Of a DNA stretch of 64,000 nt, positions 1 to 64,000 are shown piece by piece. Positions within the stretch are counted from its first letter, which is position 1, and every line of letters starts with the position of its first letter. The position numbers were made by a program, and so were the translations under genes. Below the pieces are notes generated by a model. That model was not told the DNA's origin, did no database searches, and saw only the letters and a list, made by a program, of their open reading frames with translations. Source of the DNA: Dyadobacter arcticus (GTDB lineage: Bacteria > Bacteroidota > Bacteroidia > Cytophagales > Spirosomataceae); assembly GCF_011762185.1 (NCBI RefSeq), contig NZ_JAASQJ010000006.1, positions 1 through 64,000 of the forward strand. The letters run 5' to 3'.

Positions 1-48
1 GAAAAAATATCAAAAAATAAGAAAGTAGTAAAAAATTCTATTTTTACG

Positions 49-93
49 TGACTCATAATCAGTAGGTGCCTGGTTCGATTCCAGGTGGGCCCA
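49..93 (+). tRNA. 3' half of a CAU-anticodon tRNA (5' half missing)
   Basis: The sequence carries the end of an anticodon stem-loop (anticodon CAT at 54-56, loop 52-58), a variable region, a complete T arm (stem 69-73 and 81-85, loop 74-80) and the 3' acceptor strand (86-92) with discriminator A93. No CCA is encoded. The matching 5' acceptor strand (GGGCCCA) and D arm should lie at about 17-48, but that stretch is A/T-rich and contains neither. Pairing in the anticodon stem holds for three base pairs and then fails. It could be elongator Met or Ile2; the CAU anticodon alone does not decide. I read it as the displaced tRNA end left by an integrating element. Confidence 0.85.
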
Positions 94-99
94 CTAATA

Positions 100-135
100 A
101 AAAGCACTTAGCATTTATCTGCTAGGTGCTTTTTT
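100..135 (+). terminator. Rho-independent terminator after the tRNA remnant
   Basis: An imperfect hairpin with AGCAC/GTGCT and AGC/GCT pairing across a short loop is followed by a run of T. It begins a few bases after the tRNA 3' end, so it is probably the native tRNA terminator. Confidence 0.75.
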
Positions 136-312
136 GCTTGGAAGTTCACAAATCGTTTGCGCGGTCGCTTCTATCAACTGACAGCGCGGCCGCCGCAGTT
201 CCACCGGGACTCATACTTAGTAGATTAATCTATCCAGGCCTATCTCGCAGCCCCAAATGGGGCTCCTATATTGGGTAGCAACTATGATGACGTTTCTGAC
301 CTAACCTAGTCG
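136..312. other. Non-coding spacer with a small GC hairpin
   Basis: No convincing coding sequence is seen. A perfect 6-bp hairpin, AGCCCC-AAAT-GGGGCT, lies at 249-264 without a T-tract on the plus strand. It lies downstream of the minus-strand gene at 313-540 and could help end that transcript. Confidence 0.4.
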
Positions 313-540
313 TTACAGGATAACCATGATGTCGCTGTTTGGCGAGTCCTTTTTCTCCAGATACTCCCAGGATACAATGTCCTCTTCCGGGTAAATATTT
401 CCTGTATCTTCTGGGCCTTCGTCTCCAATGGCTTCTACAAAAGCTTTGGAACCTTTTTTATATAAACCTTCTCTCGGAATTCCATTGATATCCGTAAATA
501 AGACCAATGCTTGATCTTCGGGAAGCTGTTTGTTTTTCAT
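313..540 (-). CDS. Small acidic protein of unknown function
   Basis: This 75-residue protein is rich in Glu and Asp, has no signal peptide or membrane segment, and matches no family I recognise. It starts with ATG after an A-rich leader, as is usual in Bacteroidota, and lies downstream of the CE15-like esterase on the same strand. The two genes are separated by a strong inverted repeat (573-637), so it may be transcribed on its own. The plain open frame, normal start and spacing make it plausibly real, but there is no functional evidence. Confidence 0.5.
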   Translation of the reverse strand: MKNKQLPEDQALVLFTDINGIPREGLYKKGSKAFVEAIGDEGPEDTGNIYPEEDIVSWEYLEKKDSPNSDIMVIL

Positions 541-572
541 CAGATTCTTTTTTGGTTAATAATCACGTTCAA

Positions 573-637
573 TTTTAATGCCACGAAGGCACGAATGATA
601 CACGACTCAACCTATTCGTGTATTCGTGGCATTAAAA
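573..637. repeat. Long inverted repeat of the CACGAAT type, likely terminator
   Basis: Arms 573-596 and 614-637 match at 22 of 24 positions and are separated by 17 bases. The right arm includes the stop codon of the esterase gene (632-634), and on the minus strand the hairpin is followed by T-rich sequence. The repeated unit GCCACGAA..CACGAAT recurs in part at 52349-52391, so this may be a dispersed repeat acting as a terminator. Confidence 0.7.
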
Positions 638-1822
638 ACTCCTCGCGAACCTAATGAAATTCGCCCAGTCGTAAGCCGTCATATTGTGCTCTCCATCACG
701 AATATGGTAAGCAATCGGGGGAATTATATAAGGCTCGTTGATTCCGGGAGGACTAGCGGGTAAATCTGGGTGCAGGCCATACAAAGCATAAGTGCTTTCC
801 GCATTTTTTAACGCCAGGAATGTGCCCTTTGGATCAGCCCAGAGGTCTTTGGAAGCATTGGTGGCATATATTGGCCTCGGCGCTACCAATGCAATAAGCA
901 TGTGCTGGTCTACGGGTAACAGGTTTTCCTTATCATTGAATTTTTTGTAATTATTATTAAACCAATGCGGAAAGGAAGTATTAATCCGGCTGATACGTTC
1001 ACCAAACTGCCTTCGGGCAAGGGCTGCACCCGAATTTCCTGAACAATTGGTAACACATGCGGCGAACCGCTGATCTTGCGCCGCAGCCCACAAAGAGGCC
1101 TTTCCTCCACGCGAATGCCCGACAATGATTACTTTTTTGGCATCCAGGTCTTTATCTTTTTCAAAATAGTCCATCACCCGGTTCGCGCCCCAGGCCCATG
1201 CACCGATTGCCTTCATCCCATTATCCATTTTCAACTGCTCTGGATATAGCTGCAAGACGCCATTCATATATGTATCCTTGTTGTCGGGTGCGAGGTCATC
1301 CACATGAAATGTTGCGATAGCGAAACCGGAGTCTATCAGCATTTCAGCCGGCCAAAATTCGCTTTTCTTAATCCGTGTCGGATCTGTGTTATCCTTGCCT
1401 CTGTTATTAATTAACAAAAATACAGGCGAAGGTGCAGCAGCTTTGGAAGGGACAAACAAGACCAAGTTTATTTTTACAGATTTTTGATTTCTAAATATTT
1501 CAATCAAAACCTGTTTCAATATCGCCTTTCCACCCATTGCAGCACCATCGTCGCTCACGATCATGCGCCTCACGCTATCGTAGGCAGTGGGCATCTGCCC
1601 ATAAATATTGTCTTCAAACAATTTGAGAATCTCAGGACGCCGTTTGGTTTCCCATGTCTTTTGGTTGCGGACCTTTTTGCCAGAAACCATTTTTAGGGCG
1701 TCCGGCAGAACGTAGGAAGGGACTTTTGATTCGTCGTAGTTTTGGGCTTTTGCGGCGAGGAATGGGAAGAAAGGGAGGATGGCGAGGAGTAAAAGGGATA
1801 TTATGGAGCGAATTGTTGACAT
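632..1822 (-). CDS. Secreted CE15-like glucuronoyl esterase
   Basis: This 396-residue alpha/beta hydrolase begins with a clear signal peptide (residues 1-26, ending AKA). The nucleophile motif GHSRGGK at 235-241 places the catalytic serine at 237. The following SGNSG..RR.GE segment and a late histidine in RDGEHN (His379) resemble CE15 glucuronoyl methylesterases, which cleave ester links between lignin alcohols and glucuronoxylan side chains. The length fits that family. It probably acts in the periplasm or outside the cell on plant cell wall material. A more general acetylxylan-esterase-like role is the alternative. A strong hairpin at its 3' end suggests it ends its own transcript. Confidence 0.75.
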   Translation of the reverse strand: MSTIRSIISLLLLAILPFFPFLAAKAQNYDESKVPSYVLPDALKMVSGKKVRNQKTWETKRRPEILKLFEDNIYGQMPTAYDSVRRMIVSDDGAAMGGKAILKQVLIEIFRNQKSVKINLVLFVPSKAAAPSPVFLLINNRGKDNTDPTRIKKSEFWPAEMLIDSGFAIATFHVDDLAPDNKDTYMNGVLQLYPEQLKMDNGMKAIGAWAWGANRVMDYFEKDKDLDAKKVIIVGHSRGGKASLWAAAQDQRFAACVTNCSGNSGAALARRQFGERISRINTSFPHWFNNNYKKFNDKENLLPVDQHMLIALVAPRPIYATNASKDLWADPKGTFLALKNAESTYALYGLHPDLPASPPGINEPYIIPPIAYHIRDGEHNMTAYDWANFIRFARSF

Positions 1823-1852
1823 TTTGATAGGAGGTTATAAATTGAAGCTGTG

Positions 1853-2269
1853 TTATAACCTAATCTCACCTTCGTCCTCACCCTGCCAGTATTTGATTTG
1901 TTTTGCAGCTACTGTTATCATTGCCAGGCCGGGGGTATCGAGTCCTTCTTCAAACCATTTGTCCAGATCTTCGACCCAATGTTCTTCCATTTTTTCCCGA
2001 CTTCTCGTAACTTCCGCCGTACCAGTTATTGAGATAAAAAGGCCATATCCTTGTTGAAAACCAAGATTTACTCCATTGTCCATTTCAATATCGGCCACCA
2101 TTCGCGACCCTTCCCAGGTAAAAAAGTAAGAGTCGCCATCGTATTCGACCTGCCTGTTATTGCTCATCGGCCGCGATGCAAGCATACCATTTGAGGTGGT
2201 TGTAGTAAGCATGCAAATGTCGCGATCTTTCATAATCTCGCTTACGTCCTTTAATGTTTTATCTGCCAT
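1853..2269 (-). CDS. Pyridoxamine 5'-phosphate oxidase-like general stress protein
   Basis: This 138-residue protein has the split beta-barrel FMN-binding fold of the general stress protein 26 family. Recognisable segments are the early strand CMLTTTT..G.L.SRPM, the YFFTWEGS strand, and a C-terminal GLAMITV..IKYW strand. Family members bind FMN or other flavins and are small cytosolic proteins, and true PNPOx activity is not expected. It begins 31 bases upstream of the esterase on the same strand, so the two could be co-transcribed. A perfect 9-bp palindrome at 2291-2313 lies just upstream of its start and may be an operator. Confidence 0.8.
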   Translation of the reverse strand: MADKTLKDVSEIMKDRDICMLTTTTSNGMLASRPMSNNRQVEYDGDSYFFTWEGSRMVADIEMDNGVNLGFQQGYGLFISITGTAEVTRSREKMEEHWVEDLDKWFEEGLDTPGLAMITVAAKQIKYWQGEDEGEIRL

Positions 2270-2290
2270 GGTTTCGTTTGTTGATCAAGT

Positions 2291-2313
2291 ATTTTAATAA
2301 CATCTATTAAAAT
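2291..2313. promoter_or_regulatory. AT-rich perfect palindrome upstream of the flavoprotein gene
   Basis: ATTTTAATA (2291-2299) and TATTAAAAT (2305-2313) are perfect inverted repeats separated by five bases, 22 bases upstream of the minus-strand start at 2269. The form is that of a dimeric repressor site, but no cognate regulator is visible. Confidence 0.4.
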
Positions 2314-2498
2314 AATGCCATGGATTTAAACCATAACTCTATACAATCGGCCGGACAAATTTCTCTTTCAGGGACGTCTGGTTCAATACCTACTTCTAAC
2401 AATTTTGCTTGTGAACGCTGATTCAAATTTCTGTTTATTTGAACTTTGAGGATGGATTAGGAAGCGCTGTAAAATGGTAGATTCTCAGAACAAATGCA

Positions 2499-2506
2499 TA
2501 TATTTG
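2499..2506 (+). promoter_or_regulatory. Candidate -7 box for the ImmA/IrrE gene
   Basis: TATATTTG matches the Bacteroidota -7 consensus TAnnTTTG. It lies 55 bases upstream of the preferred ATG at 2562. No good TTTG -33 box is seen at the usual distance, so support is partial. Confidence 0.35.
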
Positions 2507-2561
2507 TTTGTTATGCACATACAAAATTCTGATTATGATCACATTAATTCATAGCCCAATC

Positions 2562-3047
2562 ATGAAGCCCGATTACAGCAAAGTCAGGCAAGAAGTGTCC
2601 ATCCTTCTGAACAACTTCGGGCTGACAGAACCTCCTGTCAATCCTGTGTCTATCGCAAGAGACCTGGGCATCAAAGTTGTTTTTGCTGTTTTCAGTGACG
2701 ATTATGACCGGGTCTCGGGTTTTTATGATGCAGAGGAGGATACTATTTACGTCAACAAAAACGAATATCCTTTAAGGCAGACCTTCACCATAGCGCATGA
2801 GTTGGGGCACCGCGTTTTACATGCGGAGTGGGCTAAATCCACTGAATATAAAGTTTTACTCCGGGACGACGTATTTAATGATGATCCCGTCGAAAAAGAG
2901 GCGAATGCATTTGCTGCGAACCTCCTGGTTCCCCGCTTTATGCTTGATAAATACTGGAAAGACACCAAAATCGAAAAGCTTTCCGAATTATTTGCCGTAT
3001 CTGTTCCCGTCATTCAAAACAGGATTTCATTTGAGTACGGCACCTAA
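2562..3047 (+). CDS. ImmA/IrrE family zinc metallopeptidase
   Basis: This 161-residue protein has the zincin motif HELGH at 79-83 and the family signature E.EAN.FAA.LL.P at about 111-124. ImmA/IrrE peptidases usually cleave phage or stress repressors and often carry or neighbour an Xre-type HTH, but neither is seen here. The frame opens at 2508, but the ATG at 2562 gives a family-like N terminus and places a -7 box upstream, so I use it. The 3' end overlaps the next gene by 17 bases in another frame, which suggests translational coupling. The target is unknown, and the overlapping membrane protein is the best partner candidate. Confidence 0.8.
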   Translation: MKPDYSKVRQEVSILLNNFGLTEPPVNPVSIARDLGIKVVFAVFSDDYDRVSGFYDAEEDTIYVNKNEYPLRQTFTIAHELGHRVLHAEWAKSTEYKVLLRDDVFNDDPVEKEANAFAANLLVPRFMLDKYWKDTKIEKLSELFAVSVPVIQNRISFEYGT

Positions 3048-3417
3048 CAGAAGTCAGGCGAAAAAAGGCATCGTCAACCAGGATCAGAACGATGCAGAAT
3101 TCACAGAAGTACAGCAACGTGCGCACCAGTCCCAACTGGAAGTAGCCAAAGAAAAGAACAGACATGAGCAGGCCATGCTGGAACAAAATCTCGGGTTTAT
3201 CGGGAAATTCTTCGGTGACGGTAAAAACACTCCTACATTTATTGCTTTGATCTGCGTCCTTTTCGGAGGGTCCATGTATGTTTATTGCCTCAGCTCTTCC
3301 AAAAGTACCACCGCAGATGCGGAATTCTGGTCGGAAAATGCTTCCAGATCATTGAATCTCGCTATAACAGCACTTGCCTACATCTTCGGCAAGTCTGCTG
3401 CATCAGCAAAATCATAA
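3031..3417 (+). CDS. Small two-TM protein coupled to the ImmA peptidase
   Basis: This 128-residue protein probably starts at TTG 3031, because no ATG is available before residue 49 of this frame. Residues 15-50 are highly charged and Gln/Glu/Lys-rich, suggesting a coiled coil. Hydrophobic segments at about 66-87 and 106-120 could be membrane helices. I do not recognise the family. It overlaps the peptidase gene by 17 bases, and the pair ends just before the convergent FecA-like gene. It could be the substrate, anchor or effector of the peptidase, but no function can be stated. The start is uncertain; an N-terminal fusion by frameshift is possible, though no slippery site is evident. Confidence 0.55.
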   Translation: MSTAPNRSQAKKGIVNQDQNDAEFTEVQQRAHQSQLEVAKEKNRHEQAMLEQNLGFIGKFFGDGKNTPTFIALICVLFGGSMYVYCLSSSKSTTADAEFWSENASRSLNLAITALAYIFGKSAASAKS

Positions 3418-3428
3418 AAACAGCTTTT

Positions 3429-5642
3429 CTAAATTTTTATCCCAAAAGAAATCCCGAAACTTCGTCCGTCCGAGCTCCAAACCCCGGCACCTGGATACAT
3501 AGTTGGCCTTTTGGTAAAGTATTGTTTGTCGGTAATGTTGTTCACGCCAGCGCGCAAAGTGTAATTTTTAGCGATCCGCCAGGTCGCATTCACATCCAGC
3601 AACCCATAACCCGGAACCTTACCAATTGTACCATTCGCTGATGGCGCTTCGGTATTCAACGGGTTAGCATAATTGGAGCTCACATAACTGTATTGGGCGG
3701 TTAACGAAAAAGTTCTGTATTGGAATTGCGCACCATTTCTTGAAATCCAGGTCGGTACACCTTCTACGCGATTACCTGCAACGCTGGTGTTCTCGTTATT
3801 GACCACCGCATTGCCTTTGATATACTTCGCATCAAAATAAGAAGTTGAAGTAAAGAATGATAATTCAGTCGGTAAACCAGCGTTGTAAGCCCGGAATGCC
3901 GTGTATTCCACATAAGCTTCCACGCCACGCGTTTTGCTGTCCCCCGTTGTAGTTCGCAACAGATAAGCATTACTATTGTCGTCACGCATGGATACCGTAC
4001 CCATTCTATGGTTAATCAGGATCTGGAAAACGCCGATATCATATTTTAGTTTATCCTGAACATTTCCGCTGATCCCCGCTTCCAGGTTGTAGCCGTATGC
4101 ATCTTTTAGATTTTTATCAACCCTTTCCAAAACCGATCCGGGAATGATGTCTTTAAAAACGACGGGACGGTAAGCCTGTGAAAACCCGGCGTAAATGCGG
4201 CTATTCGCATCTATACGGTATTGCGAGCTGATCCCGAACAAAGGGAACTTATGTTTAATCTTGTTTGGCAGATTAGTCGGATCGTAATAGCTGATTTTCC
4301 CGGTCATATCCGTAGCTCCTCTTTCTATCCGGAAACCCGGGGATAACGTCAGCTTTGGCGTCAGGAAAATCATGTTTTCTACAAAAACAGCCACATTGTT
4401 GGTCTTCATATACATATCGCGGCCGAATTCCGGATCCGTTAATGTAAGGTCAAAATCACTGCCCGTCGTACCCTTACCCAGTTGTCGTCTGCGCAAATTA
4501 TTTTGCATTACTTGCACCCCGCCCGAGACAATGTTCCTGAACCCGGCAACGTCATACTGGTGAATGAGGCGCAATTCAGAGGTAAAACTTTTGAAATTAT
4601 CAATGTCAACCTGCCGTGCCTTGTATGATTTGGTCGCGGGATTAATGGTATCGGCTACGTTGGCGAAAGCGTCAAACATCACGCTGTTCCGCGCGCCGTA
4701 AACCCCCGAATTGGTCCACTTAACTTGCGTGACCGAGCTAATCTTCCAGTCGAGCACAATAGAAGGAACGTAAATGTCCGGATTGAAATAATTGCGCGAC
4801 CGGGTCGATTGGCGCGGATCTGCCGCAAACATGGCGTCGGTGAGAGGGCCTGGAATTTGAAACACATATGAAGACCTTCCCAATTCGGCTTTGATTCTCA
4901 GCGATTTGCTGAATTCATATGCAAGGCTAATATATTGTGATTGTGCATCCGATTTTGCGTTTTTACGATAGCCGTCTGAATGTCTTTTTTGATAATACGC
5001 TGAATAAGTAAACTTGCCAACTTTCCCGCCAATGGAGTTATATGAACTGAAAAGCCCGAACGAACCTGCTGAATTAATGCTTTCGAAGGAAAACGCTTTT
5101 GTCGTGTCCGGCCCTTTTGTTACGTAATTGATCATCCCGCCAAACTGTGCCCCAAATTGTAATGATGCAGTACCTCTCACCAGTTCAACGCGCTGGATCG
5201 ATTCCATGGCGGGGCTGTAATGGCTGGCCGGATAGCCATACATGTCGGAATTGGTGATGACGCCATTCTGGCGGATGTTGTATTCCCACGACCTGTGCGG
5301 ATCGAGGCCACGTGTGGAAATGTTGATCTGATTGCCGCTGCCGTCCATATCGTAAACGAAAACGCCAGGTATTTTGGCGAAAATATGTCTGCCCGTTTTT
5401 TCGGCAATGTTGCCATTAACACCGTCCATCTGAACCTCTTCACTCTTTTTGCCAGCAGTAATGTAGGTGTTGTGGACATCCGGAAGGCGCTCGGTATGGA
5501 TCACGTTCTTGCGTTGCTCGACGGTTATCTCGTCCAGATTGAACACTTTGTTGTATTCTTTTTCTTTCTTTTCTGTTTGTCCAAAAGCACTGATCTGAAC
5601 GCAACAGAATAATAGGAATATGCTATAAATTGTAAATCTCAT
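3429..5642 (-). CDS. TonB-dependent outer-membrane receptor, FecA-like
   Basis: This 737-residue protein has a signal peptide (residues 1-22), a plug domain at about 70-180 (including the IPGVFVYD and RVELVRGTASLQFGAQFGG segments) and a C-terminal 22-strand-type barrel ending in an aromatic-poor but barrel-like SFGISFGIKI. The late PTMYPGAGVWSSDGRSF segment resembles ferric citrate receptors. No N-terminal carboxypeptidase-D-like domain or FecR-signalling extension is seen. It is the last gene of a minus-strand series, 35 bases after the DUF3179 gene, so it is probably co-transcribed with it. Substrate is inferred to be a ferric chelate, but another metal complex is possible. Confidence 0.85.
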   Translation of the reverse strand: MRFTIYSIFLLFCCVQISAFGQTEKKEKEYNKVFNLDEITVEQRKNVIHTERLPDVHNTYITAGKKSEEVQMDGVNGNIAEKTGRHIFAKIPGVFVYDMDGSGNQINISTRGLDPHRSWEYNIRQNGVITNSDMYGYPASHYSPAMESIQRVELVRGTASLQFGAQFGGMINYVTKGPDTTKAFSFESINSAGSFGLFSSYNSIGGKVGKFTYSAYYQKRHSDGYRKNAKSDAQSQYISLAYEFSKSLRIKAELGRSSYVFQIPGPLTDAMFAADPRQSTRSRNYFNPDIYVPSIVLDWKISSVTQVKWTNSGVYGARNSVMFDAFANVADTINPATKSYKARQVDIDNFKSFTSELRLIHQYDVAGFRNIVSGGVQVMQNNLRRRQLGKGTTGSDFDLTLTDPEFGRDMYMKTNNVAVFVENMIFLTPKLTLSPGFRIERGATDMTGKISYYDPTNLPNKIKHKFPLFGISSQYRIDANSRIYAGFSQAYRPVVFKDIIPGSVLERVDKNLKDAYGYNLEAGISGNVQDKLKYDIGVFQILINHRMGTVSMRDDNSNAYLLRTTTGDSKTRGVEAYVEYTAFRAYNAGLPTELSFFTSTSYFDAKYIKGNAVVNNENTSVAGNRVEGVPTWISRNGAQFQYRTFSLTAQYSYVSSNYANPLNTEAPSANGTIGKVPGYGLLDVNATWRIAKNYTLRAGVNNITDKQYFTKRPTMYPGAGVWSSDGRSFGISFGIKI

Positions 5643-5677
5643 CAGTGGTTGTCAAAATTAAATTTACTGACATTAGC

Positions 5678-6823
5678 CTAATATTTCTGAGTGTCAGGGT
5701 GGAAAGTGCGCCAACTGTGCCAAAACTCCTGATAAGCATTAATCCGTTGTAGATCCAGGCCAGTACCTGCAATGCGTTTCCCAAGCAGATTATAGGTTGC
5801 CGTGCCTGCTAATATTGTATCATTTTTCACCAAAAACTTCTGGTTGTTTTCACCTTTTTCAAAAGCAAAAAAGCTCTGGTTATCCGCCGCAATCACCAGT
5901 ACCACAGGAACAGCTCCAACTTCGTCGTTCACAACCCTTTCTTTCTTCAACCGCTGCCAGTCAAAAGCTTTGCTCTTCCCTTTCACCTGAACACCTACTA
6001 CCCAGGACTTATCTTTCCACGCGGTAGTATCTGTTTTCGTAAGTTCTGACCTTCCTTTCCCGCTTTCGTAGCGGCTCATGGAATCGTACTTCGCCTGATA
6101 AACTGGATCGGGCTGCATAACCTTAGTGTTCGGATGCAATTTAAGCCATTGTGCCAGAGACGTTTGCGTGCTTGGCAACTCAGGCAGCATTTCCCCTTTC
6201 AACGGCCCGGCTATTGCTTCGCCATTTGCCTGTCTCCACCAGCTCCCGGTTGCCTCGTCTTCAAACATAGCATTGAAATGATCCATCCCCACCAACCTAA
6301 AAAACTCGGGTTTGTGGTTGACCGTGGGTTCAAAAACCCTTCCTGTCCGGCAAACTGTGCAGTAGGTTACCATAATGGGTTGCCCGCCAAGCGTATCCCT
6401 TACCTGGTGATGATAACCAATAAACTGAATAGGGTATGCCTTGGCCTCTCCATTGACTTCGGTCCCGATCACAATCCGTTCCAGGCCTACTTTGTTGGCG
6501 GCAGAATCGTTCATCAACACCGCATTGGGCTGATAGAACATGGTATCGGCCGCCATTTCGTAATTGGTAGCATAGATCAGTCCCACAACCAATAATAGAA
6601 AGATGGCAGGAATCCACTTTCTTTTTCCTCCAAAAACAGAGAAAGATCCAGCGATGATCAGCGCCCAGAAAAGGATCCTCAACTCCCACCGCCAGTTATG
6701 CAGGAAATAGGCCGCATCAATGCTATTCATCCGCTGACTGCCCGGCATAGGCATAATAAAATAAACCTTCGCTATTTCGTAAAGGATGATGCCGATAACT
6801 CCGAGGTAAAAAAGTTTCTTCAT
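5678..6823 (-). CDS. DUF3179 membrane protein
   Basis: This 381-residue protein has membrane segments at about 4-23, 47-64 and 70-86, followed by a soluble DUF3179 domain from about 90. Typical landmarks are the YCTVCRTGRVF motif (Cys155, Cys158), TGSWWRQ..G.AI.GPL, LPS..TSL..W...HP.T.V and a late WQRL stretch. The family function is unknown; the conserved CxxC suggests metal or redox chemistry. It sits between the MFS transporter gene and the FecA-like receptor, all on one strand. This context suggests a role in handling an imported substrate, possibly a metal. A terminator hairpin upstream (6899-6928) separates it from the MFS gene, so it may head its own unit with the receptor. Confidence 0.8.
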   Translation of the reverse strand: MKKLFYLGVIGIILYEIAKVYFIMPMPGSQRMNSIDAAYFLHNWRWELRILFWALIIAGSFSVFGGKRKWIPAIFLLLVVGLIYATNYEMAADTMFYQPNAVLMNDSAANKVGLERIVIGTEVNGEAKAYPIQFIGYHHQVRDTLGGQPIMVTYCTVCRTGRVFEPTVNHKPEFFRLVGMDHFNAMFEDEATGSWWRQANGEAIAGPLKGEMLPELPSTQTSLAQWLKLHPNTKVMQPDPVYQAKYDSMSRYESGKGRSELTKTDTTAWKDKSWVVGVQVKGKSKAFDWQRLKKERVVNDEVGAVPVVLVIAADNQSFFAFEKGENNQKFLVKNDTILAGTATYNLLGKRIAGTGLDLQRINAYQEFWHSWRTFHPDTQKY

Positions 6824-6898
6824 ATATGTATATTCTTAAAAAAATCAAAAAAAAAAGCGAAAAGCTCACCGCTAAAAGCCAACAGCTTGTAAACAAAG

Positions 6899-6928
6899 AA
6901 ACGGGTTCGCCATGGGGCAAACCCGTTT
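6899..6928 (-). terminator. Terminator hairpin after the MFS gene
   Basis: A 13-bp stem (6899-6911 with 6916-6928, one mismatch) encloses a four-base loop. On the minus strand it follows the MFS stop (6966) by about 40 bases and continues into T-rich sequence. It splits the long same-strand cluster into two likely transcripts. Confidence 0.7.
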
Positions 6929-6965
6929 GCCAATATATTAACCTATGATAATGCGATTCTGTGGA

Positions 6966-8186
6966 TCATTTGCTTCGCGCAGTTGCGATGAGCGCTACCA
7001 GGAAAGGGACCGTAAATACAAGTAATGCATTACTGAAACCTCCCAGGACACTAACCATTGATCCAATAAAAAATACTGCAGTCGCAGTAAAGAATCTCCC
7101 CACATTAAAACAAAAACCAGTTGCCGTCCCCCTGATCGAAATCGGGAAAAGCTCGGGAATATAACTCGACAATGCGCCCTGACTGATTCCAAAGCAGAAG
7201 GAAAGCACCGCCGTTTCCACGTAAATAATATTTGTAAAGTGACTGTTGGACAAAAACAAAATGCAGCACATGATGACGCATAATGTAAATGTTCCGATCA
7301 ATGTGTTTTTCTTTCCAAACTTATTAACCAGCATACCCGAAAAAACGCCGCCCGTAATGCCGCCCATTCCCAAAAGGATCATGATCAGGCCGCGTTCCTT
7401 TTGTCCGTCCTCACCTTGTGCGAGCAATGTTTGCGCCCAGGTAGGAAGCCAGGAGAATATCCCCCAAAGCCCGATCAGTACGCAGCCAAAAATGAGTGAC
7501 CCGGAAATCAGGTTCGGACGGTTATTTTCATCAAAAATCGCTTCGGTAGAGTTTTTAACCGTTTTGGTAATCCGCCATTTACTGGATTCAGGTGCTAATG
7601 TAAAAATCAGTACAGCGATCAGTACAGGAATTGCGCCTATCCCAAATGCCGTCCGCCAATGTGAAAAAATCAGGTTAAGGCTGCCGGTTGTCACAATTCC
7701 GATTGGAAAACATACTGCCAATATTCCAAGCATGACTGCCCGGCTTCGTTCTTCCCAGATCTCTGAAATGTAAACGGTTGAGATCAGCAGCACACCCCCG
7801 ACGCCCATTCCAGCAAAGAAGCGGAGCGCTAATAACGAGTACCAATCGGGAACAACGGTAACCAGACAAGTTGAGAGTCCATATAAACCAGTTGCCAGCG
7901 CAAGAGATTTAACACGGCCAATGCGGTCGCTTACAACCCCAAAAAGCAATCCGCCGACCATCCAGCCATAAAGGTAAATAGCACTCACATAGGCACCGAT
8001 CTCTCCAAGTTGTGCCTGGTCAATGGCATCGCCAGTTAGTTCCGGAATGGCAACAGGCAGGAACACCGACATCAATGTCGATACTGTTCCGCTCAGGATA
8101 TAGCTCCCCGCACACAGCCCGAATGCAAGCCATTTACCCGTCACGCTCTTTGTTTCCAAATCAATCACATCCAGTGTCTGCATCAT
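6966..8186 (-). CDS. MFS transporter of the metabolite:H+ symporter type
   Basis: This 406-residue protein has about 12 predicted membrane helices. The loop 2-3 signature GVVSDRIGR is present, as is the mirrored GMLVNKFGKK in the second half, and the RFFAGMGVGG helix resembles the sugar/aromatic-acid symporter groups. It sits in the inner membrane and most likely imports a small organic molecule with protons. The start lies three bases after the stop of the upstream TonB receptor gene, which points to co-transcription and probably a shared substrate: outer-membrane import followed by inner-membrane import. The substrate cannot be read from the sequence. Confidence 0.85.
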   Translation of the reverse strand: MMQTLDVIDLETKSVTGKWLAFGLCAGSYILSGTVSTLMSVFLPVAIPELTGDAIDQAQLGEIGAYVSAIYLYGWMVGGLLFGVVSDRIGRVKSLALATGLYGLSTCLVTVVPDWYSLLALRFFAGMGVGGVLLISTVYISEIWEERSRAVMLGILAVCFPIGIVTTGSLNLIFSHWRTAFGIGAIPVLIAVLIFTLAPESSKWRITKTVKNSTEAIFDENNRPNLISGSLIFGCVLIGLWGIFSWLPTWAQTLLAQGEDGQKERGLIMILLGMGGITGGVFSGMLVNKFGKKNTLIGTFTLCVIMCCILFLSNSHFTNIIYVETAVLSFCFGISQGALSSYIPELFPISIRGTATGFCFNVGRFFTATAVFFIGSMVSVLGGFSNALLVFTVPFLVALIATARSK

Positions 8187-8189
8187 TTC

Positions 8190-10961
8190 TTATCTGAATA
8201 ATTGATCAAAATTCAAACTCACATAATACAGGCCACCCACTGCCGGGGAACCGTATGCTTGTACGATGTATTTATTGCCCAGGTTAGAGCCGCCAATTTT
8301 GACGATCGTTTTCAGGCTAGGTATCCGATAGCTCACCTGCGCATCGAGCAGATTGTAAGATTTCACCCGTCCCGGCCTCAGCTCGGTGAATGTGCCGTAC
8401 CAGTCGAAACCAGCTTGCCAGTGCCAGGCCATATTGAAACCCAGATTGTCCGTCAGCTTCGAGTTACCGAACGTGACATTCGTTTTGGTTTTTGGTGTAT
8501 TAAATGCCGGGATGTTGTTGGCGTCGGCGTTTTTGAGGTTAAATTCAATAAAGGTCGCATTCACACCAGCCTTAAAATTTTTAGGTAAGGAGTAGGTCAA
8601 CCCAGCGCTAACTCCTTGAATCGAAACTTTGTCGGCAGCATTGGTATACAATTGAAACAATTGTCTGTCTGCACCTAAAAGCTCAGCAGCAGCGGCAGGG
8701 TTAACCTTTCCATCGGCTAATATAATGTTGGATTTAGCTCTTGCAACCACGGTATTGATCATAAAATCCGTGTATTCGCTATAATAGTAATTCAAATCAA
8801 AAAGAACTTTCTTGGCTATAATCCCTTTATAACCAATTTCATAGCTCTTGACTTTCTCTGATTTAATGTAAGGCACATTGGATTTCACCAGCCTGTCCTT
8901 GTTATTGGCAACTGCTTGCGGGAAAGGCGTTCCCTTTTGCATATCAGCTCCAAATGCGCTGGCAAAAGCGGAAAACGATGCAATGGTCACCGAGTTTTCA
9001 TAAGCATTTAATCCTGCCGAATTTACAGGCGCGCCACCCAGGATAATGATCGGCCCCACATTCAGCTTAATGTATTGGTCACCAATGGTTGGGTTACGGA
9101 AGCCGGTTTGATAGGAAACGCGGAAATGATGGTCTTCCAGGGGTGAGAATACAGCCGAAGCTCTTGGTGTAAAACGGCCATCGAAATTCTCGTTTTTATC
9201 ATAGCGTCCCGAAAGTGTGAGCTTCAAATGGTCTTTCCAGAATGATTTGGAAACCTGCGCAAAAACACCATATTCACCATTGGTTAGGTTTTTATCCTTA
9301 TCGTCAAAAAGCGTCCCGCCGGTGTTGAGATAGTATTTACGGTAATTTCCACCTACCTGCAGGTTTACAAATTTCAAAACAGGGCTGAAATCATAAAGGC
9401 CCTCAACATGCCGTAGACTGCATTGACTTAATATCCCTGCTCCCGCCAGTCCGCGCGTTTGGATCAGCCTGTCTTTCGCTGAGTCAAATTCCGATGAACC
9501 TGGCAAAATCATTCCCTGATCTGCAAAGGAGCGTGCTGCCGTATGATTTTTGGTTGTTACCCCTGCCACGATTCCGTTGTAAGCCGCTGCATATCTTTCA
9601 AACCAGGTCGCATCCGCCTTGTCCGGCGTTACCGTATTGCCGCTCAGGTCTTTTACCCAGGTGCGGTTGATCTGCTGGCCCAATGCGCGGGTATTATATG
9701 AGTTGGTCGAATATTCATTGTTGGTGTAGGCACGAACATAAAAGTTGCTGCCTTTGAGTTCAAGTTTGTGTTGCATGAACTTGAAATCGTTGATGACGAA
9801 ACGGTTACTACCTGTATATTGGGCAGTACCCTGATTGTAGTTCGCCTGATAAATGACTTCTAGCTTGTCGGTAATGCGGTAATGTAAGGCCGCACTGGAT
9901 TTGAAGCTGTAAACGCCATAAGTCGCAAGGTCCTTTTCCTCGTAACCCGTGCGCGACACGCGACCGATGTTCGGAAGTGTTTGGGCTACCTCATCACCGT
10001 AAATGTTGAGTGCATTTTTTCCGGGATTGTTAGGTCCGCGATTTGCTGCTGGCGTGTTCGGGTCTATGTCTGTGTAATCATTTGCATTCCAGTCAGTTCC
10101 TTTGAGATAGGATACGTTGACTTTGATTGCGAATCTATTGTTGAAAGCTTTGGCGTAACGAACTGCCAGATCATAAACCGGCTTGGCTCCCAGGTTTGTG
10201 CCGTCGCCAATATGGTTGACCCCAAATTTGGTCTGGGCACTTAATCCCTGATATTCAAATGGATTTTTTGTCCGCGTATTCAGCATACCGTTGAATGCGA
10301 TCGGGCCATACAATGCGGACGCGGCTCCCGGGATCAGTTCTACGCTTTCCACATCGATATCGTGCGGGCCAAACAGGTTACCCATCGCGAATCCAAGGCC
10401 GGAAGGCTGGTTATCCACCCCATCCACCAATTGCAGAAAGCGGCTGTTCCCAGTACTATTGAAGCCTCTTGTGTTGATTTGCTTATAAGTAAGGCTGCTG
10501 GTGACCATGTCCAGTGACTTCATATTCACCAATCCATCAAAATAATTGGCCGAAGGTGTTTGCTGTACCGCCCTCGAATCCATTTTTTCAATGCTGACAG
10601 GCGAGCGCAAAATATTTTCCTCTACCCGGGAAGCTGTTACCACGACTTGGTTGAGTTCTTCAATGGACGGCACCAAGTTAATGCGCAGGTTTTCAGCAGA
10701 AGCCACTTCGGTTTCCTGACGCGCATAACCGATCAGCGAAACGATCAGGGTGGCAGGTGTTGTTGACTTTAATTCAAAATAACCTTCTGAATTCGTAATG
10801 GTACCGGTATTTTTTCCTTTTATAGAAATCGAAACCCCTGAAATGGGTTTTTGCGAATCACTGTCAAAGATGTGACCTGAAATTTTAGTCGATTGGGCAT
10901 AAGCTGCTTGTGCCAAAAACAGGCAAAGCGCTGTGTAAAGGAAGAGTAAATGTTTTTTCAT
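8190..10961 (-). CDS. TonB-dependent receptor with carboxypeptidase-like domain
   Basis: This 923-residue outer-membrane receptor has a signal peptide (1-22), an N-terminal carboxypeptidase-regulatory-like domain (about 25-100, with GVSISIKGKNTGTITN..G.F), a TonB-box-like LNQVVVTASR at about 105-114, a plug with VELIPGAASALYGP at about 205-220, and a long barrel. It is 18 bases downstream of an AhpD-like gene and three bases upstream of the MFS gene, all in one direction. A large internal loop region between about 440 and 520 includes cysteine. Unlike SusC it has no SusD partner. It likely moves a small ligand across the outer membrane for the MFS transporter. Confidence 0.88.
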   Translation of the reverse strand: MKKHLLFLYTALCLFLAQAAYAQSTKISGHIFDSDSQKPISGVSISIKGKNTGTITNSEGYFELKSTTPATLIVSLIGYARQETEVASAENLRINLVPSIEELNQVVVTASRVEENILRSPVSIEKMDSRAVQQTPSANYFDGLVNMKSLDMVTSSLTYKQINTRGFNSTGNSRFLQLVDGVDNQPSGLGFAMGNLFGPHDIDVESVELIPGAASALYGPIAFNGMLNTRTKNPFEYQGLSAQTKFGVNHIGDGTNLGAKPVYDLAVRYAKAFNNRFAIKVNVSYLKGTDWNANDYTDIDPNTPAANRGPNNPGKNALNIYGDEVAQTLPNIGRVSRTGYEEKDLATYGVYSFKSSAALHYRITDKLEVIYQANYNQGTAQYTGSNRFVINDFKFMQHKLELKGSNFYVRAYTNNEYSTNSYNTRALGQQINRTWVKDLSGNTVTPDKADATWFERYAAAYNGIVAGVTTKNHTAARSFADQGMILPGSSEFDSAKDRLIQTRGLAGAGILSQCSLRHVEGLYDFSPVLKFVNLQVGGNYRKYYLNTGGTLFDDKDKNLTNGEYGVFAQVSKSFWKDHLKLTLSGRYDKNENFDGRFTPRASAVFSPLEDHHFRVSYQTGFRNPTIGDQYIKLNVGPIIILGGAPVNSAGLNAYENSVTIASFSAFASAFGADMQKGTPFPQAVANNKDRLVKSNVPYIKSEKVKSYEIGYKGIIAKKVLFDLNYYYSEYTDFMINTVVARAKSNIILADGKVNPAAAAELLGADRQLFQLYTNAADKVSIQGVSAGLTYSLPKNFKAGVNATFIEFNLKNADANNIPAFNTPKTKTNVTFGNSKLTDNLGFNMAWHWQAGFDWYGTFTELRPGRVKSYNLLDAQVSYRIPSLKTIVKIGGSNLGNKYIVQAYGSPAVGGLYYVSLNFDQLFR

Positions 10962-10979
10962 AAACGTTGTTTCTAAATT

Positions 10980-11555
10980 TTAGGTGGGTTGAGTTTGTTT
11001 TTTCAAATGGTCGTAACCGTTGGCCAGTCTGTTGTAACCGTTGTCTTTCAGGCGTTGCCCCAGGCCTTTATAAAACGCTGGGTCCGAAGGCGCAACAGTG
11101 GCCATTCCGTCTACATAGCGGTTGTATAGGCAAAACAGGGCTGCGATCAACACGGTGTCATGGATTTCAAGGTCAGTTGCGCCGCGCTCTTTTGCGAGCG
11201 CAATCGCATCTTCGGTAACTGCTTTTCCGCTTGCCTGAACCTGCCTTGCGATTTTTAACAATGCTTTCATTTTCTCACTCACAGGCGCCGCGTCGATATC
11301 CTGTTTCATGATCTCGCAGGTTTCACTTTCGCCCAGCAATACATCCGCAGCAGCTGTATGCGCAGCCGTGCAAAACTTGCACTCGTTGTTGTGCGACACG
11401 ATTGTCGCGATCAGTTCGCGCTCGGCAGGCGCCAACGTGGAATCTCCCCGCAATAAAGTTTGGGTCAATATCCTGATCGGATGTGCAGTAAGCTGGCTGT
11501 ATTCCAGCAAACCTGTAATCCCCGGTAAATGCTCAGGCAATGGTATATGTGGCAT
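10980..11555 (-). CDS. AhpD-like / carboxymuconolactone decarboxylase family protein, copy 1
   Basis: This 191-residue cytosolic protein has the AhpD-type core E..C..C...H (Cys59, Cys62, His66) in ECKFCTAAH, preceded by LRGDSTL..AERELIA. Proteins of this peroxidase-related group reduce peroxides or disulfides through the CxxC pair. It is a close paralogue of the next gene upstream (11716-12273), sharing the LLRG.STL..GERELIA block, the CxxC site and the GATD.EIHDTVLIAA..C..NRYVDG block. It directly precedes the TonB receptor, so it may detoxify or modify what that receptor brings in. The tail is extended and Lys/Gln-rich compared with copy 2. Confidence 0.82.
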   Translation of the reverse strand: MPHIPLPEHLPGITGLLEYSQLTAHPIRILTQTLLRGDSTLAPAERELIATIVSHNNECKFCTAAHTAAADVLLGESETCEIMKQDIDAAPVSEKMKALLKIARQVQASGKAVTEDAIALAKERGATDLEIHDTVLIAALFCLYNRYVDGMATVAPSDPAFYKGLGQRLKDNGYNRLANGYDHLKKQTQPT

Positions 11556-11715
11556 TTGGTTTGGTACTTGGATGTATAAATTGATTGGAGTCAGACGTGG
11601 TCAATTGTGGTCATGAGTAGTCATTAGTTGTCATGTGTTGTTCAAATTGCCATAGATGACAGCTTCTCATTATGAGTAACTATTCTTTACAATAAATGAC
11701 AATCAATGACCACTC
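11556..11715. repeat. Spacer with short imperfect tandem repeats
   Basis: Between the two AhpD-like genes, positions about 11598-11640 carry four imperfect copies of a GTGGTCATTAGTT-like unit, and a complementary ATGACCAC lies at about 11706-11714. The pair could form a long-range hairpin in the transcript. No gene is seen. Confidence 0.4.
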
Positions 11716-12273
11716 CTAAACGTCCTGCACAACGGTCTCCCGAACATAGCCCTTAAACGCCATCCTCTGACCCATTTCGCGGTATGCTTCGTTATGCTGA
11801 GGTGCCCATGTTCCGAGTCCGTCTACATACCGGTTGAACATGCAAAATGCAGCGGCGATCAGGACCGTATCATGGATTTCCTGGTCGGTTGCGCCTTCTT
11901 CCCTCGCAGCAGCAATGTGCTCGTCCTTCACTTCCTTGCCGCTTTTTTGCACTTTGGCAGCGATGTTCAGGAGAGTGCGAAGTTTGGGGGTAATCTCAAT
12001 CTGCTGGAAATTCTGTTTGATGTCGTCAATCAGGCTAAGGTCGCATTGCAAATGTGCCATCGCCGCAGATGCGTGCGAGGTATGGCAGAAATGACAGTCG
12101 TTTAGATAAGAAACATGTGCTGCAATTAGCTCGCGCTCTCCGCTTGTTAGAGTGGATTCGCCCCTTAGCAAGGTTTCGGCGAGCAATTGCAATGGTGCGG
12201 CCGTTTCAGGACGGAAATTGAATAATCCCACAATTCCTGGAAGGGACTCATCGGGTAATGTTATATGTGCCAT
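11716..12273 (-). CDS. AhpD-like / carboxymuconolactone decarboxylase family protein, copy 2
   Basis: This 185-residue paralogue of copy 1 keeps the same layout: LLRGESTL..GERELIA, the redox pair in DCHFCHTSH (Cys60, Cys63, His67), and GATDQEIHDTVLIAAAFCMFNRYVDG. An extra histidine follows the first cysteine, compared with lysine in copy 1, so the reactive site surroundings differ. It lies 160 bases upstream of copy 1 and 142 bases downstream of the membrane-anchored unknown. Peroxide or disulfide reduction is the family expectation. Tandem duplication with a changed active-site neighbourhood suggests the two act on related but different substrates, or as a hetero-oligomer. Confidence 0.82.
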   Translation of the reverse strand: MAHITLPDESLPGIVGLFNFRPETAAPLQLLAETLLRGESTLTSGERELIAAHVSYLNDCHFCHTSHASAAMAHLQCDLSLIDDIKQNFQQIEITPKLRTLLNIAAKVQKSGKEVKDEHIAAAREEGATDQEIHDTVLIAAAFCMFNRYVDGLGTWAPQHNEAYREMGQRMAFKGYVRETVVQDV

Positions 12274-12415
12274 TGGGAAAAATCTGTTTTAGTAAATCAG
12301 TTTTTCTCCTGTTTGCAAATGCGTTGTTTCGTTTTTGGGTATTTAAGCCAACAATGCACTGCGGAAGGATCACGCCAAGGCGCGACGCTAATCAGGAGTG
12401 GTAAAAATGGAGATA

Positions 12416-12970
12416 CTAACCCAGATTGGGTGGCGGCGACGGGATTTTGGAATGCCTTTCAGGAAAAAAGGAAATGGCAGTCGGATAGTAGGCCCTTTGA
12501 GCAGGTGTCCATTCCAGCACATAGAAGATGTGCTTACGACCCTGGTTCATGTATTCTTTGAGGAAATTCTTTAAGATATGCGAATGATGGCCTTTTTGAG
12601 AATCTGAAGATTGCCCGGTTACCTGATCATTGATCCTGGAAACCAACTCACTGAAACGATCCCTGGCATTTTGATCCACTGCGCATTGCACATACAAAGT
12701 GTCATTGATCAGCTGCTGGCTTTTCATCTGGTAAAACTGGCCTTCATGCTCGATCTGACCTTGAACAGGTTCAGGAGCGTCCCAGTTGTTCTGATAAGGA
12801 ACAGCAACAGGCACCTTGATGACAATATCGCCGGAGACGATTGATTGATGAACAAGATCCCTACCCCTGGCACTAATAGTCTGTGTTTCCTCCGACAAAT
12901 AGACTATGGAATAGCCTACCATGTTGTAGAGGAGCAGCCCCAAAAGCGATATGGATAAAATCCTGCGCAA
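12416..12970 (-). CDS. Membrane-anchored protein of unknown function
   Basis: This 184-residue protein has one hydrophobic segment at about 4-25 (a signal anchor or uncleaved signal peptide), then a soluble region. The middle contains QGQIEHEGQFYQMKSQQLINDTLYVQC, suggesting beta strands, and the region near 120-135 is His/Ser/Gln-rich (KGHHSH). The C terminus is Pro-rich. I do not recognise a family. It leads the same-strand series that includes the AhpD-like pair and the TonB receptor, so it may be part of that cluster, perhaps as a periplasmic binding or anchoring factor. The His-rich patch could bind metal. Confidence 0.55.
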   Translation of the reverse strand: MRRILSISLLGLLLYNMVGYSIVYLSEETQTISARGRDLVHQSIVSGDIVIKVPVAVPYQNNWDAPEPVQGQIEHEGQFYQMKSQQLINDTLYVQCAVDQNARDRFSELVSRINDQVTGQSSDSQKGHHSHILKNFLKEYMNQGRKHIFYVLEWTPAQRAYYPTAISFFPERHSKIPSPPPNLG

Positions 12971-13092
12971 TGTTTAAATATTGAAATTTTATGATGATTC
13001 TTGCAAATGTATAAAAAGCTTTTGATGGTTACCTAGCTTTTCACCTTATTTTTGTTTCACATTACTGTAAAATACTTTGCAAATATATTGTT

Positions 13093-13434
13093 ATGCCATT
13101 TGTTAATTTTAATACCAAAAAAGTGGTCAAGATCTGGGATGGAATTTACGGTACCCTCGGACATTCTGAAAAACAGACTTTCGGCCGTTTCACCATCGAT
13201 TCAGGGACATTGCTTCCTGAGCACAGCCACGTGCACGAACAGTGGTGCCACGTCCTTGAAGGCGAACTCGAATTTATGGTGGATGGCGAAAAGATGTTGC
13301 TAACCAGTGGAATGACGGCTTATATTCCTTCCAATGCCCCTCATTCGGCTGTGGCGCACACCGCCTGCAAGGTACTCGACTGCTTTACGCCAGCCCGTCA
13401 GGATTTTATTGAGTTGGAAAAACAGACGGAATAG
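13093..13434 (+). CDS. Cupin-domain protein
   Basis: This 113-residue single-domain cupin has motif 1, HSHVHEQWCHVLEGE, with metal ligands His44/46/48 and Glu49 as candidates, and motif 2 with PSNAPHSAVAH (His84). It has no signal peptide. Small cupins of this type bind a divalent metal and act as isomerases, dioxygenases or sensors; the sequence alone does not choose. It is transcribed away from the minus-strand cluster and ends 39 bases before the convergent SDR gene. Confidence 0.85.
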   Translation: MPFVNFNTKKVVKIWDGIYGTLGHSEKQTFGRFTIDSGTLLPEHSHVHEQWCHVLEGELEFMVDGEKMLLTSGMTAYIPSNAPHSAVAHTACKVLDCFTPARQDFIELEKQTE

Positions 13435-13473
13435 CTTTCGATAAGGCCTATACGTACGCGCTGCATCCCAGCA

Positions 13474-14217
13474 TTAGTAAGTCGCTCTTCCGCCCGATAG
13501 GTCAAAGGTGAAACCGGTTGTAAAGCTGTTTTCCGGCGAGACAATGAATGCGGCTATGTTTGCTGCCTCTTCTAATGTCCCGGTTCGTTTCATAGGGATC
13601 TTTTCGGTCATGTACTTCACCTGCATTTCAGGCATAGCATCCACCAGGGGCGTTTGGATCACGGCCGGGGCTAATGCATTGATAGTGATGCCGGTATCGG
13701 CGTACTCTTTCCCCTGCACCTTGGTCATCCCGATCACCGCGGCCTTAGACGCCGAGTAAGCAAGCATGCCCGCATTTCCTTCTTTACCGGCGATGGAGGC
13801 AATGTGCAAAATCCGTCCATAATTTTTTGCCAGCATGTGCGGCAATACTGCTTTGGAAGTATAAAAGCTCGCCATAAAATTGATCTCGAAGACCTTTTGC
13901 AGATTTTCGGCACTTACGTCATGACTTTTAATGTTGGTTTCACCAGTGATGCCCGCGCAATTAATCAGGATATCTATTTTACCAAAACGCCCAATGATCC
14001 GCGCGACAGCTGCTTCTACCTGCGACTGATCCGTTAGGTCCAGGCCGATAAGCTCTTCATACTTTTCCGGGTTGACAAACTGCTCGTTCAAAGCTTTCTC
14101 ATTAATGTCTAACAACCCTATGCAGGCACCCTCATTCAACAATTTATGGGAAATGACAAGACCAAGCCCCGACGCAGCTCCGGTAATAATTGCTACTTGT
14201 TTATTGAAACTACCCAT
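13474..14217 (-). CDS. SDR family oxidoreductase, FabG-like
   Basis: This 247-residue classical short-chain dehydrogenase has the dinucleotide motif TGAASGLG at about 12-19, NCAG at about 86-89, a serine in HIASIAG and the catalytic YSASK at about 150-154. The D of LLDIN after strand beta-2 suggests NAD(H) rather than NADP(H) preference. The C terminus ends GFTFDLSGGRATY, as in sugar- or acyl-acting FabG relatives. The substrate is not known. It is monocistronic on present evidence, convergent with the cupin gene. Confidence 0.88.
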   Translation of the reverse strand: MGSFNKQVAIITGAASGLGLVISHKLLNEGACIGLLDINEKALNEQFVNPEKYEELIGLDLTDQSQVEAAVARIIGRFGKIDILINCAGITGETNIKSHDVSAENLQKVFEINFMASFYTSKAVLPHMLAKNYGRILHIASIAGKEGNAGMLAYSASKAAVIGMTKVQGKEYADTGITINALAPAVIQTPLVDAMPEMQVKYMTEKIPMKRTGTLEEAANIAAFIVSPENSFTTGFTFDLSGGRATY

Positions 14218-14362
14218 TTGCCGGTGGTTGTTTAGTCATATTTAACATATCCGATTGAAAAGTCCATTTTGTACCGATTTTAACTACCATTTGTCAATGT
14301 TGTTTCCTGGTGCATAATTTCCCTCTTTCCCCTTTGATTATAAGAAGGACGGACAAAAAGAA

Positions 14363-14408
14363 ACCGGGCAAAGAAGAACTGATGTTGCAGCCTGATTCTT
14401 TACCCGGT
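14363..14408 (-). terminator. Hairpin between SDR and small unknown gene
   Basis: Arms 14363-14375 and 14396-14408 match at 12 of 13 positions with a 20-base loop. On the minus strand the hairpin is followed by T-rich sequence and lies about 80 bases after the stop of the 14486-14818 gene, so it may end that transcript. Confidence 0.5.
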
Positions 14409-14485
14409 ATTGTGCCTTAATTTTAGTAACAGAAGTAAGTTTTCTAATAACTTAAGTGTGTGTGTGTGATGCTATCCCATATTAT

Positions 14486-14818
14486 TTAAAGCAATTCGCT
14501 TTCGTAGTGCAGGCCTATTTGCGCTGGATGGTAACTTATGATGCGGTTAAATTCTGATAGCGCCTGATTAACTTGTCTTTGTGATACGCCGCTATATTCG
14601 AGCAATAATATTTTCGCCTGGTTATTGGTAGACCGCTTCATTTTCCAATATTGCGGATGATTGATTCCTATGGGTGTACGGAAGTATTTTTCCTTCGGTT
14701 CTTTGATCAGGATCTCATATTCGGTACTGAATTGAGGATTGTCGTGAAGGAAGAAGCCTTTAACAATTACTTTCACCTCTCTTCCACTTTTAAGCTGAAA
14801 AGTTTTTTCGTGTATCAT
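14486..14818 (-). CDS. Small protein of unknown function
   Basis: This 110-residue protein has no signal peptide or membrane segment. The N-terminal half reads as beta strands (EKTFQLKSGREVKVIVKGFF), and the C-terminal half includes an amphipathic segment with RQVNQALSEFNRIISYH. I recognise no family. It stands alone between two spacers of about 250 bases, each without other genes. The open frame, ATG start and A-rich leader support a real gene. Confidence 0.55.
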   Translation of the reverse strand: MIHEKTFQLKSGREVKVIVKGFFLHDNPQFSTEYEILIKEPKEKYFRTPIGINHPQYWKMKRSTNNQAKILLLEYSGVSQRQVNQALSEFNRIISYHPAQIGLHYESELL

Positions 14819-15064
14819 AACAGGATTTGTTTAAGAATATCGGAATTGACAAGTTGTCGGTTCGGAAGGTCGGAATCATATTTATCTACAAAATTCCCGT
14901 ACCAGCAATAGCATTTTGTAAACATTACAAACATCACCTCTGAGAACGACTTTTTTTCATTAAGTTTAGCTAACGGTCGAATATGTTAGCCTACGGTAAC
15001 ATTTTGCGGATTTTAGGTAGTAGATTTTTTCAATAGCCTGACTAAGAGCCGCTAGCACTGAAAT

Positions 15065-16237
15065 TCACTCGATGATGTGACCAACAAATTGGGCTGTATT
15101 ATCGAGGATCTTACCGCCCCGCCTGAATCCCAATGCGCAAGCTTCACCCGCGTAGAAAATACCCGCCTGATAAGAATGTCCGTTTGCGTCAACCGGAAAT
15201 GTCACGTATTCCTGATAAACCTTGCTCTGATTTGCATATTCGCCCTCTACCGCCTCCGATATATCTCCCCCTTTTTCAACGATGGATACATTCGCACCTT
15301 CCCGCCCGAACAGGACTTTGCTGACTGATTTCTTGTGAGGTAATAAATATCGCTCAGTCTGAAGTAATAGGGGATGGTAAGGGTACAAGTCCCATAGCAC
15401 TTTAAGGATGTATTTGGATTGAAATAATAAAGTGTAAGCCGGATTGAGAATCAATGCTTTACGGTTTTTCACTATTTCTGTCAACATTCCTGCAAGCTCA
15501 GGTTCGTCCAATCCGATGTATTCCCAGGGAACCAGTTTGAACCAAAAATCAAAACGGATGAAATTGCTGGTATCCCCGTCCTGGAAAAAAATCCCTTCGC
15601 CATTTGAAAACTCAACATCGTCAATATAAGCAAACTCAGTATCGAAGCCGGCCTCACGTGCGGCTTCCGTGAGTAGGGCAACATTAGTATCATCCTCAGG
15701 AAATCCCCGCATGGCGGAGAATAGTATGGAAGGGCTGAGGTCGGAATTGGCTTCCCGGATGTACCTGAACTGACCAACCAATGTTTCATACAACGTGTTG
15801 AACTGCCTTGAGTCGTCCAGCGCATTCATGCGAAGGTGCGCCCACTGTACAACCGACGTTTCAGGGATACAAGTTGCAGTATCTGCATTAAACTCAATGA
15901 GTTTTACTGACTCTCCATCGAAACCTCCTGCAAGATCAAAACGCCCGTACAAATGCACTTGCCGATCGTCCTCCCATGATAATTTGATCATTTCGATCAG
16001 ATTATCCGGGATTCCCATTTCCTTGAATAAATCTTTGTCAATCACATGCTGCCCGGCTTCGACCAGCATATCGTATAAGGTATTCGCAGCGTCGTAATAT
16101 TGCGTTGCCTGCTCCTCCCCGACGATTACCACATCGTTTACAACATATGGGGCTGTGTCGGTACCGAGCATCCAGTTCCACCCCACATTCTGAAGTGCTT
16201 GTTCAGGAGGATTGGGCAATGATTTTAAATTTACCAT
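15065..16237 (-). CDS. Glutathionylspermidine synthase-like ATP-grasp protein (YgiC/YjfC type)
   Basis: This 390-residue protein belongs to the C-terminal synthetase-like family of glutathionylspermidine synthase. Landmarks are LYGRFDLA near the start of the core, KLIEFNADTAT, NPAYTLLFQSK and the late F.AGEACALGFRRG. Such ATP-grasp enzymes ligate amine and carboxyl groups, and YgiC in Escherichia coli has no proven glutathionylspermidine activity. I choose ATG 16237 over an upstream in-frame start because a strong GGAGG lies five bases before it, and it begins one base after the stop of the upstream gene. The pair with a YgiB-like lipoprotein mirrors the ygiB-ygiC arrangement of proteobacteria. 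Confidence 0.85.
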   Translation of the reverse strand: MVNLKSLPNPPEQALQNVGWNWMLGTDTAPYVVNDVVIVGEEQATQYYDAANTLYDMLVEAGQHVIDKDLFKEMGIPDNLIEMIKLSWEDDRQVHLYGRFDLAGGFDGESVKLIEFNADTATCIPETSVVQWAHLRMNALDDSRQFNTLYETLVGQFRYIREANSDLSPSILFSAMRGFPEDDTNVALLTEAAREAGFDTEFAYIDDVEFSNGEGIFFQDGDTSNFIRFDFWFKLVPWEYIGLDEPELAGMLTEIVKNRKALILNPAYTLLFQSKYILKVLWDLYPYHPLLLQTERYLLPHKKSVSKVLFGREGANVSIVEKGGDISEAVEGEYANQSKVYQEYVTFPVDANGHSYQAGIFYAGEACALGFRRGGKILDNTAQFVGHIIE

Positions 16238-16238
16238 A

Positions 16239-16847
16239 TCAACCTCCGCTTCTGCCTGATGAACGTCCGAAAAATCCTTTTCTGCCTCCACTCGGCCTTG
16301 AAGTTACTGTGCGTGTGGTACGCGAAGCATTCACCTGACGCACAGCATTTTGAGAACGTTCGTAGGTGGATGGGTTGCTATAAAAACCCCGGCTTACATT
16401 CGGATCATTTCGATAGTTATTCATGTAGGAATTGCTCCGGTTGCGACCCAGCATATACCCGATCCCGCCATAAAGTAGCATGCTCGATAAGCCGGAATGA
16501 TGGCCAACATAGGAACGATTGTCACGAATTTCTTCGTCGATTAAAGCTTTGGCGGCGGCAGTGCTCAATGTGTCCACATGACCGTCGAGATAAGTAACTA
16601 TGGCCATAGAGCTGTCCACACCCACATTTTCCTCGTCCGTAATTCGGAATTCACCCGCCTTAACTTCCTTAATATGAGAGCGGATACCTTTGGAGTAACT
16701 TGTTTCTTCGTAACTATAAGCTTCTTCGTCTTCATTGGAAGAACAACTGCTCATGGTAACGCCTGATAATAAAGCCAAAGCCAGCGCACCACTGATACTA
16801 ATATCTTTTACGTTTTTAATAAAAGATCCTTTTCTTATTTGTGTCAT
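16239..16847 (-). CDS. YgiB-like (DUF1190) lipoprotein
   Basis: This 202-residue protein has a signal peptide with a lipobox ending MSSC, so Cys35 is the probable lipidation site. The middle includes YGGIGYMLGR and the C terminus is rich in Arg, Ser and Gly (SSGRSGG), a low-complexity tail. The layout matches DUF1190 proteins encoded next to YgiC-type ATP-grasp genes. Its last codons overlap the Shine-Dalgarno region of the downstream gene, so translation is probably coupled. Function is unknown; an envelope role is inferred from the lipobox. Confidence 0.72.
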   Translation of the reverse strand: MTQIRKGSFIKNVKDISISGALALALLSGVTMSSCSSNEDEEAYSYEETSYSKGIRSHIKEVKAGEFRITDEENVGVDSSMAIVTYLDGHVDTLSTAAAKALIDEEIRDNRSYVGHHSGLSSMLLYGGIGYMLGRNRSNSYMNNYRNDPNVSRGFYSNPSTYERSQNAVRQVNASRTTRTVTSRPSGGRKGFFGRSSGRSGG

Positions 16848-16986
16848 TTTGTTGGTTTTTATGCTGAGATTATCTCAAAACTAGTTCTTTTAATTTCAAA
16901 CTGAAGTCCCATTCTTTCGAAAGGTTCTTTTAAATGATTTGAAATACAAACGCCTTATAAACGGTTTTCTGTCAAGCCCTTAAATG

Positions 16987-17023
16987 AAGAAAGCATAACC
17001 CGTTGCTCAGGTTATGCTTTCTT
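16987..17023 (-). terminator. Strong terminator after the class V aminotransferase-like gene
   Basis: A perfect 14-bp stem (16987-17000 with 17010-17023) with a nine-base loop lies 17 bases after the minus-strand stop at 17041. T-rich sequence follows on the minus strand. Confidence 0.85.
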
Positions 17024-17040
17024 AAATAAGTAGAAAAAAA

Positions 17041-18327
17041 TTATGCCTTCTTGGCAATCTTCTCAATTGCACCTACCAATTTGTCCAGATCGCTCAGTTT
17101 GGTATAAACATGCGGTGTGACTCGCACGCAATGAATGTTTTCCCAATTGATACCCACTGTGTGGATTTGATGATCCTTCATCAGCTTGCCGTCCAGTTCT
17201 TCGGGTTTCATCCCCTCTATACTCACGCCTGCGATGGCGCAGGAATATTCAGGTTTTAAAGAGGTATGTATCTTGACGCCTGGTATTTGCGCGGCTTTCT
17301 CAGCCCAATATTTTTTGAGGTAATGTACCCGCTCCTGTTTTCTTTTTGATCCAATACCTTCCTGGAAATTAATGGCTTCACCAATTGCCTGTTCAATGCA
17401 AAAACTCCTGGTACCCAATGTTTCGAACTTTCTGATATTGGCACTTTTGGGTTCTCCGTTGCAAAGTAAAGGCCATATTTTCTCAATTTTATCTTTCTTA
17501 ATCCACATCATTCCACTACCCACAGGCGCACTTAGGAATTTGTGAAGGCTTGTTCCGAAATAGTCACATTCCAGGTCAGGTATATTGTAATCCAGCAAAC
17601 CGAATGTGTGCGCTCCGTCCACGACCACTTCGATCCCTTTGCTGTGGGCCATTTGGGAAATTTTCTTAACCGGCATGATCTGCCCTACCCAGTTGATAAT
17701 ATGGGTAATATGGATAATTTTTGTTCTTGGCGTAATGGCATCCGCATATGCTTTCACGATCTGCTCATCATTCTCGATCGGGAAATCAAACGATAGCTGT
17801 TTGTACACAATCCCTTCGCGCAATTGGCGCTGCTTGTAAGCTTGGATCATGTTGGGATAATCCTGAATGGTACCGATCACCTCATCGCCTTTTTGAAGCG
17901 GTAAACCAAAAATAATGGTATTCAATGCCTCGGTAGCATTCCGGTTGATCGCTATCTCCTCTACGTCGCATCCTCCCAACTTAGCAAGGCGCTGGCGCAA
18001 AGGCTCGCGGCCCTTATCAATAATCCGCCACATATAATAGGAAGGTCCCTGGGCAGCAGCTCTATTATATTTTTCAAGCGCTTCCTGAACAACGATCGGG
18101 GAAGGGGACACGCCGCCATTGTTCAAAATAATGATCTCGCTTTTGCTCGCAGTATAAGCATCCTGGATAACCGACCAGTAATCTTCATTGTCTTCGCTAT
18201 TCACTTTCCACAATTTCTCGGCTTCGAGAAACTCCTCCGCGTGCAATTGATTGTAAAGGCTGTTGATGCCAAATGCGCCCATCCCGAGGGCTGCACTTTT
18301 TCTGAAAAAGGACCGGCGGTTGTTCAT
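17041..18327 (-). CDS. Exported PLP-dependent class V aminotransferase-fold protein
   Basis: This 428-residue protein starts with a twin-arginine-like leader (RRSFFRK then a hydrophobic stretch to about 22), so it is likely exported by Tat after folding with its cofactor. The class V fold is shown by NRNATEALN, VVVDGAHTFG with Asp237 binding the pyridine nitrogen, and SLHKF with Lys263 as Schiff-base lysine. Relatives are annotated as isopenicillin N epimerase-like, and the substrate is not predictable. No direct operon partner: the M23-like gene upstream is 67 bases away on the same strand and could be co-transcribed. The strong terminator at 16987-17023 ends the unit. Confidence 0.85.
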   Translation of the reverse strand: MNNRRSFFRKSAALGMGAFGINSLYNQLHAEEFLEAEKLWKVNSEDNEDYWSVIQDAYTASKSEIIILNNGGVSPSPIVVQEALEKYNRAAAQGPSYYMWRIIDKGREPLRQRLAKLGGCDVEEIAINRNATEALNTIIFGLPLQKGDEVIGTIQDYPNMIQAYKQRQLREGIVYKQLSFDFPIENDEQIVKAYADAITPRTKIIHITHIINWVGQIMPVKKISQMAHSKGIEVVVDGAHTFGLLDYNIPDLECDYFGTSLHKFLSAPVGSGMMWIKKDKIEKIWPLLCNGEPKSANIRKFETLGTRSFCIEQAIGEAINFQEGIGSKRKQERVHYLKKYWAEKAAQIPGVKIHTSLKPEYSCAIAGVSIEGMKPEELDGKLMKDHQIHTVGINWENIHCVRVTPHVYTKLSDLDKLVGAIEKIAKKA

Positions 18328-18394
18328 AGAAAATCTTTTATGGGAATAGTAATTGAGTGAATCCCAATTTATTAAATATATGGAGCAATCACAA

Positions 18395-19177
18395 TTATTC
18401 GGTTTCCAAACTGTCCTTCACAATGGATTGGAGCAACCATTCATAAGTATCGTACGGCTCGGGCATTCCTTCGCTGTCGAGTTGGAGGTACATTAAATGC
18501 AAATGTGTAGGGGAGCGTTTCTTGTAAGCATTGAACCCGCTGCGGCCCATTTCTGAAATTTTGTCGCCTGCATTTACCCATTGCCCTGGCTGCACTTCAA
18601 TCATGTTGTTGTGGGCATAGTAAAACAGTCCGTCCAGGCAGGGATCGTAAATCCAGATCCAATTGCCTCCACGAAAGTCGCTGTCATATTTCCAGCTCGT
18701 TTCCGTTGCCAGCACCAGCCCGGAAGTAAATGCTAATACATCCACCGGCTTCCAGGTACGATCGTCGAGGTTATCCTGATCCTTATCTCTTATGAAAAGG
18801 TCGTGTGCCGGATGGCTGCCTTTTGCATTCATATCTAAAAGATCAAAACCTTCCGCCCGGTATCCCCTGCCTCTTGCTCCGATGGACTCTCTTGGTTGAT
18901 AAGATTTTACGGGATAAACAAAATAAGAAGAGTCAATGCCATGGCAGGAATCGCTTTTGACTATTGCCCTTAAATTCTGAATAACAGTCCTGAAAGCACT
19001 TCTGGCAGAGTCGGGCGTGATGACGCAATCACGGACGTCCAACTGGATCTGTTGAAATGCGGCACAGTACTCGGCAATTTTATCGGAAGATTCACTTTCA
19101 TTACTCCAAGCAGAAATGCTGATGATCAATACAAATCCGGCAAATCTTTTCACTGTCATTACCAATAGTTTTGACAT
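18395..19177 (-). CDS. M23-like (LytM) peptidase domain protein, secreted
   Basis: This 260-residue protein has an N-terminal hydrophobic segment (about 8-25) and an M23 metallopeptidase domain in the second half. The zinc ligands are visible as HPAHD (His122, Asp126) and HLH (His225 and His227). GYRAEGFDLLD precedes the site and GDKISEMGRSG lies between. Active members cut peptide bridges of peptidoglycan in the periplasm. The open frame reaches 19240 with a TTG, but ATG 19177 gives a normal signal segment with a GGTGG just before it, so I use that. The start remains somewhat uncertain. Confidence 0.75.
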   Translation of the reverse strand: MSKLLVMTVKRFAGFVLIISISAWSNESESSDKIAEYCAAFQQIQLDVRDCVITPDSARSAFRTVIQNLRAIVKSDSCHGIDSSYFVYPVKSYQPRESIGARGRGYRAEGFDLLDMNAKGSHPAHDLFIRDKDQDNLDDRTWKPVDVLAFTSGLVLATETSWKYDSDFRGGNWIWIYDPCLDGLFYYAHNNMIEVQPGQWVNAGDKISEMGRSGFNAYKKRSPTHLHLMYLQLDSEGMPEPYDTYEWLLQSIVKDSLETE

Positions 19178-19319
19178 CCACCCATTTTCTTTCACTTGAA
19201 CTGGTATTTGAAGAGCGTTGTAGCGAGGTTTTGAAAACAAAAATGCTACAAATGTATTTCTTATACATTAAAAAGATGCTCGGTTATCCTTTAATGCGGG
19301 AACACTAAATTACTTTAAA

Positions 19320-20291
19320 ATGCAATATCGTCGTTTTGGACGCACAAACTGGCAAGTCAGTGAGATTGGTTACGGGATGTGGGGGTTGGCGGGCTGGACA
19401 GGTTCCGACCGGAAGGAAACAGATGACTCGCTGAATCTGGCAGTCGAATCGGGCGTCAATTTCTTTGATACAGCCTGGGGCTATGGCGAGGGTTTGAGCG
19501 AAAGGATTCTGGGAGAGCTGATCAAACGATATCCCGACAGAAAGCTTTACGCGGCCACAAAAATACCTCCAAAAAACCGGATCTGGCCATCACAGCGCGC
19601 ATTCAAGCTGAAAGATGTGTTTCCGGCAGATTACATTGTGGAGTATACGGAGGAGAGTCTCAAAAATCTGGGAACAGAACGAATAGATCTGCTGCAATTC
19701 CATGTATGGGAAGATGATTGGGCGCAAGAGGATGAATGGAAGGAAGCGATCCAGAAATTAACCAAAGAAGGAAAGGTGGAAAGCTGGGGAATCAGCATCA
19801 ATCGCTGGGAGCCTGATAATGCGTTGGAAACCTTGAAAACCGGGCTAATCGACGCCGTGCAGGTTATTTACAATATTTTCGACCAGGCACCCGAAGACAA
19901 CTTGTTTCCGCTTTGCAGGGAACTGGACGTAGCGGTTATCGCCAGGGTACCTTTTGATGAAGGCACATTGACAGGAACATTAACCAAGGAAACTGTATTC
20001 CCGGCGGACGATTGGCGGTCAACTTATTTCGTGCCTGAAAACCTGAATTCAAGTGTGGATCACGCTGAAGCATTGCGAAAAGATATTCCCGCAGACATGA
20101 CCATGCCCGAACTTGCACTTCGATTTATCTTAAATAATCCGGATGTTCATACCACAATTCCCGGAATGCGGAAATTGCCGCACGTCAAGTCTAATATCGC
20201 CGCAAGCGACGGACAGGTAATACCCGTGGATTTGGTTGAAAAACTGAAACATCACCGATGGGACCGGCAAACGACCGAATGGTCTCAATAG
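19320..20291 (+). CDS. Aldo/keto reductase
   Basis: This 323-residue (alpha/beta)8 barrel oxidoreductase has the complete tetrad Asp50, Tyr55, Lys81 and His128, in FFDTAWGYG, AATK and LLQFHVWED. NADPH-dependent reduction of an aldehyde or sugar carbonyl is the family function; the substrate is unknown. GKVESWGIS and the late DVHTTIPGM region are typical cofactor-side strands. It is monocistronic and ends in a strong bidirectional terminator. Confidence 0.9.
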   Translation: MQYRRFGRTNWQVSEIGYGMWGLAGWTGSDRKETDDSLNLAVESGVNFFDTAWGYGEGLSERILGELIKRYPDRKLYAATKIPPKNRIWPSQRAFKLKDVFPADYIVEYTEESLKNLGTERIDLLQFHVWEDDWAQEDEWKEAIQKLTKEGKVESWGISINRWEPDNALETLKTGLIDAVQVIYNIFDQAPEDNLFPLCRELDVAVIARVPFDEGTLTGTLTKETVFPADDWRSTYFVPENLNSSVDHAEALRKDIPADMTMPELALRFILNNPDVHTTIPGMRKLPHVKSNIAASDGQVIPVDLVEKLKHHRWDRQTTEWSQ

Positions 20292-20297
20292 AAACGC

Positions 20298-20324
20298 AAA
20301 GCCCGGCTCAGATAGCCGGGCTTT
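20298..20324. terminator. Bidirectional terminator between convergent genes
   Basis: A perfect 11-bp GC-rich stem (20298-20308 with 20314-20324) with a five-base loop is flanked by A and T runs. It serves the aldo/keto reductase on plus and the DoxX gene on minus. Confidence 0.9.
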
Positions 20325-20329
20325 TCTTA

Positions 20330-20740
20330 TTATTTAAATAACCTGCTATCCAAAGAAAACTTGCCAGGCCCAGTCAAAAATAAGGTCAGGTAAGTTACCA
20401 GGAATGAGATACCGTGTTCCTTTTTATCAAAACCATCTTCTGCGTGTACAATCAGGACGATTACCAACATATTAATGATCAGGGGAATTAATGCTGCCCT
20501 CGTAAAAAGTCCGAAAACGATCAGTATCGAACAAACCAATTCTGCGAAAATGGTTAGAATATAGGACAGTTCGGATCCCAGCCCCAGGGGATTTGGAAAT
20601 GAATGGTCTCCGCTTAAAAACACATTTAGCTTGTCGTATCCGTATGGGATCATCATGATCGGCAATCCAACTCTCAAAATCAGTATCCCTAAGTCCGCAG
20701 CTGCGGGCAATTTCATAGGTTTCAAAAATTTCCTGAGCAT
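20330..20740 (-). CDS. DoxX family membrane protein
   Basis: This 136-residue protein has four predicted membrane helices with the DoxX layout: LILRVGLPIMMIPYGYDKL in helix 1, FAELVCSILIVFGLFTRAALIPL in helices 2-3, and FLVTYLTLFLTGPGKFSLD at the end. The open frame reaches 20848, but ATG 20740 gives the usual DoxX length and follows an AT-rich leader, so it is preferred. DoxX proteins are linked to quinone or thiosulfate redox and oxidative stress. It is divergent from the TonB receptor at 20938, sharing a spacer of about 197 bases. Confidence 0.82.
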   Translation of the reverse strand: MLRKFLKPMKLPAAADLGILILRVGLPIMMIPYGYDKLNVFLSGDHSFPNPLGLGSELSYILTIFAELVCSILIVFGLFTRAALIPLIINMLVIVLIVHAEDGFDKKEHGISFLVTYLTLFLTGPGKFSLDSRLFK

Positions 20741-20937
20741 AGCTAATATTTGGTTAATTAAATCTGATTGTCCCCTCTCAAAATTCGCGCGGTTGCGAAA
20801 GTAACCAGATATCGCGTGCAGATGGTTCACAAATTTTTTAGCTAGCATGTATTTTGAGATTTTTATTTATCAAGTTAATTTTTTAGGTTTGTCTAAATTA
20901 TAATTAAGAGGTAGGTAAAATATTGCTCATTTCAAAT

Positions 20938-23199
20938 ATGAAATCACTCATACTATTCATTTTCTGCACATTATCATTTGAATTGCTGGGACAACATACC
21001 CTTTCGGGGAAAGTTATTCTCGACGGTCAGAATGAAACTGCATTCGGCGCTTCCATCTATATATCTGAATTAAAAACGGGAACAACCGCTGACACACTCG
21101 GCAATTATCGAATCACAGGCATTCCAACCGGTACGTATACGATCAAGGTTAGCTACATTTCGATGCCAGCGGTAACGGAACGGAATATAAAAGTCGGGCA
21201 AAACGTGGTTAGGGATTTTACATTAAAACCGGGGGCAAATTCATTGGACGAAGTGGTCGTGACGGGCACAATGAAGGAGGTTTCTAAGTTGGATAGCCCT
21301 GTACCTGTGGATATTATCACCTCAAAATTCATTTACAAAAACCCGGTTCCCAGTATATTTGAAGGACTTAGCAATGTAAATGGCGTCAGGCCCCAACTTA
21401 ATTGCAATGTGTGCAGCACAGGCGACATTCACATCAATGGGCTTGAAGGTCCGTACACCATGGTACTCATCGATGGAATGCCGATGGTAAGCGGGCTCTC
21501 CACTGTTTACGGCCTGTCGGGAATCCCAAATAGTCTGATTGAACGCGTAGAGATTGTAAAGGGACCAGCTTCAACGCTTTATGGCTCAGAAGCTGTGGGA
21601 GGTTTAATCAACATTATCACCAAAAATCCATCTAAAGCGCCCATTTTTTCTGCGGATATGTTCAGTACAACCTGGCGGGATTACAATGTGGATTTAGGTG
21701 TGAAATTTACGGCGGGAAAAAATACGAGTTCATTGCTGGGGATCAGCTACTTCAATTATCAAAATCCCATTGATAAGAATAAGGATGGCTTTACAGACTT
21801 AACCCTGCAAAACAGGATCTCGTTTTTTAATAAATGGTCTTTTGATCTGAGAAATAACCGCCAGGCCAACATTGCCGCCAGATACTACTATGAAGATCGG
21901 TGGGGTGGTGAAATGACGTGGAACAAGTCATTCCGCGGCGGTGACCAGGTTTACGGTGAAAGCATTTACACCAAACGTTTTGAAGTGCTGGGTAATTACC
22001 AATTACCTACGCCTGAAAAAATCACATTCCAATACTCATTCAGCTCGCATAACCAGAATTCGGTTTACGGCCACGTTCCATTTCTCGCAGATCAGAAAAT
22101 AGCATTTGCACAATTGTTGTGGGACAAAGAAATCGGAAAGCACAACCTGCTTTTCGGTACGCCGTTCAGATATACTTTTTACAACGACAATACGACGGCT
22201 ACGAAATATCTTGATGGGAAAGACCACCCGGATAAGATTCTTCTTCCCGGTTTTTTTGTCCAGGATGAAATCAAATCCGGCCCGCATGCATTGCTACTGG
22301 GCGCCAGGTATGATTACAACAGTCGTCATGGAAGCATTTTCACCCCAAGACTCGCTTATAAATTCAAGTTTAACCAAACAGATGTGGTAAGGCTTAACAT
22401 TGGCCGTGGCTTCCGCATTGTCAACCTGTTTACAGAAGATCACGCTGCATTAACAGGTTCCAGGCAAGTCATCGTGAAAGAAGCGCTTAATCCTGAACAA
22501 AGCTGGAATGTGAATGTCAATCTTGTTAAAAAGATCGTAACAGGGAATTCCTTCATCGGTTTCGATGCATCGGTATTTTACACCCACTTCACGAACCGCA
22601 TCCTTCCCGACTACGATACCAACCCTAATCAGATAATCTATGACAATCTGGATGGTTATGCCGTGTCAAAAGGAGTGAGTCTGAATCTCGATTTCAATTT
22701 TCCTTTTCCTCTTAAAATAATTGCCGGAGGAACCTATATGGAGAATTTTCAGAAAGAAAACGGTGTGCGCTTCCGGCCTGTACTAACAGAGAAATTCACA
22801 GGTGTGTGGGCTATCAGCTATGAAATTCAGAACGCAGGCCTTTCATTCGATTATACCGGAAATATTTACGGCCCGATGCGGCTGCCAGTGCTCAGCGAAA
22901 GCGATCCAAGGGCAAAAGTATCGCCTATCTGGTCTTTACAGAACATTCAGATCACCAAGAAATGGGACAACGGCCTGGAAATTTATGGAGGTGTCAAGAA
23001 CCTTTTGAATTTCACGCCACCAGCTAATTCCATCGCCCGTTCCAAGGATCCTTTTGATAAAAATGTCAAGTTTGACGAGCAAGGTCAGGTGATTGCAACG
23101 CCCGATAATCCGTACAAGCTAACGTTCGACCCGTCTTACGTTTACGCTCCAAACCAAGGCATTAGAGGCTTTCTGGGAATGCGGTATACGCTAAGGTAA
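20938..23199 (+). CDS. TonB-dependent receptor with CxxC in the plug
   Basis: This 753-residue receptor has a signal peptide (1-18), a carboxypeptidase-regulatory-like domain (about 22-98), the TonB-box-like DEVVVTGT at about 104-111, and a plug from about 125 to 245. The plug contains NCNVCSTGDIHINGLEG, with Cys156 and Cys159, followed by VEIVKGPASTLYGSEAVGGLINIIT. The barrel ends GIRGFLGMRYTLR. I use ATG 20938 rather than the upstream TTG in frame because the signal peptide starts there. The paired cysteines point to a metal or redox-sensitive ligand; a copper role is a guess. No SusD partner follows. Confidence 0.88.
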   Translation: MKSLILFIFCTLSFELLGQHTLSGKVILDGQNETAFGASIYISELKTGTTADTLGNYRITGIPTGTYTIKVSYISMPAVTERNIKVGQNVVRDFTLKPGANSLDEVVVTGTMKEVSKLDSPVPVDIITSKFIYKNPVPSIFEGLSNVNGVRPQLNCNVCSTGDIHINGLEGPYTMVLIDGMPMVSGLSTVYGLSGIPNSLIERVEIVKGPASTLYGSEAVGGLINIITKNPSKAPIFSADMFSTTWRDYNVDLGVKFTAGKNTSSLLGISYFNYQNPIDKNKDGFTDLTLQNRISFFNKWSFDLRNNRQANIAARYYYEDRWGGEMTWNKSFRGGDQVYGESIYTKRFEVLGNYQLPTPEKITFQYSFSSHNQNSVYGHVPFLADQKIAFAQLLWDKEIGKHNLLFGTPFRYTFYNDNTTATKYLDGKDHPDKILLPGFFVQDEIKSGPHALLLGARYDYNSRHGSIFTPRLAYKFKFNQTDVVRLNIGRGFRIVNLFTEDHAALTGSRQVIVKEALNPEQSWNVNVNLVKKIVTGNSFIGFDASVFYTHFTNRILPDYDTNPNQIIYDNLDGYAVSKGVSLNLDFNFPFPLKIIAGGTYMENFQKENGVRFRPVLTEKFTGVWAISYEIQNAGLSFDYTGNIYGPMRLPVLSESDPRAKVSPIWSLQNIQITKKWDNGLEIYGGVKNLLNFTPPANSIARSKDPFDKNVKFDEQGQVIATPDNPYKLTFDPSYVYAPNQGIRGFLGMRYTLR

Positions 23200-23286
23200 T
23201 GTCCTGATTTGCAGCGTTAAAAAAATACCCTGAAACGTTATTATATAATTATTCAAAGACATTAATCATATATTGTACTGATTGTC

Positions 23287-23318
23287 ATTGCTTTGAATAA
23301 TTAATGATTGTATATTTG
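23287..23318 (+). promoter_or_regulatory. Promoter of the E-set gene
   Basis: TTG at 23288-23290 and TATATTTG at 23311-23318 are separated by 20 bases, matching the Bacteroidota TTG-N17-23-TAnnTTTG layout. The ATG at 23348 is about 30 bases further on. Confidence 0.6.
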
Positions 23319-23347
23319 AGCCATTGATTAATTAACACTACTTGATT

Positions 23348-23656
23348 ATGGCATTAGCGAAACAATTTGTAAAAAGTAAGTCTGTTTACAAAGTAACATT
23401 TACAGTACCAGCGGAAGCGGTTGCTGAAACCAAAAAAGTAGCCCTTGTAGGTGAATTCAATGGCTGGAATCCAGAAGAAGCCATCGCTCTTAAAAAACAA
23501 AAAGACGGTTCCTTCAAAACAAGCCTGGAACTTGCATCAGGTGAATATCAATTCCGTTACATCCTTGACGATGAGAAATGGGAAAACGATTGGGAAGCTG
23601 ATAAATACGTTCCGGCAGGCGTTGCAGCTACGGAGAATTCGGTAGTGGTATTGTAG
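23348..23656 (+). CDS. Free-standing isoamylase/AMPK-type E-set (CBM48-like) protein
   Basis: This 102-residue protein is almost entirely one immunoglobulin-like early set domain. It contains VALVGEFNGWNP, KKQKDGSFKTSLELASGEYQFRYILDDE and a final strand with VVVL, which match the glycogen-binding N-terminal domains of isoamylase and AMPK-beta relatives. No catalytic domain is attached. Such stand-alone proteins are common in Bacteroidota and may bind glycogen or starch, but function is unproven. The start is ATG 23348, which gives the usual N terminus. It has a good promoter and a terminator of its own. Confidence 0.85.
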   Translation: MALAKQFVKSKSVYKVTFTVPAEAVAETKKVALVGEFNGWNPEEAIALKKQKDGSFKTSLELASGEYQFRYILDDEKWENDWEADKYVPAGVAATENSVVVL

Positions 23657-23658
23657 GG

Positions 23659-23764
23659 AGCTTTTAGCTTTTAGCGAAAAAAAAAACCGGCAAGTATCGC
23701 TACTCGTCGGTTTTTTTAATTTTTTATCAAAACAGAAAAAGCTAACAGCTAATAGCTAACAGCT
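23659..23764. repeat. AGCTTTTAGC/AGCTAACAGC-type repeats around a terminator
   Basis: Copies of a 10-base AGCTTTTAGC-like word lie at 23659-23676 and, inverted and varied, at 23739-23764. A similar set lies at 6856-6888. They flank the terminator of the E-set gene and could form a further long stem. Confidence 0.4.
23681..23716. terminator. Terminator after the E-set gene
   Basis: A 16-bp stem with two mismatches (23681-23696 with 23701-23716) and a TCGC loop is followed by T7. It follows the plus-strand stop at 23656 and can also work on the minus strand for the TIM-barrel gene at 23771-24697. Confidence 0.85.
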
Positions 23765-23770
23765 CTTGGG

Positions 23771-24697
23771 CTAAATAACAAAACTATCACTATCTACATA
23801 CGCTTTAATCAACGCATCTTCACCAGCGGCTCCTGATATGGAATTGCCGTGCTCCATGCCCATGATGAATGATTTGTTTTCCTTTTTGCTGCGTTCGTAG
23901 ATGTATTTGAAGATGTTTTTATAATTGATTTCTCCGGTTGTAGGTTCTTTCCTCCCTGGCTCGTCACCGATCTGGAAGTAATCAATTTCACTCCACGTTT
24001 TGTCGATATTATAAATTAAACGACCCTCGTTTTTCTGCATATGGTAAATGTCATACAGGATTTTGCAGGATTTGCTGTTGACAGCGCGGCAGATTTCATA
24101 AGTCTGTTCTGACGTCCGCAGGAAAAGGTTTGGCGAATCGCTTAGCGGCTCCAATACCATTACCAAACCGTGTGGCTCCAAGATCTCAGCACCTCTGCGA
24201 AGTGCATCAATTACGTGGCCAGTCTGCACGCCAATAGGCAGATTTCTTTCAAAATCACCTGGCACCACAGTCATCCATTTCGCATTGACGCGTTTGGCTA
24301 CTTCTACGGCTTTTTTACATCCGTTCAGGAAAATGTCAACATATTCCTGTTTGCCAGCAGCCAGCGTATTGGCGCCGTTACCTCCTTTATCCACTACAAA
24401 CACACCCATTTCCATTCCCGAACGGGTCATTTCCTTTGCAATGGCTTCTTGTTGCTCCACAGGTCTGCCCATCATGCCATTGTCTTCAAGGCCCATAAAA
24501 CCGTTATCGGCCATAAATTTGAGCTGATCGATCACATCCTTTCCTGCCTTATTCTGGAACATGCCAAAATGCGGCGCATATTTAAGCTTAAACTGATTTT
24601 TGGCGTAGGGAGCGGCCGGACTGGCAAAGGAATCGGCAGCCACAACGGCAGCGCCTGCAATTCCAAGGGTAGATTTCACAAAATTTCTGCGAAGCAT
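23771..24697 (-). CDS. Exported xylose-isomerase-like TIM-barrel (sugar isomerase/epimerase)
   Basis: This 308-residue protein starts with a Tat-like leader (LRRNFVKSTLGIAG..., cleavage near 26). The AP-endonuclease-2-type TIM barrel is shown by LVMVLEPLSDSPN, ILYDIYHMQ, IDYFQIGDEPGRKEP and the late FIMGMEHGNS, which together carry the Glu-Asp-His/Gln-Glu metal ligands of hydroxypyruvate-isomerase relatives. The reaction is probably a sugar or keto-acid isomerisation, or epimerisation, in the periplasm. The dehydrogenase/HEAT gene upstream is on the same strand with 111 bases between them and might be co-transcribed. Confidence 0.82.
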   Translation of the reverse strand: MLRRNFVKSTLGIAGAAVVAADSFASPAAPYAKNQFKLKYAPHFGMFQNKAGKDVIDQLKFMADNGFMGLEDNGMMGRPVEQQEAIAKEMTRSGMEMGVFVVDKGGNGANTLAAGKQEYVDIFLNGCKKAVEVAKRVNAKWMTVVPGDFERNLPIGVQTGHVIDALRRGAEILEPHGLVMVLEPLSDSPNLFLRTSEQTYEICRAVNSKSCKILYDIYHMQKNEGRLIYNIDKTWSEIDYFQIGDEPGRKEPTTGEINYKNIFKYIYERSKKENKSFIMGMEHGNSISGAAGEDALIKAYVDSDSFVI

Positions 24698-24808
24698 GTC
24701 TTTCTTTTAAAGTTATGTTTAAATGTAAAGAAAGATTGCACTCTTATTTACCTCAAAATGCAGTTCTATTATTTTGGAAATCCCTGTTATTGAATAAAAA
24801 ATACGAGG

Positions 24809-27532
24809 TCAGGAGCGGTCTTTTCTTGATCTGCGCTTCCTTTTTTCTTTGCTGTTTGTGGGTTTATTGGATTCTATTTCTTCCTTCGACTTTGGAAAAT
24901 AAGGCGCCAGTTGCACTTTAATTTCTTCACGAAAAGCATTTTTCACGCCTTCAAGCGCTGCTACTTTAATATCACCATTCAAACGATCTTCTCTTAACAG
25001 CCTTACAACAGCCTCTTCACCAGGCCAGCTCGCACCAAGATATCTGGCCGCATTCTTTCGAACAGATGCAGGTTCATCAGCATTCAAAGCAACATTACGA
25101 AGTAAATAGACGGATTCTGTGCTTCCTACGGTCTGGATAGATGCAAGCAAGGCCGATTTCTTCGTCTCGTTCATACTTTCCAGCTTCTGGGTGACATAGG
25201 AGATTCCCGCTTGTTCAAGTAATAACCCACCTGCATCCCGACCCAAAACCTCATTGGATTTATCGAGCGCCAATTTCAAAAGCCGGTCATTTTCAGATTC
25301 TAGCTCATAGCGGGTCATCAAATCAATGTAATGATCGGTACCATATGTTTCGTCCAGTAACTTATTTAATGCATTAAGACCTTGCTGAGAGTTAGTTACA
25401 AAAGATTTATCCAAATGAAGCAACGCCAGCTTGCTAACCTCAATACGATCTGAGGAATTGACAGTTAATACATTCAGTAAAGCCTGTGATTTCTCATAAC
25501 CCGCGCGGAAAAAGTCGAACGCGCGGAAATAACGAAGCCGGCTTTTAAAACTTACACTCGTATCCGCAGCAAGATCGGTCAGATACGGAATGGCTTGCCG
25601 GGTCCGTGCGAGCCAGATGATGTCCTTGCCTGCGTCGGTCGACCCCGGTTTCGCTCCCGCCCTTTCCAGCCAAGCAGGAAAAATACGCTCCCACTGATCG
25701 TAAGCGCCAATGCTCAATGCTTCTACCGACCACCGGTCTCTACCTTTATATTGCTTCGCCAGCTGCAGCCAGACATCCAAAGCCTCGTAAGTATGGTTAT
25801 GGTTGATCGCCAATGCACATTCCCTTCTGACCTGCGGGTCGGGATCGGCGGTCAGACGCTTGATGTATTCGGTTGGGTCACTATTCCGTTGGCGAACCGC
25901 ACGCAATGCGGTAATCTTGATGTTAGGGTTCAAATGACGAAAACCAATATCAAGCGCGCGATAATTGAAGCCCTCGATTCTATTCAAAACCCACAAAGCC
26001 CTTGCACGCAGCTTTGGATTAGCATTGTATTTATTGAACAATTCTTCCAGAAAAGGCTCCGCATTCCAGCCATGTTTTATACAGGCATTCCAGGCCATAT
26101 ACCGCATAGATAAGTTGGGGCTTTGCAAAGCCTGGACAGCTTGTTCAGGGATATTTAAATCAAAAACAGGAATTTTGTATGGCGTCGCGGTAGGAGCTAC
26201 GCGGAAAATCCGGCCCCGGCTTTTATCCTTCATTTGATTTGACCCAATTACAGGATCATACCAATCTGATATGATCAGGGAACCATCTGGCGCAACGCAC
26301 ACATCGGTAGGACGAAACCATTTATCTTTTGCTCCTTCGACGATTGGAATGATGCCATTGGATTTATAGCCGGCACCATCATTCTGGACAGGAAATGCGC
26401 TTACATAATTTTGTCCTGCATCGGCAAGTACAATCTGATCCCAATATTTGCGGGGCAATAGCTCACCTTCATAAATGGTCATTCCCATCGGAAATCCTGA
26501 GCCTGTTTCCAGCAGATCAGGCACTACACCCGGATCATTCTGATGCCAGTGACGACGGGGAATTTCGTCTTCCAGGTTCGTCCGGTTTAATCGCCAGCTT
26601 GCCCCTGTCATTTCATCGATATACCCAAAATTGCCGTTTTCCATTACATAGGAAACACGGTCGCCACCATTTCCGGGTTCTTCCTGGTCAGATTGCCACA
26701 TCGTTCCGTAACTATCCACGGCTACTTCGAAGCCATTGCGGAAATTTTCGGCCATGATCTCAACTTTTGTGAAATCCTGTTCACACCTGAAAACGACTCC
26801 CTGCTTAAATTGCCGGAAGTCGATTGGTCTTTCGTATTTATCAAGAAGCGGCCGATCCTGTCCGTCCACAAGCTGTTGTCCAGCATTTCCGTAGTTGAAG
26901 TAAAATTTCCCGTCAGGCCCGAATACGAATGCATGAATGCCCGCATCATTCTGACTTCCTCCTATGCCTTTGAATAAAACTTCCTTTGTATCCGCCTTAT
27001 CGTCGCCGTCTGTATCTGTAAAAAGCCAGACATATGGACTTTGAGAAACAACCGCCTTATTGCCCATCACCCAAATCCCGAGAGGCGCATTGATTTCGGG
27101 ACCCTGGTAAAATACTTTGGTAAGGTCCGACTTGCCGTCGCCGTTTTTGTCCTCCAAAATCAGGATCCGATCACCCATCCCCAGCTCCGATTTGCCGTTT
27201 ACCGCAGGTCTGTAATTATAGGCTTCGCAAACCCAGACCCTGCCTTTATGGTCTACATCAATGTTAATCGGGTTGATCACATCGGGTTCAGAGGCAAACA
27301 ATGTTGCTTCCAAACCATCGGCCACTTTCAGCCCTGCGACCGCATTTCTGGCAAACCGCTTTTCGGGTTCAGAGAGGGCAGCATATACACTATCCGGATT
27401 AGTAACCTCTAATGAATCAACAACTTGACAAAAGCCGTAAACTTGGAGAAGGAAAGAATTTGCCGCGAGTAATAAGGCAAATCTTTTTAAATTGAATTGT
27501 TTCAAAACAAAAATTGATGACGCAGACCACAC
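24809..27532 (-). CDS. Membrane-bound dehydrogenase-like beta-propeller/HEAT protein without cytochrome domain
   Basis: This 907-residue protein has a leader-like hydrophobic segment at about 14-34, then a six-bladed propeller region (GLEATLFASEPDVINPINIDVDHKG onwards to about 470) of the TIGR02604 membrane-bound dehydrogenase type, followed by HEAT-like helical repeats to about 870. The C terminus ends in a Lys/Arg/Ser tail. It is a close paralogue of 28956-32045 but lacks that protein's C-terminal CxxCH cytochrome c domain. The start is uncertain: GTG 27532 is given, and a TTG at 27505 would give a cleaner leader. Quinoprotein-like sugar oxidation is the family guess, and with no haem the electron acceptor must be a partner. 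Confidence 0.82.
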   Translation of the reverse strand: MWSASSIFVLKQFNLKRFALLLAANSFLLQVYGFCQVVDSLEVTNPDSVYAALSEPEKRFARNAVAGLKVADGLEATLFASEPDVINPINIDVDHKGRVWVCEAYNYRPAVNGKSELGMGDRILILEDKNGDGKSDLTKVFYQGPEINAPLGIWVMGNKAVVSQSPYVWLFTDTDGDDKADTKEVLFKGIGGSQNDAGIHAFVFGPDGKFYFNYGNAGQQLVDGQDRPLLDKYERPIDFRQFKQGVVFRCEQDFTKVEIMAENFRNGFEVAVDSYGTMWQSDQEEPGNGGDRVSYVMENGNFGYIDEMTGASWRLNRTNLEDEIPRRHWHQNDPGVVPDLLETGSGFPMGMTIYEGELLPRKYWDQIVLADAGQNYVSAFPVQNDGAGYKSNGIIPIVEGAKDKWFRPTDVCVAPDGSLIISDWYDPVIGSNQMKDKSRGRIFRVAPTATPYKIPVFDLNIPEQAVQALQSPNLSMRYMAWNACIKHGWNAEPFLEELFNKYNANPKLRARALWVLNRIEGFNYRALDIGFRHLNPNIKITALRAVRQRNSDPTEYIKRLTADPDPQVRRECALAINHNHTYEALDVWLQLAKQYKGRDRWSVEALSIGAYDQWERIFPAWLERAGAKPGSTDAGKDIIWLARTRQAIPYLTDLAADTSVSFKSRLRYFRAFDFFRAGYEKSQALLNVLTVNSSDRIEVSKLALLHLDKSFVTNSQQGLNALNKLLDETYGTDHYIDLMTRYELESENDRLLKLALDKSNEVLGRDAGGLLLEQAGISYVTQKLESMNETKKSALLASIQTVGSTESVYLLRNVALNADEPASVRKNAARYLGASWPGEEAVVRLLREDRLNGDIKVAALEGVKNAFREEIKVQLAPYFPKSKEEIESNKPTNSKEKRKRRSRKDRS

Positions 27533-27606
27533 AAAAACCGTTTAAAAATACGGCTTGTTTGCTGAATAAGGAAGAGGATACTCAAAGTTATTCAATTTGA
27601 ATAAAA

Positions 27607-27628
27607 TGTTTTGTTATATTACAAAACA
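27607..27628. promoter_or_regulatory. Palindromic operator candidate before a two-gene unit
   Basis: TGTTTTGT (27607-27614) and ACAAAACA (27621-27628) form a perfect 8-bp inverted repeat with a six-base spacer, 21 bases before the GTG at 27650. The second gene encodes a likely DNA-binding domain, so autoregulation is plausible. Confidence 0.5.
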
Positions 27629-27649
27629 ATTCAATATTGATTTGCCGTT

Positions 27650-27835
27650 GTGAAAGAAAAAATAAAGCAGCTTATCGCGGAACAATTATTTCGAAGGGGC
27701 CAATTAAAATTTAACCTTCACAACTATGAGACCGCCGGGCTACTTACTGATGTTATCAGAGATCAAATTTTGGATGAAATGAACGCAATTGACCAAACAA
27801 TTGGCAAGCTGAACGAATTACTAAAAGCTATCTAG
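27650..27835 (+). CDS. Small helical protein of unknown function
   Basis: This 61-residue protein, starting at GTG, is predicted to be helical throughout, with charged N-terminal LIAEQLFRRGQLKF and a C-terminal leucine-rich segment (IDQTIGKLNELLKAI). I recognise no family. The next gene starts seven bases after its stop, so the pair form an operon, preceded by a palindromic repeat. It lies in a small-gene island between two paralogous dehydrogenase genes. Toxin, antitoxin or co-factor roles are open, and the size and pairing are only suggestive. Confidence 0.55.
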   Translation: MKEKIKQLIAEQLFRRGQLKFNLHNYETAGLLTDVIRDQILDEMNAIDQTIGKLNELLKAI

Positions 27836-27842
27836 CAATTAA

Positions 27843-28271
27843 ATGATTTACTCAATGGAAGATCTAATTAGAAGATTGAATGAAGCCGACAGCCTAGTGG
27901 AATACGAATTGGCAAGTAAAGCCTGTCTGGACTATTTTTCCACAGCTACTGAAGCCGAACGTGCCGTAGTGAGAAAGGCACTACTTAACAAGGGTGATGA
28001 AATCCTGCTTAAGGCGAAAGAGTCCCGCCAAAAGGCTGCTGAACTCATCGCAGAATATGAAAATTCCGAAGTTAATATAGAAATTGATGGTCGAAAATAC
28101 CCACTAAGTGAATGGGTAACTATGAAAGAATATTGTCGGCGCTTTGGCCTCAAAAACACAATGGTGATCAATAACTGGATAACTCGCCAAATCATACCCA
28201 AAGAGAACATTCTAAATATCAGCCAGTTAAATGACCTAAGATTAATTAAGGCGGTACCCTATAAAGGTTAA
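27843..28271 (+). CDS. Protein with C-terminal MerR/excisionase-like HTH
   Basis: This 142-residue protein has a helical N-terminal half (about 1-75) and a C-terminal half that looks like a winged helix-turn-helix: SEWVTMKEYCRRFGLKNTMV followed by INNWITRQIIPKENILNISQLNDL. The form is a MerR/excisionase-type domain that picks a target by helix and wing. Together with the 61-residue gene seven bases upstream, it makes a two-gene unit with a palindrome in its leader. Function is unknown; self-regulation or control of a neighbouring element is inferred. Confidence 0.6.
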   Translation: MIYSMEDLIRRLNEADSLVEYELASKACLDYFSTATEAERAVVRKALLNKGDEILLKAKESRQKAAELIAEYENSEVNIEIDGRKYPLSEWVTMKEYCRRFGLKNTMVINNWITRQIIPKENILNISQLNDLRLIKAVPYKG

Positions 28272-28329
28272 ATTTTCAAAGTTGATTGGGTTGGATCAGG
28301 ATTCGCTCTTGATATATTCAAGTACTAAC

Positions 28330-28620
28330 CTATCCTGGATATTTTTTGTGATTAAGGCGATTATCAAAAATGGATAGCAAAATTATGCTTTGAGGCTTAA
28401 TTGCAAAAAATAGGGATGTCTGAGGAGAGGCAACACAACGCCTAATTTCTTTCTGTTCTATGACAACAGGAAATTGTTTTGGATATTTCCGAATACGATC
28501 AATTTTAAAATCTATCTCACTCAGCACCCGCAAAGCAATTACTTCACTCCAAGTTGAGAAAAGGTATTCGGTCAAAATTTCATACTCGAAAATAGCGCGT
28601 TCAGTCCACTCTAACTCCAT
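28330..28620 (-). CDS. ParE/RelE-type toxin
   Basis: This 96-residue protein begins MELEWTERAIFEYEILTEYL and ends with a basic patch before FFAIKPQSIILLSIFDNR, the usual layout of ParE/RelE-family toxins. It starts at ATG 28620, overlapping the antitoxin stop by one base (TGATG), as is common for toxin-antitoxin operons. ParE members poison gyrase and RelE members cut mRNA, and the sequence does not decide. The antitoxin precedes it, in the usual order. Confidence 0.8.
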   Translation of the reverse strand: MELEWTERAIFEYEILTEYLFSTWSEVIALRVLSEIDFKIDRIRKYPKQFPVVIEQKEIRRCVASPQTSLFFAIKPQSIILLSIFDNRLNHKKYPG

Positions 28621-28874
28621 CAATGTCCGGAATACTTGATGCGCATTTCTTCAATTTTTTTGTCAATTATTGACCTTGCCTGCTCATGTCCGGCGACACG
28701 CCCTGCCTCTAAATCTTTTAATCCTTCACCAATGCCAAAAAGCTCGGCCTGCGAAATGTCCTCGAATAAATCCTCCTCATTTTCAAGACTGAACTTGAAA
28801 CCAAGCTCAGTCAGTACCTTCTGTAAAACAGAGATATCCTTATATTCTTCTATTTCTACTCTAAGTGTTGTCAT
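28620..28874 (-). CDS. Antitoxin paired with the ParE/RelE-type toxin
   Basis: This 84-residue acidic protein has an N-terminal strand (TTLRVEIEEYKD) and a helical second half ending KKIEEMRIKYSGH that would wrap the toxin. No obvious ribbon-helix-helix is readable, so the family is not assigned. Position, size and the one-base overlap with the toxin support the role. A promoter with TTG and TAGGTTTA boxes lies directly upstream (28879-28908), giving a very short leader. Confidence 0.72.
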   Translation of the reverse strand: MTTLRVEIEEYKDISVLQKVLTELGFKFSLENEEDLFEDISQAELFGIGEGLKDLEAGRVAGHEQARSIIDKKIEEMRIKYSGH

Positions 28875-28878
28875 GTAA

Positions 28879-28908
28879 TAAACCTAACAAAAAAAAATGT
28901 TAAATCAA
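28879..28908 (-). promoter_or_regulatory. Promoter of the ParE-type toxin-antitoxin pair
   Basis: Read on the minus strand, TTG (28908-28906) and TAGGTTTA (28886-28879) are separated by 19 bases, matching the Bacteroidota consensus. The ATG begins four bases after the -7 box, so the transcript would be nearly leaderless. Confidence 0.5.
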
Positions 28909-28955
28909 TCTGATATACCTAATTGATCCCATCTTTAATTGCGAGAAATTATTCG

Positions 28956-31900
28956 CTACTTCTTCTTAAGACTACTTAAATAATCAACCAAACTTACCAA
29001 CTCCTCGGTACTCATAGCATCCTGCAAGCCAGCTGGCATCATCGAATCTTTAAGCTGTTTCATGGATTTCACCTTTGACATTTTATATTCCTGGGTAGTG
29101 CCGCCGGGCAGTTTCAGTATCAGATCGGTTTCTGTTTTACTGGCTACTATTCCTGTTACGGTTGAGCCATCTTTGAAAGTGACTTCAAAGCCTTCATAAC
29201 CGAAGCCGATCCCTGCGCTCGGATCAAAAATGGCCGCATATTCGGCCTCTTTTGTCAGCTTACCTCCTATTTCAGAGAGTTTAGGGCCAAAATCCATTCC
29301 TTCGCCATTCACCTGATGACATACTGAACAATAGGAAGTAAATACTTGCTTGCCTTTTGCAAGGTCTCCTTTCATCGTCAATAATTGGGTCATTTCAGGG
29401 TGTTTGCGGGTTGAGGTGCTGACACTGCCAGCTTCCATGTATTTGGCGGCTTCCAGTTTGATTGACTTCCGCCAAGCGCCACTGAGCCCTTGAACAGCAG
29501 CTGTTTTCACTTCTCCATCTAACTTACCGTCTTTTAGCAACAACAGAACCTGATCTTCACCAGCCATCGTACCTCCCAATGATTTGGCAGAAATGGTTCT
29601 CAAACTCGCCGGATAATCACTATCCTGCGCCACTTTCTTCAATATTTCCAAAGATTCTTTACTACCAGAGGATTTTAATGCTGTCAAAATACTTTCGCTC
29701 TTAGCCTGATCGCTGCCTTTGATGATTTTCCAGACCAAATCGCCGCCTCCCTGTTTCATAACCTGTGAAGCTGCCGCCATACCTATTCTGGTAGACGATT
29801 GGTTGATAGCCATTTCCAGCAATCGATCATTTTCGGAGGCTAACTCATATTTGCTTACCAATTCAAGATAGGCGGGGGTTCCAAATGAAGCATCCAGCAT
29901 TTTCTTTAATGCAGCCATCGCTTCTGGCGTTTCCTTCACAAATCCGGGATCCAAATGTCGAAATGCCAATTCATTAATCTGCGTTTGATCCTTAGTGGTA
30001 CCCTTCATCATTTTCAGTAAGGCCAGTGATTTCTCGTTAGCAGCCGTATTGAAATCGAATGCGCGGAAATATCGTAAACGACTTTTCAAATCCACATTGG
30101 GATCGCCAGCCAATGAAGCAAGCAATGGAATGGATTCCTTTCCCCGTGAACGCCAAACAATGTCTTTACCGGCTTGTGAACCCGTCGGATTAGGTCCCAC
30201 TTTTGCAAGCCACTCTTTAAAAAACGGGTCCCATTGATTGTCAGCCGCAATGCCGAGTGCTTCCAGATACCAGCGATCTTTACCGTCGTAATGCTTAGCC
30301 AGTTCCGCCCAAATTGCCGGAGCGCCCGCCGAAGTGTTATGGTGAAGTACCAATGCGCATTCCCTGCGCACCTGCGGCTCGGAATCTTTGGATAATAATT
30401 TGAGATAGCTGATCATGTCCGCATCCTTCACCTCGCTGGCAGCCCTTAATCCCGCAATCCGCATATCTGAATTGGGATCTTTGACGGCCTGATCAATTGC
30501 TTTCTTACTGGTTGCAGACCATTTGCTCAATACCCACAATGCCCTTGCACGCATCCGGTAATCTGCTTTTTTGTCGGCAAAAAGTTTTTGTAAAGGAGCC
30601 ACCGTCTTGTCGCCCATTTTATTAATCGCTTCCCAGGCGAGGTATCTTACCGAAAGATTGGGGCTTTGTAATGCTTCAACCGCACCTTGTGGCGTTGTTA
30701 AATCTGCTTTTGAAGCGCGGTAAGGACTATTGGCAGGTGCAACTCGATATACCCGACCTCTTGCCTGATCGCCAGCCTGGTGACCGCCTACGCCCGGATC
30801 ATACCAATCGGAGACGATGAGTGAACCGTCCGGCGCAACGCAAACATCGCTTGGACGGAACCATTGGTCTCTTTTGCCATCGACAATGTTGACAATTTTA
30901 GCGGCATAACCTGCGCCGGATTTTTCAACCGGATACGAGCGAAGCACATTATGTCCCGGCTCGCAATGGATCATTTGTCCCTGAAATTCTTTTGGCAGTA
31001 ACTTACCCTCGTACACAATCATCCCGGTTGGCGAACCAGAGCCAGTTTGTAATAAATTAGGTACCACGCCCGGATCATTCAAATGCCAGTGACGGTAAGG
31101 AATCGAGTCCTCCATATTGGTACGGTTCGCACGCCATCCGGCTCCGGTAACTTCGTCGGTGTAGCCATAATTGCCGTATTGCATTACATAATTGATGCGC
31201 ACGCCTTTGTTACCATCATCATCATTGTCCGACTGCCACATGGTTCCATAGCTATCCACGGCTACTTCGTAATTATTCCTAAAATTATTTCCAAGTACCT
31301 CAATGTTCTTAAAATCAGGATCGCAACGAAACACCATTCCCTGTTTTAACTTCTTGAAATCAATAGGCTGACCATCTTTTCCGACAATTGCATTTCCTTT
31401 TCCATCCAATAACTTCCCACCTTCATTTCCGAAATTGAAATAAAGCTTTCCGTCAGGACCAAACACAAATGCATGCATTCCGTGATCATGCTGCTCCCCG
31501 CCTATCCCTTCAAAAATCACTTCTTTTTTATCTGCCTTCGAATCACCATCTTCATCTGTGAACAACCACACATACGGGCTTTGTGAAACGATCACCTTGT
31601 TACCCATCACCCAAACTCCCAAAGGCGCATTGATTTCTTTCCCCTGGTAAAAAACAGTCGTTTTGTCTGACTTACCGTCTCCATCCGTGTCTTCCAGAAT
31701 TAGGATCCGGTCTCCTTCGTTCTTAGTCGGGTTACCGTTGATCGCCGGACGATAATTGTATGCTTCGCAAACCCAAACCCTGCCCAAATGATCCACATCA
31801 ATGTTCGTTGGATTGGTAATGGTGGGTTCTGAAGCAAAAAGGGTGGCCTCGAGACCCTCCGTTACGGACAAGCCCGCGACCGCATATTTGGGTGAACGCT

Positions 31901-32045
31901 TCTGTGCTTCCGTCAGGTCTTTGTACAAGCTATCGATCGTCGAGCCGTGAAATGTACTTGGGTTTGATCGCTGGTAACTCGCTATCATTAGTCCTGCCAG
32001 CAGGAAGCCCGCCGGAAAGAGCAATAGGTTTTTTCTGAAATTCAT
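28956..32045 (-). CDS. Membrane-bound dehydrogenase-like protein with C-terminal cytochrome c
   Basis: This 1029-residue exported protein has a leader (hydrophobic to about 24), a propeller region from about 50 to 480 of the TIGR02604 type (GLEATLFASEPTITNPTNIDVDH, GIGGEQHDHGMHAFVFGPDGKLYFNFGN), HEAT-like repeats to about 860, and a cytochrome c-type domain with haem-binding SYCSVCHQ at about 902-909, ending with the AGLQDAMSTEELVSLVDYLSSLK segment. The sixth-ligand region EGMDFGPKL follows. It is probably a periplasmic dehydrogenase that passes electrons to the respiratory chain. The paralogue at 24809-27532 lacks the haem domain. A small-gene island separates the two. Confidence 0.88.
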   Translation of the reverse strand: MNFRKNLLLFPAGFLLAGLMIASYQRSNPSTFHGSTIDSLYKDLTEAQKRSPKYAVAGLSVTEGLEATLFASEPTITNPTNIDVDHLGRVWVCEAYNYRPAINGNPTKNEGDRILILEDTDGDGKSDKTTVFYQGKEINAPLGVWVMGNKVIVSQSPYVWLFTDEDGDSKADKKEVIFEGIGGEQHDHGMHAFVFGPDGKLYFNFGNEGGKLLDGKGNAIVGKDGQPIDFKKLKQGMVFRCDPDFKNIEVLGNNFRNNYEVAVDSYGTMWQSDNDDDGNKGVRINYVMQYGNYGYTDEVTGAGWRANRTNMEDSIPYRHWHLNDPGVVPNLLQTGSGSPTGMIVYEGKLLPKEFQGQMIHCEPGHNVLRSYPVEKSGAGYAAKIVNIVDGKRDQWFRPSDVCVAPDGSLIVSDWYDPGVGGHQAGDQARGRVYRVAPANSPYRASKADLTTPQGAVEALQSPNLSVRYLAWEAINKMGDKTVAPLQKLFADKKADYRMRARALWVLSKWSATSKKAIDQAVKDPNSDMRIAGLRAASEVKDADMISYLKLLSKDSEPQVRRECALVLHHNTSAGAPAIWAELAKHYDGKDRWYLEALGIAADNQWDPFFKEWLAKVGPNPTGSQAGKDIVWRSRGKESIPLLASLAGDPNVDLKSRLRYFRAFDFNTAANEKSLALLKMMKGTTKDQTQINELAFRHLDPGFVKETPEAMAALKKMLDASFGTPAYLELVSKYELASENDRLLEMAINQSSTRIGMAAASQVMKQGGGDLVWKIIKGSDQAKSESILTALKSSGSKESLEILKKVAQDSDYPASLRTISAKSLGGTMAGEDQVLLLLKDGKLDGEVKTAAVQGLSGAWRKSIKLEAAKYMEAGSVSTSTRKHPEMTQLLTMKGDLAKGKQVFTSYCSVCHQVNGEGMDFGPKLSEIGGKLTKEAEYAAIFDPSAGIGFGYEGFEVTFKDGSTVTGIVASKTETDLILKLPGGTTQEYKMSKVKSMKQLKDSMMPAGLQDAMSTEELVSLVDYLSSLKKK

Positions 32046-32149
32046 AGGTGAAGTAATTGTGTTTCCGACCGAAACGAATTTGTGTTATTCTTAAATGAAA
32101 GAATGTTAATTTTAGAGTATAAGAGACAATCCACCTGTCATTTACTATC

Positions 32150-32737
32150 ATGAGCAAGACTTTTTTTTCCTTAATCGCTGTTTGTCTGGCACTTCGTGTT
32201 GCAGGGCAGAGCGTTCCGTCCGCTGACGTTCAGATCAAAACTGCGGTGCTGGCGGCACCCTCCGAGAAACAAGCCGGTGCAAAAGTTTACGGATATACTC
32301 CCGACGGCACATTTGGTATACTCCGCAATGGCAGTAATGATTTCGTTTGTCTCGCTGACGATCCTAAGAAAGATGAAATTAGTGCGTCTTGCTACCCAGC
32401 CACATTAGATCCCTTTATGGAGCGCGGACGAATGTTGGCGAAAGAAGGAAAGAACCCCAAAGAAATCTTTGACATCAGAGAAAAGGAAGTGAAAGATGGC
32501 AAGCTGTCGATGCCCAAACAGTCTACCACATTGTATGTTCTTTCCGGCTCAAAAGATAATTACGATCCTGCAACCGGTGCTTTAAAAAATAGCTACCTGC
32601 GCTACGTAGTCTACATTCCGTTTGCAACTTCCGAAAGTACTGGTTTGCCGCTCAAACCCGATATGCCTGGAATGCCCTGGATCATGGATCCCGGCACCCA
32701 CAGAGCGCATATCATGATCAATCCGCCTAAACCCTGA
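32150..32737 (+). CDS. Secreted protein of unknown function
   Basis: This 195-residue protein has a signal peptide (1-19) and a mature domain with ADVQIKTAVLAAPSEK near the start, a FVCLADDP segment, and a strongly conserved-looking end: SYLRYVVYIPFATSESTGLP, MPGMPWIMDPGTHRAHIMI. I know this protein type as a recurrent hypothetical protein in several phyla but not its function. It is divergent from the dehydrogenase gene (104 bases between starts) and 116 bases before the esterase on the same strand, so it could share regulation with either. Confidence 0.65.
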   Translation: MSKTFFSLIAVCLALRVAGQSVPSADVQIKTAVLAAPSEKQAGAKVYGYTPDGTFGILRNGSNDFVCLADDPKKDEISASCYPATLDPFMERGRMLAKEGKNPKEIFDIREKEVKDGKLSMPKQSTTLYVLSGSKDNYDPATGALKNSYLRYVVYIPFATSESTGLPLKPDMPGMPWIMDPGTHRAHIMINPPKP

Positions 32738-32853
32738 CCTGCGTCGGCTTCTCGAGTGTAAGCGAATGGACCATTGCAGGCGAAAAGTTTATGTGGTTCT
32801 ATTTGAGGGTATATCGGGCGCCCGGGATTCTTTTCGATGAAAATGACGGATTA

Positions 32854-33780
32854 ATGAAAATCACAAAAAACGTTCTCATCGCGATGAGCCTTCTCGTCTC
32901 ATCCTATAAAGTCATGGCACAGACCGAAACGATCAATCTTTGGCCAGACGGCAAAATTCCCAATTTCAAAAACAATAGCATTGAGGAAAAGTCGGTCACC
33001 GATGCCCAGGGAATTCTTCGGATTAGCGGTGTAACCGTACCAACACTGGCAGTTTACGTTGCGCCAAAAGAGAAGGCTACGGGCGCATCCGTGGTCATAT
33101 GTCCAGGTGGAGGATATGGTATCCTGGCGGCATCGCACGAAGGGAGCGACTTTGCCCAATGGTTTAATGATCGCGGCATCACTGCTTTTGTATTGAAATA
33201 CCGGCTTCCATCCGAAAAAGGCATGGAACACCAACACGAAGTCCCGTTGATAGATGCCATGCAGGCCCTGAAGCTGATCAGGCAAAATGCGACCAAATGG
33301 AATGTTGATGGTCAGAAAATTGGCATTATGGGGTTTTCAGCAGGTGGCCACCTGGCAGCGACACTTTCAACGCATTTTAATATAGGGCCAAAAGCGTTAG
33401 AAGAAGCGAAACCGAATTTTTCAATTCTGCTATATCCCGTCATATCTTTTATGCCTAGCATTGCGCATGCCGGCTCCCGGGATAACCTGCTGGGGCCGGA
33501 AAAATCTGATGAACTGATTAAATATTACTCCAATGAATTGCAGGTAAGCAGCCAAACGCCTCCTGCGTTTTTAGTACATGCCATGGATGACACGGGCGTC
33601 CCGGTTGAAAACAGCATTGAATACTTTCTCGCTCTAAAAAAGTTTAAAATCCCTGCTGAAATGCACTTATACCCAAGTGGCGGCCACGGTTACGGCATGC
33701 GCACAGAAGGAAAAGGCTCGCTGGCAGGCTGGCCAGCGGCTATGGAAGGGTGGTTGAGGGCGATGGGGTATATGAAATAA
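32854..33780 (+). CDS. Secreted alpha/beta-hydrolase, acetylxylan esterase-like
   Basis: This 308-residue protein starts at ATG 32854, giving a signal peptide to about 23 (ending VMAQ). The oxyanion-side motif CPGGGYG, the nucleophile GFSAGGH, the acid in VHAMDDTGVP and the histidine in PSGGHGYG match BD-FAE/acetylxylan esterase-like enzymes of carbohydrate-degrading bacteria. The open frame extends upstream to 32791, but that N terminus is not leader-like. Substrate is probably an acylated polysaccharide. It lies just ahead of the Xre-RES pair with an unrelated promoter. Confidence 0.82.
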   Translation: MKITKNVLIAMSLLVSSYKVMAQTETINLWPDGKIPNFKNNSIEEKSVTDAQGILRISGVTVPTLAVYVAPKEKATGASVVICPGGGYGILAASHEGSDFAQWFNDRGITAFVLKYRLPSEKGMEHQHEVPLIDAMQALKLIRQNATKWNVDGQKIGIMGFSAGGHLAATLSTHFNIGPKALEEAKPNFSILLYPVISFMPSIAHAGSRDNLLGPEKSDELIKYYSNELQVSSQTPPAFLVHAMDDTGVPVENSIEYFLALKKFKIPAEMHLYPSGGHGYGMRTEGKGSLAGWPAAMEGWLRAMGYMK

Positions 33781-33810
33781 CTTACCATTTCAATTATCAA
33801 TTTCTTTTGT

Positions 33811-33855
33811 TAAATTTACTGTCAAATGACTCTTGCAGTCCAATCATTTGACAGT
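33811..33855 (+). promoter_or_regulatory. -7 box and perfect palindromic operator of the Xre-RES toxin-antitoxin operon
   Basis: TAAATTTA at 33811-33818 resembles the -7 consensus. From its last base, ACTGTCAAATGA (33818-33829) is repeated as a perfect inverted copy, TCATTTGACAGT (33844-33855), with a 14-base spacer; the copy ends right before the ATG at 33856. A perfect 12-bp repeat in this place strongly suggests a dimeric Xre-type repressor site, with the antitoxin controlling its own operon. Confidence 0.75.
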
Positions 33856-34287
33856 ATGCCGACACAAATTATAGATGTTTTAGGAGGACAAAAAGCTTTC
33901 AGGCAGCCTATTGATAGCTTTTTGTCTTTTATTGCAGCTACAGAAAAGGGATTTCCTATTTCAGTGGCCCAACGGATTCAAAAGCAATTGGAGCTCTCCA
34001 ATAAACAATTCAGTCAAATGCTTAATTTGTCTGAGAGCACTTTTCAACGCCGAATTAAAAGTCAGTCTGCATTATCTGCGGGAGAAAGCGAAAAAGTAGT
34101 TGATCTTTCCAAAATCATTGCCAAAGGCCTCGATGTTTTCGAAAACGAAAATGACCTTAAAGTCTGGCTCAACAGCCCAATCCTTGCACTAGGAAGTAAA
34201 AAGCCAATTGAACTTCTCAGTTATTCAATTGGCCGAGAGGAGATTTTGAATGTCTTGTTCAGAATAGAGCACGGAATTTTCTCCTAG
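33856..34287 (+). CDS. Xre/MbcA/ParS-type antitoxin (DUF2384)
   Basis: This 143-residue protein has an N-terminal Xre-like helix-turn-helix (VAQRIQKQLELSNKQFSQMLNLSESTFQRRIK at about 37-68) and the C-terminal toxin-binding DUF2384 domain with DVFENENDLKVWLNSPILALGSKKPIELLS. It is the antitoxin of a RES-type module. An in-frame ATG at 33826 lies inside the perfect inverted repeat and only eight bases after the -7 box, so I prefer ATG 33856. One base separates its stop from the toxin start, so translation is coupled. Confidence 0.88.
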   Translation: MPTQIIDVLGGQKAFRQPIDSFLSFIAATEKGFPISVAQRIQKQLELSNKQFSQMLNLSESTFQRRIKSQSALSAGESEKVVDLSKIIAKGLDVFENENDLKVWLNSPILALGSKKPIELLSYSIGREEILNVLFRIEHGIFS

Positions 34288-34288
34288 C

Positions 34289-34738
34289 ATGCGCCTCTAC
34301 CGTATCGCATCACCTGTTTATGCAAATGATCTTTCGGGAATTGGCTGTCTTTACACGAGCGGGCGGTGGCATTTCAAGGGAACGCGGATACTATACACTT
34401 CCGAGCATATCTCTTTATCAAAACTTGAAATTCTGGCAAATTCACCTGTAATCCCTAAAAATCAGGTTTTGGTTACCATAGAAATTCCCGATACCGCGGA
34501 GGTGAAAGAGATTATTTCCGCAGAACTTCCGGATAATTGGTGGGATTTTCCATTTTCCAACGCTTTGGCTGATATCACAGAAACCTGGATTATAGAAGGC
34601 GCTTACTGGATTTTGAAAGTCCCATCCGCCCAAAGTTCCGATGAATACAATTACCTTTTAAATCCTTCTCATCAGGAACATCGTGCTGCCCGGATTATTA
34701 AAGTTGAGCCAATCCATTTTGATAAGCGATTGAAATAA
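34289..34738 (+). CDS. RES-domain toxin
   Basis: This 149-residue protein has the RES core: RLYRI at the N terminus, GRWHFKGTRILYTSE with its conserved Arg and Glu, and the late helices with AADITETW and conserved NYLLNPSH..ARIIKVEPIHFDKRL. RES toxins consume NAD+ by phosphorolysis or hydrolysis and stop growth. The gene follows the antitoxin by one base and is the partner expected for a Xre/MbcA type. No other genes belong to the unit; the next gene begins 16 bases later in the same direction. Confidence 0.88.
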   Translation: MRLYRIASPVYANDLSGIGCLYTSGRWHFKGTRILYTSEHISLSKLEILANSPVIPKNQVLVTIEIPDTAEVKEIISAELPDNWWDFPFSNALADITETWIIEGAYWILKVPSAQSSDEYNYLLNPSHQEHRAARIIKVEPIHFDKRLK

Positions 34739-34754
34739 TTTCTCATAGTACTAT

Positions 34755-35942
34755 ATGAATGCCATTAACCGCTTTTTAGTAAATCCCCGGGCTATACTTT
34801 TTGTTTTTTTCAGCATTGCGCTGTTTGCAAGTTTGCAATCCTATTTTGGAGGCTTGAAAAGTTTCGTTGAAGGAGGGAAACTTTACACCACTTATAACAA
34901 CTACATCATTTTCAAGCTATCCTTTTTTCACCTGATTCAAGACAAGGATTTGTATTTGCCTTTTTTGGATGAGCAGGGTGATTTTTTTAAATACAGCCCA
35001 ACGTTCGCGTTAATTTTTGGAATTTTAGCAGTGCTCCCTGATGTCCTGGGACTTTCACTCTGGAACATTATTAATGCAGTCGTCCTCTTTTCCTCGGTTT
35101 ATTATTTGCCAAGAACCGATATCCGCACCAAAGGATTGATATTTGTTTTTATGCTGGTGGAATTGCTTACCACCGTCCAGAATGAGCAGAGTAACGCACT
35201 AATGGCTGGCTTAATGCTATTTACATTTGGCTTTTTGGAAAGACGGAAATACTGGATGGCCTCGCTATGCCTGGTTTCGACAATCTTCATCAAGCTGTTT
35301 GGCATTGTCGGCCTGGCGCTTTACTTACTTTATCCCAACAAACTCAAACTGACTTACACAACGGCATTTTGGGCTGTGATTTTTACACTCCTGCCTCTCG
35401 TAGTTGTTGATCGTGACCAATTTATTTTTCTCTATAAAAGCTGGGCTAGTCTCTTATCCGATGATCAATCTTTCTCAGCTGGGTTGTCTGTAACACGCTG
35501 GCTAACAACATGGTTTGGCTGGAATATTAATAAAACATATGTTAGCGTTGCTGGCGTATTTTTATTCTGTCTGCCGCTTTTAAGAATTAAACAATATCAA
35601 AATTTCGTATTCCGGACCCTTATACTTTCCTCCATCCTCATTTGGGTGGTTATTTTCAACCATCGGGCCGAGTCTGCAACCTTCATTATTGCAATCGGCG
35701 GTGTGGCATTGTGGTATTATTCGCAATATCCCTCCAAAGAGAACTACATTTTACTGGTGCTGGCGTTTGTCTTTACCACATTATCTCCTACCGATCTTTT
35801 TCCAAAATTTGTGAGAAACGAATGGATGAAACCCTATGTGATCAAAGCAGTGCCCTGTATTCTGATTTGGGTGAAAATTACTTTTGATTTACTCTGGGGA
35901 AAATTTATTCAGAGACCGCACGGAAGTGAAGCAAACGAGTAA
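34755..35942 (+). CDS. GT87-like (DUF2029) membrane glycosyltransferase
   Basis: This 395-residue protein has about ten membrane helices and the DUF2029/GT87 hallmark after helix 2, DFFKYSPTFALIFGILAVLPD, with the acidic loop DKDLYLPFLDEQGD before it. Members use polyprenyl-phosphate sugar donors to build envelope glycans. It starts 16 bases after the RES toxin stop but is unlikely to belong to the toxin-antitoxin unit functionally. Which sugar it moves is unknown. It ends at a bidirectional hairpin. Confidence 0.78.
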   Translation: MNAINRFLVNPRAILFVFFSIALFASLQSYFGGLKSFVEGGKLYTTYNNYIIFKLSFFHLIQDKDLYLPFLDEQGDFFKYSPTFALIFGILAVLPDVLGLSLWNIINAVVLFSSVYYLPRTDIRTKGLIFVFMLVELLTTVQNEQSNALMAGLMLFTFGFLERRKYWMASLCLVSTIFIKLFGIVGLALYLLYPNKLKLTYTTAFWAVIFTLLPLVVVDRDQFIFLYKSWASLLSDDQSFSAGLSVTRWLTTWFGWNINKTYVSVAGVFLFCLPLLRIKQYQNFVFRTLILSSILIWVVIFNHRAESATFIIAIGGVALWYYSQYPSKENYILLVLAFVFTTLSPTDLFPKFVRNEWMKPYVIKAVPCILIWVKITFDLLWGKFIQRPHGSEANE

Positions 35943-35943
35943 A

Positions 35944-35972
35944 TGCCAGACGAATGCTGCATCCGTCTGGCA
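35944..35972. terminator. Bidirectional hairpin terminator
   Basis: TGCCAGACG (35944-35952) and CGTCTGGCA (35964-35972) form a perfect 9-bp stem with an 11-base loop. It lies between the convergent GT87-like and small secreted protein genes and is followed by a modest T run. Confidence 0.7.
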
Positions 35973-35986
35973 GATCATTTTGAACC

Positions 35987-36406
35987 TTAATTAACTCCAA
36001 CCAACGTGCGGTTTACTTCACGAACTTCACTGGTAGATAAGTAAATACTTTTCACCACCTTCTCTGTACCGTTGGCCACTTCCAACGTATAAATGCCATC
36101 TTCTATCTCAGAGAAATTCAGCTTTCTGCCTAATTTATCTATATTTCTTGGTACGATATCCTCCATCAAAACCTTCCCTTTTTGATCCAGCAGCCGAATA
36201 GCCAGGCGATCTCCTTTTTCCTTTTCTATCAAAAGATTCATTGTAACCGTGTCATTAACGCGGTACATCCCTACCCTGAATTTCTCACAGGTATTGTTTT
36301 TACATTCTTTAAGTTCAATGGGTGCTGCTGAGAGATTGTCGTTCAGCGTCAGGATTGCAAATGCTCCAATAGCAAGAGTTTTCATCAAGTTTTGCATGGC
36401 TTTCAA
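35987..36406 (-). CDS. Small secreted beta-rich protein of unknown function
   Basis: This 139-residue protein has a leader to about 28 and a mature part that reads as one beta-sandwich domain: VNDTVTMNLLIEKEKGDRLAIRLLDQKGKVLMED, then YTLEVANGTEKVVKSIYL. The strand pattern resembles the C-terminal domains of extracellular Bacteroidota proteins, but the T9SS motif is not clear enough to call. Two candidate Mets lie close to the start (36406, 36397), with little effect on the product. Function is unknown. Confidence 0.6.
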   Translation of the reverse strand: MKAMQNLMKTLAIGAFAILTLNDNLSAAPIELKECKNNTCEKFRVGMYRVNDTVTMNLLIEKEKGDRLAIRLLDQKGKVLMEDIVPRNIDKLGRKLNFSEIEDGIYTLEVANGTEKVVKSIYLSTSEVREVNRTLVGVN

Positions 36407-36509
36407 AGGTTTGATTGGTAAAAAGGATTGAGATTTTCACCAATGATGTAACCTATTCAGGCCATGTTGCATACAATATTTAGACGGCTAAATTCACGGG
36501 TCGAATGGT

Positions 36510-37502
36510 TTAGCCCCCGATTGCTATCATATTCCTGTTTTGCTCATACTCAGATTTGGCCTGCTTCTCGGAAAAATTGACATGGCCGCCATATGCAAAA
36601 TGTTTTTTGTGGAAATGCAAATAAATGAGGTCACGCACATCACTACCCTGTCGTAATGGTGTCAGAAGGTCGATTTCGGACGTATCGAAAAGACAGTTTT
36701 TTAGTTTTCCATCAGCAGTAAGGCGAATGCGGTTGCAACCGGCGCAAAATGGATGGGTTATAGTTCCAATAATACCGAATGTTCCCGCACCTCCATTTAC
36801 CTGAAAAGTATGTGCCGTATCATGCGAATCTCCTGCCAGCTGTACAAAGTCGTATTCACTTTTAACGGAAGTAAGTAAATCAGCATAGGAAATAATTTTA
36901 GACATATCCCACTGATTACCCTTGAAGGGCATAAATTCAATGAAACGCACGTGCAGGTTGGGTTCACGGAGCGTAAGTCCGACGAAGTCATTCACTTCAT
37001 CATCGTTCACGCCTCTCATGACGACCATATTGATTTTCACAATAAAACCCTCTGCAAGTAAAAGCCTGATGTTACTTAATGTTTTGCTAAAATGGTCGCG
37101 TTTTGTAATTGCGTAAAACCGCTCTTCTTGTAATGTATCCAGACTGACATTCAGCGAGCGAACCCCAGAGTTTTTTAGCGTGCCGATAAACTGGTCAACA
37201 AAAACCGCATTGGTAGTCAACGTAAGGGAAGACTGCAATTGACCCAATTCTTCGATAATTTGTCCAACATCCTTCCTGATCAACGGTTCACCGCCGGTAA
37301 GCCGGATTTTGTCAACACCCATATCCACGAAAATCTCAGCCAATGCCTGTATTTCATCGGCCTGCATCAACCATTTGGAAGGCATAAACTGCATATCCTC
37401 CTTGGGCATGCAATAGGTGCAACGCAAATTGCACTTATCCGTCAGCGAAATGCGCAGATAAGTATGTTTACGTCCAAATGTGTCAACTATCGGTAATGAC
37501 AT
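36510..37502 (-). CDS. moaA: GTP 3',8-cyclase MoaA
   Basis: This 330-residue radical SAM enzyme makes the first intermediate of molybdenum cofactor, turning GTP to 3',8-cyclo-GTP. The N-terminal cluster motif CNLRCTYC, the GGEPL SAM-binding stretch, and the C-terminal second-cluster cysteines in CAGCNRIRLTADGKLKNC are all complete. The protein ends in GG, as expected for MoaA. It begins 18 bases after the moaCB stop and is the last gene of the operon. Confidence 0.96.
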   Translation of the reverse strand: MSLPIVDTFGRKHTYLRISLTDKCNLRCTYCMPKEDMQFMPSKWLMQADEIQALAEIFVDMGVDKIRLTGGEPLIRKDVGQIIEELGQLQSSLTLTTNAVFVDQFIGTLKNSGVRSLNVSLDTLQEERFYAITKRDHFSKTLSNIRLLLAEGFIVKINMVVMRGVNDDEVNDFVGLTLREPNLHVRFIEFMPFKGNQWDMSKIISYADLLTSVKSEYDFVQLAGDSHDTAHTFQVNGGAGTFGIIGTITHPFCAGCNRIRLTADGKLKNCLFDTSEIDLLTPLRQGSDVRDLIYLHFHKKHFAYGGHVNFSEKQAKSEYEQNRNMIAIGG

Positions 37503-37520
37503 TTTATACTTTCAAAATTA

Positions 37521-38426
37521 TCAATGCTTGTTTCCTTCCAAAACACTAAAAACATGCAAAACTTGTGGAAAAAGGGCATCCATATATTCTATAACGCCGC
37601 CTGTGCTACCGGGCATCGTGATAATGAATGTTTCTCCTGCAAAACCTGCAACGGACCTCGAAAGCATGGCAGTTGGAATTCTTTCCTGTCCGTAGCTCCG
37701 TGCAGCTTCGGCTATTCCGGGAATTTCGCGGTCGAGTAATTCGGCAACCGCTTCTGGGGTAACATCCCGATGCGACAGGCCGGTTCCGCCCGTAATTAAA
37801 ACCATTTGATAATCGGCTGCACAAAGTGAACTTATCTTTTCCTGAATGCTCACTTTATCATCCGGCACAATACTGTAGTCTTGCACGGACAACTTTATCG
37901 TTTCCAATTTTTCGATAATTTTTTTGCCGGATTTATCTTCTCCAATTCCTTTCGAGATGCTGTCTGAACAAACAATTACCGCGATTTTGAGATGTTCAGG
38001 TACAGCTTTCCGGTCACTTTTTCCGCCTTTTTTTTCCAATAACCTGATATTCCTGATCTCAATACCTTTATCGATGGGTTTGAGCATATCGTACATGGTC
38101 AGTGCCACCACGGATGCACCGTGCATAGCCTCCACTTCGACGCCTGTTTTGTATATTGTTTTGACAGTTAGTTCTATAATGATAGTCAATTCCTCAATCC
38201 TATATTTTACAGCAGTATACTCGATAGGTATCGGATGACAATCCGGCAAGAGGTCCGGAGTCTTTTTTACCGCCAAAAATCCCGCCGCTTTGGCCATTTC
38301 AAAAACATCCCCTTTTGGGACATTTCTGCTTTCAATAGCTGCAATCGTTTCGGGCTTACTCACCTGGACAATGGCCTGCGCGGTTGCAATTCTCAGGGTA
38401 TTGGTTTTATGGGTAATGTCGACCAT
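37521..38426 (-). CDS. moaCB: Bifunctional MoaC-MoaB fusion protein
   Basis: This 301-residue protein joins two activities. Residues 1-148 are MoaC (cyclic pyranopterin phosphate synthase), with LPDCHPIPI, VEVEAMHGASVVALTMYD and conserved Asp/Lys in YDMLK. Residues about 149-301 are MoaB/MogA-like (molybdopterin adenylyltransferase) with VIVCSDSIS, TGGTGLSHRDVTPEA and MPGSTGG. The fusion is known in Bacteroidota. It puts two sequential steps on one chain and means no separate mogA is needed here. Confidence 0.93.
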   Translation of the reverse strand: MVDITHKTNTLRIATAQAIVQVSKPETIAAIESRNVPKGDVFEMAKAAGFLAVKKTPDLLPDCHPIPIEYTAVKYRIEELTIIIELTVKTIYKTGVEVEAMHGASVVALTMYDMLKPIDKGIEIRNIRLLEKKGGKSDRKAVPEHLKIAVIVCSDSISKGIGEDKSGKKIIEKLETIKLSVQDYSIVPDDKVSIQEKISSLCAADYQMVLITGGTGLSHRDVTPEAVAELLDREIPGIAEAARSYGQERIPTAMLSRSVAGFAGETFIITMPGSTGGVIEYMDALFPQVLHVFSVLEGNKH

Positions 38427-38501
38427 TAGTTAATGAGTGAATTTTGAATGAGTGAATGATTGAATGTACGTCAGCCTTTGATGGCCGACGGCCGAAGTTC
38501 A

Positions 38502-38951
38502 TCATCCATTTTCCTTCCAAACGTACTCTCCTTTATCCCCAATCAATTCCTTTCCAAAAATCGGGACGTTGGCTTTGACTTCTTCTACAATAAATTCGGA
38601 TGCTTCGAAGGCGGCGCGGCGGTGGGGGGAGGATACAAAGACAAAAAGGCTGATCTCACCAGTGGGAACGATGCCAAGGCTGTGGTAAATGTGCAGGCAT
38701 GTCAACTCAAATTTGGCGAAAGCCGCTTCACGAATTGCATGAAAGGTTTTTTCAGCCATTTCTTCATAAGCGGAGTATTCAATGCCCGTTACAATTCCCT
38801 CATCTTTCTGATCGGCCCTGATTTGTCCAAGGAAAATAGCATGTGCACCAATCGTCGTTTTGGACTGATGGCTGGCAATGGACTTTGATACAAAGTCCGG
38901 ACTTATCGGGCCCTGCACAAATACTTTTTTAGGCTTATGGATCTTTTCCAT
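38502..38951 (-). CDS. moaE: Molybdopterin synthase catalytic subunit MoaE
   Basis: This 149-residue subunit has the MoaE layout: GAHAIFLGQIR, YEEMAEKTFHAIREAA, H..LG.VPTGE.S.FV.VSSPHR, and FGKE with the reactive lysine near the C terminus. With MoaD it puts two sulfurs into the cyclic pyranopterin. It lies 75 bases before moaCB on the strand; the spacer holds short GAATGAGTGAA repeats and no gene. Order and direction fit a moeA-moaD-moaE-moaCB-moaA operon. Confidence 0.94.
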   Translation of the reverse strand: MEKIHKPKKVFVQGPISPDFVSKSIASHQSKTTIGAHAIFLGQIRADQKDEGIVTGIEYSAYEEMAEKTFHAIREAAFAKFELTCLHIYHSLGIVPTGEISLFVFVSSPHRRAAFEASEFIVEEVKANVPIFGKELIGDKGEYVWKENG

Positions 38952-38976
38952 TCACATGTTTTAATGATTGTCAATA

Positions 38977-39216
38977 TTAACCGCCTGCAAATGGCGGCAA
39001 TACCGCTATTTCAGCTGCTAGCTCAATAGGTACAAAATCCTCCGAAATTTTTTGGTTAACGGCAATCTTGAATTTCTTCTCACGCATGGAAGGATATTTC
39101 TCCAACAACAAACCGCGGAACTTACCTACCGTCAATTGCTCATCCATTGTCCAAACCTCGTCAGCCTGACCGGCCATTTCTGCCAGCATTCCAAAGTATG
39201 TGATATGAACACTCAT
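38977..39216 (-). CDS. moaD: Molybdopterin synthase sulfur carrier MoaD
   Basis: This 79-residue ubiquitin-like protein ends LPPFAGG, with the Gly-Gly terminus that is adenylated and turned into a thiocarboxylate before it supplies sulfur to MoaE. Length and the beta-grasp pattern fit. The gene lies 25 bases upstream of moaE and 21 bases after moeA, so they form one operon. Confidence 0.93.
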   Translation of the reverse strand: MSVHITYFGMLAEMAGQADEVWTMDEQLTVGKFRGLLLEKYPSMREKKFKIAVNQKISEDFVPIELAAEIAVLPPFAGG

Positions 39217-39237
39217 GTCTTAATTTTGATTAATATT

Positions 39238-40428
39238 TCAAAAAGGAAGCAGATGAACTTCCACCAACTCTCCCGATTCCACTTTACTTTGGCTTACCGG
39301 TAAGTAAATAATGGCATTAGCAACAGCAAACGAGCGTAATGCAAACGATTCCTGTCCGTCTAATGGCATTACCTCGTCACCTTCGACAAGCGCCTTCAAA
39401 AATTCATCCCGCTCACCGTCAAACGAATATGCATATTTACTGGGCAGTTTCAAGGATCTGAGAAAAGGATCTTTTCGCCCGGTCATGATCCTGATGGCTG
39501 GAAGCACGTACTCATAGTAACAAACAAGCGATGAAGCAGGATTCCCAGGAAGCGCAAAAAATAGTTTTTCTTCCCTTTTCCCAAACATCAGCGGCTTACC
39601 AGGCTTCTGCCTCACTTTGTAAAACACCTGTTCGGCGCCGATTACCTGCAAAGCAACACCCACAAAATCATAATCGCCGACTGAAATTCCACCTGAAGCC
39701 AGGATCACATCATTGTTTTCGGTCAATTCCTTGAACGCTTGAATAGTAGAATCCAGGTCATCGTCTGCGTATTTTAACTCAATATCAAAAATGCCTTCCT
39801 GCGATAATGCTGCAATGAGCATGGCCGAATTTGACTCGTAAATCTTCCCCGCAACCAAGGGCTCGCCCACTTTAAGCAATTCATCGCCTGTTAATAGCAA
39901 GCCAATTCTCGGCTTTCTGAATACTGTCACCTGGTTAACATTCATGCCCTGCAAAAAGCCGATACTTCCGGGAGAGAGGTAAGTACCCTGAGTTAATGCT
40001 ACCGCACCTTCACTGATTTGTCTGCCAATTTCCCGCACGTTTTTCCCAGCTGATACCGGGAATTCATTGATAACGATTTCATTTTCAACCAATGACGTAT
40101 GCTCTTGCATAATCACAGCCGTAGCTTCTGCGGGAACCCGCGCGCCTGTAAATATCCGGATCGCATTTCCGCTAATCATCTCAGAAACTTCCGTTTGCCC
40201 CGCTTTTGATTCGCCAGTAAGTTTCAGGATTGTCCCATTTTTAACAATATCTGTGTGAATGATTGCATAGCCGTCCATGGAAGATTGCCGGAACGAAGGC
40301 AACGAAATGGTCGCGATAACGTCCTCAGCCAGAACATAACCCAGAGCATCCGCGAGACCTCTCGTTTCGATTGATAGAACCTTGCTATTGGCAATAACTT
40401 TCTGCTTAGCCTCGTTAACAGTAACCAT
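39238..40428 (-). CDS. moeA: Molybdopterin molybdenumtransferase MoeA
   Basis: This 396-residue enzyme adds molybdate to adenylylated molybdopterin. Landmarks are SMDGYAII near the N terminus, TGDELL, LASGGISVGDYDFV, KPGKPLMFG and PGNPASS, all positioned as in the MoeA domain 3. The C-terminal domain with VEGDEVMPLDGQESFALRSFAVANAI is also normal. It is the first gene of the operon and its promoter must lie in the 467-base spacer upstream. Confidence 0.94.
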   Translation of the reverse strand: MVTVNEAKQKVIANSKVLSIETRGLADALGYVLAEDVIATISLPSFRQSSMDGYAIIHTDIVKNGTILKLTGESKAGQTEVSEMISGNAIRIFTGARVPAEATAVIMQEHTSLVENEIVINEFPVSAGKNVREIGRQISEGAVALTQGTYLSPGSIGFLQGMNVNQVTVFRKPRIGLLLTGDELLKVGEPLVAGKIYESNSAMLIAALSQEGIFDIELKYADDDLDSTIQAFKELTENNDVILASGGISVGDYDFVGVALQVIGAEQVFYKVRQKPGKPLMFGKREEKLFFALPGNPASSLVCYYEYVLPAIRIMTGRKDPFLRSLKLPSKYAYSFDGERDEFLKALVEGDEVMPLDGQESFALRSFAVANAIIYLPVSQSKVESGELVEVHLLPF

Positions 40429-40895
40429 AAAGATGAAAATGCGGTCGGAATTCGCAAGTTAATACATCATATACTCAAAAAATATTCCTCATATAGACTC
40501 TTCTTCTACACAAGTTCTTACAAAATTTTTGACTTTTTGCTGAGAATGCGGCATTTTCAAGCATGAAAATTTTCGTAAATATCTGATTATCAACTCAAAA
40601 GGTTATCCATAAATAACTTTATCTCGATAAAATCCTATTTTTATTCAGGGTTTACATTTGGCGACAAGATGTTTTTCCCAATCAAAATTTCAATTTTCGC
40701 TCGGTTAACAAGGATTTTCGAAGCCTTCGCCGTGAAACACCAAATCGCTAAATATTGAATTAATACTACAAATCTTTTTATAATTGCCTATAAATCAGAT
40801 TTTTACTCAAAAATGAAATTTTTTTAATACAAACTCCGTTATCTTTGCACTTTGGGCAAAGCCCTAAATCATATGTTTCACGAAATATCAAATGA
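40429..40895. other. AT-rich intergenic region between moeA and the transglycosylase
   Basis: This 467-base stretch holds the divergent promoters of moeA (minus) and the lytic transglycosylase (plus) and no gene. A/T-rich tracts such as 40495-40560 and 40590-40640 are visible. GGGCAAAGCCC at about 40854-40864 can form a small hairpin in the transglycosylase leader. No riboswitch-like structure is clear to me, although a Moco RNA element would be the expected one here. Confidence 0.5.
40840..40847 (+). promoter_or_regulatory. -7 box of the lytic transglycosylase promoter
   Basis: TATCTTTG matches TAnnTTTG exactly and lies 49 bases before the ATG at 40896. The -33 element is a weak T-rich tract only. 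Confidence 0.5.
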
Positions 40896-41666
40896 ATGAT
40901 TAGACTTATCTTTATGGCCTTCTCAATTGCAATAATGGGGGAATCACCCGTGAGCGAGGTGGAGGTGGAAAAGAAGGAACTGAAAGAAATTACTATTATA
41001 GATTCAGATCTTCTTGCTATTGACTTCTGTGGCGAAGCCATCCCATTAACGGAGCTTCGAATTGCCGAGCGATATCAAACCATGATCAGAAATTACGACA
41101 ACCCCACCTTTCGTAAGCTGATGACCACGACAAAAAAAAGAATGCGGATTATTGAACCCATTCTAAAAAAGTACGGAGTACCAGCCGATTTCAAATATAT
41201 TCCTCTGATAGAGAGCGCCATGAATGACGATGTTACGTCACGAAAAGGTGCAGTAGGGTACTGGCAGCTGATGCCTGGTACCGCAAAAGCATTAGGACTG
41301 GTAATTAATGACACCAGGGACGATCGCAAACATCTCACCAAATCGACACATGCTGCGGGCAAGTACCTTCGCAATCTGCACCGCCAGCTCGGATCATGGA
41401 CATTGGTAGCTGCTGCCTATAACGCAGGACCAACCCACATCCAAAATAAAATGGACTCGCAGAACAAGGATGATTATTTCAAACTTCGTTTAAATTCAGA
41501 AACAGCAAGGTATATCTACAAATTGCTTGCAGTAAAAGAATGGTTCTCTAATCCGGAAAGAAGCCGGGAATGGGGAAGCGGGGACGTGGTCGACCGTCTT
41601 GCCGATTTTAAAGTGGAGGAGAAAAAAGCCCAGATCCAATTGGCAAAATCCTCGTCGGACTCATAA
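40896..41666 (+). CDS. Lytic transglycosylase (GH23, SLT domain)
   Basis: This 256-residue protein has the SLT/MltD-like catalytic domain: KYIPLIESAMNDD with catalytic Glu106, GAVGYWQLMPGTAKALGL, and AAAYNAGPTHI..KM. It cleaves peptidoglycan glycan strands non-hydrolytically, giving 1,6-anhydroMurNAc. The N-terminal hydrophobic stretch (1-15) is short and may act as a signal sequence. No LysM repeats follow. It has its own promoter and a strong terminator, so it is monocistronic. Confidence 0.88.
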   Translation: MIRLIFMAFSIAIMGESPVSEVEVEKKELKEITIIDSDLLAIDFCGEAIPLTELRIAERYQTMIRNYDNPTFRKLMTTTKKRMRIIEPILKKYGVPADFKYIPLIESAMNDDVTSRKGAVGYWQLMPGTAKALGLVINDTRDDRKHLTKSTHAAGKYLRNLHRQLGSWTLVAAAYNAGPTHIQNKMDSQNKDDYFKLRLNSETARYIYKLLAVKEWFSNPERSREWGSGDVVDRLADFKVEEKKAQIQLAKSSSDS

Positions 41667-41690
41667 CCATCATTATTTTATTTAAAAGCG

Positions 41691-41727
41691 ACACAAAGAA
41701 AAGGATACACTATTCTTTTCTTTGTGT
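41691..41727 (+). terminator. Terminator of the lytic transglycosylase gene
   Basis: A perfect 13-bp stem (41691-41703 with 41715-41727) with an 11-base loop is followed by TTTT. It lies 25 bases after the stop and before the cyclophilin gene. Confidence 0.85.
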
Positions 41728-41790
41728 TTTTATAACGTTCCTGTTTCACACCTGAAACAACTTTCCATTTACCAAATACTCTCTTTAAAT

Positions 41791-42234
41791 ATGACAAAAG
41801 CGGAAATGATCACCGATAAAGGGACCATGCTGATTGAATTCTACGATCAGGATGCGCCTATTGCAGTGAAAAACTTTGTTGACCTTTCTAAAAAAGGCTT
41901 TTACGACGGATTAATTTTCCATCGTGTTATCCCTGACTTCATGGTTCAGGGTGGTGATCCTACGGGTACTGGCCGTGGAGGCCCTGGTTACAAGATCAAA
42001 TGCGAGCTGAGCGGTGGTAATCAATACCATGATCGCGGTGTTTTATCTATGGCCCATGCTGGCCGTGATACGGGCGGCTCTCAGTTCTTCATTTGTCACA
42101 GCCGCACTAACACGGCGCATTTAGATGGAAATCATACTTGTTTTGGAAAAGTAGTCGAAGGTGTTGATACCGTAGACCTGCTTCGCCAGGGAGATAAAAT
42201 CCAGAAGATTACAGTGATCGAAGAAGAAGCTTAA
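41791..42234 (+). CDS. Peptidyl-prolyl cis-trans isomerase, cyclophilin type
   Basis: This 147-residue cyclophilin has the usual segments: APIAVKNFVDL, FHRVIPDFMVQGGDPTGTGRGGPGY, MAHAGRDTGGSQFFIC and LDGNHTCFGKVVEG. The first Arg and the QFF segment are the active-site ones. The frame is open from 41722, but ATG 41791 gives the standard start. It acts in the cytosol by default, as no signal peptide is seen. Confidence 0.92.
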   Translation: MTKAEMITDKGTMLIEFYDQDAPIAVKNFVDLSKKGFYDGLIFHRVIPDFMVQGGDPTGTGRGGPGYKIKCELSGGNQYHDRGVLSMAHAGRDTGGSQFFICHSRTNTAHLDGNHTCFGKVVEGVDTVDLLRQGDKIQKITVIEEEA

Positions 42235-42247
42235 TAGCAAGTTTTCT

Positions 42248-42285
42248 CAAACAAAAATGGCCCGATATCGGGCCATTTTTGTTTG
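42248..42285. terminator. Perfect 19-bp palindromic bidirectional terminator
   Basis: Positions 42248-42266 are the exact reverse complement of 42267-42285, with no bases between the arms. The CG-rich centre is flanked by A5 and T5. It serves cyclophilin on plus and the symporter gene on minus. Confidence 0.9.
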
Positions 42286-42301
42286 AACGATATCGGAATT
42301 T

Positions 42302-43921
42302 CTACCAGAAATGGCTGTATAAAAAGATAATAATCGCCAGCACAACCAACGCGCCGATCACAAAAGTGCGATGTGGCATGAACATGGAAGCGTCGATAGC
42401 CAAACCTTTCTTTTCGTCGGGCAATACCAAGCCGAGAATAAACATTACCGCAACGCAGATCAAGAATACAAGGCCCATACGATCCAGGAACGGAACCTGG
42501 GTCCAGTCGGCGAATGGGAAATAATTGTTATGCATCGCGAGTGCAATAAGAAAGCCGCCGACAATCGCAAATAAAGCCCCTGCCGAGTTCGTCCGCTTCC
42601 AAAAGAAACCCATAATGAACGAAGCGAAAATCCCCGGAGAAAGTAACCCGGTCATTTCCTGGATAAACTGGAATCCCCCCTTTTTATCTATTCCCATATA
42701 AGGTGAGACCAGAATCGCCAGGATCATTGAAATCACTACTACCAAACGCCCAATTTTTACGAGTGTCTTCTCATCGGCGTTCTTGCCAATGTAATTTTTA
42801 AAAATATCAAGGGTAAAAATTGTTGAAATACTATTGGCCTTACCGGCCAGCGAAGCAACTACCGCGGCAGTTAAGGCAGCGAAAGAAAGCCCTTTTAGTC
42901 CGGCAGGAAGTAGATTGAGCAACACAGGATAAGCTTTATCTGCATTAATAGAACCATCAGCGCCAAGCATTTCGGCCTGGAACATTCCCTTGCTGTACAA
43001 TGCATAAGCGGCAATACCAGGTAATACCACGATCACAGGCATCAGCAATTTTAAAAACGCTGCGAACAGGATACCGTTTCTCGCAGTTTTCAAATCCGCA
43101 CCCAAAGCACGTTGGGTAATGTACTGATTACAGCCCCAATAGTTTAAATTCACAATCCACATACCGCCAAGCAGAACCGCCAGACCGGGTAATTGCATAT
43201 AAAAAGGACTGGTCTTCGGGAAGATCATATGAAAGTGGTCGTCATGATTTTCGCGCATCATCTTAATCCCACTTAATACGCCATCGATGCCATCAGCACC
43301 GGAAACAAGGTTCACCGCGAGATAAGTAGTTGCCAAACCTCCGATTACTAGGAAGAATACCTGGATCACATCGGTATAACCGATCACTTTCATCCCGCCA
43401 ACCGTAATGATAATGGCGAAGACGGCCAATGCAATCATACAAAACTGAAAATCAAGGCCTGAAATACCAGAAACTGCCAGTGCACCCAAATACAAAATGG
43501 AAGTAAGGTTAACCAGAATATACAGCGCCAGCCAGAAAACGGCCATGATCAGGCTCACCGTAGGGTTGTACCGCTGGCTGAGGAACTGGGGCATGGTGTA
43601 GATCTTGTTTTTCAGATAAATCGGCATAAAAAAAACAGCCACGATCACAAGCGTTGCTGCTGCCATCCACTCGTAGGTGGAAATCCCCAAACCCATGGAA
43701 AATCCGTTCCCGGACATGCCGATAAATTGCTCTGCGGAAATATTAGAAGCGATTAACGACGCCCCGATCGCCCACCAGGTAAGGGAGCCTTCTGCGAGAA
43801 AAAAGTCTTTGGTAGACGCAACGGTAGATCTTTTTCGCTGGTAAATCCAATAACCGTAACCGGAGACTAAAATGAAGTAGAAGAAGAAGACAATATAATC
43901 CAGGGTTTGTAATTGCTGCAT
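42302..43921 (-). CDS. Sodium:solute symporter, SGLT-like
   Basis: This 539-residue protein has about 14 membrane helices of the SSS family. Helix 1-2 loop reads FFLAEGSLTWWAIGASLIASNISAEQFIGMSG, which is typical of sugar/sodium symporters such as vSGLT. NYWGCNQYITQRALGA and the long SLAGKANSISTIFTLDI stretch support it. It brings a sugar or related organic solute into the cytosol using the sodium gradient. No sugar-metabolic partner is next to it; the adjacent minus-strand gene upstream is the gluzincin. Confidence 0.9.
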   Translation of the reverse strand: MQQLQTLDYIVFFFYFILVSGYGYWIYQRKRSTVASTKDFFLAEGSLTWWAIGASLIASNISAEQFIGMSGNGFSMGLGISTYEWMAAATLVIVAVFFMPIYLKNKIYTMPQFLSQRYNPTVSLIMAVFWLALYILVNLTSILYLGALAVSGISGLDFQFCMIALAVFAIIITVGGMKVIGYTDVIQVFFLVIGGLATTYLAVNLVSGADGIDGVLSGIKMMRENHDDHFHMIFPKTSPFYMQLPGLAVLLGGMWIVNLNYWGCNQYITQRALGADLKTARNGILFAAFLKLLMPVIVVLPGIAAYALYSKGMFQAEMLGADGSINADKAYPVLLNLLPAGLKGLSFAALTAAVVASLAGKANSISTIFTLDIFKNYIGKNADEKTLVKIGRLVVVISMILAILVSPYMGIDKKGGFQFIQEMTGLLSPGIFASFIMGFFWKRTNSAGALFAIVGGFLIALAMHNNYFPFADWTQVPFLDRMGLVFLICVAVMFILGLVLPDEKKGLAIDASMFMPHRTFVIGALVVLAIIIFLYSHFW

Positions 43922-44038
43922 TTCAAATTATAAAATAGATGAATGGATGAGGTTAACGGTATAAAACGAAAGGTACATTATTTTCCGAAAATAGTACAAG
44001 TGCCTTTTTTGTTTGTACAATTAAATATTTGCGAAGCT

Positions 44039-44926
44039 TTACTGTAATATCTTTGCAGAATCTGGTAAACGAAGGGGATTGGAGGGTAATTTCCTATAGT
44101 AACTGATCCGCGTCTTTATTTCCGCATTCTTATACGATTTCTCAAAGCTATTTCCGGCATCCATTCTGCGGATCAGATTGCGTAACCCTGCATTTCCTGA
44201 CAAGGTAAGCCAGTAAGACACCTCCATCCCGGACGACATATACGCGAGCATCACATCCTGCGGGCTGCCATTGAAGAATCCTTTGATCGAAGCAATGTTG
44301 TCGAGTTCTAATATTTCCTGGCCGCCACGGGTGTAGTATTGCCATTCGTCCATGTATTCAAGATAACGCTCAGCCGGGTCGGGGTTGGCGACAAACCGGC
44401 GGTCGAGCATTAGCGCAATTCCTTCGTTGAACCATTGTGGAATTTGCATTGTGGTTTTCCACCAGCCTAGTTGAGCCAGTAACTCGGCATGGCTCATTTC
44501 GTGGCTGATCACGTCTGCATTGATTCCCTGAGAATTCAGGATCACAAAGGAATCTCGCCAGGGCGTTCCCAAACTGCAGCCAGCGCCTTCCGTACTGCTG
44601 CAATAGCGTTCATATTCTTGTGGGTTATTGCAAAGAATAATAACCGGCCTGGACATTCTTCCCGAATAAAATGAGTCGATACGGGCTTCTGAAAGCAGGA
44701 TAATGTTTTTTAGCGATTTGTAATGCTTTTTGTTTATCTCAGGGCTAAAATAAACACTGTCATTTTCGGAGTTAAAACCAGAGAAGCGAATGAGCTCGCA
44801 ATAAAAGATTTGGGGATATAAGATGAAGAGGCTTGCTGCCAAAACAGAAACTCCAATCAACAGAAGCTTTCCGGAGCGGAGGATGAGCTTTTTGATTGGA
44901 GGTGGGTTTTTCAAAGGGAATATCAA
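44039..44926 (-). CDS. Membrane-anchored zincin peptidase-like protein
   Basis: This 295-residue protein has one hydrophobic segment (about 17-41), probably an anchor with the rest outside. Residues 142-146 are HEMSH, a metallopeptidase HExxH site, and Glu168 in NEGIALMLD, 22 residues after the second His, is the likely third zinc ligand of a gluzincin. The domain resembles peptidase-MA-like proteins. Its ATG overlaps the last four bases of purH (ATGA type), so it is translationally coupled to that gene although there is no clear functional link. Substrate is unknown. Confidence 0.72.
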   Translation of the reverse strand: MIFPLKNPPPIKKLILRSGKLLLIGVSVLAASLFILYPQIFYCELIRFSGFNSENDSVYFSPEINKKHYKSLKNIILLSEARIDSFYSGRMSRPVIILCNNPQEYERYCSSTEGAGCSLGTPWRDSFVILNSQGINADVISHEMSHAELLAQLGWWKTTMQIPQWFNEGIALMLDRRFVANPDPAERYLEYMDEWQYYTRGGQEILELDNIASIKGFFNGSPQDVMLAYMSSGMEVSYWLTLSGNAGLRNLIRRMDAGNSFEKSYKNAEIKTRISYYRKLPSNPLRLPDSAKILQ

Positions 44927-46458
44927 TGCTTGAAATGCCGAATTCCAGTAGTGACCATTGAAACCCCATTCGCATTACAATATTCTATCGAATCTTTATC
45001 ACGAATGGAGCCGCCCGGCTGTACTACCGAAGTGATACCCGCTAATTTGGCGATTTCTACACAATCAGGAAATGGGAAAAAAGCGTCCGAGGCCATTACT
45101 GCGCCATTCAGGTCAAAACCAAATGCATTTGCTTTATCTATAGCCTGTCTCAATGCGTCTACCCGGGAAGTCTGGCCGGTACCGCTTGCCAAAAGCTGGT
45201 TTTCTTTTGCTAAAACGATCGTATTGGATTTTGTATGCTTACAGACTTTCAATGCAAATTCCAACGCAGTCAGCTCATTTGCCGTTGGCGCTTTTTCAGT
45301 TACGGTTGTGAATTGCGACGCAACCTCCGCCGAGAGGTCTTTATCCTGAACAAGTACCCCATTTAAAATGGTTTTAAACATAATCTGAGGCAGATCTACC
45401 TGGTTGCGTTTCAGCAAAATCCGGTTCTTTTTTGATTTCAAAAGCTCTAACGCTTCGTCCTCATATTCAGGGGCAATCAGGATTTCCATAAACAGCTTGT
45501 TCAATTCCTGAGCTGTCGCAAGATCCACCTTGACATTGGTAATCACCACGCCGCCAAAAGCGGAAACAGGATCACAAGCTAATGCATTGTCGTAAGCCTC
45601 TTTGGCAGTAGCCGCCGTAGCGATCCCACAAGCATTGGTGTGTTTAATAATCGCAAACGTGGGGTCGCCGCCAGCAAATTCATCGATCAGGTTTACGCAG
45701 GCATCAACATCAACCAAGTTGTTATAGGATAACTCTTTACCATGTAATTTGTCAAAAATCCCGTCCAGGTCGCCATAGTACCTGGCGTTCTGGTGTGGGT
45801 TTTCACCATAACGCAGGGGTTGGGACGACAAGCTTTTGAAATCGAACAGTTCTTTATCTGTTTTTTCTTGTCCAGATGTAAAGAATACATTAATAGCTCC
45901 ATCATAATGGGAAGAAATCGAAAATGCCAGACCTGCATAATGGCGACGGTCTTCAAGATCCGTAGATCCCGCTTTGGCTGTCAGTAATTCGACCACTTCT
46001 GCATATTGAATGCGCGAAGAAACAATCAGCGTATCTTTAAAATTCTTTGCAGTAGCGCGGATGAGGGAAATGCCCCCGATGTCTATTTTCTCAATAATAT
46101 CTTCTTCACCGGCACCCGACGCCAGGGTTTCTTCAAAAGGATATAGATCGACAATGACCATATCAATGGCAGGAATATTATATTGTTGCGCTTGGGCAAC
46201 ATCTCCGGCATCATCGCGGCGATAAAGGATCCCTCCCATAATGGCCGGATGCAGGGTTTTTACCCTTCCGCCAAAAATGGACGGATACCCTGTAAGTTCT
46301 TCCGCAGCGGTTACAGGAATGTCCAAATTTTCAATAAAAGTCTGAGTGCCGCCGGTAGAATACAGTTTGACGCCCTCATTGTGCAGCAGGCGGACAAGCG
46401 GTTCAAGGCCGTCCTTATAGTACACAGAAATCAGCGCGGATTGGATTTTTTTAGACAT
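44923..46458 (-). CDS. purH: PurH, AICAR transformylase/IMP cyclohydrolase
   Basis: This 511-residue bifunctional enzyme catalyses the last two steps of IMP synthesis. The N-terminal MGS-like cyclohydrolase part (LISVYYKDGLEPL, STGGTQTFIE, GGRVKTLHPAIMGG) is followed by the AICARFT part (YGENPHQNA, FAIIKHTNACGIA, DAFFPFPD, GITSVVQPGGSIRD). All landmark segments are present. The cytosolic enzyme uses 10-formyl-THF. Its promoter shows a good -7 box upstream, and it is the first gene of a two-gene unit with the gluzincin. Confidence 0.96.
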   Translation of the reverse strand: MSKKIQSALISVYYKDGLEPLVRLLHNEGVKLYSTGGTQTFIENLDIPVTAAEELTGYPSIFGGRVKTLHPAIMGGILYRRDDAGDVAQAQQYNIPAIDMVIVDLYPFEETLASGAGEEDIIEKIDIGGISLIRATAKNFKDTLIVSSRIQYAEVVELLTAKAGSTDLEDRRHYAGLAFSISSHYDGAINVFFTSGQEKTDKELFDFKSLSSQPLRYGENPHQNARYYGDLDGIFDKLHGKELSYNNLVDVDACVNLIDEFAGGDPTFAIIKHTNACGIATAATAKEAYDNALACDPVSAFGGVVITNVKVDLATAQELNKLFMEILIAPEYEDEALELLKSKKNRILLKRNQVDLPQIMFKTILNGVLVQDKDLSAEVASQFTTVTEKAPTANELTALEFALKVCKHTKSNTIVLAKENQLLASGTGQTSRVDALRQAIDKANAFGFDLNGAVMASDAFFPFPDCVEIAKLAGITSVVQPGGSIRDKDSIEYCNANGVSMVTTGIRHFKH

Positions 46459-46487
46459 TTCAACTGCTTATTTTGAAAAATAAACCG

Positions 46488-46495
46488 CAAAGATA
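46488..46495 (-). promoter_or_regulatory. -7 box of the purH promoter
   Basis: On the minus strand this reads TATCTTTG, an exact match to TAnnTTTG. It lies 29 bases upstream of the purH ATG. No sharp -33 box is seen. Confidence 0.55.
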
Positions 46496-46579
46496 GCCGA
46501 AAAATGTGCGAAGTTTGGAGTTAAAAAATCTAAAATCCTTGAAATACCGCCTTATAAATACCATTAAAAACAAAAAATT

Positions 46580-47368
46580 ATGAACCTTAATCTGACCGGA
46601 AAAACGGCATTGGTTTGTGGAAGCACCCAGGGAATCGGGCTCGCATCGGCGATAGAATTGGCATTGCTTGGAGCCAATGTTACACTGGTTGCCAGAAATG
46701 AAGAGAAACTGCGCGAACTGGTCGAGCTACTGGATATCTCGGCTGGCCAGCTGCATCGGTACATTGTCGCTGACTTCGCTGATAATCAGCATGTTCAAAA
46801 GGCTGTTGACAATTACCTCCGCCTTTGTCCCGAGGTGCATATCCTCGTCAATAATACAGGAGGACCCGGCAGCGGCCCCATCATTGAAGCAGAAACAGAT
46901 CAATTTTTGAAAACTTTTCAGATGCACCTGATTAATTACCAGATTCTCGTACAGGCTGTGGTGCCGTCGATGAAAAGGGAAGGTTACGGGAGGATTGTGA
47001 ACATTATCAGCACCTCCGTAAAGCAGCCGATTGTGGGATTGGGGGTTTCAAACACCATTCGCGGTGCCGTAGCAAGCTGGTCCAAAACACTGTCGCTTGA
47101 ACTTGGCCAATATGGCATTACCTGCAACAATGTACTTCCCGGATTCACGGAAACATCTCGTCTGGATAGCGTTCTGGAAATGCGAAGCAAAGCTTCCGGT
47201 AAGTCCGTCGACGAAATTGCAAATCAAATGAAAGAGAGTATTCCAATCAGAAGATTTACGCTTCCCGAAGAAACTGCGGCGGCAGTCGCATTTCTATGCA
47301 GTCCGGCGGCGGGCAGTATCAGTGGGGTCAATTTGCCGGTTGATGGTGGGAAGACTGAGAGTATGTAG
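46580..47368 (+). CDS. Atypical SDR lacking the YxxxK pair
   Basis: This 262-residue protein has the SDR Rossmann motif GSTQGIGLASA and the GGPGSGP variant of the NNAG region. It keeps the serine in NIISTSVKQP, but at the place of YxxxK it reads SNTIR, so the tyrosine becomes serine and the lysine becomes arginine. The remaining fold (GQYGITCNNVLPGFTET, late SGVNLPVDGG) is normal. This variant resembles a sub-group of SDR proteins annotated as 3-oxoacyl-ACP reductase-like. Catalysis by the usual route is unlikely, so it may bind NADP(H) and sense or act on an unusual ligand. Confidence 0.82.
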   Translation: MNLNLTGKTALVCGSTQGIGLASAIELALLGANVTLVARNEEKLRELVELLDISAGQLHRYIVADFADNQHVQKAVDNYLRLCPEVHILVNNTGGPGSGPIIEAETDQFLKTFQMHLINYQILVQAVVPSMKREGYGRIVNIISTSVKQPIVGLGVSNTIRGAVASWSKTLSLELGQYGITCNNVLPGFTETSRLDSVLEMRSKASGKSVDEIANQMKESIPIRRFTLPEETAAAVAFLCSPAAGSISGVNLPVDGGKTESM

Positions 47369-47440
47369 AATAATTATTGGCCACAATAGGGTATATCTGC
47401 GGTCACTACGATTTATTAGATGAAATAATTATCGATTACT

Positions 47441-48268
47441 ATGACCTTTTTAAGGCTGTTGCTGATATGCTTTGTTTTGGGATCTTACTTTTCAAAATCA
47501 AATGCCCAAAAATCTTTCTATATCGGGCCAAATGTCGGATTTGCTAGTAATCGAACCGCCCTAGAAACAGCAGCATTTGCACGGAACGGTAATTTCAACT
47601 GGGTTAAGAGTAAATTTTACCGTGATAATTCCCTTCCTTTTGGAATCCAGGCAGGTGTAGGTTTATTTCCTAAAATCTTCATCAGCCTCGGTATCCTTCG
47701 CAACAGCGTTTCCCACAGCGATTTATTTATCGATGATGTCGGTTTTTATAAAATTCAGGGTAATGCTTCAATTTTGATACCCGAAAAATTTGACCCAAAA
47801 GTAAAGTTAAATGGTTATTCATTTCGAAGCATTCATTTCGATCTTGCGTTACAGTATGTATTGAATCCTGAGAGTCGTCTCCAAGTATATGCCTTTGCAG
47901 GCCCTGGAATTGCGATAATGACCCAAAATAAGCTTACCCTGTCGGCGAAGTTCACAAATACTAATCCTCAGACAGAGACTTTTATTTTTCGCACATCAAC
48001 TTCACCACTAAAAAACTACCTGGTCTCAATAGAAGGTGGTTTTGGCCTGAAACACAGAATCGGCCGCAATATGCTCGTCGATGTTTCGGGCAAATATTCG
48101 CGTGGCATGTATACAAAAATACTTCGGCGGCCTCAGAATGAAAATGAGGTGAATAATACGCCTCAAAAAAGCGAAGTCTTTGGCGAATTTGACACCAGCT
48201 TCCGATACAGGTACGATCAATATTTTCGTCAGCTCGCCGCACAAATTTCCTTTTTGTTCGAAATATAA
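47441..48268 (+). CDS. Outer-membrane beta-barrel-like protein of unknown function
   Basis: This 275-residue protein has a signal peptide (1-22) and alternating hydrophobic strand segments through to the end: KSFYIGPNVGFASN, FGIQAGVGLFPKIFISLGILR, FHFDLALQYVL, VYAFAGPGIAI, and a terminal AQISFLFEI that looks like the last strand of a small barrel. I recognise the general PorT/OmpW-like type but no named family. It is followed by the GH31 operon with about 110 bases between. Confidence 0.68.
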   Translation: MTFLRLLLICFVLGSYFSKSNAQKSFYIGPNVGFASNRTALETAAFARNGNFNWVKSKFYRDNSLPFGIQAGVGLFPKIFISLGILRNSVSHSDLFIDDVGFYKIQGNASILIPEKFDPKVKLNGYSFRSIHFDLALQYVLNPESRLQVYAFAGPGIAIMTQNKLTLSAKFTNTNPQTETFIFRTSTSPLKNYLVSIEGGFGLKHRIGRNMLVDVSGKYSRGMYTKILRRPQNENEVNNTPQKSEVFGEFDTSFRYRYDQYFRQLAAQISFLFEI

Positions 48269-48379
48269 AGCCATCATCCCTTCTTTTCCGGGCATAAATA
48301 ATTAAACAATAGGAAGGTAATTTTGTTTTATTTGACTTAAATTTAGGATGGAGGGGCTGGGTCCGGTCGATTTAAGTTT

Positions 48380-51124
48380 ATGAAATACAAATACTTCTTT
48401 GTCCTGATCTTTTGCCTGCAAAGTATAGCGTCGTTTGGGCAGGGAGCGGGCGATTTTATCAGTTACCAAAAATTACAACAAACCCTGCTGATCCGCGGAA
48501 GCAGGGGAAATCTAAAAATCACCACATTTACCCGCGATATTTTCAGGATTGAAACCATTCCTTCCGGAAAAACCGCTCTTAACAGTTCCTATACCGTTGT
48601 CCTGTTGCCATCCTACGTTCCGGACAATATTATAGAAACAAAAACGGCCATTTTGATCAATCTGGAAAAATGCACGCTGGAAATCAACAAGTTTCCGCTT
48701 TCCGTTGCATTGAAAGATGGTAATGAGATTAAAATCAAAGAAGTAAAAGGATTCCAGCAGGTTCGGGATTCTGTCAATATTGGCTTTGAAATTAATCCAA
48801 AAGATGTGTATCACGGCGCAGGAAGCCGTCCATTTGGCCCCGATCTCAACCGCAAGGCTTTCGACTTTTACAATACCTGGGAATTTGCTTATTATGATCA
48901 GGCGACCGGGTTGGCTCAAAGTTTCAATGTACCATTCCTCGTTTCTTCCCACAAATATGGGATCCTGTTTGATAGTAATATGCCGGGTGCAATGCGCGTG
49001 TATGTGGGTGCAACCGATTCAACCCGAATGACGGTTGAGTCGCAAAGCGCAGGAAAATGGGTTTATTACCTTATTAATGGGGATACCAATGACGAAATCC
49101 TTGAAAATTACACTTTACTTACGGGAAGACAACCCTTGCCTCCGCGCTGGGCACTGGGATATATCCAATCCAAATTCGGATACAAAAATGAAAGTGAGGC
49201 GACCGTAGCGGTGACAAAATTGCAAAGTGAAGGTTTCCCGCTGGACGCGCTGGCATTGGACCTGTATTGGTACGGCGATGAAACGACCATGGGAAACTTC
49301 GACTGGGACGCTCAAAAGTGGCCGAATTCGACCGATATGATTGGGAAACTGAAAGCCAAAGGAGTCAAAACGATCCTGATCACCGATCCTTACATTACGA
49401 CTAAATCGTTCAATTTCCGTGTTGCTGAATCATTATCGCTTTTTGCCAAAAAACCAGGAACAAATTCGACTTACACCCAGGATATCTGGAATGGGACGGT
49501 AGGCTTGCTTGATATTTTCAAACCTGCCACACAAAACTGGCTTTGGCAACAATACAAAAGGCTCGCCGCACAGGGCGTAGCAGGCTGGTGGACGGATAAA
49601 ATTGAGCCGGATTACGACCCAATGGATGCCCTATATGCATTGGGAACAGCGTCTCAGATACATAATTTTTATCCTTTGTTCTGGTCTAAAAATATCTTTG
49701 ATCAACATCAGAGAGATTTCCCAAACGATCGGCTATTCAATCTCACCCGCTCAGGCTGGGCAGGTTCGCAGCGATATGGCGTGCTGCCATGGAGTGGCGA
49801 TGTGGCGCGTTACTGGGCAGGTCTTCGCCTGCAAATACCCATTATTATCCAGGCAGGGATGTCAGGCATTGGTTATATGCATTCGGATGTGGGAGGCTTT
49901 GCGACGATGTCGGACAAGACGGAAAAAGATGAAGAGCTTGATCTGCGCTGGTTCCAATTTGGAACTTTCACGCCGGTTTTGAGATCACATGGTCAAAGGT
50001 CCAATGTGGAGCCGTTTAATTTGTCGGAGCCTTTTTACAGTACCGTAAAAAAGTATCTCAACATTCGTTATCAGCTCCTCCCGTACATTTATTCGCTCTC
50101 CTGGAAAAACAGTGTTTCAGGCAGACCTATCTGTATGCCGATGGACTATTTCACCAATAGCAGGGCATTGGGCAACATCAACGACCAATATTTTTTCGGG
50201 GAAAATCTGCTGATCGCCCCGGTACTTTTGCATGGTATGCCGTCCCGAAAAGTCGTTTTGCCACCCGGCAAATGGTTTGATTTTTGGAACAATGCGCCGT
50301 TCAATGGCAATGCCAACATTTTCCCGAACCTTACCGTCAATGACATTCCGGTTTATGCCAAAGCAGGCAGCTTCATTCCAATGTCGGCTTCAACGTCCAT
50401 TAAATCAACAGATTACTATACATCCGATAGTTTATCTGTCAAATTCTTTCAGGATATTTCTGTTCCTGTTTCTGCATTCACGATGTATCATGACGATGGG
50501 AAAGATCGTAATTCGTTAGCAAATGGAAAGCATGAACTGATTGATTTTAACGGGTATGTTTCCGAAGACACCATTCAAATTACAGTCCAGAGAAGGAAGA
50601 ATTATGCCCAATCGCTAACGATAAGAAATATGTTATTGGAAGTTGAAAACCTGACTTCTCCCCCACTTTCGGTCACATTAAATGGTAAGCCGTTTCCGGT
50701 CGTTTATCTGTCTGCTGATTTTAAAAATGGATCTGCATTTTATGATCACTTGGCCAAACAATTGAAGATCCGTTACGATTGGGATTGTAAAGCGCAGTCA
50801 ACCATTACCATTCTGCGAGATGGTCTGTCTGTGGTAACAGGCATTGAGAGCCGTTTTGATGAAAATACATTGATGGTTTACCCGAATCCAAGTCAGCCGC
50901 AAACGCCATTAACGGTAAAAGCAACAATTCCTTACTCGGGAGATTATACATTGGAAATTTTCAATTCATCCGGAAGGAATGTTCTTCAGCAGCCGCTTGG
51001 AATGCAGTCCCAGGGAGCGTTGCTGAATTCCAAAGTTGATGTTACAAACTTGCACGGACTTTACATTTTGAAACTGAAAAACGCGGAGGGAAAGTTTTCC
51101 GCGAAGTCAATAATTATTGAATAA
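48380..51124 (+). CDS. Secreted GH31 alpha-glycosidase with T9SS sorting domain
   Basis: This 914-residue protein has a signal peptide (1-21), an N-terminal beta-sandwich, and the GH31 (beta/alpha)8 barrel with WWTDKIEPD at about 404-412 (Asp406 as likely nucleophile) and WSGDVARYW at about 469-478 (Asp472 as likely acid/base). A distal beta domain follows. Residues about 830-914 form a type IX sorting domain (YPNPSQ...YILKLKN...GKFSAKSIIIE), so it should be exported through T9SS and attached to the cell surface. Substrate may be an alpha-gluco-oligosaccharide, but alpha-xyloside is possible. The next gene starts three bases after its stop, in one operon. Confidence 0.9.
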   Translation: MKYKYFFVLIFCLQSIASFGQGAGDFISYQKLQQTLLIRGSRGNLKITTFTRDIFRIETIPSGKTALNSSYTVVLLPSYVPDNIIETKTAILINLEKCTLEINKFPLSVALKDGNEIKIKEVKGFQQVRDSVNIGFEINPKDVYHGAGSRPFGPDLNRKAFDFYNTWEFAYYDQATGLAQSFNVPFLVSSHKYGILFDSNMPGAMRVYVGATDSTRMTVESQSAGKWVYYLINGDTNDEILENYTLLTGRQPLPPRWALGYIQSKFGYKNESEATVAVTKLQSEGFPLDALALDLYWYGDETTMGNFDWDAQKWPNSTDMIGKLKAKGVKTILITDPYITTKSFNFRVAESLSLFAKKPGTNSTYTQDIWNGTVGLLDIFKPATQNWLWQQYKRLAAQGVAGWWTDKIEPDYDPMDALYALGTASQIHNFYPLFWSKNIFDQHQRDFPNDRLFNLTRSGWAGSQRYGVLPWSGDVARYWAGLRLQIPIIIQAGMSGIGYMHSDVGGFATMSDKTEKDEELDLRWFQFGTFTPVLRSHGQRSNVEPFNLSEPFYSTVKKYLNIRYQLLPYIYSLSWKNSVSGRPICMPMDYFTNSRALGNINDQYFFGENLLIAPVLLHGMPSRKVVLPPGKWFDFWNNAPFNGNANIFPNLTVNDIPVYAKAGSFIPMSASTSIKSTDYYTSDSLSVKFFQDISVPVSAFTMYHDDGKDRNSLANGKHELIDFNGYVSEDTIQITVQRRKNYAQSLTIRNMLLEVENLTSPPLSVTLNGKPFPVVYLSADFKNGSAFYDHLAKQLKIRYDWDCKAQSTITILRDGLSVVTGIESRFDENTLMVYPNPSQPQTPLTVKATIPYSGDYTLEIFNSSGRNVLQQPLGMQSQGALLNSKVDVTNLHGLYILKLKNAEGKFSAKSIIIE

Positions 51125-51127
51125 CCT

Positions 51128-52339
51128 ATGAATTACAGGCTTTTCCTGATTTTCACACTCCTATTCACCGGCCTGGCAGCCTGCGTTGAGCCTTATAGCG
51201 TTGACTTTGGGAGCGCAAAAGAATACATTGTCGTGGATGGTGTGGTTACGGATATGGATGGCCCGCAGATTATTACATTGGCGAAAACAAATCCTGAGGC
51301 AGAAAATGGGAGCTCGGAATTTACGCAGACGATCTGGACAAAAGGGCTTTCAACATTGCCGCTTTCCAATGCAAAAGTGAAAGTGGTGGTGAATGGCTCG
51401 CAATCATTTGATCTCACCGAAACCGATCCGGGCAGTTATCAGTTGCCTATCTCATTCAAAGGAAAAGTGGGTAATTCTTATCAGATCCAGTTCCGGACCG
51501 AGAATGGCAAAACTTATGAATCTTCCTCTGAAACTATGTTGCCCGTGACGCCTGTTACGCGGGCTTATGATGTTTTTAACCCAACAGGCATTCCCAGACT
51601 TTCCGAATATTACGGGGAATACACGCCTAGCAACGACATTTATCTTGATTTTGATGATCCGGTAGGGGAAAAGAATTTTTACCGCTGGCAATGGACGTTA
51701 TGGGAAATTCAGAAAACCTGTACTACCTGCAATCAGGGGAAATATTATCTTTTTGAAACTGAAAATGGCGTGGATGGGGATTGTTTTAAAGACCTCACAT
51801 TGAAACCGAATAACATTTTCGATTATACCTGTGAAGATCTTTGCTGGGATATTTTTTACAGTACCGATATCAACATTTTCGCGGATACTTACACCAACGG
51901 GCAGAGCCAGAAAGATAAAATGGTGGCGCGGATTCCATTGCTTCAATCTAATCCTTGTCTTGTAAATCTGCAGCAGAATTCCCTTACGCCCAATGCTTAC
52001 CGCTTTTTGAAATTGATTCAGGATCAGGCTGTTAATTCGGGGACATTGGCGGATACGCCGCCTGCTCCGATTCAGGGTAATGTGGTGAATGTAGAGGATA
52101 AGAACGAACTGATCATTGGTTTTTTCACGGCTTCTTCAGTGGCCGAATATAAAACCATGCTTTGGCGAAAAAACATTAAGAATGCGGCGGTGCTTAACCA
52201 GCTTTTCAAAACCGTACATAACCGCGATCCGATCCTGGAAGAACGGTCGCCGGAGCGGCCTTATGTTCCTTTGGCGATTTGTAAAAATAGTCGGTCGAGG
52301 ACACCGTTTTTGCCGAAGGATTGGAAGTGGACGCAGTGA
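51128..52339 (+). CDS. DUF4249 lipoprotein
   Basis: This 403-residue protein has a lipoprotein signal ending LAAC (Cys19), then a beta-rich DUF4249 domain with EYIVVDGVVTD near the N terminus. DUF4249 genes commonly sit directly ahead of a TonB-dependent receptor in Bacteroidota, as here, and the product is thought to be a surface partner of that receptor. It starts three bases after the GH31 stop and the receptor starts 49 bases after it, so all three probably form one operon for capturing what GH31 releases. No SusD is in this set. Confidence 0.85.
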   Translation: MNYRLFLIFTLLFTGLAACVEPYSVDFGSAKEYIVVDGVVTDMDGPQIITLAKTNPEAENGSSEFTQTIWTKGLSTLPLSNAKVKVVVNGSQSFDLTETDPGSYQLPISFKGKVGNSYQIQFRTENGKTYESSSETMLPVTPVTRAYDVFNPTGIPRLSEYYGEYTPSNDIYLDFDDPVGEKNFYRWQWTLWEIQKTCTTCNQGKYYLFETENGVDGDCFKDLTLKPNNIFDYTCEDLCWDIFYSTDINIFADTYTNGQSQKDKMVARIPLLQSNPCLVNLQQNSLTPNAYRFLKLIQDQAVNSGTLADTPPAPIQGNVVNVEDKNELIIGFFTASSVAEYKTMLWRKNIKNAAVLNQLFKTVHNRDPILEERSPERPYVPLAICKNSRSRTPFLPKDWKWTQ

Positions 52340-52348
52340 TCTTTTTTA

Positions 52349-52391
52349 GCCACGAATGCACCGCGCGGCGGACCGCGAATAGACACGAATG
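52349..52391. repeat. CACGAAT-type repeat overlapping the TonB receptor start
   Basis: AGCCACGAATGCAC (52348-52361) and GCGAATAGACACGAATG (52375-52391) resemble the repeated word seen at 573-637, with a GC-rich middle of CCGCGCGGCGG type between them. The last four bases include the start codon of the receptor gene (52389-52391), so the repeat is part of the gene's translation start region. Confidence 0.55.
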
Positions 52392-54779
52392 AGTAAACTA
52401 TACATTTTGCTTTTATTACTGACTACCTTAATACCAGGATTTTCACAGGGGGTAATGGTTACGGGGACGATTCGGGATTCGGCTAGTTTGGCGCCCTTGC
52501 CTGATGCGAGTATTATTGTGGATTATCGTCGCAATTGGTCGGCGGCGAAGATTGATAAGAAAGGGAATTTTTCTTTGGAGTTACCTTCCGGGGATCATGT
52601 GATTGTGATCCGGCATGTTGGCTATGAATCCTTTCGTAAATTTATTAAAGATGGGACGCAAATGGTTCATTTTGATGTACTTATGACCACTACTTCCAGT
52701 CAATTGGAAGAAGTGATCATTACGAGTAAGGGTTTTGATCAGACGATCCGGCAACCGATTTTAGGATCATTGCAGATCAATATCAAAACTTTGGAAAAGC
52801 TGCCCTCTGCATTTGGAGAGCTTGATATACTGCGCAGCCTGCAAATGCTGCCTGGCGTTTCCAGTGTGGGAGAAGCCTCAAACGGGGTTAATATCCGAGG
52901 TGGGACGACGGATCAAACGCTGATCTTATTGGACGACACGCCCATTTTCAATCCTACTCACATGTTTGGACTGTTTTCGGTTATTCCACCCAATACGGTT
53001 AATAATCTGGACTTATACAAAGGCAACGTTCCAGCGCGATTTGGCGGTAGGGTTGCTTCGGTGTTGGATATTTCTACCAAAAACCCGAATCTGGATAAAA
53101 TGAAAATATCGGGTGGGATTAGTCTCATTTCTAACAGGTTACTCATCGACGCACCGATTGTTAAAGACAAATTGGGCATCTACATTGCAGGCAGAGGCGC
53201 TTTTAATGATTTTATTCTGCCAAAACTGGACAAGCAGCTGACTAACATCCGCGCCCGGTTTGGCGAACTTTCGGCGAAATCGTTTTTTAAGATCAATAAC
53301 AAAAATACGCTGACCTGGATGGGTTATTACAGCGACGATTATTTCAAAACGGACTTGCTGACGAACCTACCTAATGTTGTTGGAAACGATACCTATTACA
53401 AACACATTACCACCAATTCGATGCTGCGCTGGCTGCATGTGATCTCGCCAAAACTGAATCTGCAAACCACCGCTATTTACGCAAAATACGCCCCTGACAT
53501 TGGAACATCAGAAAAGTCTACTGGTAATGTGGTCAAATTACGGTCGTCCACGGAGCAGCGACAGGTGAAATCCAATATTAACTACCAGCTTTCCAATCAC
53601 AAATTCGAAACCGGCCTGGTCGCGACGCAATATGTGATCAAACCTGGCACTTTGTATCCAGGTGCCAGTGAAAGTGTAAATTTAATCGCTACCCCAACCG
53701 AAAAAGCCAATGAATTGGCATGGTATGTCGACGATGAAATCAATTTCTCGAAGAAATTTGCCGTTTCCTTTGGCTTGCGCTATTCGTATTTTATGTCTGT
53801 GGGAAAGTCTGTCGTGCGGCATTATGTTGCTGGCCAGCCGCGGGATGAGTTTTCTGTGACAGATTCCACCATATTTGGTAAGGGAGAAGTTACCAAGGCT
53901 TACGGAGGCTTTGAGCCGAGATTAGGCGTGCGTTATGCATTGAGCGACCAGATTTCGCTTAAATTCGGTTATAATCTGATGCGGCAGTATATTCAGGTGG
54001 TTTCCAATACTGCCACGCCCATTCCGACTTCACGCTGGAAAACAAGCGATACGCACATCAAACCGCAGATCAGCAATTTGTTTACGGCCGGTTATTATCA
54101 GTCATTCAGCGATAACATTTACGAGGTTTCTCTGGAAGGTTATTATCGAAATGCTAATAATATCATTGACTACAAACCCGGCGCGGATTTCCTTTTGCAG
54201 CGCTTCCCTGAAACGCAATTGATCCAGGGAAGGAACAAATCGTATGGACTGGAAGCAATGTTGTCCAAAAAGAAAGGGATCACCAAAGGCTGGGCAAATT
54301 ACACTTATGCCCGGTCGCTCAACATTGTAGATAATGGCGCTGCATTGATCGAGCTGGTTAACCGGGGCGGCTGGTACCCAGCCAATTACGATAAGCCGCA
54401 TACATTCAATGCTTCATTAGATATTACCGTAGACACCCACAATTCATTTGGATTTACATTTGCATACAGCACGGGAAGGCCTTATACTGAGCCGATTGGA
54501 TTTATCAATTACCAGAATAATGTTTATCCGTTTTACGATAAGCGAAACAACAAACGTATTCCGGATTACCACAGACTGGATTTCGCGTGGAATATCTACA
54601 ATCCGAGCATGAAGAACAGGAGATGGCAGGGACATTGGACATTCTCTGTCTACAATGTATATGCCCGAAAAAATGCCTATTCTGTGTTTTTCAAAACAGA
54701 AAACGCGGTAACCAAGAGTTATAAGCTCAATATTTTCGCCGCTCCCATTGCGACCATAGCTTATAACTTTACTTTCTAA
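52389..54779 (+). CDS. TonB-dependent receptor paired with DUF4249
   Basis: This 796-residue receptor has a signal peptide (1-19), a carboxypeptidase-like domain (about 23-105), and a plug region (about 120-240) with GVSSVGEASNGVNIRGGTTDQTLILLDDTPIFNPTHMFGLFSVI. The barrel follows and ends PIATIAYNFTF. It belongs to the receptor group that follows DUF4249 lipoproteins. The ATG lies in a dispersed repeat, but the signal peptide begins right there, so the start is sound. Its stop is adjacent, with no spacer, to the convergent ASPIC/UnbV gene. Confidence 0.9.
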   Translation: MSKLYILLLLLTTLIPGFSQGVMVTGTIRDSASLAPLPDASIIVDYRRNWSAAKIDKKGNFSLELPSGDHVIVIRHVGYESFRKFIKDGTQMVHFDVLMTTTSSQLEEVIITSKGFDQTIRQPILGSLQINIKTLEKLPSAFGELDILRSLQMLPGVSSVGEASNGVNIRGGTTDQTLILLDDTPIFNPTHMFGLFSVIPPNTVNNLDLYKGNVPARFGGRVASVLDISTKNPNLDKMKISGGISLISNRLLIDAPIVKDKLGIYIAGRGAFNDFILPKLDKQLTNIRARFGELSAKSFFKINNKNTLTWMGYYSDDYFKTDLLTNLPNVVGNDTYYKHITTNSMLRWLHVISPKLNLQTTAIYAKYAPDIGTSEKSTGNVVKLRSSTEQRQVKSNINYQLSNHKFETGLVATQYVIKPGTLYPGASESVNLIATPTEKANELAWYVDDEINFSKKFAVSFGLRYSYFMSVGKSVVRHYVAGQPRDEFSVTDSTIFGKGEVTKAYGGFEPRLGVRYALSDQISLKFGYNLMRQYIQVVSNTATPIPTSRWKTSDTHIKPQISNLFTAGYYQSFSDNIYEVSLEGYYRNANNIIDYKPGADFLLQRFPETQLIQGRNKSYGLEAMLSKKKGITKGWANYTYARSLNIVDNGAALIELVNRGGWYPANYDKPHTFNASLDITVDTHNSFGFTFAYSTGRPYTEPIGFINYQNNVYPFYDKRNNKRIPDYHRLDFAWNIYNPSMKNRRWQGHWTFSVYNVYARKNAYSVFFKTENAVTKSYKLNIFAAPIATIAYNFTF

Positions 54780-57700
54780 TTATTTCTTCCGGCTAATCAC
54801 TACAAGCTTGTCGTCATTTCTGGCCGCAACAATTGCCTCACCATTTTTCAGCTTGATTTTCCGAAGCTTTTTTACCTGACCTTTTACCTGTAAACCGTTC
54901 AACGGTTCAGGCGTGAAATTGCAGTTGCCGCGATTGATAAGTACCGTTCCAAAGTCGCTGTCATAGCGACCCATTTGAATGTTGCAATTGTAAAAATTCC
55001 CCATAATCAGCACGTCCGGCAGTTTATCGCCATTCGCATCGATAATTTGTGCATCGTAAAATGGCGTCCATTGTGCTTTGAATGGCAATGCTTTTACCTG
55101 AAAATTCCCTTTGCCGTCATTGACCAGAACTGCATTTTGAAAATAATCAGCATATAAAACTTGGGCTTCTTTTAATTTCTCCTCCCCAAGCAAATCAGAC
55201 GTGCTGGCCTTGGCAAATTCGGTTGCATAAATGTACTTTTTACGGATCATCGGAATCTGCTTTTCCATTTCCAGCTTGGTCGGGAAAAGTACCTCCTGCG
55301 CATTCAGGTAATAAGTCAGGATCGGTTCCTTCCGGCCATTCCCGTCATAATCGTTGATATACGTTTTCACCGGCTGCTCGGTATTTGCTTTGAGTCGGCT
55401 GTTTAGTCCGAGGTTTCCGGCCAGGATGTCCACATCACCGTCCCCATCGAAGTCATACGGCATGACAAAATTCCACCAGCCTTTTTTATCGGTCAGCATT
55501 ATCTTGGAAAAAGACTTTCCATCGTTTTGCATGATACATATCCCATCCCATTCCAAAGCAAGCACCAAATCCTGATCGCCATCCTTGTCCATATCCGCCA
55601 GCTTCGCGTTTTTGACATATCCAATGGATAACAATTCCTTCCCATATTGTTGGGTAACATCCGTGAACTTGCCCAAGCCGTCATTTTTCAGCAAATGGGA
55701 CTTAGGTACCTCGCCATAATTCAGCGGAACGGCGCGACCGCCAATGAAAAGGTCGGTGATGCCATCGCCCGTGAAATCAAATGGGATAATGCAGGAAGCA
55801 GTCACAAAAATCTTTGAAAATGCATCTGATTTGACGGTTAAGTTGCCTTTTCCATCATTGAGATAAATTCGCGGCATCTGGAATTCGGAATTGTTGCCAT
55901 ATTCATTGCCTCCCGTTGCCACTATCAAATCCGGATGGTCATCTTTATTTACGTCCGTCCACTCCGCATCAACTTCCTCGTAAGTACTATCCTGTAAAAG
56001 AGCAGGTTGCAGGGATTCTTTGAAATTCCCTGCGGTGGTCTGGAGAAACAAATGGTTAGGCAGTTTCTTTGAAGAACCTACAAAAATATCTTCGAGTCCG
56101 TCGTGATTAATGTCAGCAATGGCAAGAGCCGGGCCGTCTGCGGTTACTTCGAACGGAATGAGTGAATTGCGGTCAAATTCGATGAAATTATTTTCCTCGT
56201 GGCGGACGTCGACGCCTAGTTTGGCGGCGATATCTTCATATGAATAGGATTTGCTTTGTTTGCTATCCTTGAATTTCTGATAGGCAAAAACAGGAAGATT
56301 TGCTTTATAAGAAATTGACATTGAATCCTTTAAATCAGTCGGTTTTAATATTTGATAATGGTTGTCCGGCCAGATGATTAGCATGGAATCCACTTCCGTT
56401 TTTTTCCCAAAACCAATGTTCAAAGGAATTTCCATGCTCGACTGAAAACCTCGGACTGGAAACTTTTCGAAGGATAATGTCTTATCTTTTTTGAATACCA
56501 GGCATTTGGTACCAATTGCATTCAAATTGCCAGGCGCTCCTTTGAGGTATAATCTTGTAAAATCGCTTTTAACAGCCTTTTTCTCACTCAGGTTTTCATA
56601 TACAAATGCCTTTTCATTGATGTTATTGGTCACAATGTCCATATCGCCATCATTATCGAGATCGGCATATACTGACCCATTGGAATAGGAGACTTTATCA
56701 TTGCGGATCACTCCGGCCAAATCCTTAAATGCTAAATCACCCTGATTGGAAAAAAACTTGTTCAACAGCTTGATTTCGGGCAGCTTATCCGCCAATCCAG
56801 GATCATTTTCGTCAAAATTCTGATTCCTGATTTTTTCCTGAACCACATCATCCGACACGAATTTAATGTAATCCGTATCATTCATCCGCTTAGGAATGCC
56901 ATTGGAAATGAAAAGGTCTTTTAACCCATCATTATCAAAATCGGAGAAAAGCGCCGCCCACGACCAGTCCGTCGCATGGATCCCCGCATACATTCCAATC
57001 TCGCTGAAAGTGCCGTTTCCGTTGTTGAATTGCAGGTTGTTTCTCGCAAACTGGTAATTATACCCCTGCCGGATCTTGTATTTAAAAATGCTATAAACAT
57101 CCTCTCCTTCCGATTTTTTCAAAATTTCATAATCAGAAGGCAGCATATCCAGCGACACGATTTCCGGGAAGACATCATTGTTGAGGTCCCCAATGTCCAC
57201 GCCCATCGAAAACTGACTGGTATGCATCAGCGACGAGTCCGTCATATCCCTGAAACCGCCATTTCTCTGGTTGATATAAAGGTAATCGTCCTCGTGAAAG
57301 TCGTTTCCAATGTACATATCCGGAAAGCCGTCGAAATTGATATCTCCTACGCCCAATCCCAGGCCATAACCTAATACAGAACTGTGAATACCGGACGTTT
57401 TAGTGATTTCTACATACTTTCCGCTGTCATTCCTGAAAAGTTTGTCGCCAGCCAGCGGGTGGTACGTATTTTCAAATAACGCCCGCCTACCGAATGTCCC
57501 GTTTTGATGTACCGAATGATTCAGCTGGAACATATCGAGGTCACCGTCCAGATCAAAATCGAAAAACATCGCCTGCGTGCCAAAAACGACCAGATCCATT
57601 CCGTATTCCTTTGATTTTTCGGCATAAACCGGAATGCCTTCTTTTGTAATTTCCTGACAAACAAAAAGCAGATTATGGCCCTTCATAGATTGAAAATCAC

Positions 57701-58106
57701 CGACCTGGCTGATGTAAATATCCAGCATGCCGTCCTGGTTGATATCCACAATCGATACCCCATTGGACCAGCCCTTGCCTCCTTTGAAATTGGCTTTATC
57801 GGTAACATCTTCAAACTTCAATCCCGACTTATTCAGATAAATCCGGTTGGATTCCTGATTCGCCGTGAAGCATAAGTCGACAAGCCCGTCATTATTCAGA
57901 TCACCCGCTCCAACGCCACCGCCATTGTAAAAATACATGTAGTAGAAAATGTTGAAATCCTTGGTTGGTTTGAGCGTATTGGAGAAGTCAATGCCCGTTT
58001 TTTCGGAGGTTAGTAAATCAAATTGATAATCCTGCAAAACCTTCTTTTTGGAACAGGAAAAGGCTGTCCAGCAAAGGATTAGAATAATCAGTTTATTGAA
58101 ATGCAT
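54780..58106 (-). CDS. FG-GAP/VCBS repeat lipoprotein with ASPIC/UnbV domain, copy A
   Basis: This 1108-residue protein is a lipoprotein with Cys18 in AFSC, then a long set of FG-GAP/VCBS repeats with D.N.DG.. calcium-binding-like loops (for example DLNNDGLVDL, DFDLDGDLDM, DFDGDGDVDI), and an ASPIC/UnbV segment (FPVRGFQSSMEIPLNIGFG..EVDSMLIIWPD). The repeats probably form one or two seven-bladed propellers on the cell surface. The frame opens at 58124 with TTG, but ATG 58106 fits the leader, so I use that. Function is unknown; neighbours are a paralogue, a small lipoprotein and SusD/SusC. Confidence 0.88.
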   Translation of the reverse strand: MHFNKLIILILCWTAFSCSKKKVLQDYQFDLLTSEKTGIDFSNTLKPTKDFNIFYYMYFYNGGGVGAGDLNNDGLVDLCFTANQESNRIYLNKSGLKFEDVTDKANFKGGKGWSNGVSIVDINQDGMLDIYISQVGDFQSMKGHNLLFVCQEITKEGIPVYAEKSKEYGMDLVVFGTQAMFFDFDLDGDLDMFQLNHSVHQNGTFGRRALFENTYHPLAGDKLFRNDSGKYVEITKTSGIHSSVLGYGLGLGVGDINFDGFPDMYIGNDFHEDDYLYINQRNGGFRDMTDSSLMHTSQFSMGVDIGDLNNDVFPEIVSLDMLPSDYEILKKSEGEDVYSIFKYKIRQGYNYQFARNNLQFNNGNGTFSEIGMYAGIHATDWSWAALFSDFDNDGLKDLFISNGIPKRMNDTDYIKFVSDDVVQEKIRNQNFDENDPGLADKLPEIKLLNKFFSNQGDLAFKDLAGVIRNDKVSYSNGSVYADLDNDGDMDIVTNNINEKAFVYENLSEKKAVKSDFTRLYLKGAPGNLNAIGTKCLVFKKDKTLSFEKFPVRGFQSSMEIPLNIGFGKKTEVDSMLIIWPDNHYQILKPTDLKDSMSISYKANLPVFAYQKFKDSKQSKSYSYEDIAAKLGVDVRHEENNFIEFDRNSLIPFEVTADGPALAIADINHDGLEDIFVGSSKKLPNHLFLQTTAGNFKESLQPALLQDSTYEEVDAEWTDVNKDDHPDLIVATGGNEYGNNSEFQMPRIYLNDGKGNLTVKSDAFSKIFVTASCIIPFDFTGDGITDLFIGGRAVPLNYGEVPKSHLLKNDGLGKFTDVTQQYGKELLSIGYVKNAKLADMDKDGDQDLVLALEWDGICIMQNDGKSFSKIMLTDKKGWWNFVMPYDFDGDGDVDILAGNLGLNSRLKANTEQPVKTYINDYDGNGRKEPILTYYLNAQEVLFPTKLEMEKQIPMIRKKYIYATEFAKASTSDLLGEEKLKEAQVLYADYFQNAVLVNDGKGNFQVKALPFKAQWTPFYDAQIIDANGDKLPDVLIMGNFYNCNIQMGRYDSDFGTVLINRGNCNFTPEPLNGLQVKGQVKKLRKIKLKNGEAIVAARNDDKLVVISRKK

Positions 58107-58136
58107 GGAAGGAATATTGAGCAAGATAATCGCAGT

Positions 58137-61100
58137 TTATTGCTTGTTGACTTTGAACAACACAGGTGCCGCATTGTTGACCAGATTGATCAGGTACGGT
58201 GCTCCTTGAATGGTGATCGGGCTGATCTGCTTTACTTCCCCATCAATCGCAAAGCCGCTTTGTTTACTCAACAGCACATCAAACTGCATATTACCTTTGT
58301 TAATGAGCACATTACCGCGGCAGGCATCCAAACTTCCAAGCTGCGGAATGAAATGGGTGAAATTTCCTCCTACAATCAAATCCGGCTTGCCGTCGTGGTT
58401 AACATCCTCGCTTTCGATGGCGTTCAGACACGATATCTGCACCATTTCGGGCAAAGGTGTCAACTTGAAATGCCCTTTTCCATCATTGACAGCAATGGCC
58501 GATTTCATATAATTGACCGTTTTCCGGACCGATGATTGCAACATATCTTCAGGAAACAAGTCTTGGACCGACTTGGTCGCATATTCAGAATGTTTAATGC
58601 CTTCTTTCTTCAAAAACGGAAACTGCGTTGTTAATTCGCGTTTGAGCAAAATCGGCATATCTTTCTCGTCAACTGTTTTGGACATTACCTTCTCAATCGT
58701 TCCGTTTTTATTGAAATCGTTGATCCAGATTTTTAGCGGAGACTCGGCATTTGCTTTCAACTGAAAATTTTCGCCCAGGTTTCCTAAAACAATATCCTGA
58801 TCGCCGTCTCCGTCCAGATCTGTGACTTTCAGACAGCCCCAAAAACCGGCAAATGATTCAAGCCCTGAGTTAGTTTTGACAAATTTGCCTCTGTTGTATT
58901 TAAAAATAACCGGCGCCATCCAGTCACCCGCAACAATCAATTCTTTGGATTTATCACCATCCAAATCTGCCCAGTAGGCGTCCCTTACCATGCCCAATCC
59001 CGTAAATTCAGGCGCAATAATTTTTCCAATTTCTTTAAAAATCCCTTTCCCGTCATTCTGGTACAAATAGCTTCTCGGGCTGGAACCATACTCGCGCGGA
59101 ACGCTGCGGCTACCCACAAATAAGTCGATATCGCCGTCCTGATCGTAATCGTTTGGCGCGATCACTGACGTATTCATCGCATTGGGCGGCAATGCGCGGG
59201 TATTGATCGTAAAATTCCCTTTTCCGTCGTTCAAATAAAGTCGGGTCGGCAGGTCGGGACTGCTTTTGAGCGTTTCGTTTCCGCCGCTTCCTACCACCAG
59301 GTCCAGGTCACCGTCCCCGTCTGCATCAAAAAAGGTAGCAGCGGTATCCTCAATATCGGCGAGATCAGAGAAAATCTTCTGAGGAAATTTTACAAAGCCG
59401 TTGCCTTTTTGCAGATAAAGCTGACTTCCCTGACCTTTCGCACCGCAAATAAAGATGTCCTCTTTTCCATCCCCATTCACATCACCGATAGCAGCTTTGG
59501 GCCCTTCCTCGGACAACATCATCGGAATATTCCGCTCATTGTAAAAATCCTCGTACTTGTTTTCCTTATGTGGCTCGAAACCCGTTTTAGCAACATTACT
59601 TAATAGCGAACCGCTTTTTGGTGTAGGTACCATAATTTCCCGATCAGTGTTTTTGATGGAAAAATTCAGCGTGGTATCCGCCTTCACCTTCACCACATTT
59701 GTCATTTTCCGGTTGGGCCAAATAATATGGATAGAATCAATGACATTGATCTTGCCTAAACCGATCGTGACCGGATATTCCGTGCTGGATTGGAAGCCCC
59801 GGGCCGGGTTAACCTGCTTGCTTAAAATTTCATTGCCTGCGTAGATCTCAATCTTGGATCCGATTGCATAGGTATTCATTCCCTCGCCGCTCAATTTGAG
59901 CTTGATGTAATGATTTTTCTCTTTCTGACCTTCTGATTTATTCCGATAAACGAAACAAGGCTGATTAACATTATTTACAACCAAATCCAGATCGCCATCA
60001 TTATCGAGATCGGCATAAGCTGCGCCGTTGGAAAATGATTTGGTACCAAAACCAAACTCTTCGCCCCGCTCTTTGAACTGCAGGTTACCCTCATTATGGA
60101 AGAAATTATTGGCGATGGGCGTCGAAGGCATTTTATCAATAATGTTCTGCATATTTTGCTTTTCCCCCGACATCACCATTTTCTGGGTTACCTCATTGGC
60201 AAAAAAGTCGATAAAATCCTGATCCAGGATGTCGTGGTAAATGCCGTTACTGACATATACATCGGTTTTGGAATCATTATCTGCATCAAAAAGCAATGCG
60301 CCCCAACTCCAATCGCTGGCCGCGATCCCCGAATAATTGGCGATCTCGCTGAATGTCCCATCCTGGTTATTCAATTGCAAACTGTTCTGCATGTATTGAT
60401 TGTAAAAACCCTTTTCCTTTTTCAGATTAAATAGGTAGTGATTTTCAAATGAAGTGGTGGTTTTGTAGCGGTATTCATCGCGGGGAAGCATATCTGTAAC
60501 AAATAGCTCGGGATAACCGTCATTGTTAATATCCGCCATATCCGCGCCCATGGAAGCCAGACTGGTGTGTTTTACGCGTTTTTCTAGCTCTTCCGAAAAA
60601 GTCCCATCTTTTTGGTTGATATATAAATAGTCTTTTTCGTAAAAGTCATTGCAAATGTAAATGTCCGGGTACTGATCGCCGTTAATATCGCCGACCGTAA
60701 TGCCCAGACCGAAACCGATCAGGCTCCCATAAATACCTGCTTCCTCGCTCACATCCACGAATTTGCCATTGTCGTTCCGCAGCAACTTGGCACCACCGCC
60801 TTTCAAAAAATCCTTTACAGGCCAGTCCTTTGCCCGCAGATTACGGTCGTTGGCGTAGTTAAGTGTATTTACAGGAATAAAACTATTGTTGAGAATGTAG
60901 GCATCCAGATCCCCGTCCAGATCGTAATCCAGAAAAGCTGCATGTGTAGTGTAACCCGTTTCGTCCAGACCGTATTTCTTGGCGGATTCGGTGAATGTAA
61001 GATCTCCGTTATTGATATATAGCGAATTACCTTGCTTATTGACAAACTTTTGATACCCGGCATTGCAAACATAAAGATCCAGCAGGTTATCACCATTCAC

Positions 61101-61478
61101 ATCCACCATTACTACACCTGTGCTCCATTTCGTGGGCTCACCCACGCCGGCTTTCGCAGTAATATCTTCAAACTTCCAATTGCCTTTATTGAGATACAAT
61201 TTATTCTCACCCATGTTGGCCGTAAAGTAAATGTCAGGCAAGCCATCATTATTGATATCGCCGATCGCGACTCCGCCGCCATTGTAGAAATTCCGGTAGT
61301 TGAAAATATTGATGTCTTCCCGATCCTCAATTTTATTCACAAAATCGATTCCGGTTTCGGATCCTTCCATTTCTTCAAACAGACCTGCTGGTTTATCTGT
61401 TTTCTGGCAGGAAAAGAAAAATAAGAGAAGGGTACTCATCATGCCCACAAAAGTGGGATTGAAATTTTTGATTGTCAT
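58137..61478 (-). CDS. FG-GAP/VCBS repeat lipoprotein with ASPIC/UnbV domain, copy B
   Basis: This 1113-residue paralogue of copy A has a lipobox with Cys24 in FFFSC, the same repeat layout (DINNDGLPDI, DYDLDGDLDA, DYDQDGDIDL) and an ASPIC/UnbV stretch (NPARGFQSSTEYPVTIGLG). The opening ...TGIDFVNKIEDREDINIFNYRNFYNGGGVAIGDINNDG matches copy A closely. Its ATG overlaps the stop of the upstream small lipoprotein by four bases. The two copies lie 30 bases apart. They probably act as a pair with the SusCD system, perhaps binding different parts of one ligand. Confidence 0.88.
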   Translation of the reverse strand: MTIKNFNPTFVGMMSTLLLFFFSCQKTDKPAGLFEEMEGSETGIDFVNKIEDREDINIFNYRNFYNGGGVAIGDINNDGLPDIYFTANMGENKLYLNKGNWKFEDITAKAGVGEPTKWSTGVVMVDVNGDNLLDLYVCNAGYQKFVNKQGNSLYINNGDLTFTESAKKYGLDETGYTTHAAFLDYDLDGDLDAYILNNSFIPVNTLNYANDRNLRAKDWPVKDFLKGGGAKLLRNDNGKFVDVSEEAGIYGSLIGFGLGITVGDINGDQYPDIYICNDFYEKDYLYINQKDGTFSEELEKRVKHTSLASMGADMADINNDGYPELFVTDMLPRDEYRYKTTTSFENHYLFNLKKEKGFYNQYMQNSLQLNNQDGTFSEIANYSGIAASDWSWGALLFDADNDSKTDVYVSNGIYHDILDQDFIDFFANEVTQKMVMSGEKQNMQNIIDKMPSTPIANNFFHNEGNLQFKERGEEFGFGTKSFSNGAAYADLDNDGDLDLVVNNVNQPCFVYRNKSEGQKEKNHYIKLKLSGEGMNTYAIGSKIEIYAGNEILSKQVNPARGFQSSTEYPVTIGLGKINVIDSIHIIWPNRKMTNVVKVKADTTLNFSIKNTDREIMVPTPKSGSLLSNVAKTGFEPHKENKYEDFYNERNIPMMLSEEGPKAAIGDVNGDGKEDIFICGAKGQGSQLYLQKGNGFVKFPQKIFSDLADIEDTAATFFDADGDGDLDLVVGSGGNETLKSSPDLPTRLYLNDGKGNFTINTRALPPNAMNTSVIAPNDYDQDGDIDLFVGSRSVPREYGSSPRSYLYQNDGKGIFKEIGKIIAPEFTGLGMVRDAYWADLDGDKSKELIVAGDWMAPVIFKYNRGKFVKTNSGLESFAGFWGCLKVTDLDGDGDQDIVLGNLGENFQLKANAESPLKIWINDFNKNGTIEKVMSKTVDEKDMPILLKRELTTQFPFLKKEGIKHSEYATKSVQDLFPEDMLQSSVRKTVNYMKSAIAVNDGKGHFKLTPLPEMVQISCLNAIESEDVNHDGKPDLIVGGNFTHFIPQLGSLDACRGNVLINKGNMQFDVLLSKQSGFAIDGEVKQISPITIQGAPYLINLVNNAAPVLFKVNKQ

Positions 61479-62068
61479 TTTTTCGTCGAGGAGCTGAAAG
61501 CTTCCTTTTCAGTGATATTTGCCAAACTGAAGGCAGGTTTTTTATAAATAATTAATCCGTCCAAAGGCAGATATTTGTCGGGTTGTTGAAAGTCACTGTA
61601 CCTGCCTACTTTGCCAGTCAGTTTAAATACAATTTGATCCTTTGAGTATTCGAGAGCTTCAATATTTCCGTCCGCCATCATATAACCTTCGCCAATCATT
61701 TTCTGAACATCTACAATCTTGCCCATTTTCACATTTGTACTCACCAGATTGTTTGCATTGATATTGTCCTCGATAGGGTTGCCAGCATACCACTTTGCCT
61801 TGCCCAGGTTCAGGATCGTTTTTCCCTCAAACTGATCCATCAATGTCATGTTGAGGGCCTGGTCCGATAGCAGTAATTGTCCTGTAAAAACGCTTTCCGG
61901 GGCATAAAATTCTTTCCCGTCAATCTTTATCAGGATCTTGGCCTGGTTATCTTTCAGTGATTGAAGAATCTGCTCGGTTTGCGCGTCAGTTGTCTTCTTC
62001 TTTTGGCAGGAGCTTATGGTGAAAGCCATTACTCCAATTGCCAGCAATGTTGTTACTAAATGCTTCAT
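61475..62068 (-). CDS. Small lipoprotein of a SusCD/CRTAC1-type operon
   Basis: This 197-residue protein has a lipobox with Cys21 (TISSC) and a mature domain rich in beta-strand segments (KILIKIDGKEFYAPE, KTILNLGKAKWYAGN, GKVGRYSDFQQ). No family is recognised. It overlaps the ASPIC/UnbV copy B start by four bases and lies 68 bases after susD across a strong hairpin, so it belongs with the repeat lipoproteins and may be expressed at a different level from SusCD. Function is unknown, though a surface adaptor role is likely. Confidence 0.7.
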   Translation of the reverse strand: MKHLVTTLLAIGVMAFTISSCQKKKTTDAQTEQILQSLKDNQAKILIKIDGKEFYAPESVFTGQLLLSDQALNMTLMDQFEGKTILNLGKAKWYAGNPIEDNINANNLVSTNVKMGKIVDVQKMIGEGYMMADGNIEALEYSKDQIVFKLTGKVGRYSDFQQPDKYLPLDGLIIYKKPAFSLANITEKEAFSSSTKK

Positions 62069-62083
62069 CTAATGGGTAAAAAA

Positions 62084-62116
62084 ACAAAAATGCTCGAAGG
62101 CATCGAGCATTTTTGT
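62084..62116 (-). terminator. Hairpin between susD and the small lipoprotein gene
   Basis: A perfect 14-bp stem (62084-62097 with 62103-62116) with a five-base loop and flanking A and T runs lies 20 bases after the susD stop on the minus strand. It could end SusCD transcription or act as a partial terminator to set the level of the downstream lipoproteins. Confidence 0.85.
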
Positions 62117-62136
62117 CAATAAAAAAGTTTTTAAAA

Positions 62137-63627
62137 TCAATATCCTGGATTCTGAACAAGGTTTGCGTTAGAAACCAATGCGGCAGACGGAATCGGGTAA
62201 AGCACTGTGTAAGGTTCTTTTACGGAAGCACCTACGCCAGTCGTAAATTTACCAAAGCGGATTTCGGCGGTTCTTTTTCCACCTTCCCAGTACAATTCCC
62301 TTCCTATTTCAGCAAACAAAGTTTCGTCTGTCAACGATGCCAGTGCAGTTGCTCCACGTGCCGTCCTTAACGCGTTAACATGCGTTACTGCGCCTGCTGC
62401 ATTGCCGCTTCTAAGCAACGCTTCCGTCTTTATAAGATAGGCCTCAGCATAACGCATTAAAATATATTTCCCGGAATTGGCTGGGTGATATTTAATAACC
62501 CGGATACCCTTATCTGTCGCCGCACCTGCCAAAGGCACGTCCCTTGTAAATTGCAATGGTCTCTGAGTTCTTGTATCTACAATCTGAGCGCCTTTATCAT
62601 CAAACTGCTGGCCGATAAGAAAACCTGTGCCGATACCTGAATAAGCTTTACCGTCTTTTTTAGCGGGAGCTCCGATACGGGTATCTTTTGGTTCAAACGT
62701 GTCATAAAAATCCGCCAGAGTAGAAAAACCATTCCATCCGGAAGGGTTCTGGTTGTAGTGAAGTGTCATAAACCAGCGGTTTTGAGCAGTTCCTTCCAAA
62801 ACGACGAAGATAGGTTCTGTCTTAGCAGAGGCGGAGAATGCGGTGAAATAATCTTTTTCAAGAGAATAACCATCTGCAGTGATCGCGTCAACATAGGCAA
62901 CTACTTTATCCATATCTGCTTTGTCGAAAGTATAAGGACCTTCTGGTGCAGCGCTTTTGTAAACAGCTTTGTTGAGATAAAGTTTAGCCAGTAAAAAATT
63001 AGCAGCTGCTTTGGTGGCAGTTCCGTTGGTCACAGATGGGCCCGATTTTGGGAGGCCCGGAAGTGCTTCTTCCAGATCTTTTACTATAAAATCAAATGCT
63101 TCGGCTCTGGTCAAAACCTTTGGCAATTCATCCGCTCCCTGGGTTACTTCCCTGAAAGGAACAACGCCCCAATAATCCATTACCCAAAACATGTTGTAAG
63201 CACGCAGGAATTGCGCTTCTGCTTTCTGTACTGCCGTCGGGTTCGATGCGATAATCTCGGTTGACCTGTACGCTCTCTGGTTCAACGCATTCCAAGCGCT
63301 CAGAATGTATGAGTGAGAAGCATCCCAAGTATGTGCGTCCAATGTACGCCAAACCCCGTTATCTCCCCAGTCAACACCGCGAGTTGGCGGGATCATTTCA
63401 GCAGTGGTATGCTCGCCAAGAGCATAAATACCAGCCTGATCGGAATAAGTAGACAAATCCTTATATGCAGAGGCCAAAGCCTCAGTCACAATCACAGGGG
63501 CAAAACCACCATCAGCGTCTTTGTTGACGACCGAATCCTTTTCTTCATTGACAAGGTCAGTACAAGCAGACAAAACCGCTATACTCATCCCTGCTACCAA
63601 AACTTTATAAATTTTACCAGTTTTCAT
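62137..63627 (-). CDS. SusD/RagB family surface lipoprotein
   Basis: This 496-residue protein has a lipobox with Cys22 (LSAC) and the SusD layout: an N-terminal helical TPR region with AEAQFLRAYNMFWVMDYWGVVPF at about 150-175 (typical of SusD) and ILMRYAEAYLIKTEALLRSGN in the C-terminal half, and a final Y.PIPSAAL...N.VQNPGY. It sits on the outer surface, covers the SusC barrel and binds the ligand. It lies 21 bases after the SusC stop. Confidence 0.93.
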   Translation of the reverse strand: MKTGKIYKVLVAGMSIAVLSACTDLVNEEKDSVVNKDADGGFAPVIVTEALASAYKDLSTYSDQAGIYALGEHTTAEMIPPTRGVDWGDNGVWRTLDAHTWDASHSYILSAWNALNQRAYRSTEIIASNPTAVQKAEAQFLRAYNMFWVMDYWGVVPFREVTQGADELPKVLTRAEAFDFIVKDLEEALPGLPKSGPSVTNGTATKAAANFLLAKLYLNKAVYKSAAPEGPYTFDKADMDKVVAYVDAITADGYSLEKDYFTAFSASAKTEPIFVVLEGTAQNRWFMTLHYNQNPSGWNGFSTLADFYDTFEPKDTRIGAPAKKDGKAYSGIGTGFLIGQQFDDKGAQIVDTRTQRPLQFTRDVPLAGAATDKGIRVIKYHPANSGKYILMRYAEAYLIKTEALLRSGNAAGAVTHVNALRTARGATALASLTDETLFAEIGRELYWEGGKRTAEIRFGKFTTGVGASVKEPYTVLYPIPSAALVSNANLVQNPGY

Positions 63628-63648
63628 TTGTGTGAATTTTAAAATGAT

Positions 63649-64000
63649 TTAGAATGAGACATTTACGCCAACAGTCCATGTTCTTGCCCTTGGATATGCT
63701 GTATAGTCAATACCAAACGAAGGAATGTCATTCAATGATTTGTTAGTACTTACCTCAGGATCTTGTCCGCTGTACTTTGTGATTGTAAATAGATTTTGTC
63801 CGGAAACAAATACACGTGCGTTGGTCAGGACTTTGTTACTCTTCATTGGAACACGATATCCCAGTGAGAAGTTTTGCATCCTGATGAAATCACCTTTTTC
63901 CAAAAAGCGGGTAGAAACGTCAGGCGCGTTCAATGCTCCTTCTCCGTTGCCGATCACATCCTTGGTTACGTTACGTCCATTAGAAAACGAACCTTGTGTG
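63649..64000 (-). CDS. SusC/RagA TonB-linked receptor, C-terminal part (cut by the window end)
   Basis: The frame is open from the stop at 63649 to the right end of the window, so only the C-terminal ~117 residues are seen. The segment carries RFLEKGDFIRMQNFSLGYR, ARVFVSGQNLFTITKYSGQDPEVS and a final ARTWTVGVNVSF strand, the classic end of SusC proteins. A GTG at 63957 is not a true start, as coding potential continues upstream (TKDVIGNGEG context). It forms the transporter of the SusCD pair at this locus. Confidence 0.92.
   Translation of the reverse strand, partial: TQGSFSNGRNVTKDVIGNGEGALNAPDVSTRFLEKGDFIRMQNFSLGYRVPMKSNKVLTNARVFVSGQNLFTITKYSGQDPEVSTNKSLNDIPSFGIDYTAYPRARTWTVGVNVSF

Follow-up and report, generated by a model that had tools for sequence, protein, structure and literature searches.

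What does half of a tRNA gene at the first bases of a contig record? The window analyzed here comprises the first 64,000 bases of C6, a contig of 270,262 bp in a genome of 12 contigs and 6.04 Mb, and it opens on such a half gene. The initial annotation, made from these letters alone, took it for an integration junction and placed a mobile element immediately to the left. Below we trace the missing part of the gene, the element beside it, the same locus in related genomes and, finally, the contig breaks that divide the locus in the assembly.

A tRNA 3' part at a contig edge

First, comparison with the intact copy on contig C2 identified window 49-93 as the 3' part of a CAU tRNA gene, comprising the end of the anticodon stem, the anticodon loop, the T arm, the 3' acceptor strand and the discriminator base (Table 1). 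ARAGORN called no tRNA over the window, and the 29-nt 5' half, aligned without gaps to window 1-51, agreed at no more than 10 of its 29 positions; the 5' half is absent there. The terminator-like hairpin that follows has 15-nt arms that are 93% complementary and a folding energy of -19.9 kcal/mol (z -5.08 against 200 shuffles). The intact-copy comparison, ARAGORN, the 5'-half alignment and the hairpin energy thus bear out the earlier description of a CAU tRNA 3' part with a terminator and without a 5' half. The direct repeat that it predicted is also present and exact, with a length of 47 bp (49-95), that is the tRNA 3' part plus two bases, rather than the 45 proposed. When the 45-mer of window 50-94 was searched for in the 6.04-Mb genome with up to three mismatches allowed, four sites were found, near the end of C2, at the start of C6 and at both ends of contig C8. 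All four are exact and control matches numbered 0, which argues that the repeat is not due to chance. Further into the window, the sole tandem repeat above threshold lies at 38432-38466 (2.2 copies of 15 bases).

Table 1. Coordinates of features at the window start, on C8 and in the element of relative G046.
Feature	Position	Strand	Evidence or remark
Element right end, last 48 bases before the core	window 1..48	+	identical to C8 end through the 95-base exact C8-C6 overlap; similar in L084, L085
47-bp core, displaced tRNA 3' part, probable attR	window 49..95	+	identical at C2 end and both C8 ends
tRNA(CAU) 3' part to the discriminator base, without 5' half	window 49..93	+	comparison with intact copy, ARAGORN
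Terminator hairpin of the original (displaced) tRNA gene	window 99..134	+	arm complementarity, folding energy
First ORF of at least 80 aa in the right chromosomal flank; synteny marker	window 632..1822	-	alpha/beta-hydrolase-like by reading, without a family scan
Integrase, 470 aa	C8 39087-40499	-	PF00589 (E 2.2e-18), PF13102
TTGCAATA near the C8 ends	left 95, 107, 174 (reverse); right 40523, 40534		
TTGCAATA in the G046 element	95, 107, 177 (reverse), 45754, 45765; 4 more inside		

The rest of the gene is found by way of C8, a contig of 40,714 bp that carries the same 47 bp at its start and at its end. Its first 95 bases are the end of C2 and its last 95 bases the start of C6, as exact overlaps, and C2 ends in an intact, contiguous tRNA-Met(cat) that continues into the left end of the element. 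This gene is called as tRNA-Met, and with its CAU anticodon it may be of the elongator methionine or the isoleucine type. The core at both ends of C8, the exact overlaps and the intact tRNA on C2 give the order C2 (whole tRNA), C8, C6 (displaced 3' part), an order that rests on exact overlaps and synteny across three separate contigs and not on continuous sequence. What the initial annotation had looked for to the left of the window is therefore present: a complete tRNA with an identical 3' end is the tRNA-Met(CAU) at the end of C2, an integrase gene lies 168 bp from the core on C8, and element genes stand between the repeats on C8, which is joined to C2 and C6 by the 95-base overlaps. Its placement of a mobile element beside the window holds in so far as C8 overlaps the start of C6 exactly; the element is on another contig, however, and the edge of the window is the edge of a contig. 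Because the window begins at base 1 of C6, the 48 bases available before the tRNA part were set by the assembler's overlap, 48 and 47 making up the 95 common to C8. With further copies of the core found at the two ends of the 40,714-bp C8, the reading as an integration junction stood, and we conclude that window 1-95 is very probably the attR junction of a 40.7-kb integrative mobilizable element, C8, in a tRNA(CAU) gene.

Two other accounts of the half gene were considered. An old remnant or pseudogene without an element would be in line with the frequent tRNA-like fragments near the same tRNA in relatives, but no base of the 47 differs from the intact gene, and the contig that overlaps the window exactly, C8, carries integrase and mobilization genes; this overlap rules out a remnant, unless it is itself a misassembly, and leaves the idea very improbable. 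A tRNA gene split by a self-splicing intron, which would also place a 3' half next to a missing 5' half and which the initial annotation had named as the finding that would overturn its reading, is close to inconceivable, as the tRNA is contiguous on C2 and Rfam gave 0 matches at the gathering threshold and 4 weak matches, none of them an intron.

Gene content and ends of the C8 element

Second, the genes of C8 indicate what kind of element it is. On its minus strand, from the right end inwards, lie the integrase, a protein of unknown function, an excisionase-type HTH_17 protein (excise domain TIGR01764 above its cut-off), a DUF5906 protein whose PHROGs match is a primase, a Toprim protein, a NikA-like/MobC protein, a relaxase (PF03432, E 3.6e-36), a further unknown protein and a RhuM-Fic protein, which matches the PADLOC candidate families PDC-S23 and PDC-S05. 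The accessory mobilization gene matches PF21983 and PF05713, and both it and the relaxase fall below the NCBIfam cut-offs for named families (101.5 against 400 bits for the relaxase). The cargo includes IS3-like and IS21-like transposases (assigned by their rve and IstB domains), regulators of the cNMP-binding, AraC and sigma-70 types, and members of the nitroreductase, dienelactone hydrolase, short-chain dehydrogenase, glyoxalase, S41 peptidase and glycosyltransferase families. Our Pfam scan covered 40 protein pieces of C8, with some ORFs of at least 80 aa lying outside it, and among these pieces no type IV secretion family was found. We rejected an integrative and conjugative element, since a complete conjugation apparatus is absent from the 40 pieces, and a prophage, since virion families are absent from them. 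Eight C8 proteins compared with PHROGs matched integration, HTH, primase or unknown families, or nothing. As in tRNA-gene islands, one junction has an intact tRNA, the opposite one has a displaced 3' fragment oriented the same way, and a tyrosine integrase lies near one end; and as in integrative mobilizable elements, a relaxase and an accessory mobilization gene occur without a type IV secretion system of the element's own among the 40 pieces. We therefore read C8 as an integrative mobilizable element from its predicted genes. Among the matches listed for the integrase as a protein query, the best identity was about 30% in plasmids and about 29% in phages, and a literature search found no paper on the C8 element.

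At the left end of C8 (L011 44-100), a terminator hairpin of the element's own (-21 kcal/mol, z -4.22) directly follows the regenerated tRNA end. It is about 85% like the displaced one over tRNA end and terminator, and in several relatives sequence similar to this left-end terminator follows the tRNA. The motif TTGCAATA occurs eight times in C8, on both strands, and five of the eight copies lie in the terminal 372 bp. The binomial probability of this clustering by chance, 3.5e-9, is overstated in its significance, as both region and motif were chosen after viewing. The copies near the ends have almost the same positions in C8 and in the element of relative G046 (Table 1), and we regard the terminal copies as putative integrase sites of the kind termed arm-type.

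From these features a course of events can be proposed. The tyrosine integrase of C8 would recombine the tRNA gene with the 47-bp copy of its 3' part that the element carries, within a core that starts at the anticodon stem-loop. The left end of the element would thereby rebuild the whole tRNA gene and supply its own terminator, while the original 3' part and terminator would be displaced to the right end, where the window starts. Excision would probably be aided by the excisionase-type HTH protein, and the relaxase would be expected to transfer the element through the conjugation apparatus of a helper.

One tRNA locus in relatives and its integrases

Third, the locus can be followed through related genomes. 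The tRNA is present in 48 of the 48 genomes searched, our own included, and in at least 8 of the 47 relatives the matches listed include a second 3' part on the contig and strand of the whole tRNA, 12 to 142 kb downstream of it (G033, two in G047, G006, G014, G023, G004, G030 and G046). The C2 sequence upstream of the tRNA matches in all 29 relative loci examined. A homolog of the first window ORF of at least 80 aa, at least 70% identical, occurs in 29 of the 47 relatives. Of these 29, 24 have the homolog and the tRNA on one contig, with the homolog 1,411 to 93,008 bp downstream and on the opposite strand; four have the two on different contigs, and in G014 the homolog lies 845 kb away on the other side. 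This linkage of tRNA and ORF in congeners indicates that C2 and C6 flank a single tRNA locus, which is a hotspot, so that a Dyadobacter tRNA(CAU) gene appears as a recurrent insertion site for elements with related integrases. The junctions, the gene content and the synteny can all be seen in the sequence itself.

A comparison with one such element is provided by G046, whose 6.07-Mb contig carries an element of 45.9 kb flanked by two core copies; its integrase is 82% identical. At the nucleotide level it matches the mobility half of C8 (33959-38060 at 72% and 38141-40713 at 69%). The RhuM-Fic stretch matches at 77% and the first 120 bp at 95%, and this comparison gave no other cargo match. No clean empty site at the exact junction was found in six intervals (G020, G035, G026, G022, G009 and G044). 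The shortest of these, in G044, has an element-like left end behind the tRNA (94% over 72 bp), and the other five have other sequence. Directly behind the whole tRNA(CAU) in L130 (G009:C1) and L129 (G022:C24), we also observed head-to-tail tRNA-like units, about 72 bp apart, which have no 5' acceptor strand and carry a GC-rich extension in the T arm.

The core search at integrase genes covered 24 of 30 loci, L104-L109 being left out. A core-like tRNA stretch was present next to the integrase at 20 of the 24 (that at L095 spans just some 17 bases), and L100, L102, L103 and L112 showed none. In a tree of 20 integrases, on which the tRNA targets are labelled by reading the anticodon loop next to the gene, the integrase at our locus (CAU core) is sister to that of G039 (Thr(TGT) core) with support 99/98, this pair joins G046 (CAU core) with support 100/99, and a third group of seven rows (100/98) has Asn(GTT) cores. 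CAU labels cluster on the tree no more than shuffled ones do (5 changes against a mean of 6.5, with 77 of 500 shuffles as low). Next to the labelled integrases the core opens with TGACT or a close variant and lies 168-195 bp from the gene, or 403-407 bp where the match begins inside the protein; the exception is G021 (L111), whose core begins with CGACTACGGATCAG. The common core start and spacing suggest that the anticodon stem-loop remains the point of contact even as the target tRNA varies. In L084 (G039:C15), compared with L083 and L085, integrases that are 82-85% identical stand at the same spacing from cores of different tRNA genes (CAU against TGT by loop reading), an instance of a change of target.

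Contig breaks, attP and known systems

Finally, the way in which the assembly breaks at this locus may itself carry information. Contig ends share exactly 95 bases at six places (C2-C8, C8-C6, C5-C10, C10-C7, C6-C11 and C9-C11), which fits a de Bruijn graph with K=96, the value that ALLPATHS uses. C8 and C10 repeat themselves at their own ends, over 47 and 62 bp. This genome has a second island, C10 (12,840 bp; locus L044 1-12840), which is bounded by a 62-bp direct repeat and lies beside an intact tRNA-Phe on C7. It encodes an integrase, a NikA-like/MobC protein, a Toprim protein, an AAA protein, two NACHT proteins and a Fic protein that together with its neighbor matches the PADLOC candidate pair PDC-M59A/B. 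A 47-bp repeat alone cannot break such a graph. We built unitigs at K=96 under five models of the state of the element. The integrated element alone gave no contig break, and the integrated element with an empty site, with or without a circle, gave wrong contig ends. The integrated element with a circle and the tandem dimer each returned the exact observed ends of left flank, element and right flank, and both add for C8 a joining piece of 143 bp, which the assembly would drop. The same models fit C10, with a joining piece of 128 bp. Since the models with attP and without attB reproduce the breaks, attP would be in the data and attB absent or below the threshold of the assembler; in other words, the sequenced DNA would have contained element-element junctions, from either tandem copies or circles. 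In G007, too, contigs at the tRNA(CAU) gene end at the edges of a core, here of 50 bp, and overlap by 83 bases (33 and 50); the G007 contig C14 carries phage-type repressor and replication genes, and as its other end is broken in a repeat, one side is seen. Among the matches listed, contig ends fall at the core in at least 2 of the 48 genomes, and a D. alkalitolerans contig (L032) has no repeated ends.

Taken together, the modelled breaks suggest tandem copies or replicating circles. Excised circles that outnumber the empty sites and replicate like a plasmid give the exact ends, which a circle with an empty site does not, and C8 codes for primase-type proteins; tandem copies, however, account for the same data. 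We thus hold it conceivable, at a little short of an even chance, that in the culture C8, at tRNA(CAU), and C10, at tRNA-Phe, replicated as circles in excess of empty sites and lived partly as plasmids, a state then recorded in the break positions of a draft without recourse to reads. A tandem array of two or more copies in the chromosome is a tentative reading of somewhat lower probability: the dimer model returns the exact ends of both C8 and C10, but the two islands and the G007 element would all need to be duplicated. An assembler artefact or an unseen short contig, either of which would be silent on attP, seems unlikely. The smallest contig of the genome has 3,182 bp, so short joining contigs cannot be seen; yet the breaks fall exactly at both core edges of C8 and of C10, two G007 contigs each break at one core edge with a different overlap, and chimeric joins at the core should yield attB-type breaks equally often.

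If the breaks do reflect attP, the contig ends of a draft hold usable clues to the duplication or excision of an island, a question for which reads or PCR are otherwise required, and public draft genomes could be screened for active elements by the position of the break (at the core edge, offset by the overlap minus the core length). In the accessible parts of papers from the literature search, contig ends are not used to infer attP, which does not show that the idea is unpublished.

Among known systems, the integrative mobilizable elements of Bacteroidota (with MobB/MbpB-like relaxases, in NCBIfam names) resemble C8 in their integrase, excisionase-type HTH and primase-type proteins and in the combination of NikA/MobC and a MobA/VirD2-type relaxase without a secretion system; with its relaxase at 101.5 bits against a named-family cut-off of 400, C8 is a distant relative. 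Salmonella genomic island 1, according to the available text of the reports, is a mobilizable island known in tandem arrays (PMC2297512) and as a circle replicating like a plasmid (PMC7826253), precedents for either reading of the breaks; its likeness to C8 lies in the proposed behavior only, as host, target and genes differ. Alike in kind are the tRNA islands collected by Islander, which, in the available text, are delimited by a regenerated tRNA and a displaced fragment, with a crossover at the anticodon loop as one of two main sites (PMC4383910). C8 shares the two end marks, the tyrosine integrase and the anticodon-loop crossover and differs in nothing of kind; it also brings a terminator behind the regenerated tRNA, a word absent from that available text (PMC4383910). 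The C8 junction is thus an ordinary junction of a tRNA-targeted island, in which nothing but the individual case is new, and the more interesting part is the inferred signature that such an element may leave in the breaks of its contigs.
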